In this document: positions 1-46,989 of the stretch, piece by piece | Numbering within the stretch: position 1 is the stretch's first letter | Layout of the letters: the number at the start of each line of letters is the position of its first letter | Assembly (NCBI GenBank): GCA_025965975.1 | Contig: JAOPVX010000217.1 | Location: 1 to 46,989 of the forward strand | Length of the DNA stretch: 46,989 nt | DNA from: Mycobacterium sp. | GTDB taxonomy: Bacteria; Actinomycetota; Actinomycetes; Mycobacteriales; Mycobacteriaceae | Reading direction: 5' to 3' | Position numbers and translations under genes: made by a program | The notes under the pieces: model-generated | The model's input: the letters and a program-made list of their open reading frames with translations, nothing else | Databases searched by the model: none | Told to the model about the DNA's origin: nothing

Positions 1-235
1 TGGTGCGGGCGTTGCGCCGCTTCAGCGCGCGACGCTCGTCTTCGCTCATGCCACCCCACACGCCTGCGTCCTGGCCGGAGTCCAACGCCCAGGTGAGGCA
101 GTCGGTGGTCACCGGACAGCGATTACAGACAAGCCTCGCGTCAGCAATCTGCGCGAGCGCCGGCCCACTGTTTCCCACCGGGAAGAACAGTTCCGGATCC
201 TCGTCGCGACACACCGCCTTGTGGCGCCAATCCAT
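1..235 (-). CDS. whiB1: WhiB1 iron-sulfur transcription regulator (3' end cut by window edge)
   Basis: WhiB proteins bind a [4Fe-4S] cluster and act with the primary sigma factor; WhiB1 is an essential, nitric-oxide-sensitive member in mycobacteria. The visible 78 residues begin MDWRHKAVCR. They hold the four cluster cysteines (C9, C37, C40, C46, with the CxxCxxxxxC spacing) and the GVWGG turn at 58-62, followed by a basic stretch (KRRNART). Only the last few residues lie outside the window. The start ATG at 235 has a good Shine-Dalgarno (AAGGAGA, 8 nt upstream). The WhiB1-type N-terminus and the neighbouring diacylglycerol-kinase-like gene support WhiB1 over other WhiB paralogues. Confidence 0.93.
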   Translation of the reverse strand, partial: MDWRHKAVCRDEDPELFFPVGNSGPALAQIADARLVCNRCPVTTDCLTWALDSGQDAGVWGGMSEDERRALKRRNART

Positions 236-322
236 GGGTCTAATCTCCTTACTGTGTGCGCAGCACGGCGCACGAGCTCTTCTTCGGCTGTTAACGCGTG
301 CACACTATATGTTTCTGCACTG

Positions 323-391
323 TTGCTTCCGATGCTTTCACAGGCTGAACAGATGTCAATACTCGCGAGTTAACAAGTGGGTAATCTCACT
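323..391 (-). promoter_or_regulatory. whiB1 promoter with CRP-like site
   Basis: On the minus strand a CRP-type half-palindrome, AGTGAGATTACCCACT, occupies 376-391. A consensus -35 TTGACA follows at 354-359, and the -10 region near 331-338 is poor. If the -35 is used, transcription starts near 323 and the CRP-like site is centred about 60 bp upstream. This resembles the arrangement I recall for the cAMP-CRP (Rv3676) site of M. tuberculosis whiB1, which is nearly identical in sequence. The site is seen; its use is inferred. The predicted 5' leader is about 88 nt. Confidence 0.55.
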
Positions 392-472
392 AACGAGGCC
401 TGTTCCTAGACCCCTCACCCGTTTGTACTACACTAAACAGGCCTGCGCCCTAAATTTGCCAAGTGGATGCGA

Positions 473-1438
473 TTAATGCAGGTCAGAGGGGCTGTCTACG
501 GGTGGCGCGACGACGCCCAGCGCATCCGGAACCGCTGTGAACGTCATCGCGTCGCGCTGACCCACGAAGTCACCATCGATCTGACACGCCACCGGCGTGT
601 CGCTCGTCACCCGCAGCCACGCCAAGTCGTCGTCGCGGATCAGATGCTTGGCCCTGATGTCCGGCCTCCTAGACAACATCCGTCTCACCAGCCCCAAATT
701 GGCCCAGACGTTCATGCTGGTTGTCGCGAACACGCCGAGGCCGGTCTCGAACGTGGTGGTGGGGTTCGTCCACACGGGCCTGCCGTTGGCATACGTCCAC
801 GGACTGGAGTTCGACACGAACGCGAAATGGACACCGGAAACGGGCTCGCGGTCGGGTAGGTGCAGCGTCATCGACGGCTCCCTGCGGGCGTTGGCCAGCA
901 TCTGCCGGATCGCGACGCGGATGTAGCGCGAAGCGGTCACCTTGCGGCCTTTGTCGCGCTGGGCCTCGACGGCGGCGACGACGTCACCGTCCACGCCCAT
1001 GCCCGCCGTGAACACACACCAGCGTTCCCCGCAGTCCATCAGCCCGATGCGGCGCCAGGACTTGCGACGCCGGTAATCCGATAGCAGGTCAACTAGCTGG
1101 TTCGTCGCCTCGGTCGGATCGGGGCTGATGCCAAGCGCGCGGGCGAAGACGTTTGCCGAGCCCCCGGGGACCACCCCGACGGCAGGCGCGGACCCAACCA
1201 CACCACCCTCGCCGAGGATCCCGTTGACCACCTCGTTGACCGTGCCGTCGCCGCCGTGCACGATCACCACATCGATACCTTCGCGGGTGGCGTCGCGGGC
1301 GATCTCGATGGCGTGGCCGCGGTGATCGGTGTGCGCGACCGCTAGCTTGACCCGGCTCTCCAGTGCGTGGGCGAGCAGGTCGCGCCCCGCGGGAGTGGTC
1401 GACGTCGCGTTGGGGTTCACGATCAGCACGGCGCGCAC
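473..1438 (-). CDS. Diacylglycerol/sphingosine kinase-like lipid kinase
   Basis: A 321-residue protein of the DAGK catalytic family, which phosphorylates lipid hydroxyls using ATP. The nucleotide-binding motif GGDGTVNEV is at residues 62-70, the second conserved block PGGSANVFAR at 91-100, and the C-terminal beta-sandwich domain follows. No signal peptide or membrane segment is evident, so it is probably a peripheral cytoplasmic enzyme. The start is GTG at 1438, giving MRAVLIVNPN, the usual family N-terminus. It diverges from the membrane-protein gene at 1489 with only 50 bp between. It corresponds to M. tuberculosis Rv3218. Its exact lipid substrate cannot be told from sequence. Confidence 0.88.
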   Translation of the reverse strand: MRAVLIVNPNATSTTPAGRDLLAHALESRVKLAVAHTDHRGHAIEIARDATREGIDVVIVHGGDGTVNEVVNGILGEGGVVGSAPAVGVVPGGSANVFARALGISPDPTEATNQLVDLLSDYRRRKSWRRIGLMDCGERWCVFTAGMGVDGDVVAAVEAQRDKGRKVTASRYIRVAIRQMLANARREPSMTLHLPDREPVSGVHFAFVSNSSPWTYANGRPVWTNPTTTFETGLGVFATTSMNVWANLGLVRRMLSRRPDIRAKHLIRDDDLAWLRVTSDTPVACQIDGDFVGQRDAMTFTAVPDALGVVAPPVDSPSDLH

Positions 1439-1488
1439 GGAGTCCGAGCCTATCTAAAGAGTCCAGCCGAACCTCTACGCTCGACGTC

Positions 1489-1929
1489 GTGACCGTTCCC
1501 TCACCGACAACCGTGCGCCAGGCCGCCGTGCTGGTCGCCCTCGAGGGCGTCGCCGGACTGGTGGCTGCGGTGGCGTTCGTGATACGCGGGCTGGCAGGCG
1601 CGAACCAATCGACCGTGAGCGGCTTCGGAAACGCGGCGTGGTTCGCGATCGTGGGCTGCGGCGTGCTGGCTGCGGGGTGGGCGCTGTGGACCGGTAGGCG
1701 GTGGGGCCGCGGCGTTGCGGTGTTCACACAACTGCTGTTACTCCCCGTGAGCTGGTATATCGCCGTCGGATCGCACCAGTGGCTCTACGGCATACCCATC
1801 GCAGTGGTCGCGCTGGTGACGTTGGTGCTGCTGTTCAGCCCGTCCGCGCTGCGGTGGCTGGGGGTTCAGGATTCTCGGGATTCTCGGGATTCGGCCAATG
1901 CCGACAATTCCGGGCCCGACACCCGGTAG
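1489..1929 (+). CDS. Conserved integral membrane protein (Rv3217c-like)
   Basis: A 146-residue protein with four hydrophobic segments (about residues 10-32, 42-62, 70-90 and 95-115) and no catalytic motif. It matches the position of the mycobacterial membrane protein Rv3217c. The GTG start at 1489 lies 7 nt after TACGCT (1476-1481), a TAnnnT -10 box, so the message is probably leaderless. The C-terminus beyond the last membrane segment (DSRDSRDS...) is encoded by a 9-bp tandem repeat that also encodes the end of the opposite-strand acetyltransferase. Function unknown. Confidence 0.8.
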   Translation: MTVPSPTTVRQAAVLVALEGVAGLVAAVAFVIRGLAGANQSTVSGFGNAAWFAIVGCGVLAAGWALWTGRRWGRGVAVFTQLLLLPVSWYIAVGSHQWLYGIPIAVVALVTLVLLFSPSALRWLGVQDSRDSRDSANADNSGPDTR

Positions 1930-2363
1930 GTGATCCACTCGGTCTGCGGGCGCCCGCCGACGGCGTCGTAGAGCGCGATCGCGTTGGTGTTCCAGTCGAG
2001 CACCGCCCACGAGAGACGGGTGTATCCGACCTCGACGCATTCTGAGGCCAATGTGGCCAGCATCTTGCGGGCCAGTCCGCGGCGACGGAACTGCGGGCGC
2101 ACGTACAGATCCTCCAGGTAGATGCCCGCGACGCCGTCCCAGGTGGAAAAGTTGCGGAACCACAGCGCGCCCGCCGCGGCCTGGCCGTCCACTTCCGCGA
2201 TGTGCCCGAACACTGTCGGATGGTCGCCGAAAAGCGCTTCGCGCAACTGGTTTTCGCCGACCGTGCAGTCCGCGCCTGCCCGCTCGAACTCGGCCAGTTC
2301 GTGAACCATCGCGGTCAGTTCGGTCTCATCGCCCGGCTGGGCCTGGCGGATGATCTCGGTCAT
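1866..2363 (-). CDS. GNAT acetyltransferase, SSAT-like
   Basis: A 165-residue GNAT-fold N-acetyltransferase using acetyl-CoA. Motif A is YVRPQFRRRGLARKML (about 87-102), preceded by GIYLEDLY and followed by AVLDWN. That combination is typical of the spermidine/spermine and diamine acetyltransferase branch, so a small polyamine-like or amino-acid-like substrate is plausible. The start ATG at 2363 overlaps the entC stop as ATGA, which suggests translational coupling. It is the last gene of the gpm2-like / entC / GNAT operon. Its C-terminus (ESRESRES) overlaps the opposite membrane-protein gene by 64 bp. Confidence 0.87.
   Translation of the reverse strand: MTEIIRQAQPGDETELTAMVHELAEFERAGADCTVGENQLREALFGDHPTVFGHIAEVDGQAAAGALWFRNFSTWDGVAGIYLEDLYVRPQFRRRGLARKMLATLASECVEVGYTRLSWAVLDWNTNAIALYDAVGGRPQTEWITYRVSGPELSALAESRESRES
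1871..1894. repeat. 9-bp microsatellite in antisense gene overlap
   Basis: ATTCTCGGG is repeated at 1871-1879 and 1880-1888 with a partial third copy. Being a multiple of three it keeps both reading frames open, adding DSR units to the plus-strand protein and ESR units to the minus-strand protein. Confidence 0.8.
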
Positions 2364-3469
2364 GGCTGGACTCCCAGGGCCGACAGGATCGTGTTGAATT
2401 TCGTTGTGGTTTCGGTGACTTCGTCGTCGGGATCGGATTCGGCGACGATGCCGCCGCCCGAGTGGGCGTCGGCGGTGCGGCGATCGGCCGACAGCTGAGC
2501 GCAACGGATCGACACCACCCACCGGCCGTCGCCGCGCTGGTCGCACCAGCCGATCGCGCCTGCGTAGAAGCCGCGGTCGCCCTCCAGCTCGTTGATCAGT
2601 TCGGCCGCCGCCGCGGCGGGAACGCCGCCCACCGCAGGTGTCGGGTGCAGGGCGACCGCCAAATCCAATGCGGTGGTGGATGTTTCACGCAGTCTCCCGG
2701 TGATGGGCGTGTACAGGTGCCACACCGCCGTGGTCTTGCTCAGCTGCGGTTCCTGCCCGATCTGCAGATCGACACACAACGGGTCAAGTGCCTCGCGCAT
2801 CGCGTCGACCACCAATTGGTGTTCGTGGCGGTTCTTGGCCGATGCGGCGAGGGCGGCGCCGCTTGCCTCGTCGGCGTCGGGGTCCGCCAACCGCGGCGCC
2901 GATCCCGCAAACGGGCGGCAGGTCACCTGATCGCCGCGCCGCGCGACGAGGAGCTCAGGGCTCGCGCCGATCAGCGCGGTGCCGGAATACCCGCCGCCAG
3001 CGGCCGTGAGGTCGGCCAGATACACGTTGGCCGCGGCATCGTCGGCAACGAGTCGATGCACGATGCTGCGGGCATCCAGCGGGCCCGCTGCCGCCAACCG
3101 CAACGCACGGGCCAGCACCACCTTGTGCAGGCCGCTGGCCGGATCCTGCAGCCGGCGCAATGCCGCGCCGATGCGCGCGCGGTGCTCCTCGGGATCGGGA
3201 ATCGTCTGGGTGATCCGCACGGTCGGTAGCTCGCGAAGCGGCCAGTCGGGCAGCGTGTCGGTGAACTGCACCTCCTGCGGACGGATCAGGGCCGCCGGTT
3301 TGGAGATGTCAAAAGGCAAGGCGCCCAAGATGATTGGGGTACTGTGGGATGCCAGCGCGGCCCGTGCGTCGGCCAGCCGGGGGAACGCGGTGTGCACACC
3401 CTCGGCGACCACCGCGCCGCCGCGCCCTGCGAGCACGAAGGCCGGTTCGCGCGTCACGGCGGTAGGCAC
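2360..3469 (-). CDS. entC: Isochorismate synthase EntC
   Basis: Chorismate-utilising enzyme converting chorismate to isochorismate, the branch point to menaquinone or salicylate-type siderophores. The C-terminal chorismate-binding domain is intact: HKVVLARA (about 120), PFAGSAPR, AKNRHEHQLVVD, LHPTPAVGG, the E..RGFYAG block, SIRCA, and the closing GGGIVAESDPDDE before the final helix. The length of about 369 residues matches M. tuberculosis Rv3215 (372). The start is uncertain: GTG at 3469 gives the better length, while GTG at 3457 overlaps the upstream stop as GTGA. The stop overlaps the GNAT start as ATGA. It is the middle gene of a three-gene operon. Confidence 0.9.
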   Translation of the reverse strand: MPTAVTREPAFVLAGRGGAVVAEGVHTAFPRLADARAALASHSTPIILGALPFDISKPAALIRPQEVQFTDTLPDWPLRELPTVRITQTIPDPEEHRARIGAALRRLQDPASGLHKVVLARALRLAAAGPLDARSIVHRLVADDAAANVYLADLTAAGGGYSGTALIGASPELLVARRGDQVTCRPFAGSAPRLADPDADEASGAALAASAKNRHEHQLVVDAMREALDPLCVDLQIGQEPQLSKTTAVWHLYTPITGRLRETSTTALDLAVALHPTPAVGGVPAAAAAELINELEGDRGFYAGAIGWCDQRGDGRWVVSIRCAQLSADRRTADAHSGGGIVAESDPDDEVTETTTKFNTILSALGVQP

Positions 3470-4065
3470 GGATGGCGGTGACCCGTGAGGCCAAGCGCGC
3501 TGATCTGGCGCACTCCGTGTTCGAAGCCGCACACCGCGATCGCTGCGGCCACCATCGCGAACCTGATCCCCTCGGACACGTCCAGCTCGACCCAGCGCGT
3601 CACCACAGCGCGCGAGAAGTGTCCGTGCCCGACGAACAGCACGTCGCGGGACTCCATGTGCTCCAACGCGTGCGCGATCGCCCGGTCGGCCCGGTCGCTG
3701 ACCTGCTGCGGGCTTTCCCCGCCAGGGCAGCCGTGCGTCCACACCAGCCAGTCGGGCACCTTCTGCCGGATCTCCGCGGTGGTCAGGCCCTCGTACTCGC
3801 CGTAATCCCATTCGGCCAGAAGGGGAGACACCTCGTCGACTTTTAAGCCGGCCAGTTCGGCGGTGACCTGCGCACGCCGCCGCGGGCTCGAGACCACCAA
3901 CGGGTTGTCGAGGCTGAGCACCGAGAGCGCGTCGGCGGCCAGCCTGGCCTGCTCTCGCCCCGTATCGGTCAGATCTAGTTCGGCCCGGCCGGTGTGCCGG
4001 CCGGACTTCGACCACTCGGTCTCGCCATGACGAAGAAGTAGCAGCCGGTGCTGCAGAAGGCCCAC
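3454..4065 (-). CDS. gpm2: Histidine phosphatase superfamily protein (Rv3214/Gpm2-like)
   Basis: A 203-residue phosphoglycerate-mutase-like protein. The phospho-histidine motif LRHGETEW is at residues 11-18, with H13 as nucleophile; the second RHG-family histidine sits in FVGHGHFSR. The M. tuberculosis homologue Rv3214 was annotated as a mutase but shown to behave as an acid phosphatase, so phosphatase activity is the better guess. The start GTG at 4065 gives VGLLQHRLLLLRHGE, aligned with the known protein and of identical length. It is the first gene of the operon with entC and the acetyltransferase, and diverges from the ParA-like gene. Confidence 0.88.
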   Translation of the reverse strand: MGLLQHRLLLLRHGETEWSKSGRHTGRAELDLTDTGREQARLAADALSVLSLDNPLVVSSPRRRAQVTAELAGLKVDEVSPLLAEWDYGEYEGLTTAEIRQKVPDWLVWTHGCPGGESPQQVSDRADRAIAHALEHMESRDVLFVGHGHFSRAVVTRWVELDVSEGIRFAMVAAAIAVCGFEHGVRQISALGLTGHRHPCLPP

Positions 4066-4116
4066 GAAGAGAGATTGTGCCGCACGTCCCGTCGCTGCGG
4101 AGGTACCCGTGCAACG

Positions 4117-4920
4117 ATGAACACCGTGACGCGGGTACTTGCGGTCGCCAATCAAAAGGGTGGGGTTGCCAAAACGACGACGGTCGCGTCCTTGGGAGCG
4201 GCAATGGAGGAGAAGGGCCGACGGGTGCTGCTCGTCGACCTGGACCCACAAGGATGTTTGACGTTTTCGCTTGGCCAGGATCCCGACAAGCTGGCCGTGT
4301 CGATCCACGACGTGCTGCTGGGAGAGGTGGAGCCGGACGCGGCGCTGGTCGAAACGTCGGAGGGGATGACGCTGCTGGCGGCCAACATCGACCTGGCCGG
4401 CGCCGAGGCGATGTTGTTGATGCGGGCAGGTCGCGAGTATGCGCTCAAGCGTGCGCTGGCCAAGGTCAGCGGCAACTACGACGTGGTGATCATCGACTGC
4501 CCGCCGTCGCTCGGCGTGCTCACCCTCAACGGGCTGACCGCGGCCGACGACGTGATCGTGCCGCTGCAGTGCGAGACGTTGGCGCACCGCGGTGTCGGCC
4601 AGTTTCTGCGCACGATCACCGACGTGCAGCAGATCACCAATTCGGACTTGAAGCTGCTTGGCGCGCTGCCGACGCTGTACGACTCGCGCACCACCCACAG
4701 CCGCGACGTGCTTCTCGACGTCGCCGACCGGTATGACCTGCCGGTGCTCGCTCCGCCGATCCCGCGCACCGTGCGGTTCGCCGAGGCCAGCGCGTCCGGG
4801 GCGTCGGTGCTGGCCGGCCGGAAGAACAAGGGCGCCCATGCCTACCGCGAACTGGCCAACGCGCTGCTCAAGCACTGGAAGACCGGCAAGCCGCTTGCCA
4901 CCTTCACGCCCGACGTCTAA
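4117..4920 (+). CDS. ParA/Soj-like ATPase
   Basis: A 267-residue deviant-Walker-A ATPase. The P-loop is KGGVAKTTT (14-22) with the signature lysine K14, Walker A' is DLDPQG (41-46), and Walker B is VVIIDCPPS. It carries the full ParA/MinD core and no N-terminal DNA-binding extension. It is an orphan copy without ParB beside it and matches M. tuberculosis Rv3213c, so cargo positioning or a regulatory role is as likely as chromosome partition. The ATG start at 4117 follows a GGAGG about 14 nt upstream. In M. tuberculosis the next gene is the Rv3212 homologue; here about 2.5 kb of other genes intervene. Confidence 0.9.
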   Translation: MNTVTRVLAVANQKGGVAKTTTVASLGAAMEEKGRRVLLVDLDPQGCLTFSLGQDPDKLAVSIHDVLLGEVEPDAALVETSEGMTLLAANIDLAGAEAMLLMRAGREYALKRALAKVSGNYDVVIIDCPPSLGVLTLNGLTAADDVIVPLQCETLAHRGVGQFLRTITDVQQITNSDLKLLGALPTLYDSRTTHSRDVLLDVADRYDLPVLAPPIPRTVRFAEASASGASVLAGRKNKGAHAYRELANALLKHWKTGKPLATFTPDV

Positions 4921-4928
4921 TCCATCGC

Positions 4929-4982
4929 GCTTGATCGCCGACGCTCGCGGGGGCTTCGAGGCGGCTTGATCGCCGACGCTCG
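4929..4982. repeat. 19-bp direct repeat pair downstream of the ParA gene
   Basis: GCTTGATCGCCGACGCTCG occurs at 4929-4947 and again at 4964-4982, a 35-bp period. It sits at the left edge of the accessory insertion (4.9-7.4 kb). The rest of 4921-5155 shows no gene; the promoter of the following SDR gene must lie there but is not obvious. Confidence 0.85.
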
Positions 4983-5155
4983 TGGCGGCGTCGAACACTC
5001 CGCTGAGTGGGCCACCGATCTCGGCTGCTTCGCGCCCCGCTGATTCGGCCACCGATGAATCCAGGACGTGCCGCGTATCTGAGGTAGTGCGGACATTCAG
5101 CCGCCCCGGCATTCATGGCCGGAGCCATCACTTGAGAAGAAATGAGATCGTCAGC

Positions 5156-5908
5156 ATGGCGACAATCGCGGGCAAATCAGTTCTGGTTACCGGAGGCAAT
5201 CGCGGCATCGGACGCGCGCTGGTTGGGGAAGCCGTCAGGAGAGGCGCGAAACGCGTGTACGTCGGTACGCGCAAACCCCTGGCCAACTCGGATGCGCGCG
5301 TGACACCTCTGTCACTCGACGTGACGAACGCGGCCCAGATCCAGCGAGCAGTCGGCGAGGTCGGAACCCTCGACGTCCTGATCAACAACGCCGGCATCGC
5401 GCTCTACGACGACTTGAGCGATCGGGCGACGCTCGAACGACACCTCGCCGTCAACTTGTTCGGCACGTACAGCGTTATCCAGGCATTTCTGCCGTTGCTG
5501 AGTAGTGCACGGGGGGCCGTCGTCAACAACCTTTCGGTAAACGCCCTTGCTCCCTTGCCGCTCATCCCGGCCTATTCGATTTCGAAGGCCGCCGCGTTCT
5601 CGCTGACGCAGTCGCTGCGCACACTGCTGGCCGAGCGGGGCGTGACTGTTCACGCCGTCCTGACCGGAATCGTGGATACCGACATGACAAGAGGCCTTGA
5701 CGCACCGAAGGCTTCTCCGGAGTCCGTCGCGCGAGCCATCTTCGACGGAGTGGAGAACGACGAAGAGGACATTTTCCCCGATGCGATGTCGGCATCCATG
5801 GCGGAAGGCTGGCGCAGCGGCCCGGCCAAGGCACTCGAGCGGCAGTACGCGGCGCTCGCAGCGGCCGAACGCGTCAAGTCGCAAGCCAAGGTTGGGAACT
5901 TGGGTTAG
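5156..5908 (+). CDS. Short-chain dehydrogenase/reductase (classical SDR)
   Basis: A 250-residue NAD(P)-dependent oxidoreductase. The cofactor motif TGGNRGIG is at 12-19, NNAG at 77-80, catalytic S127, and YxxxK as Y140/K144; all core residues are present. The start ATG is at 5156. It is convergent with the metallo-hydrolase gene, overlapping it by 4 bp. It belongs to the accessory insertion that separates two genes adjacent in M. tuberculosis, and the MerR regulator 1 kb away may control it. The substrate cannot be deduced. Confidence 0.88.
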   Translation: MATIAGKSVLVTGGNRGIGRALVGEAVRRGAKRVYVGTRKPLANSDARVTPLSLDVTNAAQIQRAVGEVGTLDVLINNAGIALYDDLSDRATLERHLAVNLFGTYSVIQAFLPLLSSARGAVVNNLSVNALAPLPLIPAYSISKAAAFSLTQSLRTLLAERGVTVHAVLTGIVDTDMTRGLDAPKASPESVARAIFDGVENDEEDIFPDAMSASMAEGWRSGPAKALERQYAALAAAERVKSQAKVGNLG

Positions 5909-6897
5909 CGACGCCGCCGCGGAGTCAGGGCATCTGAATCAATCTGACCGGCCCGCAGCCGATTTGCGGCGTTGTGATCGTGTGTCGGTATCACCGCCAC
6001 CCGGTCCTTGATCGCGTGAAGCCGGTGCAGGGTCCGAAAGGTCTCCGCTCGGTCTTCGTCGGCGAGTCCTCCTGGATAGCTCGACTTCTGGCGGATGGAT
6101 TCGATTTGGTATGTGTGCCATGCCGCGTCGCCCGCGAGCAGTACGTAGCCGCCACAAGTGTGCAGCAGCCCGCCGACACTGCCTGGCGTGTGGCCTGCGA
6201 GGTCGACGAGGACAACCGAACCGTCGCCGAAGAGGTCGTGACTGCGCGTGAAGGTCAGGACCGGCGGACCGTCAAGGTCATACTCGATCGTTGCGCGACC
6301 CGCAAGCGAGTCGCGAACTCCTCCGACCGGCGCGACGGATCCTGTTGTGACCCAATCGCGTTCGGTCCGGTGCAGATATACCGGCAGTCCTGGCAGGTCA
6401 AGCAGTCCGCACACGTGGTCCCAATGGGCGTGCGTCGGCAGGGCGAAATCGATGTCGGCACTGGCGTATTCCTGTTCGGCGAGTGTGGATACCGTGGGGA
6501 CGACATCGGCCGCGGGTCGCACCGCCGCTCTCAGCACGGCGGGAAGTTGCGCGACCGCCCGCACTCCAACATTGACGCAAACGCCCGGATCCACGATGAA
6601 CGTTGCCGTGGGATGGGTCACCACGAAGGACGCGAGTGAGTTCTCGATCCGTCGTGGGTGCCGACGACCCTGCACGATCAATGCCGTTGGTACCGAGCGT
6701 GGCACCTGTCTCAGAGGGTGAACCGACACTGTCGATGTGGCCTTCGGAAATCCGGCGTCCTCCAACGAAGCGAGGAAACGGACGTCGGCTCGGCGTGGGT
6801 GAAGAACGCCAGCACCGAGACCGATGAGGGCGCCGCAGCAGGCGGCGAGGGATGGGGACCTGACGTCTCTTGACATGTGGCGGATGGGTCTTGACAT
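5905..6897 (-). CDS. Metallo-beta-lactamase-fold hydrolase
   Basis: A 330-residue MBL-fold protein with a complete dizinc set: THAHWDH (H156, H158, D160, H161), H236 in AGHTPGS, D257 in LLAGDAAW and H306 in IPTHDHN. This fits lactonases, glyoxalase-II-like enzymes and similar hydrolases. An N-terminal 60 residues with a short hydrophobic stretch (SLAACCGALIGLGAGVL) could be a signal or membrane anchor. A 21-bp tandem duplication covers the N-terminus, so ATG occurs at 6897 and again at 6876; either may be the start. It diverges from merR, with the palindromic operator between them. Confidence 0.85.
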   Translation of the reverse strand: MSRPIRHMSRDVRSPSLAACCGALIGLGAGVLHPRRADVRFLASLEDAGFPKATSTVSVHPLRQVPRSVPTALIVQGRRHPRRIENSLASFVVTHPTATFIVDPGVCVNVGVRAVAQLPAVLRAAVRPAADVVPTVSTLAEQEYASADIDFALPTHAHWDHVCGLLDLPGLPVYLHRTERDWVTTGSVAPVGGVRDSLAGRATIEYDLDGPPVLTFTRSHDLFGDGSVVLVDLAGHTPGSVGGLLHTCGGYVLLAGDAAWHTYQIESIRQKSSYPGGLADEDRAETFRTLHRLHAIKDRVAVIPTHDHNAANRLRAGQIDSDALTPRRRR

Positions 6898-6909
6898 GTG
6901 GCGGATAGG
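6868..6909. repeat. 21-bp tandem duplication across the hydrolase start
   Basis: Two 21-bp units (6868-6888 and 6889-6909) differ at one base. Each contains TTGACATGTGGCGGAT. On the minus strand the duplication is in frame and gives two ATG codons with MSRPIRHMSR as N-terminus. Confidence 0.92.
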
Positions 6910-6950
6910 CCTTTCGGATGCGGTGTCATCGGGCTGTGTGCCACGCTAGA

Positions 6951-6970
6951 ACTTCAGGTCGACCTGAAGT
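6951..6970. promoter_or_regulatory. Perfect palindrome, likely MerR operator
   Basis: ACTTCAGGTCGACCTGAAGT is a perfect 20-bp inverted repeat centred in the merR/hydrolase divergent promoter, 12 nt upstream of the merR start. On the minus strand it fills most of a 19-bp spacer between TTTACT and TAGCGT, the overlong spacer typical of MerR-activated promoters. On the plus strand TAAAGG (6970-6975) would place a start at or next to the merR GTG. The palindrome is seen; both promoter assignments are inferred. Confidence 0.75.
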
Positions 6971-6982
6971 AAAGGGGAGGAT

Positions 6983-7369
6983 GTGACCGAGAAGGGCCAG
7001 CGGATCGGCGACGCGGCGGCCGCGCTCGCGGTCGCTCCACACGTCTTGCGGCACTGGGAGGATGTTGGGCTGTTGAGGCCCAGCAGGCTCTCGTCGGGAC
7101 ACCGGGCTTACGACGACCAGACACTCGGCCAGGCCCGAATGATCCAGATCTGTCAGCGGGCGGGACTATCCCTTGCCGAAATCAAAGAACTCGGCGCCCG
7201 CGACCGGGGGAACCGGATCGCGCTCATCAAGACCAAACGTGCGCAGATCGCCCAACAGGTCTTGGGCCTTCGGCTCGCTGACAATTTCCTCGCGCACATC
7301 GCTGACTGCGAGCACCCGGTGATTTCCGAGTGTCCGGAGTGCTCGGCGATGACCGGTAAGAATCGATGA
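6983..7369 (+). CDS. MerR-family transcription regulator
   Basis: A 128-residue MerR protein. The N-terminal winged helix RIGDAAAALAVAPHVLRHWEDVGLLRP (in part) and wing residues SSGHRAYDD are typical, followed by the dimerisation helix. The C-terminus carries H105, C109, H111, C117 and C120, arranged DCEHP...CPEC, a plausible metal or redox sensing site though not the SoxR CxxCxC pattern. The start is GTG at 6983; the overlapping ATG at 6981 runs straight into a stop. It probably represses or activates the divergent hydrolase gene and perhaps the SDR through the palindrome just upstream. Confidence 0.87.
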   Translation: MTEKGQRIGDAAAALAVAPHVLRHWEDVGLLRPSRLSSGHRAYDDQTLGQARMIQICQRAGLSLAEIKELGARDRGNRIALIKTKRAQIAQQVLGLRLADNFLAHIADCEHPVISECPECSAMTGKNR

Positions 7370-7380
7370 CCGGTAAGAAT
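7347..7380. repeat. 17-bp perfect tandem duplication over the merR stop
   Basis: CGATGACCGGTAAGAAT occurs at 7347-7363 and 7364-7380. The first copy encodes the last residues of MerR (MTGKN) and the second supplies the TGA stop. It lies at the right edge of the accessory insertion. Confidence 0.93.
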
Positions 7381-7400
7381 CGACGTCGACGCGGCGAGAT

Positions 7401-8612
7401 CTAACCCAACGCGACGAGTTCGCCGCCGCGCTGCTCGAGGACGGTCGAACCGGCCACCTCCGGAACCACCGCCGTCGAACTCGGCGGCCGTCCCACCGGA
7501 ATATGTTGCACACCATTGCCGGTGGCCGGGTCGAATACGTCATAGCCGCCGGTGACCGGAACCAGCAACTGCCCGGCCATCACGGTGGCTGGCCCCAGCG
7601 GAATGTTGCTGCCCGACGCGGCGACCGTGTAGCGGTAGCGAAGTCCGTTGGCGGAGAACACCATTACTGAATCACCGGTCCACCAGGTGATCAGGTCACC
7701 GGCCCGCGACATCGTCGCGTTCGGTGACGGCGGCTTGGCCAGCAGCATGCTGGCGACGGTCGCGCCGGTCTCGTCGACGATGTTGACTGTCGGTTTGGGG
7801 GTGGGCACGTAGACGGCCGTCGTGGTGTCGGACACCGCGACGACGCGCGCATCGGAGTCGTCGGTGACGCCGGGCTGCGGCACATATTTCAGGTTGGGCG
7901 TGTCTTCTTCATCGGCCGGCTTCAGCAGCGTCAGCCGCAGATCGGCCTGCTTCGGGCACGCCTCCAGCACCGACACGGCGGTGGAGCTAGCTTCCGCCGA
8001 CACCAGCCGGCACACCGGCGACGCGGGAGTGCCCGGTTTGATGCGGGCGTCGAGCGAGCCGTAGGACAGCATCCGGACCATGTCCGAGCGCCACATCTCC
8101 AGGCGGCTGTCCCCGGCCGACAGCACGGTGGTGCCGTCGCCGGACAGCGTCACCTCGGGATCGGCGTATGCGGTGCGGCTGGGCCCGCGCGTGCCGGTCT
8201 TGGCGTCGATCGTGCTGACCTGCCCGCAGCCGCGGACGTCGGGATACACCGCGACCGCGTAGTTGTAGACATACGTGACGCCGCACAGCTCGAGGTCACG
8301 CGCGTAACTCCACCGGGTATTTCCGGTGGCAGGGTCGCGGCCCTCGACGTCGTGACCGTCGCCGGTGATCACACTGCCTGACACCACCAATGGCGTGCTG
8401 GTCTTGGGGCTCGGCGCTGTCCACAGCTGACGCAGTGAGCCTGGAACGGCCTTGGCGGGGGCCAGAGTCGGCGCGGGCGTCGCGGCGGGTCGGCTGATGG
8501 TGGCCCTGGCGTCGCTGGTCCACCAGATGAGGGCGGCGACGACGGCGACCACTGCCGCGATCGCCACGGCCGCCACCACGTCGCCCCTTGTGCGGCGTTC
8601 GGGTTTGACCAT
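7401..8612 (-). CDS. Membrane-anchored PQQ-like beta-propeller protein (Rv3212-like)
   Basis: A 403-residue protein with one N-terminal membrane segment (about 12-31), a Pro/Ala/Thr linker, and a C-terminal domain of PQQ/quinoprotein-like repeats (for example DPATGNTRW, DAKTGTRG, DPATGNGVQ). The bulk is therefore probably outside the membrane. It corresponds to M. tuberculosis Rv3212, described only as a conserved Ala/Val-rich protein. It is preceded on the same strand by rhlE with about 19 bp between. No catalytic residues are recognised; a protein-interaction scaffold is one possibility. Confidence 0.82.
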   Translation of the reverse strand: MVKPERRTRGDVVAAVAIAAVVAVVAALIWWTSDARATISRPAATPAPTLAPAKAVPGSLRQLWTAPSPKTSTPLVVSGSVITGDGHDVEGRDPATGNTRWSYARDLELCGVTYVYNYAVAVYPDVRGCGQVSTIDAKTGTRGPSRTAYADPEVTLSGDGTTVLSAGDSRLEMWRSDMVRMLSYGSLDARIKPGTPASPVCRLVSAEASSTAVSVLEACPKQADLRLTLLKPADEEDTPNLKYVPQPGVTDDSDARVVAVSDTTTAVYVPTPKPTVNIVDETGATVASMLLAKPPSPNATMSRAGDLITWWTGDSVMVFSANGLRYRYTVAASGSNIPLGPATVMAGQLLVPVTGGYDVFDPATGNGVQHIPVGRPPSSTAVVPEVAGSTVLEQRGGELVALG

Positions 8613-8631
8613 CCGTCGGACGGAACCTCGA

Positions 8632-10101
8632 CTAGTTGGCGTTCGCCGCCGCGGCCTTGCGCGGGCGACGGCGACGACGGCGCTGGCCGGAGTGCGACGC
8701 CTCAGCGCCGTCGGCGGTCGTGTCGTCCTCGGCGGGTGCGGTCTGCTCGGCCGTGGCCTCCGGATGCCCGGTGACCTTCTCGCCGCCGCGGGTGCGGGTG
8801 CGGTTGCGGGTGCGGTTGCGCGCGGGCCGCTCGGCGGACTTGTCGGCCGGCGCGCGCTTGGTCTGCGTCTTGCGTGGTTCGCCGACGCTGCTGCCTGCGT
8901 CGGTCGGGATGTCCAGTTCGGAGTAGATGTGCGGGGAGCTGGAATACGTCTCAGCGGGATCGGGACAACCCAGGCCCAGCGCCTTGTTGATCATCTCCCA
9001 GCGAGCCAACTCGTCCCAGTCCACCAGCGTGACCGCGATACCGGTCTTGCCTGCGCGGCCGGTGCGGCCGATGCGGTGCACATAGGCCTGCTCGTCCTCG
9101 GGGATCTGGTAGTTGATCACGTGGGTGATGTCGTCGACGTCGATGCCGCGGGCGGCGACGTCGGTGGCGACCAGCACGTCGACGCCGCCGGTCCGGAACG
9201 CCTTGAGCGCCTTTTCACGGGCGGCCTGGCCGAGGTCACCGTGCACGGCGCCGACCTTGAAACCGCGCCCGGCGAGCTCGTCGGCGACCTTCTGCGCGGT
9301 GCGCTTGGTGCGAGTGAAGATCATCGTCGCGCCGCGGCCGCGGGCCTGCAGCACCCGGCTGACCAGTTCGACCTTGTCCAGGGCATGAGCGCGGTATGCG
9401 AACTGCTCGGTGGTGTCGTGGGTGGCAGCCGAGTGCGGTGCCTCGGCCCGGATGTGGGTGGGCTGGTTCATGAACGTGCGGGCCAGCGTGATGATCGGGT
9501 CCGGCATGGTCGCCGAGAACAGCATCGCCTGCCGCTCATCGGGGATCTGCCGCAGGATGCGCTCGATGTCGGGCAGGAAGCCAAGGTCGAGCATTTCGTC
9601 GGCCTCATCGAGTACCAGCATCGACAGTCCGCCGAGACGAAGGTGGCCCTGTTGGGCGAGGTCGAGCAGCCGGCCGGGCGTGCCGACGACGACGTCGACA
9701 CCCGTCTGCAGCGCCTCGATCTGCGGCTCGTAGGGCCGGCCGCCGTAGATGGATGTGACGGTCAGTTTGCGCTCGCCTGCGGTCAGGTACTTGGCCGCGC
9801 CGGCCAGGTCGCCCGACACCTGCAGGCACAGCTCGCGGGTCGGGACGACGACGAGCGCTCGGGGGATACCGGTCAGGGGGCGTTCGGCGTCGGTGGTGAT
9901 GCGTTGAAGCATCGGCACGCCGAAGGCGTAGGTCTTGCCCATGCCGGTGCGCGCCTGGCCGATCAGGTCGTCGCCCGCCAGTGCGAGCGGCAGCGTCAGC
10001 TCCTGAATAGCAAAGGGATGTTCGATGCCCTCTTCGGCCAATGCGCGCACTATTTCGTCGCGAACTCCGAGTTTGGCAAATGTTGGGTTGAGTGCGGTCA
10101 T
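8632..10101 (-). CDS. rhlE: DEAD-box RNA helicase RhlE
   Basis: A 489-residue ATP-dependent RNA helicase. Q motif FAIQELTLPLA, Walker A ARTGMGKT (50-57), PTREL, TPGR, DEAD (165-168), SAT (196-198), ARGID (317-321) and HRIGRTGR (342-349) are all present. The last 80 residues are low-complexity and basic (RNRTRNRTRTR, six arginines near the end), an RNA-binding tail. The start ATG at 10101 gives MTALNPTFAKLGV, matching the usual N-terminus; an in-frame ATG 45 bp upstream is less likely. It matches M. tuberculosis Rv3211 and is expected in ribosome assembly or RNA turnover. Confidence 0.93.
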   Translation of the reverse strand: MTALNPTFAKLGVRDEIVRALAEEGIEHPFAIQELTLPLALAGDDLIGQARTGMGKTYAFGVPMLQRITTDAERPLTGIPRALVVVPTRELCLQVSGDLAGAAKYLTAGERKLTVTSIYGGRPYEPQIEALQTGVDVVVGTPGRLLDLAQQGHLRLGGLSMLVLDEADEMLDLGFLPDIERILRQIPDERQAMLFSATMPDPIITLARTFMNQPTHIRAEAPHSAATHDTTEQFAYRAHALDKVELVSRVLQARGRGATMIFTRTKRTAQKVADELAGRGFKVGAVHGDLGQAAREKALKAFRTGGVDVLVATDVAARGIDVDDITHVINYQIPEDEQAYVHRIGRTGRAGKTGIAVTLVDWDELARWEMINKALGLGCPDPAETYSSSPHIYSELDIPTDAGSSVGEPRKTQTKRAPADKSAERPARNRTRNRTRTRGGEKVTGHPEATAEQTAPAEDDTTADGAEASHSGQRRRRRRPRKAAAANAN

Positions 10102-10334
10102 GCTTGGTAGACGTAGCCTTTCGTTGTCAATTCTCGTGGCGTCCACGCGCGCACGAGTTCGACAAAGCTACGGCCGGGGGCCCTGCGGTGAGGTCGCGGG
10201 CCGACTGCGTGCACGCACATTTCTTAGGTAGCGGCTGGTCACTTTCGCTCACTTCCGTGCCACTGCCTACACCCATGATAGCTGGCCGGGTTTGCCCGGC
10301 GGGCGGTGCGCCCGTCGCCGTCTAGAGTTGGGCC

Positions 10335-11027
10335 ATGACTTCGACGCCGCCTGCGGCCTCCTCCGAGCAGACCAGGTCGGGCGCGGCGGCCGACCATCCC
10401 GGCGTCAACGAGCTGTTCGCTCTGCTGGCCTACGGTGAGGTGGCGGCGTTCTATCGACTCACCGAAGAGGCGCGGATGGCGCCCAACCTGCGCGGCCGGA
10501 TCAGCATGGCCAGCATGGCCGCAGCGGAGATGACCCACTACGAGGTGCTCCGAGATGCGTTGGAGCGCAGGGGAGTCGACGTGGTTCCCGCGATGACGAA
10601 GTACGCCTCTGCGCTGGAGAACTACCACCGGCTGACCACGCCGAGCACCTGGCTGGAAGCGCTGGTGAAGACCTACGTCGGTGACGCCCTTGCGGCCGAC
10701 TTTTATCTGGAGATCGCCGACTCGCTGCCTGACGCGATTGCCGATGTGGTGCGCGCGGTGCTGGCCGAAACCGGCCACTCACAGTTCGTTGTCACCGAAG
10801 TGCAGGCCGCGGTGACGGCCAGCGAGAAGCAGCGCCACCGGCTGGCGCTGTGGTCGCGCCGGCTGCTCGGCGAAGCCATCACCCAGGCCCAGTACGTCCT
10901 GGCCGACCACGACGAACTCGTCGACCTAGTGATGTCCAGTGGCGAGGGCCTGACCCAGATGACGGAATTCTTTGACCGGTTGCAGCACACGCACAGCACC
11001 CGCATGCACGAACTGGGTCTGGCCTGA
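10335..11027 (+). CDS. Ferritin-like diiron protein (MiaE_2-like, Rv3210c homologue)
   Basis: A 230-residue all-helical protein with a ferritin-like carboxylate diiron site: E35, E65 with H68 (AEMTH), and E145 with H148 (ETGHS), two ExxH motifs as in ferritin-like hydroxylases. The family has been linked by similarity to the tRNA hydroxylase MiaE, but the substrate of the actinobacterial branch is not established. It is convergent with the MmpS-like gene, with 1 bp between the stops. The first 20 residues are low-complexity. Confidence 0.85.
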   Translation: MTSTPPAASSEQTRSGAAADHPGVNELFALLAYGEVAAFYRLTEEARMAPNLRGRISMASMAAAEMTHYEVLRDALERRGVDVVPAMTKYASALENYHRLTTPSTWLEALVKTYVGDALAADFYLEIADSLPDAIADVVRAVLAETGHSQFVVTEVQAAVTASEKQRHRLALWSRRLLGEAITQAQYVLADHDELVDLVMSSGEGLTQMTEFFDRLQHTHSTRMHELGLA

Positions 11028-11028
11028 C

Positions 11029-11766
11029 CTACTTCGTGCAGTTCGCGATCATCGTGTTGTTGTTTTGCGCGGCGATGGCGGTGCCGGACGCGTCGGTGAT
11101 GCTGCAGTTGAGCTGACCGGTCACGCTCGTCGCGGTGACCGAGCTGAGTTGGACACCCTGGTCCAGCACGACGGTCTTCGACCAGGGCAGTGCCACGTTG
11201 ATGTCGGTCTGCAACGCTCCCTGCGCATCGGTGTAGATCACCGTCACCAGGTCGATGAGATTGCGGTTGCCGGTAACTCGGTAGGTGATCGTGTTCGGCG
11301 CGGGCGCGGTAGCCGCGGGGGTCGGCGCATCGCTGGGCGGGGCGCTCGCGGTCGGCGTCACGGTGGTGACCGTTTCTGGCGGCAACGGCGCCGCGGGCGG
11401 GGGCGCTGACGGCGTGGTGGCGACCGGCGGTGCCGACGCAGTGGCGGCGGGGCGCGTAGTGGCCGGCGGAAGGACGGTCGTGGACACCGAGCCGCTGTCG
11501 CCGCCACCGAGGATGACCACGGTGCAGATCACCGCGACGAGCAGAATCGCGCCCGCCACGCCGGCCACCCAGATCCACCGGCGATCGATGGGCTGATGGT
11601 CGTCATCCTCGTAGTCGGCGTAGTCCTCGTAATCCTCGAGGCCCTGGTAGTCGTCGTAGCGTTCGCGGTCGAGGTCGACCGTTTCACCGCCGTCGTCCCC
11701 GTGACTGGGAATCCGTTCGGTCGGGCTCAAGGAATACGGTGAATGTGCTGTGTATGGCCTGTTCAT
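11029..11766 (-). CDS. MmpS-like membrane protein with Pro/Thr-rich linker (Rv3209-like)
   Basis: A 245-residue protein: an acidic Tyr/Glu/Asp-rich cytoplasmic region (38-56), one membrane segment (about 64-87), a Pro/Ala/Thr linker (about 96-152) and a C-terminal MmpS-type beta domain (155-245) with two cysteines (in LNCSI and ANCTK). MmpS proteins assist MmpL lipid exporters, but no mmpL gene is beside it, so a stand-alone envelope role is likely. It matches M. tuberculosis Rv3209. The 245 bp between its start and the next gene show no further gene. Confidence 0.85.
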   Translation of the reverse strand: MNRPYTAHSPYSLSPTERIPSHGDDGGETVDLDRERYDDYQGLEDYEDYADYEDDDHQPIDRRWIWVAGVAGAILLVAVICTVVILGGGDSGSVSTTVLPPATTRPAATASAPPVATTPSAPPPAAPLPPETVTTVTPTASAPPSDAPTPAATAPAPNTITYRVTGNRNLIDLVTVIYTDAQGALQTDINVALPWSKTVVLDQGVQLSSVTATSVTGQLNCSITDASGTAIAAQNNNTMIANCTK

Positions 11767-12011
11767 GCAGCTATCCCGGTCGTTTCGTCATATACCGGGC
11801 CGATGCTATCGAGACGGATGTGACGAATGAGGTTGACGCGCTGGGGCTTTGATCACGGTCCGGACTCGGTTCGGTCGAGTTTTCTAACGGCGCCCTCCAC
11901 AGAGCGCCCTGTTTGGCCGTTTCGCTACTCGCGAACTGGCCGGCGCGGCATCGCACCGCAGGTGTCCACTAGCCTTCTTGGCGAGGAACACACGAACGGA
12001 AAGGGTCCAGC

Positions 12012-12966
<955 letters not shown>

Positions 12967-13064
12967 TTACTACCGTTGCCAGAGCGTGCGCGGATGCACG
13001 CCATCGTGCCGTGGCGGTGGCGCGCCGGAAGTGCGGCCCCAGCAGACTGTGCCATCCTGTTTCG

Positions 13065-14090
13065 GTGACCTACGACCCGGGGCGTCGCGGGGGAGGTCGT
13101 GTGCCCGTGCTGCGCGACGAGTGGCGAGAGCCGCTGCGCGCACAGCGCGACCCGCTGGCCGAAGACTCCGGCCGGGTCAGGTCCAATCGAGACGACCATC
13201 GGCGCTTGCGCAAGCAGTCGTGGCTGGGCCACTTCCTCTCCGCCTACGGCTGGCGGGCCTACGCGCTTCCATTGCTCATCGCGCTGACCGGTGTCGTGGT
13301 GTACCAGACCGTCACGGGAACCAGTGCGCGCGCACCCAAGGAGGCCGAGGGACCGGTGCAGGGCCCGCCGACCATCGGTGTGGCCAGCACTCAGATCATC
13401 GGTGCGCCGCCCAAGGGGCTCACGCAGTTCGATGTGAACCTGCCCACCGGGATCCTGCCCGCGGGCGGGCCGTTCACCGAGGCCGCTGCCAAGACATGGC
13501 ACATCGTGCCCGGCACCGCACCGAAGGTCGGTGAGGGCACCGCCAAGACGTTCACCTACACCATCGAGGTCGAGGACGGCATCGACACCACGACGTTCGG
13601 CGGCGACGACGGATACGCCCGGATGGTCAGCGAAACGCTGGCCAATCCCAAGAGCTGGACCCACAACCCTCAGTTCGCGTTCACCCGCATCGACAGCGGC
13701 GCGCCCGACTTCCGGATATCGCTGAGCTCGCCAATGACCGTGCGGGAAGGCTGCGGCTACGACATCCAGCTCGAAGCCTCCTGCTACAACCCGGCCTACC
13801 TCGACAACCAGCCCCGCGTGTTGATCAACGAGGCCCGCTGGGTGCGCGGCGCGGTGCCGTTCCAGGGCGACGTCGGCTCCTACCGGCAATACCTAATCAA
13901 TCACGAGGTCGGCCACGCGATCGGCTACCAGCGCCACGAGCCATGCGGCGCCGACGGTGAGCTGGCGCCGGTGATGATGCAGCAGACGTTCTCGACCAAC
14001 AACAACGACGCCGCCAGGTTCGACCCGGAGTCCGTCAAGCCCGACGGCAAGACCTGTCGGTTCAACCCCTGGCCGTACCCGATCGCCTGA
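13065..14090 (+). CDS. Membrane-anchored zinc-protease-like protein (DUF3152)
   Basis: A 341-residue protein: basic cytoplasmic N-terminus, one membrane segment (about 64-84) and an extracytoplasmic domain ending in a zinc-binding motif, HEVGHAIGYQRH (H280, E281, H284, H291). The HExxH plus downstream His is typical of metallopeptidases, with one residue more than the classical metzincin spacing. Four cysteines (C230, C240, C294 and one near the C-terminus) could form disulfides. The start is GTG at 13065 (MTYDPGRRGG). It corresponds to Rv3207c. Protease activity is inferred. Confidence 0.83.
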   Translation: MTYDPGRRGGGRVPVLRDEWREPLRAQRDPLAEDSGRVRSNRDDHRRLRKQSWLGHFLSAYGWRAYALPLLIALTGVVVYQTVTGTSARAPKEAEGPVQGPPTIGVASTQIIGAPPKGLTQFDVNLPTGILPAGGPFTEAAAKTWHIVPGTAPKVGEGTAKTFTYTIEVEDGIDTTTFGGDDGYARMVSETLANPKSWTHNPQFAFTRIDSGAPDFRISLSSPMTVREGCGYDIQLEASCYNPAYLDNQPRVLINEARWVRGAVPFQGDVGSYRQYLINHEVGHAIGYQRHEPCGADGELAPVMMQQTFSTNNNDAARFDPESVKPDGKTCRFNPWPYPIA

Positions 14091-14178
14091 GCCGCACCTC
14101 GGGAAGCAGCGCAGGCTCGTTGCTGTTGATCGCAGTACCTGCTGTGATGGACAGCAGAAGCCAATCAAGGAGAGTTCG

Positions 14179-15357
14179 GTGTCAACACCGTTGCCGCCGC
14201 TGGTAGAGCCGGCGGCCGACCTCACGCGAGAAGAGGTTGCGCGCTACAGCCGTCACCTCATCATTCCGGACCTCGGGGTGGACGGGCAGAAACGGCTCAA
14301 GAACGCCAAGGTGCTGGTCATCGGTGCCGGTGGGCTGGGTTCGCCGACGCTGCTGTACCTGGCCGCCGCGGGGGTGGGCACCATCGGGATCGTCGAGTTC
14401 GACGTCGTCGACGAATCGAACCTGCAGCGCCAGATCATCCACGGCCAATCCGACATCGGCCGGTCCAAGGCGCAAAGCGCACGTGACTCGATCCGCGAGA
14501 TCAACCCGCTTGTGGAGGTCCGGCTGCACGAGGTGCGGCTCGAGCCGGACAACGCGGTCAACCTGTTCAGGCAGTACGACCTGATCCTCGACGGCACTGA
14601 CAACTTCGCGACCCGCTACCTGGTCAACGATGCCGCCGTGTTGGCGGGCAAGCCGTACGTGTGGGGCTCGATCTACCGCTTCGAGGGCCAGGTGTCGGTG
14701 TTCTGGGAGGACGCGCCAAACGGGCTCGGCCTGAACTACCGCGACCTGTACCCGGAGCCGCCGCCACCCGGCATGGTGCCGTCGTGCGCCGAGGGCGGCG
14801 TGCTTGGCATCCTGTGCGCGTCGATCGCCTCTGTGATGGGCACCGAAGCGATCAAGCTGATCACCGGCATCGGTGAGCCGCTGCTGGGCCGGTTGATGGT
14901 CTACGACGCCCTGGACATGACGTATCGGACGATCAAGATCCGCAAGGACCCGTCGACACCCAAGATCACCGAACTCATCGACTACGACGAGTTCTGCGGC
15001 GTGGTGTCCCAAGCGGCCGCCGAGGCCGCCGCCGACTCCACCGTCACGCCGCGCGAGCTGCGCGAGCTGCTGGACTCCGGCAAGCCGCTGGCACTGATCG
15101 ACGTGCGCGAGCCCGTCGAATGGGACATCAACCGCATCGAGGGTGCCGAGCTGATCCCGAAGGCAGCGTTCGAGTCCGGCGAGGCGTTGGCCAAACTGCA
15201 GCTTGACCGCACGCCGGTGCTCTACTGCAAGACGGGCGTGCGTTCGGCCGAGGCGCTGGCCATCGTGAAGAAGGCCGGCTTCTCCGACGCCGTGCACCTG
15301 CAGGGCGGAATCGTCGCGTGGGCCAAGCAACTGGAGCCCGACATGGTGATGTACTAA
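14179..15357 (+). CDS. moeZ: MoeZ: adenylyltransferase-sulfurtransferase
   Basis: A 392-residue fusion of an E1/MoeB-type adenylyltransferase and a C-terminal rhodanese domain. The ATP site is GAGGLGS (49-55); the rhodanese active loop is CKTGVRS with catalytic C350. It adenylates and sulfurates C-terminal Gly-Gly carrier proteins (MoaD, CysO, ThiS types) for molybdopterin and sulfur metabolism. The CxxC zinc pairs of E. coli MoeB are absent, as is usual for MoeZ. The start GTG at 14179 has AAGGAGAG upstream. It corresponds to Rv3206c. Confidence 0.93.
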   Translation: MSTPLPPLVEPAADLTREEVARYSRHLIIPDLGVDGQKRLKNAKVLVIGAGGLGSPTLLYLAAAGVGTIGIVEFDVVDESNLQRQIIHGQSDIGRSKAQSARDSIREINPLVEVRLHEVRLEPDNAVNLFRQYDLILDGTDNFATRYLVNDAAVLAGKPYVWGSIYRFEGQVSVFWEDAPNGLGLNYRDLYPEPPPPGMVPSCAEGGVLGILCASIASVMGTEAIKLITGIGEPLLGRLMVYDALDMTYRTIKIRKDPSTPKITELIDYDEFCGVVSQAAAEAAADSTVTPRELRELLDSGKPLALIDVREPVEWDINRIEGAELIPKAAFESGEALAKLQLDRTPVLYCKTGVRSAEALAIVKKAGFSDAVHLQGGIVAWAKQLEPDMVMY

Positions 15358-15393
15358 CGGCTCGTTTGCTCCAGGTCAGCTTAGGCTGAGGTG

Positions 15394-16248
15394 ATGACTG
15401 TCGAACGGCCGCCGGATCATGTGCTGGCGGCGTTCGGACTGACCGGTGTTCGCCCTGTGCCGCTCGGCTCGAGCTGGGAGGGTGGCTGGCGCTGCGGCGA
15501 GGTCGTGCTGTCGATGGTGGCCGACCATCCCCGCGCCGCGTGGTCGGCCAAGGTTCGCGAGACGTTGTTCGTCGACGGTGTGCGGCTGGCCCGGCCCGTC
15601 CGCTCGACCGACGGCCGCTATGTGGTGGCGGGCTGGCGGGCCGACACGTTCGTGGCAGGAACGCCCGAGCCGCGCCATGACGAAGTGGTCTCGGCGGCGG
15701 TGCGGCTGCACGAGGCGACGGCCAAGCTGGAGCGGCCCCGTTTCTTGACTCAGCCGCCGGTCGCGCCGTGGGCCGATGTCGATGTGTTCATCGCCGCCGA
15801 CCGCGCGGCGTGGGAGGAGCGGCCGCTGCACTCCCTGCCGCCGGGGGCGCGGGTGGCGCCCGGCTCGGCCGACGGGCAGCGCTCGGTCGAGTTGATCAAT
15901 CAGCTTGCCGCGCTGCGCCGAGCGACCAAGAGCCCCAGCCAGCTGGTGCACGGCGACCTTTACGGCACAGTGCTTTTCGCAGGCACCGCCGCGCCGGGCA
16001 TCACCGACATCACCCCGTATTGGCGGCCGGCGTCGTGGGCGGCAGGGGTGGTGGTCGTCGACGCGCTGTCATGGGGTGAGGCCGACGACGGGCTGATCGA
16101 GCGCTGGAGCCCGATGCCGGAGTGGCCGCAGATGTTGTTGCGCGCGTTGATGTTCCGGCTCGCTGTGCACGCACTGCATCCGCGGTCGACGGCGGCGGCG
16201 TTCCCGGGCCTGGCCCGCACCGCGGCGCTGGTGCGGCTGGTGCTCTGA
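15394..16248 (+). CDS. Aminoglycoside-phosphotransferase-fold protein (TIGR02569-like)
   Basis: A 284-residue actinobacterial protein with traces of the APH/kinase fold. VHGDLYGTVLF corresponds to the catalytic HGDxxxxN loop, with the asparagine missing, and ITDITPYWRP to the metal-binding block. The weakened motifs make true kinase activity doubtful. It matches Rv3205c, 36 bp downstream of moeZ and probably co-transcribed. ATG at 15394 directly follows an in-frame GTG (15391), so the start may be one codon earlier. Confidence 0.78.
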   Translation: MTVERPPDHVLAAFGLTGVRPVPLGSSWEGGWRCGEVVLSMVADHPRAAWSAKVRETLFVDGVRLARPVRSTDGRYVVAGWRADTFVAGTPEPRHDEVVSAAVRLHEATAKLERPRFLTQPPVAPWADVDVFIAADRAAWEERPLHSLPPGARVAPGSADGQRSVELINQLAALRRATKSPSQLVHGDLYGTVLFAGTAAPGITDITPYWRPASWAAGVVVVDALSWGEADDGLIERWSPMPEWPQMLLRALMFRLAVHALHPRSTAAAFPGLARTAALVRLVL

Positions 16249-16359
16249 ATTTTGCAGCCAGGGCTGTGGAATTGGGTCAGTCAACGACCCTGAGTGCAAT
16301 TTCGACGCACCGCGGGGTCAGCTTGGGCCCGGTGACCGACGGTGAAAATGCCAACCTCG

Positions 16360-16415
16360 GAGCGACAATGTCGCTCGCGTATACACCGGTCTAACCAAGC
16401 AGCAACAATGTTGCT
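16360..16415. repeat. Pair of related short palindromes between convergent genes
   Basis: GAGCGACAATGTCGCTC (16360-16376, 8-bp arms) and AGCAACAATGTTGCT (16401-16415, 7-bp arms) share the layout GC(G/A)ACA-A-TGT(C/T)GC. They differ by a substitution that is compensated in the opposite arm. They lie in 16249-16452, which otherwise holds no gene. No U-run follows, so they are not classical intrinsic terminators. Confidence 0.75.
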
Positions 16416-16452
16416 CGGAGATGGGCACTTTGGCGAGTGATCCCCGGCGCGC

Positions 16453-16749
16453 TCAGAACTCGTGGCGGACCTCGGAGAGCTTGACCCGGCCGTCATGCGC
16501 CAGCACCCCTTCGGCCCGCAACAGCTCCAGTTGTCGCGTAGTCAAGTGGGTCGCGGGCCGACCCGATGCCCTGATGACCCGATGCCACGGCAGATCCGAC
16601 GAATCCGTTCGCATGATCCAGCCGACGATGCGGGGGCTGGAAAGCCCTGCCGCTTGCGCGATATCGCCGTAGGTCGACACCCGTCCGGCCGGGATTGCGG
16701 CGACAAGTGCTCGTACGGTTTCGACCTGCTCATCGGTGACCGCAGGCAT
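16453..16749 (-). CDS. Alkyltransferase-like protein (ATL)
   Basis: A 98-residue protein with only the DNA-binding half of O6-alkylguanine-DNA alkyltransferase (VSTYGDIAQAAG, RIVGWIMR). The active-site PCHR is PWHR here, with W55 in place of the acceptor cysteine. ATL proteins bind O6-alkylguanine without repairing it and flag it for nucleotide excision repair. The start lies 1 nt after the lipV stop (TGA-G-ATG), so the two genes are translationally coupled. It corresponds to Rv3204. Confidence 0.9.
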   Translation of the reverse strand: MPAVTDEQVETVRALVAAIPAGRVSTYGDIAQAAGLSSPRIVGWIMRTDSSDLPWHRVIRASGRPATHLTTRQLELLRAEGVLAHDGRVKLSEVRHEF

Positions 16750-16750
16750 C

Positions 16751-17524
16751 TCAGCCCCGCTCCAGCTGCTTGCGGATCACCGCCGCGGTTTCGGCGGGCA
16801 GCGCATGGGGAACCATGTGGTCGCAGTCGAACTCCAGGAGTGTGAAGTCGGGGCGTTCGCGCAGCCCGGAGAGCAAGTCATCGGTGACATACGGTGGATC
16901 TGTTTTCGTGGCGCGCACCAATGTGACTGGTATCCCATTGCGCGGCACCTGAATTGGTCGCGCCACCTCGCTCCAGTACGACATCATCGCCGGAATGCTG
17001 ATCCGCCATCCCACCCGCCCGCCTGGCATATCGATCAGGTGCTCGTCGAGTTCGCGGTCCAGTTCATCCGGCTCCACATCGGCCCACGAACCGTTCGCCT
17101 TCTCCGATCGGGCCTCCGCACGGTTGGTGTAGTCCGGCGAGGCGAACATGTCGTTCGCGATGTCGAGCATCCATCCACCGTCCAACCCCACAGCGGGATC
17201 GAGCAGTACCAGCGCTGTGACCAGATCCGGGCGCGCAGCAGCCAGATTCAGCGCCACCGCGCCGCCGAACGAATGCCCGACCACCACGACCGGGCCAGCA
17301 TCGAGCAGGCCTGCCAGTGCGCCGATATTCGCGTCGATGCTCCACGGCGCCGCCCAGGACGACCGTCCGTGCCCGATCAGGTCGGGTGCGGCGATCGCGA
17401 CTTCGGGCAGATGCCGCGTCGCGAGCGTCCGCCAGCGCTGGCCATGCCCGGTCAAGCCGTGAACGGCCAGGATCTGGGGTGGGCGCGTCGGTCCGTAACG
17501 ATGCACATGCAGCAGGTCGGTCAC
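16751..17524 (-). CDS. lipV: Alpha/beta-hydrolase, LipV-like
   Basis: A 257-residue alpha/beta-hydrolase with nucleophile elbow GHSFGG (S85), oxyanion-region VHGLTGHG (21-28), a cap domain after residue 120 and catalytic-type His in CDHMVPH. There is no signal peptide. It corresponds to Rv3203, called LipV. Ester substrate unknown. It is the first gene of a two-gene operon with the ATL and diverges from adnA. Confidence 0.85.
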   Translation of the reverse strand: MTDLLHVHRYGPTRPPQILAVHGLTGHGQRWRTLATRHLPEVAIAAPDLIGHGRSSWAAPWSIDANIGALAGLLDAGPVVVVGHSFGGAVALNLAAARPDLVTALVLLDPAVGLDGGWMLDIANDMFASPDYTNRAEARSEKANGSWADVEPDELDRELDEHLIDMPGGRVGWRISIPAMMSYWSEVARPIQVPRNGIPVTLVRATKTDPPYVTDDLLSGLRERPDFTLLEFDCDHMVPHALPAETAAVIRKQLERG

Positions 17525-17597
17525 GGCTTGAATGCTGCCAGATGCCGCCAGCAGGCGACGACGGCCGTTTGTCGGACCCCCGTGGTGTCATGCGTTC

Positions 17598-20500
17598 ATG
17601 TCCGCGCCACAAACCGAACTGACCCCGACCGCCCTCACCGAACCCGGTATGCGGGGTGTGGTTCGCGTGCTTGGCGGCGCGGGTACCGGCAAGAGCAGCT
17701 TGTTGATTCAGGCCGCGACGGCTCACATCGGCGCGGGCAGTGATCCGGAATCGGTTCTGCTGCTGACTGGTTCGGCCCGGGTCGGCAGCCAGGCCCGTGC
17801 GGCGATCACGTCGGCCTTGTTGTCGGCGGGCAGTCGCGGGACGGTCCGCGAACCGTTGGTCCGCACGGTGCACTCGTATGCGTTTGCGGTGCTGCGGTTG
17901 GCGGCACAGCGCACCGGCGACCCACCGCCACGGCTGATCACCAGCGCCGAGCAGGACGGCATCATCCGCGAACTACTCGCAGGCGACCTGGAGGATGGCG
18001 ACGCCTCCCCGGTGGCCTGGCCCACCCAACTACGGTCGGCGCTTAGCACCGTCGGGTTCGCCAACCAATTGCGTGACCTGCTGGCCCGCTGCACCGAACG
18101 CGGCGTTGATCCCATTGCCCTGCACCGCATAGGACGAACCTACGGCCGACCCGAATGGTTGGCCGCCGGCCAGTTCGCGCAGGCCTACGAGCAGATCATG
18201 CTGCTGCGCTCCGCCGTCGGGATGGCGGCGCCGCAAGCCACGGTGCCCGCTCTGGGCGCCGCCGAACTTGTCGGTGCCGCACTGGAAGCTTTCGCGACCG
18301 ACTCGGACCTGTTGGCGGCGGAGCGCAGCAGGATCAAGCTGCTCCTCGTCGACGACGCGCAGCACCTCGACCCGCAGGCGGCGCTGCTGGTTCGCGTGCT
18401 GTCGGCCGGCGCGGAGCTGACCGTTATCGCCGGAGACGCCAGCCAAGCGGTGTTCGGTTACCGCGGCGCCGATCCGTCGCTGTTGCGCGGCGACGAGCCG
18501 GCGATCATCCTCACCCAGTCGCTGCGTTGCGCGCCGGTTATCGCCGACGCCATCACCGCGGTGGCACGCCGGCTGCCGGGCGCCGACGCCGGACGTGTCG
18601 TGAGCGGTGCCGACGAGCGGTCGGGCTCGCTGACCGTGCGGATCGCCGCGACGTCACACGCCGAATCGGCGCTGATCGCCGACGCGCTGCGCCGCGCACA
18701 CCTGGTAGACGGCGTGCCGTGGTCACAGATGGCGGTGATCGTGCGGTCGGCGCCCCGGCTGGGCGCGGGGCTGGCGCGTGCCCTTGTCTGCGCAGGGGTG
18801 CCGGTGGAGTCCCCGGTGCCGAATGCTCCGCTGGCCGATCAGCCCGCGGTGCGGGCGCTGCTGACGGTGCTCGAGGCGACGGCGGATGGCCTCGACGGCG
18901 ACCGGGCGCTGTCGCTGCTGATCGGGCCGATAGGCCGGGTCGACCCGGTGTCGCTGCGTCAGCTGCGCAGGGCGTTGCGCCGCGCCGATGGCCGCCAGCC
19001 ACCGCGGGAGTTCACCGATCTGCTCGTCGAGGCGCTCGACAGCGAAACCGAGACGTTGTCGGGTGATCGGGGCCGCGCGTTGCGGCGGGTTCGCGCGGTG
19101 CTCGCGGCGGCGCGAAGCAGCGCCGCCGACGGGCAGGACCCTCGCTACACACTCTGGCAGGCCTGGCATCGTTGCGGCCTGCAACGGCGCTGGCTGGCCG
19201 CCAGCGAGCGGGGCGGCCTCGCCGGCGCGCAGGCCGACCGTGACCTCGACGCGGTGACCGCGCTGTTCGACGTGGCCGAGCAGTACGTGACGCGGACCGC
19301 GGGCGCGTCGCTTCGCGGGCTCATCGACCACGTCGAGGCAATGGGGCTGCCCGCGGCCCGCGGCGATCAACGACCCGAGCCCGACGCGGTCGCGGTCGTC
19401 AGCGCCCACGCGGCGCTCGGCAGGGAATGGGAATTCGTCGTCATCGCCGGCCTGCAGGAAGGGCTGTGGCCCAACACGATTCCCCGCGGCGGCGTGCTGG
19501 CTACCCAGCAGCTTGTCGACGTGATGGATGGCGTCGAGACGCAGGCCGACCGTGGGTTGTCGAGCAGGGCGCCGCTGCTGGCCGAGGAACGCAGGCTGTT
19601 GATTGCTTCCATGGGCCGAGCCCGCAGCCGCCTGCTGGTGACCGCGGTTGACAGCGACAACGGCGACGAGTCGATGCTGCCGTCGCCGTTCTGCTATGAG
19701 CTGGCGGCGCTGGCGACCGATCCCGACTCCGACACGCCCGAACCGATTCGCGCGCCCCGGGTGCTTGCTCCGCCCGCGCTGGTCGGTCGGCTGCGCGCGG
19801 TGGTGTGCGCAGCGCCGGACGCGGTCGATGACGCGGTGCGGGTCTGCGCGGCAACACAACTGGCGCGGCTCGCACACGCCGGTGTTGCCGGCGCCGACCC
19901 GGCCCAGTGGTATGGCATGACGCCGTTGTCCAGCGACGCGCCACTGTGGAATGGCGACGACCATGTGGTCACCCTGTCACCGTCGACGCTGCAGACGCTG
20001 ACCGACTGCCCGCTGCGCTGGCTACTCGAACGCCATGGCGGCACCGACGGACGTGATGTGCGCTCCGCGGTCGGCTCACTGCTTCACGCCCTGGTCGCCG
20101 AGCACGGTAAGACCGAAAGTCAAATGCTCAACGAACTCGAAAAGCTCTGGAGCAAGCTGCCGTTCGATTCGCAGTGGTATTCGGACAACGAGCTGGCAAG
20201 GCACCGCGCAATGCTGTCGACCTTTGCGCAGTGGCGCGCGCAGACCCGCACCGAGCTCACCGAGGAGGGCACGGAGATCGACGTCGACGGCACGGTCGGC
20301 CCCGGGGTCCGGGTACGCGGCCGGCTCGACCGGCTCGAACGCGACAGCGCAGGCCGGTTGGTGGTGGTCGACATCAAGACCGGCAAGACGCCGGTCAGCA
20401 AGGACGCCGCACAACGCCACGCCCAGCTGGCGATGTACCAGCTCGCGGTCGCGGAAGGCCTACTACCGCAGGGTGATACGCCAGGGGGAGGGCGCCTGGT

Positions 20501-20711
20501 CTATCTTGGTAAGACCGGAGCGGGCGGTGCCACCGAACGCGAGCAGGACGCGCAGACCGCGGACACCGGTGCGGAATGGCTCGAGCTGGTGCGACAGGCG
20601 GCCGCCGCCACCAAGGGCCCGGAGTTCCTTGCGCGGGTCAACGACGGCTGCGCACATTGCCCGGTGCGGGCCATGTGCCCGGCCCAGGCCGCTACCGGTG
20701 GACGACCGTGA
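17598..20711 (+). CDS. adnA: AdnA helicase-nuclease subunit
   Basis: A 1037-residue subunit of the mycobacterial AdnAB complex that resects double-strand breaks. A UvrD-like motor is N-terminal: Walker A GGAGTGKS (26-33), LLLVDDAQHLD, GDASQAVFGYRGAD, QSLRCAP and a C-proximal motor motif LGREWEFVVIAGLQEGLWP. The RecB-type nuclease is C-terminal (VVVDIKTGK, then QLAMYQLAV). A cysteine in TDCPLRW plus three in CAHCPVRAMC suggest the iron-sulfur staple of AddB-type nucleases. The start is ATG at 17598. The stop overlaps adnB as GTGA, giving equimolar subunits. Confidence 0.93.
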   Translation: MSAPQTELTPTALTEPGMRGVVRVLGGAGTGKSSLLIQAATAHIGAGSDPESVLLLTGSARVGSQARAAITSALLSAGSRGTVREPLVRTVHSYAFAVLRLAAQRTGDPPPRLITSAEQDGIIRELLAGDLEDGDASPVAWPTQLRSALSTVGFANQLRDLLARCTERGVDPIALHRIGRTYGRPEWLAAGQFAQAYEQIMLLRSAVGMAAPQATVPALGAAELVGAALEAFATDSDLLAAERSRIKLLLVDDAQHLDPQAALLVRVLSAGAELTVIAGDASQAVFGYRGADPSLLRGDEPAIILTQSLRCAPVIADAITAVARRLPGADAGRVVSGADERSGSLTVRIAATSHAESALIADALRRAHLVDGVPWSQMAVIVRSAPRLGAGLARALVCAGVPVESPVPNAPLADQPAVRALLTVLEATADGLDGDRALSLLIGPIGRVDPVSLRQLRRALRRADGRQPPREFTDLLVEALDSETETLSGDRGRALRRVRAVLAAARSSAADGQDPRYTLWQAWHRCGLQRRWLAASERGGLAGAQADRDLDAVTALFDVAEQYVTRTAGASLRGLIDHVEAMGLPAARGDQRPEPDAVAVVSAHAALGREWEFVVIAGLQEGLWPNTIPRGGVLATQQLVDVMDGVETQADRGLSSRAPLLAEERRLLIASMGRARSRLLVTAVDSDNGDESMLPSPFCYELAALATDPDSDTPEPIRAPRVLAPPALVGRLRAVVCAAPDAVDDAVRVCAATQLARLAHAGVAGADPAQWYGMTPLSSDAPLWNGDDHVVTLSPSTLQTLTDCPLRWLLERHGGTDGRDVRSAVGSLLHALVAEHGKTESQMLNELEKLWSKLPFDSQWYSDNELARHRAMLSTFAQWRAQTRTELTEEGTEIDVDGTVGPGVRVRGRLDRLERDSAGRLVVVDIKTGKTPVSKDAAQRHAQLAMYQLAVAEGLLPQGDTPGGGRLVYLGKTGAGGATEREQDAQTADTGAEWLELVRQAAAATKGPEFLARVNDGCAHCPVRAMCPAQAATGGRP

Positions 20712-23700
20712 CGCCCCGCTACAGCCCGGCGGAACTGGCGTCAGCGCTGGGCCTTTTCGCGCCCACCGAAGAACAGGCGGCGGTGATCGCCGCACCGCCC
20801 GGGCCGCTCGTGGTCATCGCCGGCGCGGGCGCGGGCAAGACGGAAACCATGGCAGCCCGGGTGGTGTGGCTGGTCGCCAACGGTTATGCGCGCCCCGGCG
20901 AGGTGCTTGGGCTGACGTTCACCCGCAAGGCCGCGGGGCAGCTGCTGCGTCGGGTCCGCAGCCGGCTGGCGCGGCTGGCCGGCGCGGGACTCGTTCCCGG
21001 TGGCGGGGACATGGCCGACGACCCGGTCACCGTCAGCACCTACCACGCGTTCGCCGGGAACTTGTTGCGCGAGCACGGCCTGCTGTTGCCGGTGGAGCCA
21101 GACACCCGATTACTCGGCGAAACCGAGTTGTGGCAGTTGGCGTTTCGCGTCGTGTGCGAGTATCCAGAGCACGTCGAAACCGACAAGACGCCAGCCGCGG
21201 TGACCGCCATGGTGCTGCGGCTCGCGGGTCAGCTGGCCGAACACCTCGTGGACACCACCCAACTGCGCGACACCCACGTCGAACTGGAACGGCTGGTGCA
21301 CACGCTGCCTGCGGCCCCCAATCAGCGCGACCGCGGGCCCAGCCAGTGGCTGCTGCGCATGCTGGCCACCCAGACCGAACGCAGCCAACTGGTTCCGCTG
21401 ATCGACGCGCTTCATGCGCGCATGCGGGCAGAGAAGGTGATGGACTTCGGCATGCAGATGGCCTCGGCCGCCCGGCTCGCGTCGACGTTACCGCAGGTCG
21501 GCCAGCAGCTGCGCCATCAATACCGGGTGGTGCTGCTCGACGAGTACCAGGACACCGGCCACGCGCAGCGCGTCGCGCTGTCGTCGTTGTTTGGCCGCGG
21601 CGTCGACGACGACCTGGCCCTGACGGCCGTCGGCGATCCGATCCAGTCGATCTACGGCTGGCGGGGCGCGTCGGCCACCAATCTGCCGCGGTTCACCACC
21701 GACTTCCCGCGGGCTGACGGAACGCCTGCGCCCACGCTGGAGCTGCGCACCAGCTGGCGCAATCCGCCGCGGGCGCTGCATCTGGCGAACGCGGTGTCCG
21801 CCGAAGCGCGGCGGCGTTCCGTCGCGGTGCGGGCCCTGCGGCCGCGGCCAGACGCGGGGCCTGGCGTCATCCAGTGCGCACTGCTGGCCGACGTGGAGAC
21901 CGAAAGGGACTGGATCGCAGACCATTTGGCGCGGATGTATCACGGCGCCCGCAGCGACGGTTGTGCCGCACCGACGGCGGCGGTGCTGGTGCGCCGCAAC
22001 GCCGACGCCGCGCCGATGGCCGACGCGCTTGCGGCGCGCGGCGTCCCCGTCGAGGTCGTCGGCCTCGCCGGCCTGCTCGCCGTGCCCGAGGTTGCCGACC
22101 TGGTGGCGACGCTGCGCCTGGTGGCCGATCCCACCGCGGGGGCTGACGCGATGCGGGTGCTCACCGGGCCGCGGTGGCGACTGGGTGGCCGCGACATCGC
22201 CGCGTTGTGGCGACGCGCCATCGAACTCGACGACCGGCCGACGCACGACGCCACCACCGAGCAGATCGTCGCGCAGGCCGCCGCCGACGCCGACGCGGCC
22301 TGCCTGGCCGACGCGATCTGCGACCCGGGGCCGGCGAAAGCGTATTCCCCCGCCGGGCACTGCCGGATCGTCGCGCTCGGCCGGGAGCTGACCGCGCTTC
22401 GCGCCCACCTGTCGCACCCGCTGCCCGACCTCGTCGCCGAGGTGCGCCGGGTGCTCGGCGTCGATACCGAGGTCATGGCGGCCAGGCCTGTGGCCGCAGG
22501 ATGGTCCGGCACCGAGCACCTGCACGCGTTCGCCGACGTGGTGGCCGATTTCGCCGCCCGGCCGGGTGCAACAGTGCCGAGTCTGCTGGCGTATCTGGAT
22601 GCCGCCCAGCAGGTGGAGAACGGCCTTGCGCCCGCCGACGTGTCGGTCGCCAACGACCGGGTGCAGATCCTCACCGTGCACTCCGCCAAGGGGTTGGAGT
22701 GGCAGGTGGTGGCGGTGCCACACCTGAGCGGCCGGGTGTTCCCGTCGACCGGGTCGACACGGACCTGGCTCACCGACGCGGGCGACCTGCCGCCGCTGCT
22801 GCGTGGAGACCGCGCCACCCTCTCCGAGCACGGCGTCCCGGTACTCGACACCTCAGACGTCAACGATCGAAAGCGCCTGTCCGACAAGATCTCCGATCAC
22901 AAGCGCCGCCTGGAGCAGCGCCGCATCGATGAGGAGCGCCGGCTGTTGTACGTGGCGATCACCCGCGCCGAGAACACCCTGCTGCTATCGGGTCATCATT
23001 GGGGCGCCTCCGAGGCCAAACCTCGTGGCCCCTCCGATTTCCTCCGCGAGGTCAAGGACATCATCGAGCAGTCCGAAGAGGCGGGCGATCCCTGCGGGGT
23101 TGTCGAACACTGGGCCCCGGCGCCCGCCGATGGTGAGCCGAACCCGTTGCGCGACAGGGCGATCGAAGCGCTCTGGCCCACCGATCCCACCGGCGCGCAG
23201 AGGAAAGGCGTGGACAACGGCGCAGCGCTGGTGACGCGGGCGATGTCGGGCGGGCTCGCCGCGGACACCTCGGATGTGGACGGATGGGCGGGCGACGTCG
23301 ACGCCCTGCTGGCCGAGCGCGACCGCGCGGCCGACCCGCCCGCGCCGCCGTTGCCCGCTTCGTTATCGGTCAGCACGCTGGTCGAGTTCAGCCGCGACCC
23401 GAACGCGGTCGCGCAGCGGCTGCGCCGTCGTCTTCCGACCCGACCCGACCCTCATGCGTTGCTTGGCACCGCATTTCACGACTGGGTGCAGCGATTCTTT
23501 CACGCCGAGCGGCTATTCGACCTCGATGACCTGCCCGGCGCCGTCGATCGCGACGCCGGTGAGACAGAAGCTCTCGCCGAGCTGCAGGCCGCGTTCGCGG
23601 TGTCCCCGTGGGCCGCCCGCACGCCGATCGATGTGGAGGTCCCGTTCGACATGGTGATCGGCGAGCGCGTGGTGCGGGGGCGCATCGACGCGATCTTCGC

Positions 23701-23941
23701 CGACGACGACGGCGGTACCACCGTGGTGGACTGGAAGACCGGCGACGCCCCAGACACCCCAGACGCCAAGCAGCATGCGGCGATTCAGCTCGCGGTGTAC
23801 CGGCTGGCCTGGGCACAACTGCGTGGCTGCCCGGTCGAGAAGGTGCGCGGGGCGTTCCACTACGTGCGGACCGGGCAGACGGTCGCCCCCGAGACGTTGC
23901 CCGGCGCCGACGACCTGATCGCCATGCTCGAGGCGGCCTAA
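20708..23941 (+). CDS. adnB: AdnB helicase-nuclease subunit
   Basis: A 1077-residue partner of AdnA. The motor is complete: TEEQAAVI Q-motif, Walker A GAGAGKTE (39-46), TFTRKAA, LLDEYQDT, GDPIQSIYGWRGA, the SAKGLEW block and YVAITRA. The C-terminal nuclease has GTAFHDW, RGRIDAIF, VVDWKTG and QLAVYRLAW. AdnB lacks the cysteine staple seen in AdnA. The start is GTG at 20708, inside the adnA stop. Its stop overlaps the convergent DoxX-like gene by 4 bp. AdnB is the principal translocating motor in the characterised complex. Confidence 0.93.
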   Translation: MTPRYSPAELASALGLFAPTEEQAAVIAAPPGPLVVIAGAGAGKTETMAARVVWLVANGYARPGEVLGLTFTRKAAGQLLRRVRSRLARLAGAGLVPGGGDMADDPVTVSTYHAFAGNLLREHGLLLPVEPDTRLLGETELWQLAFRVVCEYPEHVETDKTPAAVTAMVLRLAGQLAEHLVDTTQLRDTHVELERLVHTLPAAPNQRDRGPSQWLLRMLATQTERSQLVPLIDALHARMRAEKVMDFGMQMASAARLASTLPQVGQQLRHQYRVVLLDEYQDTGHAQRVALSSLFGRGVDDDLALTAVGDPIQSIYGWRGASATNLPRFTTDFPRADGTPAPTLELRTSWRNPPRALHLANAVSAEARRRSVAVRALRPRPDAGPGVIQCALLADVETERDWIADHLARMYHGARSDGCAAPTAAVLVRRNADAAPMADALAARGVPVEVVGLAGLLAVPEVADLVATLRLVADPTAGADAMRVLTGPRWRLGGRDIAALWRRAIELDDRPTHDATTEQIVAQAAADADAACLADAICDPGPAKAYSPAGHCRIVALGRELTALRAHLSHPLPDLVAEVRRVLGVDTEVMAARPVAAGWSGTEHLHAFADVVADFAARPGATVPSLLAYLDAAQQVENGLAPADVSVANDRVQILTVHSAKGLEWQVVAVPHLSGRVFPSTGSTRTWLTDAGDLPPLLRGDRATLSEHGVPVLDTSDVNDRKRLSDKISDHKRRLEQRRIDEERRLLYVAITRAENTLLLSGHHWGASEAKPRGPSDFLREVKDIIEQSEEAGDPCGVVEHWAPAPADGEPNPLRDRAIEALWPTDPTGAQRKGVDNGAALVTRAMSGGLAADTSDVDGWAGDVDALLAERDRAADPPAPPLPASLSVSTLVEFSRDPNAVAQRLRRRLPTRPDPHALLGTAFHDWVQRFFHAERLFDLDDLPGAVDRDAGETEALAELQAAFAVSPWAARTPIDVEVPFDMVIGERVVRGRIDAIFADDDGGTTVVDWKTGDAPDTPDAKQHAAIQLAVYRLAWAQLRGCPVEKVRGAFHYVRTGQTVAPETLPGADDLIAMLEAA

Positions 23942-24333
23942 GAACGGCGATAGACCTTGAATGCCTCGGTGATCATGGGGATCTGCAACGGCAATCGCGC
24001 GATCGCGCCGAGCCGCATGATCAACGGCTTATCCCGCCACAGCCGAACCATGTTGATGTTCGCGGGATAGACGCCGAGAAACACCGCGATCGCCGCCAGC
24101 GCACCGACCTTCCTCGTGCGTGGCGACAGCAGTAGCGCGCCCGTCGTCAGCTCCGCCACCCCCGAGGCGTAGGTGTAGAACCGCGCACTGCCCGGCAACT
24201 CGGCGGGCACGATGTCATCGTAGGGCTTGGGCATCAGGAAGTGGGTGGTGCCGACACCGAGCAGCAACGCCGCAAGACGGTAGGCGGGGATCGGGCTGGT
24301 GATCTGCTGCAGTTCGGGTGTGGGAGAGGCCAT
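23938..24333 (-). CDS. DoxX-like membrane protein
   Basis: A 131-residue protein with four hydrophobic segments (about 14-32, 55-72, 76-96 and 103-122) and the layout of DoxX/MauE-type quinone-linked membrane proteins. M1 is at 24333. As I recall, M. tuberculosis has the AdnB gene directly beside the potassium-channel gene, so this gene may be an addition in faster-growing species. Function unknown. Confidence 0.78.
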   Translation of the reverse strand: MASPTPELQQITSPIPAYRLAALLLGVGTTHFLMPKPYDDIVPAELPGSARFYTYASGVAELTTGALLLSPRTRKVGALAAIAVFLGVYPANINMVRLWRDKPLIMRLGAIARLPLQIPMITEAFKVYRRS

Positions 24334-24378
24334 GATTACATTGTGTCGTGCGACGGGTCTCTCCGATGACGGGTTGTC

Positions 24379-25458
24379 GTGGCGAAAGGTAAATTGCGGC
24401 GGCGGCTCGCAGCGATCGAAGAGAATCTGTCGGCCCGCCCCGATGCCGCCCTCGTCGACATCCTTCGCATCCCCGAGCCGTTCGTCAGTCCTGGTCAGCG
24501 CATCTTCAGGCGCATCATCTACGCGGCGCTGGCGCTGTTCGCGGCGGTGCTCATCGTGTACCTGGACCGCGGCGGCTACCGCGACGTGCAGAACAATCAG
24601 ATGTCGTTCCTGGACTGCCTGTACTACGCGACCGTGTCGCTGTCGACCACCGGATACGGCGACATCACCCCGTTCACTCCCGAAGCGCGGCTGATCAACG
24701 TCCTCGTCATCACGCCGCTGCGGATCGCATTCCTGATCGTCCTGATCGGTACCACGGTGGAAACGCTGACGACGCAGTCGCGCCAGGCATTCAAGATCCA
24801 GCGATGGAGGAGCAGAGTGCGCAACCACACCGTCGTCGTCGGCTACGGCACCAAGGGCAGGACAGCGGTGGCCGCGATGGTCGGCGACGATGTCGCACCC
24901 GCGGACATCGTGGTCGTTGACGAGAGCGCCGCCGCGCTCGACCGCGCGAAAAGCGCCGGCCTCGTCACCGTGCACGGCGACGCCACCAAGTCCGAGGTGC
25001 TGCGGCTGGCCAGCGCCCAGCACGCGAACTCCATCATCGTCGCGACCGACGACGATGCCAGCGCGGTGCTGGTCACCCTGACCGCGCGCGAGCTCGCGCC
25101 CAAGGCCAAGATCATCGCCGCGGCCAGGGAGGCCGAGAACCAACACCTGCTGCGCCAATCCGGGGCGGACTCCACTGTCGTGTCGTCGGAAACCGCCGGC
25201 CGGCTGCTGGGCATAGCCACGCAGACCCCCAGCGTTGTTGAGATGATGGAAGACCTACTGACACCCGACGCCGGGTTCGCGCTGGCCGAACGCGAGGTCA
25301 GCCCGAAGGAAGTCGGTGGTTCGCCCCGGCATCTGACCGATATCGTGTTGGGCGTCGTTCGCAACGGCGAGCTGGTGCGCGTCGACGACCCCGAGGTCGA
25401 CGCTCTGGAGCTCGGAGACCGGCTGCTGTACATCCGCAGCGCGGAAGCCGACCGATGA
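24379..25458 (+). CDS. Two-TM potassium channel with RCK (TrkA-N) domain
   Basis: A 359-residue cation channel: TM1 at about 44-62, pore loop with selectivity filter TTGYGD (90-95), TM2 at about 105-125, then a cytosolic RCK Rossmann domain starting VVVGYGTKG (152-160), a hinge and a C-terminal RCK_C region. Four subunits would form a potassium pore gated by nucleotide or ligand binding. The GTG start is at 24379. Its stop overlaps nudC as ATGA. It corresponds to Rv3200c. Confidence 0.9.
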   Translation: MAKGKLRRRLAAIEENLSARPDAALVDILRIPEPFVSPGQRIFRRIIYAALALFAAVLIVYLDRGGYRDVQNNQMSFLDCLYYATVSLSTTGYGDITPFTPEARLINVLVITPLRIAFLIVLIGTTVETLTTQSRQAFKIQRWRSRVRNHTVVVGYGTKGRTAVAAMVGDDVAPADIVVVDESAAALDRAKSAGLVTVHGDATKSEVLRLASAQHANSIIVATDDDASAVLVTLTARELAPKAKIIAAAREAENQHLLRQSGADSTVVSSETAGRLLGIATQTPSVVEMMEDLLTPDAGFALAEREVSPKEVGGSPRHLTDIVLGVVRNGELVRVDDPEVDALELGDRLLYIRSAEADR

Positions 25459-26420
25459 CGGAGGCGCAAGGGCGCCGACATTCGGCGACCGAATTTTCAG
25501 GGTTTCAACTGCGCAACGTCCCGTTGCTGTCCCGAGTGGGTGCCGACCGCGCCGATGCGCTGCGCACCGACGTCGACGCGGCGACGGCCGGATGGTCCGA
25601 CGCCCTGCTGCTGCGCGTCGACCGTCGCAACCAGGTGCTGATCTCCGGTGGCCAGGTGGTGCTCGGTAAGGCCGCCAAGCTCGCGGACAAGCCACCGGAG
25701 AACGCCGTGTTCCTGGGCCGGCTGGTCGACGGCCGGCACGTGTGGGCAATTCGCGCCGCGCTTGAGGGGCCCGACGACCCCCACGCCGAAACCGAGGTGC
25801 TCGACCTGCGCCGGGCCGGGCAGATCTTCGACGACGTCAGCGCACAACTGGTTGCGACGGCTACCGCCCTACTGAATTGGCATGACAACGCGCGGTTCAG
25901 CGCGGTCGACGGCGCGCCGACCAAGTCCATCAAGGGCGGCTGGTCTCGGGTCAACGCGACCAACGCGCATGAGGAGTTTCCCCGCATCGACCCCGCGGTG
26001 ATCTGCCTCGTCCATGACGGCCACGACCGCGCGGTGTTGGCGCGGCAGACCGTATGGCCCGAGCGGCTGTTCTCGCTGCTGGCAGGTTTCGTCGAGGCCG
26101 GCGAGTCGTTCGAGACCTGCGTGGGCCGCGAGATCGCCGAGGAGATCGGGCTGACCGTCACCGACGTCCGCTATCTTGGCAGCCAGCCGTGGCCGTTTCC
26201 GCGGTCGTTGATGGTCGGCTTCCACGCCATCGGCGACCCGGAGCAGGAGTTCTCTTTCAACGACGGCGAGATCGCCGAGGCGGCGTGGTTCACCCGCGCC
26301 GAGGTTCGTGAAGCGCTCGATCACGGCGACTGGAGCAGCGACTCACCGTCGAGGCTGTTGTTGCCGGGATCGATCTCGATCGCGCGGGAGATCATCGAGT
26401 CGTGGGCAGCGCTTGACTGA
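25455..26420 (+). CDS. nudC: NAD(H) pyrophosphatase NudC
   Basis: A 321-residue Nudix hydrolase cleaving NADH and NAD-related pyrophosphates (including NAD-capped RNA in other bacteria). The Nudix box GFVEAGESFETCVGREIAEE is complete, and SQPWPFPRSLM, the NudC specificity motif, follows. The four zinc cysteines of E. coli NudC are missing here: the linker reads DGAPTKSIKGGWSRVN and HEEFPRIDP without CxxC pairs. It is translationally coupled to the upstream channel gene. Confidence 0.92.
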   Translation: MTEAQGRRHSATEFSGFQLRNVPLLSRVGADRADALRTDVDAATAGWSDALLLRVDRRNQVLISGGQVVLGKAAKLADKPPENAVFLGRLVDGRHVWAIRAALEGPDDPHAETEVLDLRRAGQIFDDVSAQLVATATALLNWHDNARFSAVDGAPTKSIKGGWSRVNATNAHEEFPRIDPAVICLVHDGHDRAVLARQTVWPERLFSLLAGFVEAGESFETCVGREIAEEIGLTVTDVRYLGSQPWPFPRSLMVGFHAIGDPEQEFSFNDGEIAEAAWFTRAEVREALDHGDWSSDSPSRLLLPGSISIAREIIESWAALD

Positions 26421-26524
26421 CGATCGATGTCGCCCAAACTGACGTTGCGGCGACAAAGTGCGGGGCGCGCCGCTTCGCCGATCTCGGCGTCGAGATTACG
26501 AAGCCGCCTAGTCTCGCGCTTCGA

Positions 26525-26764
26525 CTAACGGGCCAGCTTGGCCTTGATCTCTTCACCGCTGGGGTTGGTCAGCGTCGAACCGTCGGCGAACTTCAGCGTC
26601 GGCACGGTCTGATTGCCGCCGTTGACCGAGGCCACGAATTCCGCCGCGACGGGATCGGCTTCGATGTCGACCTCAGCGAACGAAATCCCCTCCGCCTTCA
26701 GAACCTTCTTCAAGCGGAAGCAGTAGCCACACCACGACGTGGTGTACATGGTCAGAGCGCTCAT
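26525..26764 (-). CDS. mrx1: Mycoredoxin-1 (glutaredoxin-like)
   Basis: A 79-residue thioredoxin-fold oxidoreductase with active site WCGYC (C12, C15) and the cis-proline loop TVPT. Mycoredoxins reduce mycothiol mixed disulfides with mycothiol as electron source. It matches Rv3198A, next to uvrD2 as expected. It diverges from uvrD2 with 70 bp between starts. The 104 bp between its stop and nudC contain a GC-rich intergenic element but no gene. Confidence 0.92.
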
Positions 26765-26834
26765 AAGCCGTTCAACATATCGGATAACGCCAACATGCCC
26801 GCGCCGCGCCCGACTTTTGTCACAGCGCGCTGCC

Positions 26835-28958
26835 ATGATGGACCGCATGCCGGTCGAGGCCCCCTCCAGCGAGCGCGAACTCATCACGGGTGACCTCGAC
26901 GACGAGCAGCGCGAAGCCGTCCTCGCGGCCCGTGGGCCGGTATGCGTGCTGGCCGGCGCCGGCACGGGAAAGACCCGAACCATCACCCGCCGCATCGCCC
27001 ACCTCGTGGCGGCGGGACACGTCGCGCCCGGCCAGGTGCTCGCGGTGACGTTCACCCAGCGGGCCGCGGGAGAGATGCGCGGCCGGCTGCGTGCGCTCGA
27101 CGATGGTGTCGGCATCGGCTTCGTGCAGGCGATGACCTTTCACGCCGCGGCCCGGCGCCAGCTGTCGTACTTCTGGCCCCGCGTCGTCGGCGACACCGGA
27201 TGGCAGCTGCTCGATACGAAGTTCGCGGTCGTCGCCCAATCCGCCAACCGGGCCGGGCTGCAGGTCAGCACCGACGACGTGCGCGACCTCGCAGGCGAAA
27301 TCGAATGGGCCAAGGCGTCTTTGATCAGCCCCGAGGACTACGCCGCCGCGGTCGCGCAGGTCGGCCGCGACATCCCGTTGGACGCCGCGAAGATCGCGAC
27401 GGTCTACGCCGGATATGAGACGCTCAAGGCCCGTCGTGACGGCATGGCGCTGCTCGACTTCGACGATTTGCTGTTGCACACCGCTGCCGCGATCGAGAAC
27501 GACGACGCCGTCGCACAGGAATTCCGCGACCGCTATCGCTGCTTTGTCGTCGACGAATATCAGGACGTCACCCCGCTGCAGCAGCGAGTGCTCGACGCCT
27601 GGCTGGGCGGTCGCGACGACCTCACCGTCGTCGGCGACGCCAACCAGACCATCTACTCGTTCACCGGTGCCACACCGCGCTACCTGCTCGACTTTTCGCG
27701 GCGGTTTCCCGACGCCGCTGTGGTGCGACTCGAGCGCGACTACCGGTCCACACCGCAGGTGGTGTCGCTGGCCAACCGCGTGATCGCCGCCGCCCGCGGC
27801 CGGATGGCCGGCAGCAAGCTGCATTTGGTGGGCCAGCGTGACCCGGGCCCGGCGCCGTCGTTCACCGAGCACACCGACGAGGTGGCCGAGGCCGCAGCGG
27901 TCGCCAAGAAGATCAAGAACCTGATCGAATCGGGCACCGCGGCCTCGGAGATCGCGGTGCTGTACCGCATCAACGCGCAGTCGGAGGTATACGAGGAAGC
28001 GCTCACCGAGGCCGGTGTCCCGTTTCAGGTGCGCGGCGGCGAGGGCTTTTTCAGCCGCCAGGAGATCCGGCAGGCACTGCTGGCACTCCAACGGGCAGCA
28101 GAACGGGACGTCGAAGGCGAACTTCCAGACGTCGTGCGTGCGGTGCTCGAGCCGCTCGGCCTGACGGCAGAGCCGCCGCCGGGCACACGGGCCCGTGAGC
28201 GGTGGGAGGCGTTGAGTGGGTTGTCCGAACTGGTCGACGAGGAGGTGGCGCAGCGACCGTCGCTGGATCTGCGTGCCCTGCTGGCCGAGCTTCGTCAGCG
28301 CGCCGATTCGCGCCACCCCCCGATCGTGCAGGGCGTCACCCTGGCGTCGCTGCACGCCGCCAAGGGGCTGGAGTGGGATGCGGTGTTCCTGGTCGGGCTG
28401 GCCGACGGCACGCTGCCCATCTCACATGCGCTGGCGCACGGTCCCGACAGCGAGCCTGTCGAAGAGGAGCGCCGGCTGCTCTACGTCGGAATCACCAGGG
28501 CAAGAATGCATTTGGCGCTGAGTTGGGCGCTGGCCAGGGCACCGGGCGGTCGGCAGAGCCGACGGCCGTCGCGCTTCCTCAACGGCATCGCCCCACAGTC
28601 GCCCAGCGACGTGGGCCCCAGCCGGCCTCGACGACCGCGCGGCGCCACACCCCGCTGCCGCGTCTGCAACGACACGCTGAGCACGCCCGCCGCGATCATG
28701 CTGCGTCGCTGCGAAAGCTGCCCGTCCGACATCGACGAGGAGCTGCTCGCCGCGCTCAAGGAGTGGCGGCTGCGCATCTCGAAGGAGATGAGCGTGCCCG
28801 CCTATGTGGTGTTCACCGACAACACGCTGATCGCAATCGCCGAGACGCTGCCGACCGACGATGCCGCGCTGGTGGCGATCCCAGGCATCGGCGCGCGCAA
28901 GCTGGAGCAGTACGGCCCCGATGTGCTCGCGATGGTCAAGGGCCGCCAATCGTCGTAA
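26835..28958 (+). CDS. uvrD2: UvrD2 DNA helicase with tetracysteine and HRDC domains
   Basis: A 707-residue SF1 helicase. Walker A is GAGTGKTR, then [48 protein letters not shown] and YVGITRAR. A zinc-type tetracysteine (CRVC and CESC) and a C-terminal HRDC domain ([25 protein letters not shown]) complete the RecQ-like tail that marks UvrD2. In mycobacteria it is essential and the tetracysteine is needed for unwinding. Three in-frame ATGs (26835, 26838, 26847) leave the exact start open. Confidence 0.93.
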
Positions 28959-28983
28959 AGATCATGCCAAAACCGCTGGTCAG

Positions 28984-29020
28984 AAAATCGGTTGTGGGTT
29001 CGGCCTGATACTCTTAATCT
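28984..29020 (+). promoter_or_regulatory. whiB7 promoter with AT-rich WhiB7 site
   Basis: AAAAT (28984-28988) lies 3 bp before the -35 TTGTGG (28992-28997). The -10 TAATCT is at 29015-29020 with a 17-bp spacer. An AT-rich block just upstream of the -35 is the known landing site of the WhiB7 AT-hook, so autoregulation is expected. Predicted start near 29027, giving a leader of about 380 nt. Confidence 0.72.
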
Positions 29021-29058
29021 CAAGATCACATCGCGAGTGGAAGGAGGGTGCCCAGATC

Positions 29059-29259
29059 ATGGCGAATATCAACGCATTTACCGGCGTAGGCGTTGCCGGC
29101 ATGTCGCGGACCCTCCACGCCGGTTCGGCCGCCGCCGCCGCGGCGCATCCCGCGTTTTGGACGCACGCCGCTGCGGGAGCCGCCGCTGCTATTGCGCCGC
29201 AGCGCAAGCGCCGCACCGCCACCGCGACTGGCGCGTCCGTGGATCGGGGCACCACATAG
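29059..29259 (+). CDS. Alanine-rich upstream ORF / leader peptide of whiB7
   Basis: A 66-codon ORF beginning 12 nt after AGGAGG (29042-29047), inside the whiB7 leader. It has 22 alanines, with runs of six (codons 24-29), three and four, then a basic patch (PQRKRR). WhiB7 leaders are known to contain an alanine-rich upstream ORF linked to sensing translation stress and alanine shortage. The last codons contain an RNA segment that can pair with the terminator arm downstream (next entry). The peptide probably has no function beyond being translated. Confidence 0.78.
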   Translation: MANINAFTGVGVAGMSRTLHAGSAAAAAAHPAFWTHAAAGAAAAIAPQRKRRTATATGASVDRGTT

Positions 29260-29318
29260 GAGAGCCCACGATCTAGCCGAAAGGCCACGGACCCGCAGTC
29301 AAAGGATCCGTGGCCTTT
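29231..29318 (+). promoter_or_regulatory. whiB7 transcription attenuator: terminator and antiterminator
   Basis: Terminator: AAAGGCCACGGA (29280-29291) pairs perfectly over 12 bp with TCCGTGGCCTTT (29307-29318); the following T-run is weak (TTTAGTTATT). Alternative: GCGCGTCCGTGG (29231-29242), in the last codons of the leader ORF, pairs with CCACGGACCCGC (29285-29296) at 11 of 12 positions, destroying the terminator stem. A ribosome finishing the ORF would cover the upstream segment and let the terminator form; one stalled on the alanine runs would leave it free. Pairings are seen; the mechanism is inferred. Confidence 0.7.
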
Positions 29319-29406
29319 AGTTATTCGGACACCGAAGACCTGGTCACGGACCCATCAGAAGACAGATGGCCGACGAAACAACGACCAGGAAGCAGGGGTA
29401 CGAGTC

Positions 29407-29721
29407 ATGTCAGTTGCGATGAGCGCTCGCGCGAAGAGCGTCCAATCGAAGACATGCCGTGAGAGAACGATGCTGTCGGTGCCATGTCATGTCGGTAACC
29501 CCGACTTGTGGTTCGCCGAAAACCCGCTCGACCTCGAGCGCGCCAAGGCGCTGTGCGCGGATTGCCCGATCCGCCGCGAATGCCTTACCGCGGCGCTGGA
29601 ACGCCAGGAACCGTGGGGCGTTTGGGGCGGCGAGATCATCGACCGCGGCACGATCATCGCGCGCAAACGTCCGCGTGGACGCCCACGCAAGAACACCGAG
29701 GAGAGCCCGGCAGCCGCCTAA
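29407..29721 (+). CDS. whiB7: WhiB7 antibiotic-resistance regulator
   Basis: A 104-residue WhiB protein. Cluster cysteines are C27, C50, C53 and C59, then the WhiB7-specific EPWGVWGGE (68-76) and a C-terminal AT-hook RGRPRK (90-95) that binds AT-rich DNA upstream of -35 boxes. It activates intrinsic resistance genes (efflux, ribosome protection) after ribosome-targeting stress. The N-terminus is slightly longer than in M. tuberculosis, so a later start is possible, though ATG at 29407 has an acceptable CAGGGG before it. Position next to uvrD2 and the ABC1-kinase gene matches the conserved locus. Confidence 0.94.
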   Translation: MSVAMSARAKSVQSKTCRERTMLSVPCHVGNPDLWFAENPLDLERAKALCADCPIRRECLTAALERQEPWGVWGGEIIDRGTIIARKRPRGRPRKNTEESPAAA

Positions 29722-29736
29722 ACGCTGCCGGGTTTT
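29706..29736 (+). terminator. Intrinsic terminator of whiB7
   Basis: CCCGGCAGC (29706-29714) pairs with GCTGCCGGG (29724-29732), 9 bp with a 9-nt loop, followed by TTTT. The whiB7 stop codon lies in the loop. The gene downstream is convergent, so it isolates whiB7. Confidence 0.85.
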
Positions 29737-29742
29737 CCCGCG

Positions 29743-31062
29743 TCAGGCGGCTTGTTCGGCGAAGCCCGGAACCAGTTCTGCCGCAATGGCTCTGACCGGC
29801 ACGTGAGCGTCGAGCTGGCAGGATATCGCGACGATCGAGGCGATCACCCGCATCGGAATCGCCAGCTTGACGGGGATGTCCAGCTGACGGGCGGTCCTGA
29901 TCTGCGCCACCGAGCGGTCCATGTTCACCGCGGTCATCTTCTGCAGCCACTTGCGGGTGTAGTGGAACACTTCGACCTCAACCGGCTCGACATATTGGCG
30001 CAGCATGTCGTCGATTTCGCGGATCGACACCTGCTCGCCCTTCTGGATGAATCCGGCGCGCTCCATCGTGGGCAGCAGGTTGTCGTAGTCCTTGTTCATT
30101 GCGTAACGCAACGTCTGACCCAACTCGAGCGGCAAGCCGCCCGGCAGCGGGGCGACAGCGCCGAAGTCGATGACGCCCATCTTGTCGTCGGGCAGCAGCA
30201 TGAAGTTCCCTGGGTGTGCATCGCCGTGCATCATTTCCAGCCGACGTGGCGCATCGTGGGTCAGCTCGAAGAGCCGGGTGCCCATCAGGTCGCGTTGTTC
30301 TTGGGTGCCATCGCGGATGATGTGGGACATCGGGATGCCCTCAATCCATTCCTGGATCACCACTTTCGGCGCGCTGGCCACGATGTGTGGCACGACGAAG
30401 TGCGGGTGGTTCTCGTACGCCTTGGCGAACGCGCGCTGGTTGTCGGCTTCCAGCCGATAGTCCAGTTCCATCTCGGTGCGTTCGATCAGCTCGTCGACCA
30501 CGCCCTGCACGTCGGCGCCGGGGGAGAGTTGCCTGAGCATACTGACCATGCGTTGCATGGTTTTCAGGTCGGCGCGCAGCGCCTCGTCGGCGCCAGGGTA
30601 TTGGATCTTGACTGCGACCTCGCGACCGTCCGACCACACCGCCTTGTGCACCTGGCCGATGCTGGCCGAGGCCACCGGCGTGTCGTCGAACGCGGCGAAC
30701 CGCTCCCGCCACTTGGTGCCCAGCTGCGCGTCCAGCACGCGGTGCACCTTGGCGGCGACCAGCGGCGGTGCCTCCCTCTGCAGCTTGGTCAGCGCCTCGC
30801 GGTAGGGCTTACCGTACTGCTCGGGGATCGCGGCCTCCATCACCGACAGCGCCTGCCCGACTTTCATCGCGCCGCCCTTGAGCTCACCGAGGACGGTGAA
30901 CAACTGCTGGGCCGCCTTGTCCATCAACTCGGCGTTGACCTCGTCCTTCGACTTTCCGGTCAACCGTTTGCCGAAGCCCAACGCGGCCCGGCCTGCCATG
31001 CCGACGGGCAAGCTCGCCAGCTTCGCGTTGCGCGCGGCCCGACCCCGCTTGATGTCAGTCAC
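29743..31062 (-). CDS. ABC1/UbiB-family atypical kinase (Rv3197-like)
   Basis: A 439-residue protein-kinase-like fold protein. The KxGQ motif in GGAMKVGQALS, the alanine-rich nucleotide loop in TPVASASIGQVH, VAVKIQYPG, HGDAHPGNF and IDFGAVAP mark the UbiB/ADCK family, which supports quinone or isoprenoid lipid biosynthesis by ATPase activity. Start chosen as GTG at 31062 (MTDIKRGRAARN), matching M. tuberculosis Rv3197; an ATG 15 bp upstream is possible. Convergent with whiB7. In M. tuberculosis a further gene (Rv3196) separates it from the Rv3195 homologue; here only about 205 bp do. Confidence 0.88.
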   Translation of the reverse strand: MTDIKRGRAARNAKLASLPVGMAGRAALGFGKRLTGKSKDEVNAELMDKAAQQLFTVLGELKGGAMKVGQALSVMEAAIPEQYGKPYREALTKLQREAPPLVAAKVHRVLDAQLGTKWRERFAAFDDTPVASASIGQVHKAVWSDGREVAVKIQYPGADEALRADLKTMQRMVSMLRQLSPGADVQGVVDELIERTEMELDYRLEADNQRAFAKAYENHPHFVVPHIVASAPKVVIQEWIEGIPMSHIIRDGTQEQRDLMGTRLFELTHDAPRRLEMMHGDAHPGNFMLLPDDKMGVIDFGAVAPLPGGLPLELGQTLRYAMNKDYDNLLPTMERAGFIQKGEQVSIREIDDMLRQYVEPVEVEVFHYTRKWLQKMTAVNMDRSVAQIRTARQLDIPVKLAIPMRVIASIVAISCQLDAHVPVRAIAAELVPGFAEQAA

Positions 31063-31267
31063 CCGACCATCATCCATGAGAGTTCTGTGAGGACCGCAAC
31101 GACTCGGCAACAAACGCTTCAGCACCAGCAGGGAGGATGCGGCGACCACCGGCGCGCCACGATCGCAGCGGCGTTGACTTCGAACTTCGGCGTGGGTGTC
31201 CAGCGTCGGCGGCTCCGCCGAAGTCCGTACGGCCTGCCCGCGGCGCACCGCCCGGGTCAGGCCCGAG

Positions 31268-32668
31268 TCAGTCTTCGGTGTCGTCGTCGCCTTTGTCGGA
31301 ACCCTTTTGCAGGTCGGCGATCGCCTTGTCGATGGCCTCATCCATGCCACTGGTGTCGCCGCCGATCATCCGGTCGATGAAGCCGGCCGGCTCGTCGAGG
31401 TCCTCGGCGCTGGGCAACAGGTCGGGGTGCTGCCATACCGCGTCGCGGGCGTCGGCGCCGACGGCCTGCGTCAGGCGCTCCCACAACACCGCCGCCTCCC
31501 GCAGCTTGCGCGGCCGCAGCTCCAACCCGACCAGCGTGGCGAACGTCTGCTCGGCGGGCCCGCCGGTGGCGCGCCGCCTGCGTAGCGTCTCGCTCAGCGC
31601 GGACGTGCCGGGGATCCGGTCGCCCAGCGCGTCGGCGACGACGGTCTGCACCCAGCCTTCGATCAGCGCCAGCAGCGTCTCCAGCCGCTCCAGCGCCGCG
31701 GTCTGTTCTGGCGTCGCCTTCGGTTCGAAGATGCCCTGGTTGAGCAACTGCTCCATCTGCGACGGATCGGTCAGCGACGCCGGGTTGAACCCCGCCGCGA
31801 AGTCCTCGATGCCGCTCATGTCGATCTTCATGCCCTTGGCGAAGGCCTCGACGGCGTTGAGCAGCTGGCTGGCCAGCCACGGCACGTGGCTGAACAACCG
31901 GTGATGCGCGGCCTCGCGCGCAGCCAGGAAGGTGATGATCTCGCTGCGCGGCAGCTCAAGGCCCTCGGTCAGCGACTCGATGGCCTCTGGCATCAACGCG
32001 GCCACTCCCTTGGGGCCCAGTGGCAGCCCAATGTCGGTGGAGGTCAACACTTCTCGTGACAGCTTGCCCAGCGCCTGGCCGAGCTGCGAGCCGAACGCCA
32101 TGCCGCCCATCTGCGACATCATCGCCAGCAGTGGGCCGGCCATGCTCTTGGCCTCCTCGGGCAGCGCCGAGGCCCACACCGTCGAAATCTGTTCGGCCAC
32201 CGGGTCGCACAACCGCTTCCAGGTGTCCAGCGTGTTGTCGATCCAGTCGGTGGGGGTCCACGCCGCCGCCTTGGTGGTGCCCGCGGGCAGTGCGGTCACT
32301 CCGTCCAGCCACGTCTCGGCCAGGTGCACGGCGTCGGCGATCGCGGCGCTTGTCTTCTCGGGCACCGGCGCGACGAAGCCGATCGCGCTTGACGCCAGCT
32401 GCCGGGCCAGGTCGTAGTTCACCGGGCCGGACTGCTTGCCGCCGGTCATCACGTTGCCCGCGCCGCTGAACATCTCCCCGAGCCGGGTGAACATCTCCCC
32501 GAGTTGGGACATGTCGAATTCGGACCCGCCGCCGAGGCCGAACGGGTCTCCGGCGGCGGGGCCGCCAATCCCATCCGAGTCCGAGCCCGACCCCGAATCG
32601 GGATCGTTGTTGGGCTTGTCACGCTCGGGGTCGTCCCCGGCGGAGAAGCCGAAAGGCGGGTCAGCCAT
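31268..32668 (-). CDS. DUF2342 zincin-like protein (Rv3195-like)
   Basis: A 466-residue actinobacterial protein with a Gly/Asp/Ser-rich first 50 residues and a helical body. The block AAREAAHHRLF resembles the degenerate zinc-peptidase helix of the DUF2342 family; the family is sometimes annotated as F420-biosynthesis-associated, without proof. The C-terminus is acidic. The start is ATG at 32668 (MADPPFGFSAG). Diverges from the PDZ-Lon gene. Confidence 0.82.
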   Translation of the reverse strand: MADPPFGFSAGDDPERDKPNNDPDSGSGSDSDGIGGPAAGDPFGLGGGSEFDMSQLGEMFTRLGEMFSGAGNVMTGGKQSGPVNYDLARQLASSAIGFVAPVPEKTSAAIADAVHLAETWLDGVTALPAGTTKAAAWTPTDWIDNTLDTWKRLCDPVAEQISTVWASALPEEAKSMAGPLLAMMSQMGGMAFGSQLGQALGKLSREVLTSTDIGLPLGPKGVAALMPEAIESLTEGLELPRSEIITFLAAREAAHHRLFSHVPWLASQLLNAVEAFAKGMKIDMSGIEDFAAGFNPASLTDPSQMEQLLNQGIFEPKATPEQTAALERLETLLALIEGWVQTVVADALGDRIPGTSALSETLRRRRATGGPAEQTFATLVGLELRPRKLREAAVLWERLTQAVGADARDAVWQHPDLLPSAEDLDEPAGFIDRMIGGDTSGMDEAIDKAIADLQKGSDKGDDDTED

Positions 32669-32782
32669 GCCCTCAACCGTACTCACCGGCGACCCGTCGT
32701 GTGGGTCCGCGGGTCACGCTGTCAGTGAACCCAGGTCGGTTCGCTCAAAGCCCACGCAGCGTGAACCTTTACTGTGGTCGCC

Positions 32783-33805
32783 GTGAACAGGCGGATTTTG
32801 ACGTTGCTGGTCGCCTTGGTGCCGATCGTCGCGTTCGGGCTGCTGCTGTCGCTGGTGGCGGTGCCCTACGTGTCGCTGGGTCCCGGCCCGACGTTCGACA
32901 CGCTCGGCGAGGTCGACGGCAAGAAGGTCGTCGACATCGAGGGCACCGAGGTCCATTCGACGTCGGGGCATCTGAACATGACCACGGTGTCGCAGCGCGA
33001 CGACCTGACGTTGGGGCAGGCACTGGCCCTGTGGATGTCGGGCCGTGAGCAGCTGGTTCCCCACGATCTGGTCTATCCGCCGGACAAGTCGAAGGATGAG
33101 ATCGACCAGGCCAACAGCACGGACTTCAAACGCTCTGAGGACAGCGCAGAGTACGCGGCGTTGGGCTACCTGAAGTACCCGTCGGCGGTGACGGTGGCGA
33201 CCGTCAGCGACCCTGGCCCTTCGGTCGGCAAGCTGCAGCACGGCGACGCCATCGACGCCGTCAACGGCAAGCCGGTCGCCAACCTCGATCAGTTCACTGC
33301 GCTGCTCAAGGCCACCAAACCGGGCGACACGATGGTCCTGGACTTCCGCAGGAAGAACGCCCTGCCTGGCGTCGCCACCGTCACATTGGGTTCCAACGCC
33401 GACCGCAACTACGGATACCTCGGGGTCGGCGTACGGGACGCGCCGTGGGCACCGTTCTCCATCGATTTCAACCTCGCCAACATCGGTGGACCGTCTGCCG
33501 GGCTGATGTTTTCTCTCGCGGTCGTCGACAAGCTCACCACCGGTGACCTCAACGACGGCAAGTTCGTCGCGGGCACCGGCACCATCGACAGCGACGGCAA
33601 GGTCGGCTCCATCGGCGGCATCACGCACAAGATGCTGGCCGCCCGCGATGCTGGGGCCTCTGTCTTCCTGGTGCCCGCCGACAACTGTGACGAGGCCAAA
33701 ACGGCCCACGAGGACGGCCTGCAGCTGGTCAAGGTGGACACCCTTGGCCATGCGGTCGACGCGCTGCACGCCATTTCCGCCGGTGGCGAACCTCCCCGTT
33801 GCTGA
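32783..33805 (+). CDS. Membrane-anchored PDZ/Lon-type serine protease (YlbL family)
   Basis: A 340-residue protein with one N-terminal membrane segment (5-29), a PDZ domain (about 130-205, GDAIDAVNGKPV) and a C-terminal Lon S16 domain. The catalytic dyad is visible as S238 (GGPSAGLMFS) and K283 (GGITHKMLAA). It likely cleaves membrane or envelope proteins outside the cytoplasm. The start GTG at 32783 gives MNRRILTLLVA, like M. tuberculosis Rv3194c. It is followed 79 bp later by the UPF0182 gene, as in M. tuberculosis. Confidence 0.92.
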   Translation: MNRRILTLLVALVPIVAFGLLLSLVAVPYVSLGPGPTFDTLGEVDGKKVVDIEGTEVHSTSGHLNMTTVSQRDDLTLGQALALWMSGREQLVPHDLVYPPDKSKDEIDQANSTDFKRSEDSAEYAALGYLKYPSAVTVATVSDPGPSVGKLQHGDAIDAVNGKPVANLDQFTALLKATKPGDTMVLDFRRKNALPGVATVTLGSNADRNYGYLGVGVRDAPWAPFSIDFNLANIGGPSAGLMFSLAVVDKLTTGDLNDGKFVAGTGTIDSDGKVGSIGGITHKMLAARDAGASVFLVPADNCDEAKTAHEDGLQLVKVDTLGHAVDALHAISAGGEPPRC

Positions 33806-33884
33806 GAAATTGCCGTGCGGCGAATGCGTAGAGTTGGGGCTACGTCATCGGTGACGTTTGAGAACCCAAGACTGGAGTTGACGA

Positions 33885-36800
33885 GTGGGTATGCGGCCCG
33901 CGGCACGAATGCCAAAGCTGACACGACGTAGCCGGATTCTGATCGCGGTCGCCCTGGCCGTGGTGCTGCTGTTGCTCTTCGGGCCGCGCATGATCGACGC
34001 CTACGTGGACTGGCTGTGGTTCGGGGAGCTCGGCTACCGCTCCGTGTTCACCACGAAGTTGGTCACCCGGATCGTCGTCTTCCTGGTGGCGGCGGTGGTG
34101 ATGGGCGGCGTTGTGTTCGGCGCGCTCGCCCTGGCGTACCGCTCTCGGCCGGTGTTCGTCCCGACCACCGGCCCCAACGATCCGGTGGCCCGCTACCGCA
34201 CCGCGGTGATGACCCGGCTGCGACTGATCGGCATCGGCGTGCCTGCGCTTATCGGCGTCATTACCGGCTTCATCGCGCAGACCTATTGGGACCGCATCCA
34301 GTTGTTCATCCACGGCGGCAACTTCGGCATCGCCGACCCCCAGTTCGGCAAGGACCTCGGTTTCTACGCGTTCGACCTGCCGTTCTACCGGCTGGTGCTG
34401 GGCTATCTGTTCGCGGCGACGTTCCTGGCGTTCATCGCCAACCTGGTGGGCCACTACCTCTTCGGCGGTATCCGACTGGCCGGCCGCAGCGGGGCGCTGA
34501 GTCGCGCAGCGCGCATCCAGCTGATCTCACTGCTGGGCATCCTGATGCTGCTCAAGGCCCTCGCGTACTGGACGGACCGCTACCAACTGCTGAGCCACAC
34601 TCGCAGCGGCAAGCCCTTCACCGGCGCCGGCTACACCGATATCAACGCGGTGTTGCCGGCCAAGCTGATCCTGATGGCGATCGCGGTGATCTGCGCTTTG
34701 GCGGTGTTCTCCGCAATCGTGTTGCGCGACTTGCGCATTCCGGCGATAGGCGTGGTGCTGCTGCTGTTGAGTTCGCTCATTGTCGGTGCCGGCTGGCCGT
34801 TGATCGTCGAGCAGATCAGCGTGAAACCCAATGCGGCGCAAAAGGAAAGCGACTACATCAGCCGAAGTATCACGGCAACCAGGCAGGCTTACGGGTTGAC
34901 CGGAGACAACGTCACCTACCGAGACTACAACGGCAACACGCTGGCAACCGCACAGCAGGTCGCGTCCGACCGGTCGACGACGTCGAATATCCGGCTGCTC
35001 GACCCGACCATCGTCGGCCCGGCTTTCACCCAGTTCCAGCAGGGCAAGAACTTCTACTACTTCCCCGACCAGCTGTCGATCGACCGCTACAACGGTCCCG
35101 ACGGCAATCTGCGCGACTACGTCGTAGCTGCGCGAGAACTCAACCCCGACAGGCTGATCGACAACCAGCGCGACTGGATCAACCGACACTTCGTCTACAC
35201 CCACGGCAACGGTTTCATCGCATCGCCGGCCAACACGGTGCGCGGGATCGCGAACGACCCCAACCAGAACGGCGGGTATCCGGAGTTTTTGTCCAGCGTC
35301 GTCGGCGCCAACGGCAGTGTGATCTCACCCGGGCCTGCACCGCTGGACCAGCCACGCATCTACTTCGGCCCCATCGTCGCAAGCCCAGCGGACGACTACG
35401 CGATCGTCGGCAAGAACGGCAACGACCGCGAGTACGACTACGAGACCAACACCGAAACCAAGAACTACACCTACAGCGGTACTGGCGGCGTGCCGATCGG
35501 CAACTGGCTGGCCCGTGCCGTGTTCGCCGCGAAGTTCTCCGAGCGAAAGCTGGTGTTCCCGAACCCGATCGGCGCCGACAGCAGGATTCTGTTCAACCGT
35601 GACCCGTCCGCGCGGGTGAAGGCGGTGGCACCGTGGCTGACCACCGACACAAACGTGTACCCGGCGATCGTGAACAAGCGGATGGTGTGGATCATCGACG
35701 GCTACACCACGCTGGACAACTATCCGTATTCGGAGTTGATGTCGCTCTCGTCGGCCACCGCCGATTCCAATGAAGTGGCTGTCAACCGGCTGGCGCCCGA
35801 CAAGATGGTGTCCTACATCCGCAACTCGGTGAAGGCCACCGTCGACGCCTACGACGGCACCGTCACGCTGTACGCACAGGATGAGAAGGATCCGGTGCTG
35901 CAGGCGTGGATGAAGGTGTTCCCGGGCACGGTGAAGCCCAAGAGCGACATCTCGCCGGAGTTGCAGGCCCATCTGCGCTACCCCGAGGACCTGTTCAAGG
36001 TGCAGCGCGCGCTGCTGGCCAAGTATCACGTCAACGACCCGGTGACGTTCTTCTCGACGTCGGACTTCTGGGACGTGCCGCTGGATCCCAACCCGACCGC
36101 GAGCAGCTTCCAGCCGCCGTATTACATCGTCGCCAAAGACCTTGCGTCCAATGGCAATTTGGCATCTTTCCAGCTGACCAGCGCGATGAACCGGTTCCGG
36201 CGGGACTTCCTGGCCGCTTACATCAGTGCAAGCTCTGATCCGACGACCTACGGCAAGATCACGGTGTTGACCATCCCGGGTCAGGTCAACGGCCCGAAGC
36301 TGGCCAACAACGCGATCACCACGGACACGGCGGTGAGCCAGGACCTCGGCGTCATCGGCCGCGATAACCAGAACCGGATCCGCTGGGGCAACCTGCTGAC
36401 GCTGCCGGTTGCCCAGGGCGGTCTGCTGTATGTCGAGCCGGTATACGCCTCGCCGGGGGCCGGCGACGCGGCGTCGTCGTACCCGCGGCTGATCCGCGTC
36501 GCGATGATGTACAACGACAGGGTCGGGTACGGCCCGACGGTGCGCGATGCGCTCACCGAGTTGTTCGGCCCGGGTGCCGACGCCACTGCCACCGGTCCGG
36601 CGCCTGCAGTCCCCAGCGGGCAGCCGCTAGCCGCGCCGCCGTCTTCCGATGGCCAGCCTGCGGCCCAGCCGCCACCGAGCCAGGGTCAGGCGCCCGAGGT
36701 GCCCATTCCGGTCGCGGTTCCGCCGGGTAGCGGTCCTGTGCAGTTGTCGGGGGCCAAAGCCGCAGCGTTGCAAGAGGTCCAGTCGGCGCTCGACGGCGTG

Positions 36801-36893
36801 CGCCAGGCCCAGCAGGGCGGCGACTTCGCGGGGTACGGGCAGGCGCTGCAGCGCCTCGACGATGCGATGAAGAAGTTCAACGGCGCTAAGTAG
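33885..36893 (+). CDS. UPF0182 large integral membrane protein (Rv3193c-like)
   Basis: A 1002-residue protein: about seven membrane segments in the first 310 residues (the first at 17-35, with the [13 protein letters not shown] motif that marks the family), a large extracytoplasmic domain to about residue 890, and a Pro/Gln/Ala-rich linker with a short helical C-terminus. UPF0182 proteins are conserved in actinobacteria and cyanobacteria; no function is established. The start GTG at 33885 ([17 protein letters not shown]) matches the M. tuberculosis form. Confidence 0.9.
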
Positions 36894-36898
36894 CCCAA

Positions 36899-36975
36899 CG
36901 CTGCGAGCGTTCGTGTCTGCACGCCGACACACCGCCTCAGACGTGCACTTTGCGCGCGCTCGCGCCGTCGGGCTG
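36899..36975. repeat. Structured GC-rich intergenic element
   Basis: Between the UPF0182 gene and tRNA-Met. GCGAGCG (36903-36909) and CGCTCGC (36957-36963) form an inverted pair, with TGTC/GACA nested inside and GTGCACTTTGCG within. Similar GTGCA/AGTGC plus GCGGCGA-type sequences recur at about 16285-16305 and 26440-26470, suggesting a dispersed mycobacterial intergenic family. Confidence 0.45.
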
Positions 36976-37023
36976 GCGATTTGGAAGTGGGGCCGTTCCT
37001 TCGGTAACCTGGCGTTTACCCAA

Positions 37024-37100
37024 CGCGGGGTGGAGCAGCTCGGTAGCTCGCTGGGCTCATAACCCAGAGGTCGCAAGTTCGAATCTTGTCCCCGCTACCA
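37024..37100 (+). tRNA. Initiator tRNA-Met (CAU), CCA encoded
   Basis: A 77-nt cloverleaf. Acceptor CGCGGGG pairs with CCCCGC, leaving position 1 unpaired. The anticodon arm CTGGG-CTCATAA-CCCAG shows three consecutive G:C pairs next to the loop, the initiator hallmark. The T arm has GTTCGAATC, and the 3' CCA is genomic. The unpaired 1:72 position and the GGG/CCC anticodon stem distinguish it from elongator tRNA-Met. Confidence 0.96.
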
Positions 37101-37103
37101 GGT

Positions 37104-37139
37104 AAAACGGCCCCCGGAGAACTCTCCGGGGGCCGTTTT
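37104..37139 (+). terminator. Strong intrinsic terminator after tRNA-Met
   Basis: AAAACGGCCCCCGGAGA (37104-37120) is matched by TCTCCGGGGGCCGTTTT (37123-37139), a near-perfect hairpin flanked by A- and T-runs, so it can work in both directions. It begins 3 nt after the tRNA. Confidence 0.93.
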
Positions 37140-37341
37140 CATGCCACTTGTGAACGGATTTGTGAACGTCATGTCTGCGATCCTCGTCTGACGTCGGGTC
37201 CCAGCTGCGGCCGACGAGGAACGATGCCGCCTGCTCTGCGGCCTCGCGGTCATCGTTGTTGAGCACGTGGGCGTAGGTCTGCAGGAAGAACCCGACGTTG
37301 GCATGCTCGATGCGGTCGCTGACCACCTTCGGGCTCACACC
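37104..37341 (-). pseudogene. C-terminal remnant of a tyrosine integrase at the tRNA
   Basis: The minus-strand frame from 37341 reads GVSPKVVSDRIEHANVGFFL followed by QTYAHVLNNDDREAAEQAA, the C-terminal region of phage-type tyrosine recombinases (box II R/H..GH..V and the catalytic Tyr in TYAHV). Upstream of 37341 the frame no longer resembles an integrase, so the N-terminal 80 % is lost. The frame runs on through the terminator into the tRNA antisense (GTRFELATSGL), as in integrases that target tRNA 3' ends. It marks a former integration event. Confidence 0.75.
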
Positions 37342-37830
37342 TCGACTTGGCGGCCGCGGCAACTTGTGACGTGACGTTCGGACCGGATGCACTGGCTCTC
37401 CGCAGAATCGAGCGAGGCGGTCATGAATATGTCATGCCGATCCAATAGGTGGGTCGTATGTCTGTCGTAGCTCGCGTGCTGCGCCGAACTCACGACGACA
37501 TCCCAACGGCCAACGTTGGACGAGGCTAACCGCGGGGCATCCTCGCAATCTTCAACTGGACGAGACAGTTTTTGTCCTGGCCGGATTTAGGTTGCGAGTC
37601 GCTACCGGGGTTCGGACCGCTCGCGAACAATGTTGATTGGATGTCAAGTGCGAACTTATGTGGATGGTTCGATCCAATATGGCGAATGTCCTGTGCCGCA
37701 GGCCGGTGGCGAAGCAGAACTGGGGCCGCGCCTCTGAGTGCGTCCTGGGCTAGCTGGGCAATTCGCCTCTGCGGCGGCGACGTTCCGCTGGGTTGGTGAC
37801 GCCGTATTCTTGTTCTTGGCGCAGCGGACG
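37342..37830. other. 489-bp stretch without a recognisable gene
   Basis: Between the integrase remnant and the TetR gene. Short open frames exist on both strands but none has recognisable motifs or a convincing ribosome site. The lower GC around 37600-37690 differs from the flanks, which suggests decayed mobile DNA. Confidence 0.5.
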
Positions 37831-38403
37831 CTAGACCGGCCATGACGACGTCCGCAGGCCGTCCACCACAATGGTGGTCACCTGCTCGGCCAACTCCGCG
37901 TTGTAACTCTGCATCGCCTGACATCCAACCAGAAGCGCCTTCACCTCCGGCACGCCGACATCCCGCCGCGCGGTGCCCGCTTTTTGGGCTGCGCGCAGCA
38001 GTTCGCCGAGAAGGGCGCGGAAGGCCTGGTCGGCGTCCGGTGCCGCACTCTCGACGTCGATCTCGTAACCCGCCAGCGCGTCGACCAAACCGCGGTCGCA
38101 CGCGCCCCACCGCAGCACCATCGACCGCAGAAAAGTGAATAGCGCCTCGCCAGGCTCGTCGGAGTTCAGCACTGCGTAGCCGTCGTCGACGATGCGCTGG
38201 AGCCGGTCCTTCACGACCGCCCGAACGAGGTCCTCCTTAGTGGGGAAATGCCGGTAGACGGTGCCGGCGCCGACACCGGCCCGGCGGGCGATCTCGTCGA
38301 TGGGGACGGACAACCCTTCGGCAGCGAACGTCTCGTAGGCCACCTCGAGCACTCGGGCGCGGTTCCGAGCCGCGTCGGCACGCAGCGGCCGCGCTTGAGC
38401 CAT
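37831..38403 (-). CDS. TetR-family regulator of the adjacent SDR
   Basis: A 190-residue TetR protein. The helix-turn-helix is IDEIARRAGVGAGTVYRHFP (about 38-57), with a C-terminal domain that resembles the SbtR-type ligand fold. The start is ATG at 38403 (MAQARPLRAD). It is divergent from the SDR gene, the usual arrangement for local repression. It belongs to the accessory block downstream of tRNA-Met. Confidence 0.86.
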   Translation of the reverse strand: MAQARPLRADAARNRARVLEVAYETFAAEGLSVPIDEIARRAGVGAGTVYRHFPTKEDLVRAVVKDRLQRIVDDGYAVLNSDEPGEALFTFLRSMVLRWGACDRGLVDALAGYEIDVESAAPDADQAFRALLGELLRAAQKAGTARRDVGVPEVKALLVGCQAMQSYNAELAEQVTTIVVDGLRTSSWPV

Positions 38404-38430
38404 ATCACACCACCTCTGGCCGGTCCGCCA

Positions 38431-38486
38431 TTGACAAAGCGGGGCGATCGTTACGTATAGTCGGATCAACCGGAGTGCACGCCCCG
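38431..38486 (+). promoter_or_regulatory. SDR/TetR divergent promoter region
   Basis: TTGACA (38431-38436) and TATAGT (38456-38461) form a strong sigma-70-type promoter toward the SDR, although the spacer is 19 bp. An imperfect inverted repeat AAGCGGGGCG (38437-38446) and CGCCCCGTTT (38480-38489), matching at 9 of 10 positions, brackets the start region and may be a TetR site. Confidence 0.5.
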
Positions 38487-38511
38487 TTTACATTCTAGTT
38501 GGGAGCATCCC

Positions 38512-39453
38512 ATGCCTAAGTGGACCACATCCGACATTCCGGACCAGACCGGCCGCACCGCGGTCGTCACCGGCGCCAATACCGGCCTGGGCTTTCATAC
38601 GGCGGCCGCGCTCGCTGCGCACGGCGCGCACGTCGTGCTCGCCGTTCGCAGCCTCGACAAGGGCAAGGAGGCCGTCGAGAAGATCACCGCGGCCAGCCCC
38701 GGCGCCGCCGTGACGCTGGAAGAGTTGGACCTGGCCTCGTTGGACTCCGTCCGGGCCGCCGCCGACCAGCTGCGGTCCAAGCATGACGTCATCGACCTGC
38801 TGATCAACAACGCCGGCGTGTACGCGCCCAAGTCGATTACCAAGGACGGCTTCGAGCTGCACTTCGGCACCAATCACCTTGGCCACTTCGCGCTGACCGG
38901 CCTGCTGTTGGATCGCCTGCTCCCGGCGCCCGGTTCGCGGGTGGTGACGGTCAGCAGCGTCGCGCACCGCGTCGGCGCCGCCATTCACTTCGACGATCTG
39001 CAGTGGGAGCGCAGCTACAGCCGGGCGGGCGCCTACGGGCAGTCCAAGCTGGCCAACCTGCTGTTCACCTACGAACTGCAACGCCGGCTGGTCCCGCGTG
39101 GGACGACAATCGCCGCCGCCGCCCACCCTGGCGGCTCGGACACTGAACTGATGCGAAACATGCCCGCTCCGCTGCGGGTGGCGACCGCCGCCGTCGCACC
39201 GCTGTTCCAGGGCGCGGACATGGGGGCATTGCCGACGCTGCGGGCCGCCACCGACCCGGGCGTGCTCGGCGGTCAGTGCTTCGGGCCCGACGGCCTCGGC
39301 GGGTTGCGCGGCTATCCGAAGGTGGTGGCGTCCAGCGACCAGTCGCACGACGCGACCCTGCAGCGACGGCTGTGGGAGGTGTCAGAAGAACTGACCGGAG
39401 TGGTGTATCCGGTTGACGTGACGGCCAGATTTCGGTCAAATGCAGCAAACTAG
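38512..39453 (+). CDS. SDR oxidoreductase, retinol-dehydrogenase-like
   Basis: A 313-residue NAD(P)-dependent SDR. Cofactor motif TGANTGLG (20-27), NNAG (99-102), the TNHLGHFALT block, catalytic serine in VSSVAH (148-149) and YGQSK (Y175, K179). This subgroup resembles mammalian retinol dehydrogenases and many mycobacterial paralogues of unknown substrate. GGGAG at 38501-38505 precedes the ATG at 38512. Confidence 0.88.
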   Translation: MPKWTTSDIPDQTGRTAVVTGANTGLGFHTAAALAAHGAHVVLAVRSLDKGKEAVEKITAASPGAAVTLEELDLASLDSVRAAADQLRSKHDVIDLLINNAGVYAPKSITKDGFELHFGTNHLGHFALTGLLLDRLLPAPGSRVVTVSSVAHRVGAAIHFDDLQWERSYSRAGAYGQSKLANLLFTYELQRRLVPRGTTIAAAAHPGGSDTELMRNMPAPLRVATAAVAPLFQGADMGALPTLRAATDPGVLGGQCFGPDGLGGLRGYPKVVASSDQSHDATLQRRLWEVSEELTGVVYPVDVTARFRSNAAN

Positions 39454-39552
39454 GTTGACCAACCGGCTGTCGGAAAACGAAAAAGGTTCTCCCGGCCGGG
39501 CACTACACCCACTCCGGGCAATGACAACCGAGCCCAAGGATTCAGGGCAGTC

Positions 39553-40419
39553 ATGACCACCTCGGTGAACATCGCCGCGATCATGAATCAACCCGGGCGG
39601 GTCCGGGCTTTGCGCCGTGTCGTGGAGACGGTTGCCGATGGGCTCGGATCACTCGTCGACCTCTACCGGCCGTATGTCGACGGGCTGCAGACCCTGCCCC
39701 GCGATGGGCGATTCCTGTTGGTAGGCAACCACACCCAGTCCGGTGCCGAGGTCTTCTTGATCTCGTACTTGGTGCGGCGCGCGATCGGCACCCGAGTGCG
39801 GCCCCTGGCCGAACGGGGCATGGGCCGTATGCGCGGCCCGGCCGGCGATCTGTTCGCCGCCTACGGCGCTGTCGTCGGGGCGCCGGAGACCGCCCGCGAA
39901 CTGATGCGCCACAACGAAACCATTCTGGTCTTTCCCGGCGGTGGCCGCGAGATCCCCAAATTCAAAGGCGAGGAGCACACCCTGCGGTGGCAGGGCCGGT
40001 CCGGATTCGCCCGCCTGTCGGCGGAGAGCAACTATCCGATCGTGCCCGTCGGGCTCGCCGGCGGCGACGACGTTTACCAGAGCCTGACCACGCGCGAGGG
40101 TCGGTGGGGGCAGCTGAGCCACGGCCTCACCGAGAAACTGTCCGGTCGCACCGACATGGCACTACCGCTGATGCACGGGATCGGCCCCACCCTGATACCC
40201 CGGCCGCAGCGAATGTATCTGCGCTTCGCTGCCCCCATCGACACCACCAAACCCACACGGGTCTCGGAAGAGAAGTGGGTCGCCGCCGTCAAACAGAACA
40301 CCCAGGAATCACTGGAGCAGACCCTGGCCGACCTCCTGGTCATCCGTAGCAGCGATCCCTACCGCGAGCTGAACCCGCTGGCCTGGCGCAATGCGACCCA
40401 GCCACCAACCGAGCACTGA
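39553..40419 (+). CDS. PlsC/DGAT-type acyltransferase
   Basis: A 288-residue acyltransferase of the lysophospholipid-acyltransferase fold. GNHTQSGAEV (58-67) stands for the HX4D catalytic motif, with the aspartate position occupied by Ala and a Glu one residue later. FPGGGREIPKFKGE (127-140) is the acyl-acceptor loop and IVPVGLAGGDDVY the third block. The GGGRE form is typical of the branch related to diacylglycerol and phytyl-ester synthases. No clear membrane segment. 99 bp downstream of the SDR, possibly co-transcribed. Confidence 0.8.
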   Translation: MTTSVNIAAIMNQPGRVRALRRVVETVADGLGSLVDLYRPYVDGLQTLPRDGRFLLVGNHTQSGAEVFLISYLVRRAIGTRVRPLAERGMGRMRGPAGDLFAAYGAVVGAPETARELMRHNETILVFPGGGREIPKFKGEEHTLRWQGRSGFARLSAESNYPIVPVGLAGGDDVYQSLTTREGRWGQLSHGLTEKLSGRTDMALPLMHGIGPTLIPRPQRMYLRFAAPIDTTKPTRVSEEKWVAAVKQNTQESLEQTLADLLVIRSSDPYRELNPLAWRNATQPPTEH

Positions 40420-40477
40420 CACCCAGCACCTTGAGCGCGACACGCACGATCTTGTAGGCATTGTTGTATCGCCAACG

Positions 40478-40943
40478 ATGACAACAGAAAACCTCGCGGC
40501 GGACCAGGCCGAGTCGCGGGCCGGGCTCGGACCGTAAGTCGGTCAACAAACGCTCCACCCCCACCGACACGCCGACGCCAGCGCCTAGTGTTATCACCGC
40601 GGCCGGCAACACGAGTGCGTCCAGTGCGGGCGCAGCACAGTAGAGGCTCGAGTGGCTGACGCAACAGGCCCAGCAGGCGCAGAACGAAGCCAGCCAGGCC
40701 AACACCCGGGCGCAGAACGCGCAGAACCAGGCCAACCTGGCGGCTCAGCAGGGTCAGCAGGCGCAGAACGAGGCCCAGCAGGCCAACCAGCGCGCCCAGA
40801 ACGCCCAGGAGAACGCCGAACAGGCCAACCAGCAGGCGCAGGCAGCCGAGGACCAGGCCACCCGGTCTTATGAGCTGGCCAGCCAGGCCGAGCAGCAGGG
40901 CCTGCAGGCTCGGCAGAACGTGCAGCAACTTCAGCGCGTTTAG
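40478..40943 (+). pseudogene. Ala/Gln/Asn-rich coiled-coil protein, start-less and interrupted
   Basis: From 40644 to the TAG at 40941 one frame reads an uninterrupted heptad-like coil (TQQAQQAQNEASQANTRAQN ...) with a 28-residue duplication: AQNEASQANTRAQNAQ recurs as AQNEAQQANQRAQNAQ. This frame has no ATG, GTG or TTG before the coil. It is preceded by a TAG (40641) right after ...SSAGAAQ, and further upstream a possible N-terminus MTTENLAADQAESRAGLG (ATG 40478) lies in another frame. One frameshift and one CAG-to-TAG change would explain this. The opposite strand's long leucine-rich frame is its shadow. Family not recognised. Confidence 0.5.
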
Positions 40944-41276
40944 CGCCACGTGGGCAGAAGGTCGGCGGGCCACGCCGAGTGTGGGGCCCGCCGGTCTGCC
41001 CTGGGATCACCACGTAACCCGGTGTGCCGCACGGGGCGCCGCTATCTTGAGGTGGAGTGGCGTGGTCGACACTGGCGCTCTCCACAGGTCTGTCGTATGC
41101 GACGGATACCCATCGAGTTGGTGGCTTCCGACATCGTCACGTACGTTCCGTCACGGTCGTGTGGTCGTGTGGCATCGTTGAATTGCCTCCGGTTTCCGAC
41201 AGCCGCCGCGGACTGCTGGCTCGTGATACCACGTTCGATTGTGTCTGATGGTCGCTAGCAGCGGCTCCGAATACCC
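40944..41276. other. Gene-free interval
   Basis: Apart from the hairpin at its left end, these 333 bases show no reading frame with recognisable motifs or a ribosome site on either strand. Confidence 0.5.
40952..41001 (+). terminator. Long imperfect hairpin after the coiled-coil gene
   Basis: GGGCAGA (40952-40958) pairs with TCTGCCC (40995-41001) and CGGCGGGC (40963-40970) with GCCCGCCG (40986-40993). Starting 9 nt after the stop it may end transcription, though no U-run follows. Confidence 0.45.
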
Positions 41277-41786
41277 TCACAAGTCGCCGGGAGTAGGTGA
41301 GGCGGCCATCTCCAGGTAGTGGGTCCTGCCGGTGCCGGCGTCGTTGTTAGGCTGCAGGCTTAGACCGGGATCCGGTGTGGCGCACCGAGAGTCAAGATCG
41401 ACTAGCTGCTGGCCGCGCAGGAGCAGGAGACTTCGAGCACTAACGAGAACCGCTTGGTGCGGGAGCTCGAGTTTCTCTGCGGCACGCTCTGGAGGCCATT
41501 CGACCGGTTCGGCCTGACCGGGAATCAACAGCGCGGTGTCGGGAAGATGGTTCTCTGCCAACGTAACCCACGTCTTCGCAGCTTCATCCTCACTGAAGCC
41601 TGCGATCGCCAACCAGGATGGGAACCGCCGCGAATCTGTCTCGACGACATCCTGCGCACCGCCGCAGGCAAAAAGCGCACCGCTCTGAGACTTAGCCGCC
41701 GCGCGCAACCGCTCAATCACGGGCTCGCCGGGCGCCGGCGAGTGCGGATCGGCCCAGGCCACGACATAGCTGCTGAAGCGGCTCAC
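41277..41786 (-). CDS. Small protein of unknown function, possibly DUF1330-like
   Basis: A 169-residue protein starting with GTG at 41786, which overlaps the methyltransferase stop as GTGA. A segment with a conserved-looking pattern (RRFPSWLAIAGFSEDEAAKTWV, in part) recalls the ferredoxin-like DUF1330 fold, but similarity is weak. The C-terminal 40 residues look disordered. It is the last gene of the minus-strand operon that begins with the MFS gene. Function unknown. Confidence 0.55.
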   Translation of the reverse strand: MSRFSSYVVAWADPHSPAPGEPVIERLRAAAKSQSGALFACGGAQDVVETDSRRFPSWLAIAGFSEDEAAKTWVTLAENHLPDTALLIPGQAEPVEWPPERAAEKLELPHQAVLVSARSLLLLRGQQLVDLDSRCATPDPGLSLQPNNDAGTGRTHYLEMAASPTPGDL

Positions 41787-42649
41787 CGGTGTGCCCCCGA
41801 GCCGATCGATACTGTATGGATCCAGGCGCTGATCAACGCCGGCATCATCACAATGCCCCCGCTGCCGGCAAGTTCCTGCTGCAGGCGCGGCAGGAGAGCG
41901 TCAAAGTCAGCGAGTTCGTCGGTAACCAAACCCAATTGCTCGGCGACGGGGAACAGCAAGCGCCATACCTCCACCGGGTAGGCCAAGATCTCCGCGTCGT
42001 CGGCTCCACCCACCGGCGCACCGAGGGTCATGCGCGGGGCACCCAGACCCGCGCGCTGAAAAAGCGTGTGCAGTGTCATGCCGAATCCGGGGTCGAGGCC
42101 GGCGCCCCGGAATGCCTCGGCGATACCGTCCACCAGCGCCCGCGACACCGGCAGGTCAGGGACACTGCCGGCGGCCGTCATGTCAAACTCACCGAACGCG
42201 ATGAGACCACCCGGTCTGACCAGGGCGGCAAATTGCCGTAGCGCAGCGACCGGGTCGGGCAGGTGCATCAGGATCAGCCGCCCGATCACGGCATCGACCG
42301 GCTCGTCGAGAACGATGTCAGCGATCATGGCCTGCTGAAAGCTCACCACGGACAGGCCCTGCTGTGCGGCGCGTGTGCGGGCCACCTCGATAATCTCGGC
42401 CGCGGAGTCGACGCCGAGCACGGTCCCGGTGGGCTCTACCAGCCGTGCGGCCACAAACGACACATCGCCGGGCCCGCAGCCGACATCGAGGACCCGCATC
42501 CCGGGCCGCAGCCCCGCTCGGCGCAGCGCATGCTCGGTGAGGTCGTTGTACAGATGTCCTTGCAGCAGCAGTCGCTGAACTTCCACATCGGCATGACCCA
42601 GGACATACGTGCTGCCGCCGGGTTTCGGCGAGGTTTCGCGGACACTCAT
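41783..42649 (-). CDS. Class I SAM-dependent methyltransferase
   Basis: A 288-residue methyltransferase: motif I VLDVGCGPGD (53-62), motif II acidic residue in VLGVDSA, motif IV VDAVIGRLILMHLPDP and post-motif VRPGGLIAFGEF. A helical C-terminal cap follows. It resembles small-molecule methyltransferases of the UbiE/Methyltransf_11 type; substrate unknown. ATG at 42649 lies 2 nt after the stop of the upstream remnant, whose GGAG serves as ribosome site. Confidence 0.85.
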   Translation of the reverse strand: MSVRETSPKPGGSTYVLGHADVEVQRLLLQGHLYNDLTEHALRRAGLRPGMRVLDVGCGPGDVSFVAARLVEPTGTVLGVDSAAEIIEVARTRAAQQGLSVVSFQQAMIADIVLDEPVDAVIGRLILMHLPDPVAALRQFAALVRPGGLIAFGEFDMTAAGSVPDLPVSRALVDGIAEAFRGAGLDPGFGMTLHTLFQRAGLGAPRMTLGAPVGGADDAEILAYPVEVWRLLFPVAEQLGLVTDELADFDALLPRLQQELAGSGGIVMMPALISAWIHTVSIGSGAHR

Positions 42650-42651
42650 CG

Positions 42652-42793
42652 TTATGCTCCGATCTCTGTCAGTCGTGCGAAGGTTTCTTTGTGTTTGTGC
42701 AGGAATTGGGGAAGCGATTGTGGGGGCCGGCCGATGAGGCGTTCGAATAGCTCAATCAGCCTCCTGCCTGCCACTGCGACGGCATCGTTGGCC
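42652..42793 (-). pseudogene. C-terminal fragment of an NmrA/SDR-type protein
   Basis: A minus-strand frame ending in TAA at 42654 reads AGRRLIELFERLIGRPPQSL followed by PQFLHKHKETFARL. The pattern GRPP-S-xx-F--H---F is the usual C-terminus of NmrA-like NAD(P)-binding proteins. There is no start or cofactor domain; the upstream gene ends in a different frame where the fragment begins. It appears to be the tail of a deleted gene. Confidence 0.4.
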
Positions 42794-43507
42794 TCATGAC
42801 ACCGTCACCTCGGTGATGTCGAGCTCGACGAAGGCGACGTCGGTGTTGGGTGTGCCGTCTTCGCGGCGGCCGTAGACCCGCCGCCGGGTCGGCACCATCA
42901 GTCCGGAGAATTCCCGGTGGTCATCGCAGTAGTGCGCCACCGGAACGGAGCCGGCGACCTCTGCGGCGTAGTCGAGCCGTTGGAGCAGGCCGTGGTCGTC
43001 GAAGTACAGCACCTGCTCGGCGCCGTGCGTCGGCACGTCGGCCGGGAAGGTGACCCGGAGCCGGCCCCAGGTCTGTGAGCCTTCGGTCCACGGTGAGATC
43101 TTTTCGACAACGAAGCCGGGCCAGGTCAACAGGAAGGGCAGGCAGAGATAGTTCCACAGGGCGTAGCCGGTGAAATACAACAGATGCAGGTCATCCCATG
43201 GGGTTTCGGGCGGGAGGCTTGACATCGCTGTGCGGGGGTTGTCGCGACGTCGTTCCGCTCCGTCGTCTGTGGTCACTGCGACGCGATCGGGCTCGAACAG
43301 CCCGCGCGCCGCGCCGGCGAAGGGTCGGAAGGTGAGCCGAGGCGTGGTGACTTCCGCGGTGGCTTGCGCTGTGCTCAGACCGTCGGGATGCCCTTTGGCC
43401 GTGAACAGCGCGCCGCGGGCGGTCAGCGTCGCGGTGATGTTCTTCAGCGCCTGCCATCGGTCGAGACCGCCGTGGCCATCGAGCGCGAGATCGAGCAGAT
43501 CAGACAT
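42794..43507 (-). CDS. Conserved protein of unknown function
   Basis: A 237-residue protein starting MSDLLDLALDGHGGLDRWQA (ATG 43507, with AAGGA 6 nt upstream). The body alternates short hydrophobic strands with charged loops, suggesting a beta-rich lipid- or ligand-binding fold; the opening HGGLDRW resembles proteins related to outer-membrane lipoprotein sorting factors, but this is weak. No signal peptide. It is inside the minus-strand operon. I do not recognise a function. Confidence 0.68.
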   Translation of the reverse strand: MSDLLDLALDGHGGLDRWQALKNITATLTARGALFTAKGHPDGLSTAQATAEVTTPRLTFRPFAGAARGLFEPDRVAVTTDDGAERRRDNPRTAMSSLPPETPWDDLHLLYFTGYALWNYLCLPFLLTWPGFVVEKISPWTEGSQTWGRLRVTFPADVPTHGAEQVLYFDDHGLLQRLDYAAEVAGSVPVAHYCDDHREFSGLMVPTRRRVYGRREDGTPNTDVAFVELDITEVTVS

Positions 43508-43515
43508 GGTGTTCC

Positions 43516-43707
43516 TTAAGCTTGTAGGTGTCTGGGGGTGGTGCCCTGGAGGCCCATGGCGGTGGGGGTAGCTGCTGGTTGGGTGTGCACGTATGCCTCG
43601 AGCGCAATGGCTGCGTCCCGTGCTGGATGCTCTGGCCACTGATTGAGACCCGATGCGAATCCCTTTCGGTTCGAGGACAATTCGCTATCGAACGGGCAGT
43701 CGATCAT
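43516..43707 (-). CDS. Small hypothetical protein in the operon
   Basis: A 63-codon frame whose ATG (43707) overlaps the hydrolase stop as ATGA and whose TAA lies 8 nt before the next gene start. Position and coupling favour real translation; the sequence (ALEAYVHTQPAATPTAMG near the end) has no recognised motif and could instead be a remnant. Confidence 0.35.
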   Translation of the reverse strand: MIDCPFDSELSSNRKGFASGLNQWPEHPARDAAIALEAYVHTQPAATPTAMGLQGTTPRHLQA

Positions 43708-44600
43708 GAGTCGGCAGCCGTTTTTGTTCGTTGCAGCAGTATCCGGGCCATCTCGGTGGGGCGTTCGAGGGCGGAGAAGTGCCCGGTGTCGGCCACGGTG
43801 ATCGTCTCGACGTCGCTCAACAAGCGTGCGACTTTTTCCCGCTCTGCCGGGCGCGACCAGTCCCGCTCGCTGTAGACCAGCGTCACCGACGCTGGCACAT
43901 CCGCGTAGCGAGGTCGTGCCTCGACAAATCCGTTGAGGTTGCGCATGATTGCGCGGGCGACTTTCGGATAGCCCTTGCGGCTGCCGCTTCGACGAAGTTC
44001 GATGAGGAAGTCTCTCGGCAGCTTGTTCGGATCGGCGAAACCGCCCCGCAGCACGCCCTTTAGGATCGGCTCGCTTTCCATCCGGGCGAAAACCGGTCCA
44101 GAGCCGGGCAGCCGGATGGATGTTCCGATGACTCGGGCGAACCAGTTGCCCCGTTCGAGTCCGCTCGGGTAGTCGTAGGGGTTGAACGCGACGACCTCGC
44201 TTACTCTTTCTTTCAGGTCGACCGATGCGGACAACGCGAGCGCGGCTCCGAGCGATTCACCAGCCAGCGTGACGTCGTGCAGGTCGAGGCCCGTGATGAA
44301 CTCGACCACGGCGGTATGCAGGTCCGGCTGCTCATATCGGGCGCCCGGCACGATCTCGGACCATCCCATGCCGGGCAGATCCACCGCGTAGACGGTGAAC
44401 GAATCCCACAGCAGCGGGATGACGCGCTGGAAGTAGTCCAGCTGCGTGCGCACGGTGTGTAGCAGGACCAGCGACGGGCCGGTGCCCGCGATGAAGTAGC
44501 GCAGCCGCGAACCGTCGGGTCGGGTGAAGAACCTGACCTCACCGCGGCCGTCGCTCCACGTCGCCGTGTAGGCCTGTTCGGGAATCTCGTTGTGCTGCAT
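43704..44600 (-). CDS. Alpha/beta-hydrolase
   Basis: A 298-residue hydrolase. The nucleophile elbow is LAGESLGAAL (S116), with LLHTVRTQ after strand 3, DLPGMGWSE, YSERDWS and ADTGHFSALERP supplying the remaining triad. It resembles epoxide-hydrolase, haloperoxidase or C-C hydrolase relatives. I chose ATG at 44600, with AAAGGA upstream; an ATG at 44615 overlapping the MFS stop as ATGA is an alternative. Part of the MFS-led operon. Confidence 0.84.
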   Translation of the reverse strand: MQHNEIPEQAYTATWSDGRGEVRFFTRPDGSRLRYFIAGTGPSLVLLHTVRTQLDYFQRVIPLLWDSFTVYAVDLPGMGWSEIVPGARYEQPDLHTAVVEFITGLDLHDVTLAGESLGAALALSASVDLKERVSEVVAFNPYDYPSGLERGNWFARVIGTSIRLPGSGPVFARMESEPILKGVLRGGFADPNKLPRDFLIELRRSGSRKGYPKVARAIMRNLNGFVEARPRYADVPASVTLVYSERDWSRPAEREKVARLLSDVETITVADTGHFSALERPTEMARILLQRTKTAADS

Positions 44601-44611
44601 TTCTTTTCCTT

Positions 44612-46123
44612 TCATGCGACGGCGGGCGCCGCTTCGGGTTGCTGAGTCATGGAGGGCGTTGTTTGCCGTGCCCGCGCGGGCAGCAGGCCGGCGACGACGA
44701 CCGCGGCACCCAAGGCGATGGCAGCACAGACCAGCGCGCCGATCTGAAGGCCGTGGAGGAAGGCGTAATTGACGGCGTCGCGGACGTCGGCGATCCGTTC
44801 CGCCGGGAGTTGCCCGATGACCTTGTACGCCGCGGCGGTTGAGCGTTCCATCGTGGAGCGGACATCGACCGGTAACGCCGCCACCGCCCAAGCCGAGCCG
44901 ATGCCACCGGAGTACACGGATGCGAAGACGCTACCGACGATCGCCATGCCGAGCGTGCCGCCCAGTTCTCGGGTGGTGTCGTTGACGGCCGAGCCGACCC
45001 CGGCCTTGTCCGCGCTCAGCGATCCCATGATCGACTCGGTGGCCGGCGCTGTGGTCAGCCCGAGGCCGCCGCCAAGCAGCACCATCTGCATCGCGATCTG
45101 GATATAGGGCGTGGCCGCGTCGACGTTGGACGCCCATCCCAGCCCCGCGGCGAAGATGGCTAGCCCCGCCGCGACGACCGCCGTGGTGCCGACTCTTTCG
45201 ACCATTCGCGGCCCGAGGACGCTGGCGACCGCGATCGAGACGGCGGCCGGCAGCAGCCGCACCCCCGGTCTCGAATGCGCTGTAGCTCTTGATGAATTGG
45301 AAGTACTGGGTGATGACGAAGATGAAGCCGAACAGGGTGAGGAACCCCGCGGTGACCGCCAGGCTGCCGCCGGAGAACCGCCGATTGGCGAACACGGACA
45401 CATCGAGCATCGGTGCGCGTTGACGCACCCGGCGTCGACTTCGGGCGTGTGGCGGGTGATGATAATCGGCTTGCCGTCGGGCAGCGTGGCGACCGCGGTG
45501 CCCAGAATGGCCAACGCGCCGCTCCCACACCGCGATGCCGGCGAGAACCACGACCGCCACGCCGAAACCGGCCGCGGTACGCGCGCTGCTCCACCCCCAG
45601 TTGGGGGCTTCGATGACGGTATACACGAGGGCGGTCACGCCGATCGAGGACAGCATCAAACCGCCGATGTGATCGGTCCGGCGGCGACGCCGACGCCAGT
45701 CATGGCCGCCCACACCCCGATCGCGTTGGCCCGCGGAACCGGGTCGGTGAAGATGTTGGTGATCAGCGCCAGCGTGGTCGGGAAGATCACCGCAGCGCCA
45801 ACACCCATCGCGGCGCGCGCCGCGATCAGGGCGTCCGCCGAGGGCACCTGCCCCGCAACGGCGGAGGTGATGGCAAAGAAGGCGAGCCCGCCGGCCAACC
45901 AGCCCCGTCGGCCGTAACGGTCACTCAGGCTGCCAGCCGACAGCAGCAGGCCGGCGATGACGAGGGTGTAGGCGTCGACGATCCACTCCAGCTGCGCGGT
46001 ATCGGCGTCGAGTTCGCGCGACAGCGTGGGCAGGGCGACGTTGACGATGGTGGCGTCGACGCGGATCACGAAGACGCTCAGGCAGATCACGACGAGCGCG
46101 GCGATCCGGTGATCGCGGAACAC
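44612..46123 (-). pseudogene. Broken MFS drug/proton antiporter (DHA2 type)
   Basis: Three pieces in three frames add up to one EmrB/QacA-type transporter. The N-terminal piece (46123-45656, GTG start) carries helices 1-4 and LSDRYGRRG, and stops right at motif C (GVGVAAGPITSAV). The middle piece (about 45670-45268) resumes at GGLMLSSIGV with roughly 50 residues missing. The C-terminal piece (45265-44612) continues VRLLPAAVS after an extra G in a G-run (45262-45266). An 87-bp foreign-looking insert sits at about 45421-45520. Not functional as it stands unless the sequence contains errors. Confidence 0.82.
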
Positions 46124-46126
46124 AGG

Positions 46127-46224
46127 GTGACGAGGGTAAATAGCACGAACAGGAATCTAAACCCATAAGACAATTAAATCAAGTTTATAGTTGAGAAACT
46201 CGTCGACATGTTATAGTCGCTGGT
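46127..46224. promoter_or_regulatory. Divergent MFS/HxlR promoter region
   Basis: An AT-rich 98-bp spacer between the broken transporter and the broken regulator. TTATAGT occurs at 46185-46191 and 46211-46217; the second copy, as TATAGT, would place the start at the regulator GTG (leaderless). AGTTT...AAACT near 46183-46200 is a short inverted pair that could be an HxlR-type operator. Confidence 0.45.
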
Positions 46225-46439
46225 GTGCCCGCTCGGAGGAACTACCACCAGAACTGCCCGATCGCCCGGGGGCTCGACGTGCTTGGTGAGCGCTGGACGC
46301 TGCTGATTCTGCGCGAGCTGCTCGGTGGTGCACGTCGCTACGGCGACCTGCGCGCCGAGCTACCAGGGATCGCCACCAACCTGCTAGCCGAGGGCTTCGC
46401 GAACTGGAGGAGGCCGGCTTCGTCGACCGCCCGCGGTGA
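46225..46439 (+). pseudogene. Frameshifted HxlR-type winged-helix regulator
   Basis: The frame from GTG 46225 reads NYHQNCPIARGLDVLGERWT then LLILRELLGGARRYGDLRAE and LPGIATNLLAE, the HxlR core with its N-terminal cysteine. After LLAE the expected RELEEAGFVDR continues in the next frame from 46398 and ends in TGA at 46437. One base appears lost near 46394. It would have controlled the divergent MFS gene. Confidence 0.75.
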
Positions 46440-46465
46440 CCGTGACCGCGACCGCGGCGCTTCTG

Positions 46466-46681
46466 ATGACCGCCCGTCTGGGCCCGACCGCGGCGGAACG
46501 CAAGTCGGCGCTGCGCCAGGTGAAATTCGACGGCGACCTAGAGGCCGTTGTGCCCGTCGATAAGAGCGGTCGCGTGCGCCTGGTCGGCTCGGTTCCCGTA
46601 TTGCATCCGGAGGCCCAGACCGTCTACGAGAAGCTCGAGGGTTGGCGCAGTCAGCAACTGTGTCGCAAACTTGGATCATGA
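46466..46681 (+). pseudogene. N-terminal fragment of a tyrosine recombinase
   Basis: A 71-codon frame ends RLVGSVPVLHPEAQTVYEKL followed by EGWRSQQLCRKLGS and a stop. LHPE-Q--E-ML-GWR-QQL-RNL is the opening of a family of actinobacterial site-specific integrases, just before the core-binding domain. Everything after it is lost. The assignment rests on this motif alone. Confidence 0.42.
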
Positions 46682-46989
46682 CACGATCGCGGGGCGCTGC
46701 TTGATTTGCTCGCCGCGATGAGACGATGCCACGACAGACCAGCAACGAACTCGCCTGCCCATGTGAGCTCTCGAACTCGCCATGCCTGCACCTAACACCG
46801 AGTCAGACTCAGCCGTGTTCACTTCCACCCCGGACGGGTCGAATGCCCGTACCACCCTTCGAATACGGCGGATTCGAATATGGAGGGTTAACGGTATCCG
46901 ATGCGTGTCGCGCCGTTTCTCCGGTGCGCCGCATACCGGCGGGCGATGCGTCTTGAGTTGGCTTTCTTCGATGCGGCACTCCACTCCGG
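46682..46989. other. Terminal stretch without a supported gene
   Basis: No frame with recognisable motifs. TTCGAATACGGCGGA is followed directly by TTCGAATATGGAGGG (46857-46886), a degenerate 15-bp tandem repeat (FEYGG twice if read on the plus strand). Confidence 0.5.

What the first reader, a model, noticed from the sequence alone, without database searches (positions are those of the whole stretch)
28984..29406. whiB7 leader: poly-alanine leader peptide coupled to two mutually exclusive hairpins
The leader holds a 66-codon ORF with 22 alanines, a perfect 12-bp terminator stem (29280-29291 with 29307-29318) and a competing stem (29231-29242 with 29285-29296, 11 of 12 paired) whose upstream strand lies in the last codons of the ORF. 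This gives a direct model: a ribosome that finishes covers the antiterminator strand and transcription stops; one stalled on the alanine runs about 90 nt earlier leaves it free and whiB7 is read through. Alanine-rich whiB7 leaders are known; the specific alternative stem is my reading.
Basis: partly seen in the sequence, partly recalled or inferred. Interest (0 to 1): 0.75.

Follow-up and report, generated by a model that had tools for sequence, protein, structure and literature searches.

The report
whiB7 leader: translation-controlled transcription switch
A short alanine-rich peptide gene ahead of the antibiotic-response gene whiB7 works as a ribosome-progress sensor that stops or allows transcription; this kind of switch is already known in mycobacteria, and comparison with related leaders supports it and adds a few details that may be new.

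Summary
The features are real. whiB7 (29407-29721) follows a 66-codon uORF (29059-29259, 22 Ala) and a perfect 12-bp terminator stem. The alternative stem is supported, with a 7-bp core (29235-29241 with 29286-29292). Inside Mycobacterium that core hardly varies, so covariation there says little; across Actinomycetes the upstream strand changes in step with each species' own terminator arm (164 representatives; 0 of 5000 permutations as good; control window negative). The strand is held at nucleotide level (Ser codon TCC in 89 of 90). The uORF-terminator-antiterminator mechanism for whiB7 is in print, as is alanine-starvation induction. Refinements: without a ribosome the antiterminator is the predicted default; the uORF stop codon sits in a hairpin inside the antiterminator; alanine richness is mycobacterial, not class-wide; and an Arg/Lys-X-Arg/Lys motif, a known ketolide stalling context, lies 23-35 nt before the antiterminator strand in 87 of 94 distinct uORFs (shuffled mean 11.6 over a wider range), but is absent in three further leaders. 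Known system; the motif is the testable lead.

The parts
26739..28958 (+). upstream gene, UvrD-type helicase with HRDC domain (uvrD2-like)
   Evidence: Pfam UvrD-helicase 1.3e-55, HRDC 1.5e-21; the name uvrD2 is recalled
29042..29047 (+). Shine-Dalgarno AGGAGG of the uORF
   Evidence: read from sequence; SD-like motifs were required of uORFs by my filters
29059..29259 (+). uORF, 66 codons, 22 Ala, ending ...QRKRRTATATGASVDRGTT*
   Evidence: homologous uORFs in relatives
29128..29145 (+). first run of six Ala codons (24-29)
29167..29196 (+). second Ala cluster (codons 37-46, 8 of 10 Ala)
29203..29214 (+). [quoted passage not shown]
   Evidence: position-specific conservation
29231..29241 (+). 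antiterminator upstream strand (GCG C GTCCGTG), inside uORF codons 58-61
   Evidence: pairing; conservation; class-wide co-change
29242..29273 (+). hairpin GATCGGGGC/GCCC(A)CGATC with the uORF stop codon in its loop
   Evidence: fold; enclosure against shuffles; paired variants (modest control)
29257..29259 (+). uORF stop codon TAG, 23 nt before the GGCC of the terminator arm
29276..29285 (+). mini-hairpin GCC-GAAA-GGC that takes up the start of the terminator arm in the antiterminator fold
   Evidence: fold; GCC 3-6 nt before GGCC in 71 of 101 mycobacterial leaders
29286..29296 (+). antiterminator downstream strand (CACGGAC C CGC), shared with the terminator 5' arm and loop
29280..29318 (+). 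intrinsic terminator: arms 29280-29291 and 29307-29318, followed by AGTTATT
29407..29721 (+). whiB7: WhiB domain and RGRPRK hook
   Evidence: Pfam PF02467 2.8e-15; best match of a WhiB7 alignment built with it; no NCBIfam match; the name rests on domain, hook and gene order (recalled)

Best explanation
This is the whiB7 transcription attenuator. RNA polymerase transcribes an alanine-rich uORF ahead of whiB7. When ribosomes finish the uORF they pass over the strand 29231-29241 and, at the stop codon, sit in the loop of the hairpin at the heart of the antiterminator. The terminator arm, starting 20-23 nt beyond the stop, is then free to fold and transcription ends at about 29320. When the ribosome stalls anywhere in about the first 54 codons (drug, empty alanyl-tRNA), or never starts, strand 29235-29241 captures 29286-29292 before the terminator's 3' arm (29307-29318) is made, and whiB7 is transcribed. 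Supported here by sequence comparison: uORF, terminator, antiterminator pairing, stop-codon hairpin and their spacing. Inferred: co-transcriptional timing, ribosome positions, and read-through itself (published for other species, not measured for this one).
For: Terminator arm of GGCC type in 239 of 246 leaders, two then set aside; of the 237, core position 5 is G in 125, A in 110, C in 2, and position 6 is T in 4, with matching 3' arms in the rows printed. Upstream strand pairs with its own arm better than with other species' arms: mean -18.07 against -15.97 kcal/mol, 0 of 5000 permutations as low, 164 representatives; a control window about 50 nt further upstream shows nothing (z +1.3). Strand kept at RNA level: Ser codon TCC 89 of 90, preceding codon ends in G in at least 86 of 90; exact GTCCGTG in another frame in L039, L040, L052, L078. 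Stop-to-stem distance 15-32 nt in 98 of 98 mycobacterial and 125 of 131 other leaders (my uORF filter allowed -60 to 75) although uORFs run from about 46 to 120 aa. Without a ribosome and before the 3' arm is made the antiterminator is predicted (P over 0.5) in 83 of 101 mycobacterial leaders and in the window. Passages in PMC10727445, PMC9618640, PMC11550727 and PMC13393426 describe uORF, terminator and antiterminator for whiB7.
Against: Within 73 aligned mycobacterial leaders no pair of the 8-bp stem has a change on both sides. At equilibrium the terminator wins (P 0.98 in the window; the antiterminator costs 3.0 kcal/mol here and 7.6 at the median), so the model needs kinetic trapping that I could not test. 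In 14 of 101 mycobacterial leaders the predicted antiterminator probability is below 0.1. The wide-window test was weak: own window beat all further ones in 33% of 226 leaders against about 11% expected. The swap control for the stop-codon hairpin is modest.
Confidence: 0.9

Rival explanations
1. Composite-sensor refinement: the uORF carries two kinds of tuned stall sites upstream of the antiterminator strand, poly-Ala (alanyl-tRNA shortage; chloramphenicol and linezolid, which arrest with Ala at the penultimate position) and a basic Arg/Lys-X-Arg/Lys motif (ketolides, macrolides) placed so that a ribosome stalled there stops just short of the antiterminator strand.
For: Arg/Lys-X-Arg/Lys with its middle codon 12-60 nt before the strand in 87 of 94 distinct uORFs, in fact 23-35 nt in all 87, against a mean of 11.6 (maximum 22 of 500) for shuffled peptides scored over 12-60 nt; 31 of 35 peptide clusters against 3.6 (maximum 11), with 15 different codon triplets, the commonest in 11 of 31. 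Ala median 30.4% in 94 uORFs against 14.7% in 132 others and 9-10% in the other two frames. Drug contexts: PMC8298421 abstract, PMC8987054 passages.
Against: Three same-genus leaders whose uORF my filter missed (L123, L139, L140) lack the motif, and 7 of the 94 lack it at the scored position (one of them, L031, by a misplaced anchor). Outside mycobacteria it is only about twofold above shuffles (28 of 131 against 15.1, maximum 27 of 300). All mycobacterial copies share ancestry, and RNA constraint on the same stretch is not excluded. I mapped no stall.
Confidence: 0.35
2. The conserved strand and basic segment reflect selection on the uORF peptide itself, which acts in trans or as an arrest peptide, and the RNA pairing is a by-product.
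For: The peptide end ...RKRR-AAAT--ASV(D/N)RG is well conserved.
Against: Ser is TCC in 89 of 90, while Ser elsewhere in the same uORFs uses AGC (88), TCG (74) and TCC (76) about equally; the heptamer is read in another frame in 4 leaders; outside mycobacteria the peptides differ but the pairing persists.
Confidence: 0.05
3. Plain constitutive terminator of an upstream small transcript; regulation of whiB7 is by promoter only and the alternative stem is a chance repeat of a GC-rich arm.
For: The terminator is the stable state at equilibrium.
Against: Class-wide co-change of the upstream strand with the arm, and none for a neighbouring window; fixed stop-to-stem spacing; published uORF-dependent attenuation (passages in PMC10727445 and PMC11550727).
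Confidence: 0.03

Closest known systems
whiB7/wblC uORF attenuator of actinobacteria (Lee 2022, Burian and Thompson 2018, Dinan 2014; Poulton 2024 for alanine starvation)
   Same: uORF with Shine-Dalgarno, intrinsic terminator after it, antiterminator sharing uORF and terminator sequence, induction by translation inhibitors and amino-acid starvation (as described in passages of PMC10727445, PMC4128351, PMC11550727, PMC9618640, PMC13393426)
   Different: nothing in kind; this is the orthologous element in another mycobacterium. Basic motif, stop-codon hairpin and default-on prediction are my additions; whether Lee 2022 or Poulton 2024 already has them I could not check, as neither is held
trp/ilv-type leader-peptide attenuators
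   Same: codon-rich leader peptide couples aminoacyl-tRNA supply to a terminator/antiterminator choice
   Different: folding showed no protector hairpin that sequesters the antiterminator strand in the window, so absence of ribosomes is predicted to switch the gene on, and drugs that block initiation would induce too (comparison with trp recalled)
antibiotic-sensing uORFs such as toiL
   Same: ribosome stalling in a short upstream ORF controls a downstream gene in response to ribosome drugs (PMC12121999, passages)
   Different: toiL controls translation and Rho-dependent termination of its gene; here an intrinsic terminator is controlled. PMC12121999 says that antibiotic-induced stalling in the whiB7 uORF has not been tested

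Membership tests
whiB7/wblC uORF attenuator | downstream gene is whiB7 (WhiB domain plus AT-hook) | tested here: met
   PF02467 2.8e-15; alignment match 1.9e-45, though the window's own protein is one row of that alignment; RGRPRK read; no NCBIfam match
whiB7/wblC uORF attenuator | uORF with Shine-Dalgarno in the leader | tested here: met
   found by my filter in 230 of 239 leaders that have the terminator arm
whiB7/wblC uORF attenuator | intrinsic terminator between uORF and whiB7 | tested here: met
whiB7/wblC uORF attenuator | antiterminator using uORF and terminator sequence | tested here: met
   pairing; co-change across the class; within-genus test uninformative
whiB7/wblC uORF attenuator | induction by ribosome drugs or amino-acid starvation | not testable with these tools
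   published for other species only
trp-type leader-peptide attenuator | leader peptide rich in the regulated amino acid | tested here: met
   22 of 66 Ala; mycobacterial median 30.4%
trp-type leader-peptide attenuator | protector hairpin that gives termination when no ribosome loads | tested here: inconclusive
   folding predicts the antiterminator, not a protector, without a ribosome: window and 83 of 101 leaders; prediction only

The most novel reading that the evidence does not exclude
The mycobacterial whiB7 uORF is a built-in multi-drug stall array: Ala runs respond to alanyl-tRNA shortage and to phenicols and oxazolidinones, and a conserved basic Arg/Lys-X-Arg/Lys block holds macrolide- or ketolide-bound ribosomes with their front edge just 5' of the antiterminator strand, while a finishing ribosome splits the antiterminator by sitting on a stop codon embedded in its central hairpin.
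Probability: 0.3. Interest if true: 0.6.

Novelty: already known. Interest (0 to 1): 0.35.

Why it matters
whiB7 is a hub of intrinsic antibiotic resistance in mycobacteria (PMC10727445, start of abstract). The switch is known, but PMC12121999 states that antibiotic-induced stalling on its uORF had not been tested. The conserved positions found here (basic motif, Ala runs, stop-codon hairpin) turn that question into a few defined measurements and offer a sequence-based reason why chemically unrelated ribosome drugs and alanine starvation all feed one gene.

Tried and rejected
Rfam scan of the whole window at the gathering threshold: only a tRNA (37024-37097); no leader family.

Wide-window duplex energies (30-82 nt upstream) gave only a weak signal because the sequences are GC-rich; a narrower window with permutations and a control window was then used. 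Both are reported.

RNAalifold on 94 mycobacterial leaders cut just after the 5' arm returned only GTCCG/CGGAC as a consensus helix; with the 3' arm included it returned only the terminator. The stop-codon hairpin did not appear in either consensus, perhaps because its 3' strand aligns with gaps; its support is single-sequence folds and shuffles and pairing of 5' and 3' variants. The swap control is modest (5 of 5 pairs in 38 of 73, against 31.3 expected when swapped); the clearest case is GGAGC with GCTCC or GCTCT in 9 of 10 leaders.

The hairpin probabilities 'P(H outer/inner)' printed are wrong because my pair list was off by one; they are not used, nor are the 'E(AT+H)' and 'E(H only)' values. 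The folded structures of that call stand.

Rows dropped: 7 of 246 leaders without a GGCC-type arm by my script (L138, L150, L155, L213, L215, L241, L088) and 2 artefacts (L156, L178); 9 of 239 without a uORF by my filter, three of them then read by hand. Of these 101, 9 identical in the compared stretch were collapsed and 19 more were left out of alignment A2 because their upstream strand lies more than 53 nt from the stem, leaving 73. One search's listing was cut in the middle, so I used for arms.

Papers not held: Lee 2022 and Poulton 2024, so their exact base pairs could not be compared with these.

Full report
What is there. The window lies in a 7.4-Mb genome (contig C366); its whiB7 is closest, among the loci fetched, to genes of Mycobacterium sp. 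OAS707 and Mycolicibacterium moriokaense (88% identity). The locus reads: UvrD/HRDC helicase (26739-28958), the leader, whiB7 (29407-29721), and a convergent ABC1-type kinase on the other strand. The leader has a Shine-Dalgarno AGGAGG (29042-29047), a 66-codon uORF (29059-29259), and a terminator with perfect 12-bp arms (29280-29291, 29307-29318).

Related leaders. I used 246 whiB7 leaders including the window: 80 from named genomes, 45 loci from searches of 199 genomes of the order and 246 of the class (the two sets overlap), and 120 further regions chosen by hand from the listed matches, for spread over families. The WhiB7 alignment matched at E up to 1e-20 in 195 of 199 and 204 of 246 genomes. 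A terminator arm of GGCC type was found in 239 of 246, two then set aside. Its core is GGCCACGG in 110 and GGCCGCGG in 114, with GGCCGCGA in seven, GGCCGTGG in four and GGCCCCGG in two, with matching 3' arms in the rows printed. That is compensatory change in the terminator. Within 73 mycobacterial leaders the terminator also has one pair changed on both sides (U-A 40, A-U 16, U-G 1, unpaired 16).

The antiterminator. In mycobacteria the upstream strand GTCCGTG is exact in 76 of 101 leaders and within one mismatch in 96 of 101. Over 73 aligned leaders 92.1% of the cells of the 8-bp stem are paired, against 20-37% when the partner is slid, but no pair has a change on both sides, so this is conservation, not covariation. 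With the seven core pairs plus three outer pairs, one outer pair has changes on both sides (T-A 20, G-C 10, unpaired 43 of 73); the covariation score is reached by 3 of 500 shuffles and the count of cells changed on both sides by 38 of 500. The informative test is across the class. Among 164 leaders less than 75% identical, each upstream window (78-36 nt before the arm) pairs with its own arm at -18.07 kcal/mol on average against -15.97 permuted; 0 of 5000 permutations were as low. The signal holds separately for leaders with the GGCCACGG arm (67; z -5.8) and the rest (97; z -10.0), and a window about 50 nt further upstream gives z +1.3. Clear single cases: GGGTCCG with CGGACCC (L244-L246), GGATCCG with CGGATCC (L237), GTTCCG with CGGAAC (L112-L114, L116), GGGATC with GATCCC (L159-L162). 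An earlier wide-window comparison was weaker (33% of 226 leaders best at their own window, about 11% expected).

RNA, not peptide. The strand lies in uORF codons 58-61. In 90 leaders with the strand in the usual frame the Ser codon is TCC 89 times, while Ser elsewhere in the same uORFs uses AGC (88), TCG (74) and TCC (76); the Val codon is GTG in 69 of 83. In four leaders (L039, L040, L052, L078) the exact heptamer is kept in another reading frame. L039, L040 and L052 look related, so this is perhaps two events.

The fold. Before the terminator's 3' arm exists, 29231-29296 folds at -34.8 kcal/mol as GCG-C-GTCCGTG closed on CACGGAC-C-CGC, enclosing two hairpins: GATCGGGGC/GCCC-A-CGATC (29242-29250 with 29264-29273) and GCC-GAAA-GGC (29276-29285). 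The uORF stop codon (29257-29259) is in the loop of the first. At least four pairs enclose the stop in 88 of 98 mycobacterial leaders against 64.6 for shuffles, and in 123 of 131 others against 92.0. Paired variants such as GGAGC with GCTCC or GCTCT instead of GGGGC with GCCCC support it, though the overall swap control is modest. The stop lies 23 nt before the GGCC here; the distance is 15-32 nt in 98 of 98 mycobacterial and 125 of 131 other leaders, within a filter range of -60 to 75, while uORF length varies widely.

Mechanism. With usual ribosome footprints (about 12 nt ahead of the A site; recalled), a ribosome at the stop codon occupies the central hairpin and leaves the terminator arm free. 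A ribosome waiting at any of 20 of the 22 Ala codons leaves 29235 onwards free. Without any ribosome the antiterminator is predicted (P over 0.5) in 83 of 101 mycobacterial leaders and below 0.1 in 14; with the full sequence at equilibrium the terminator wins (P over 0.5 in 99 of 101), so the choice must be kinetic. In the other 131 leaders the arm is predicted paired to the upstream window in 89, against 20 with that window shuffled. Default-on without translation would explain why unrelated ribosome drugs induce; it is inferred here.

Alanine and the basic motif. Ala makes up 30.4% (median) of 94 distinct mycobacterial uORFs, 14.7% of 132 others, and 9-10% in the other two frames of the same mycobacterial DNA. 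Alanine richness thus looks like a mycobacterial trait on a class-wide switch. A second feature is an Arg/Lys-X-Arg/Lys motif 12-60 nt before the antiterminator strand in 87 of 94 distinct uORFs (middle codon at 23-35 nt in all 87), against 11.6 (maximum 22 of 500) for shuffled peptides over the same 12-60 nt. It holds in 31 of 35 peptide clusters, with 15 different codon triplets. It is missing in three further leaders read by hand (L123, L139, L140). Outside mycobacteria it is about twofold above shuffles and just over their maximum (28 of 131 against 15.1, maximum 27 of 300). Ketolides stall mainly at such motifs (PMC8298421, abstract), and chloramphenicol and linezolid arrest best with Ala at the penultimate position (PMC8987054, passages). 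Whether this happens on the whiB7 uORF: PMC12121999 (passage) says antibiotic-induced stalling within it has not been tested. [quoted passage not shown] that figure is not held, so I could not see where ribosomes sit.

What is known. From passages: Dinan 2014 (PMC4128351) describes uORF and terminator in M. marinum and M. bovis; [quoted passage not shown] PMC9618640, PMC11550727 and PMC13393426 give the same model; PMC10727445 and PMC11550727 credit alanine or amino-acid starvation to Poulton 2024 and Lee 2022. The finding is therefore an orthologous copy of a known system. In my searches no listed title or abstract start names the basic motif or the stop-codon hairpin, but Lee 2022 and Poulton 2024 are not held, so I do not claim these are absent from print.

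Noticed in passing
window 29746-31350 (-): The convergent gene beside whiB7 matches NCBIfam 'macrolide-binding ATPase MABP-1' over its cut-off (922 against 800 bits) and the ABC1 kinase-like Pfam family: a macrolide-linked gene next to the macrolide-response regulator.
   Followed up: no
window 28984-28997: AAAATCGGTTGTGG just after the helicase stop codon looks like the AT-rich and -35 part of the whiB7 promoter (recalled); similar strings occur in 40 of 246 leaders.
   Followed up: partly
L028, L031, L032, L034, L044, L047, L048, L051, L053, L061: A mycobacterial subgroup (some named nebraskense, scrofulaceum or parascrofulaceum) has a changed or differently spaced antiterminator strand; by eye a local hairpin may compete for it, and its antiterminator may have shifted.
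   Followed up: partly
L123, L139, L140: Three same-genus leaders, missed by my uORF filter, have Ala-rich uORFs ending SVHRG and two or three residues more, and lack the basic motif; in L139 and L140 they look much shorter.
   Followed up: partly
L088 (Hoyosella): The hairpin ahead of whiB7 is CCACGGACC/GGTCCGTGG, unlike the usual arm, with a 9-nt copy of its 3' arm upstream.
   Followed up: no
uORF codons 54-56 (29218-29226) and equivalents: Ala codons just before the antiterminator strand are nearly all GCC, GCC, GCG across mycobacteria (GCC in 78 of 81 Ala, GCC in 68 of 70, GCG in 60 of 65), more uniform than Ala codons elsewhere in the uORF; a further RNA constraint of unknown role.
   Followed up: no
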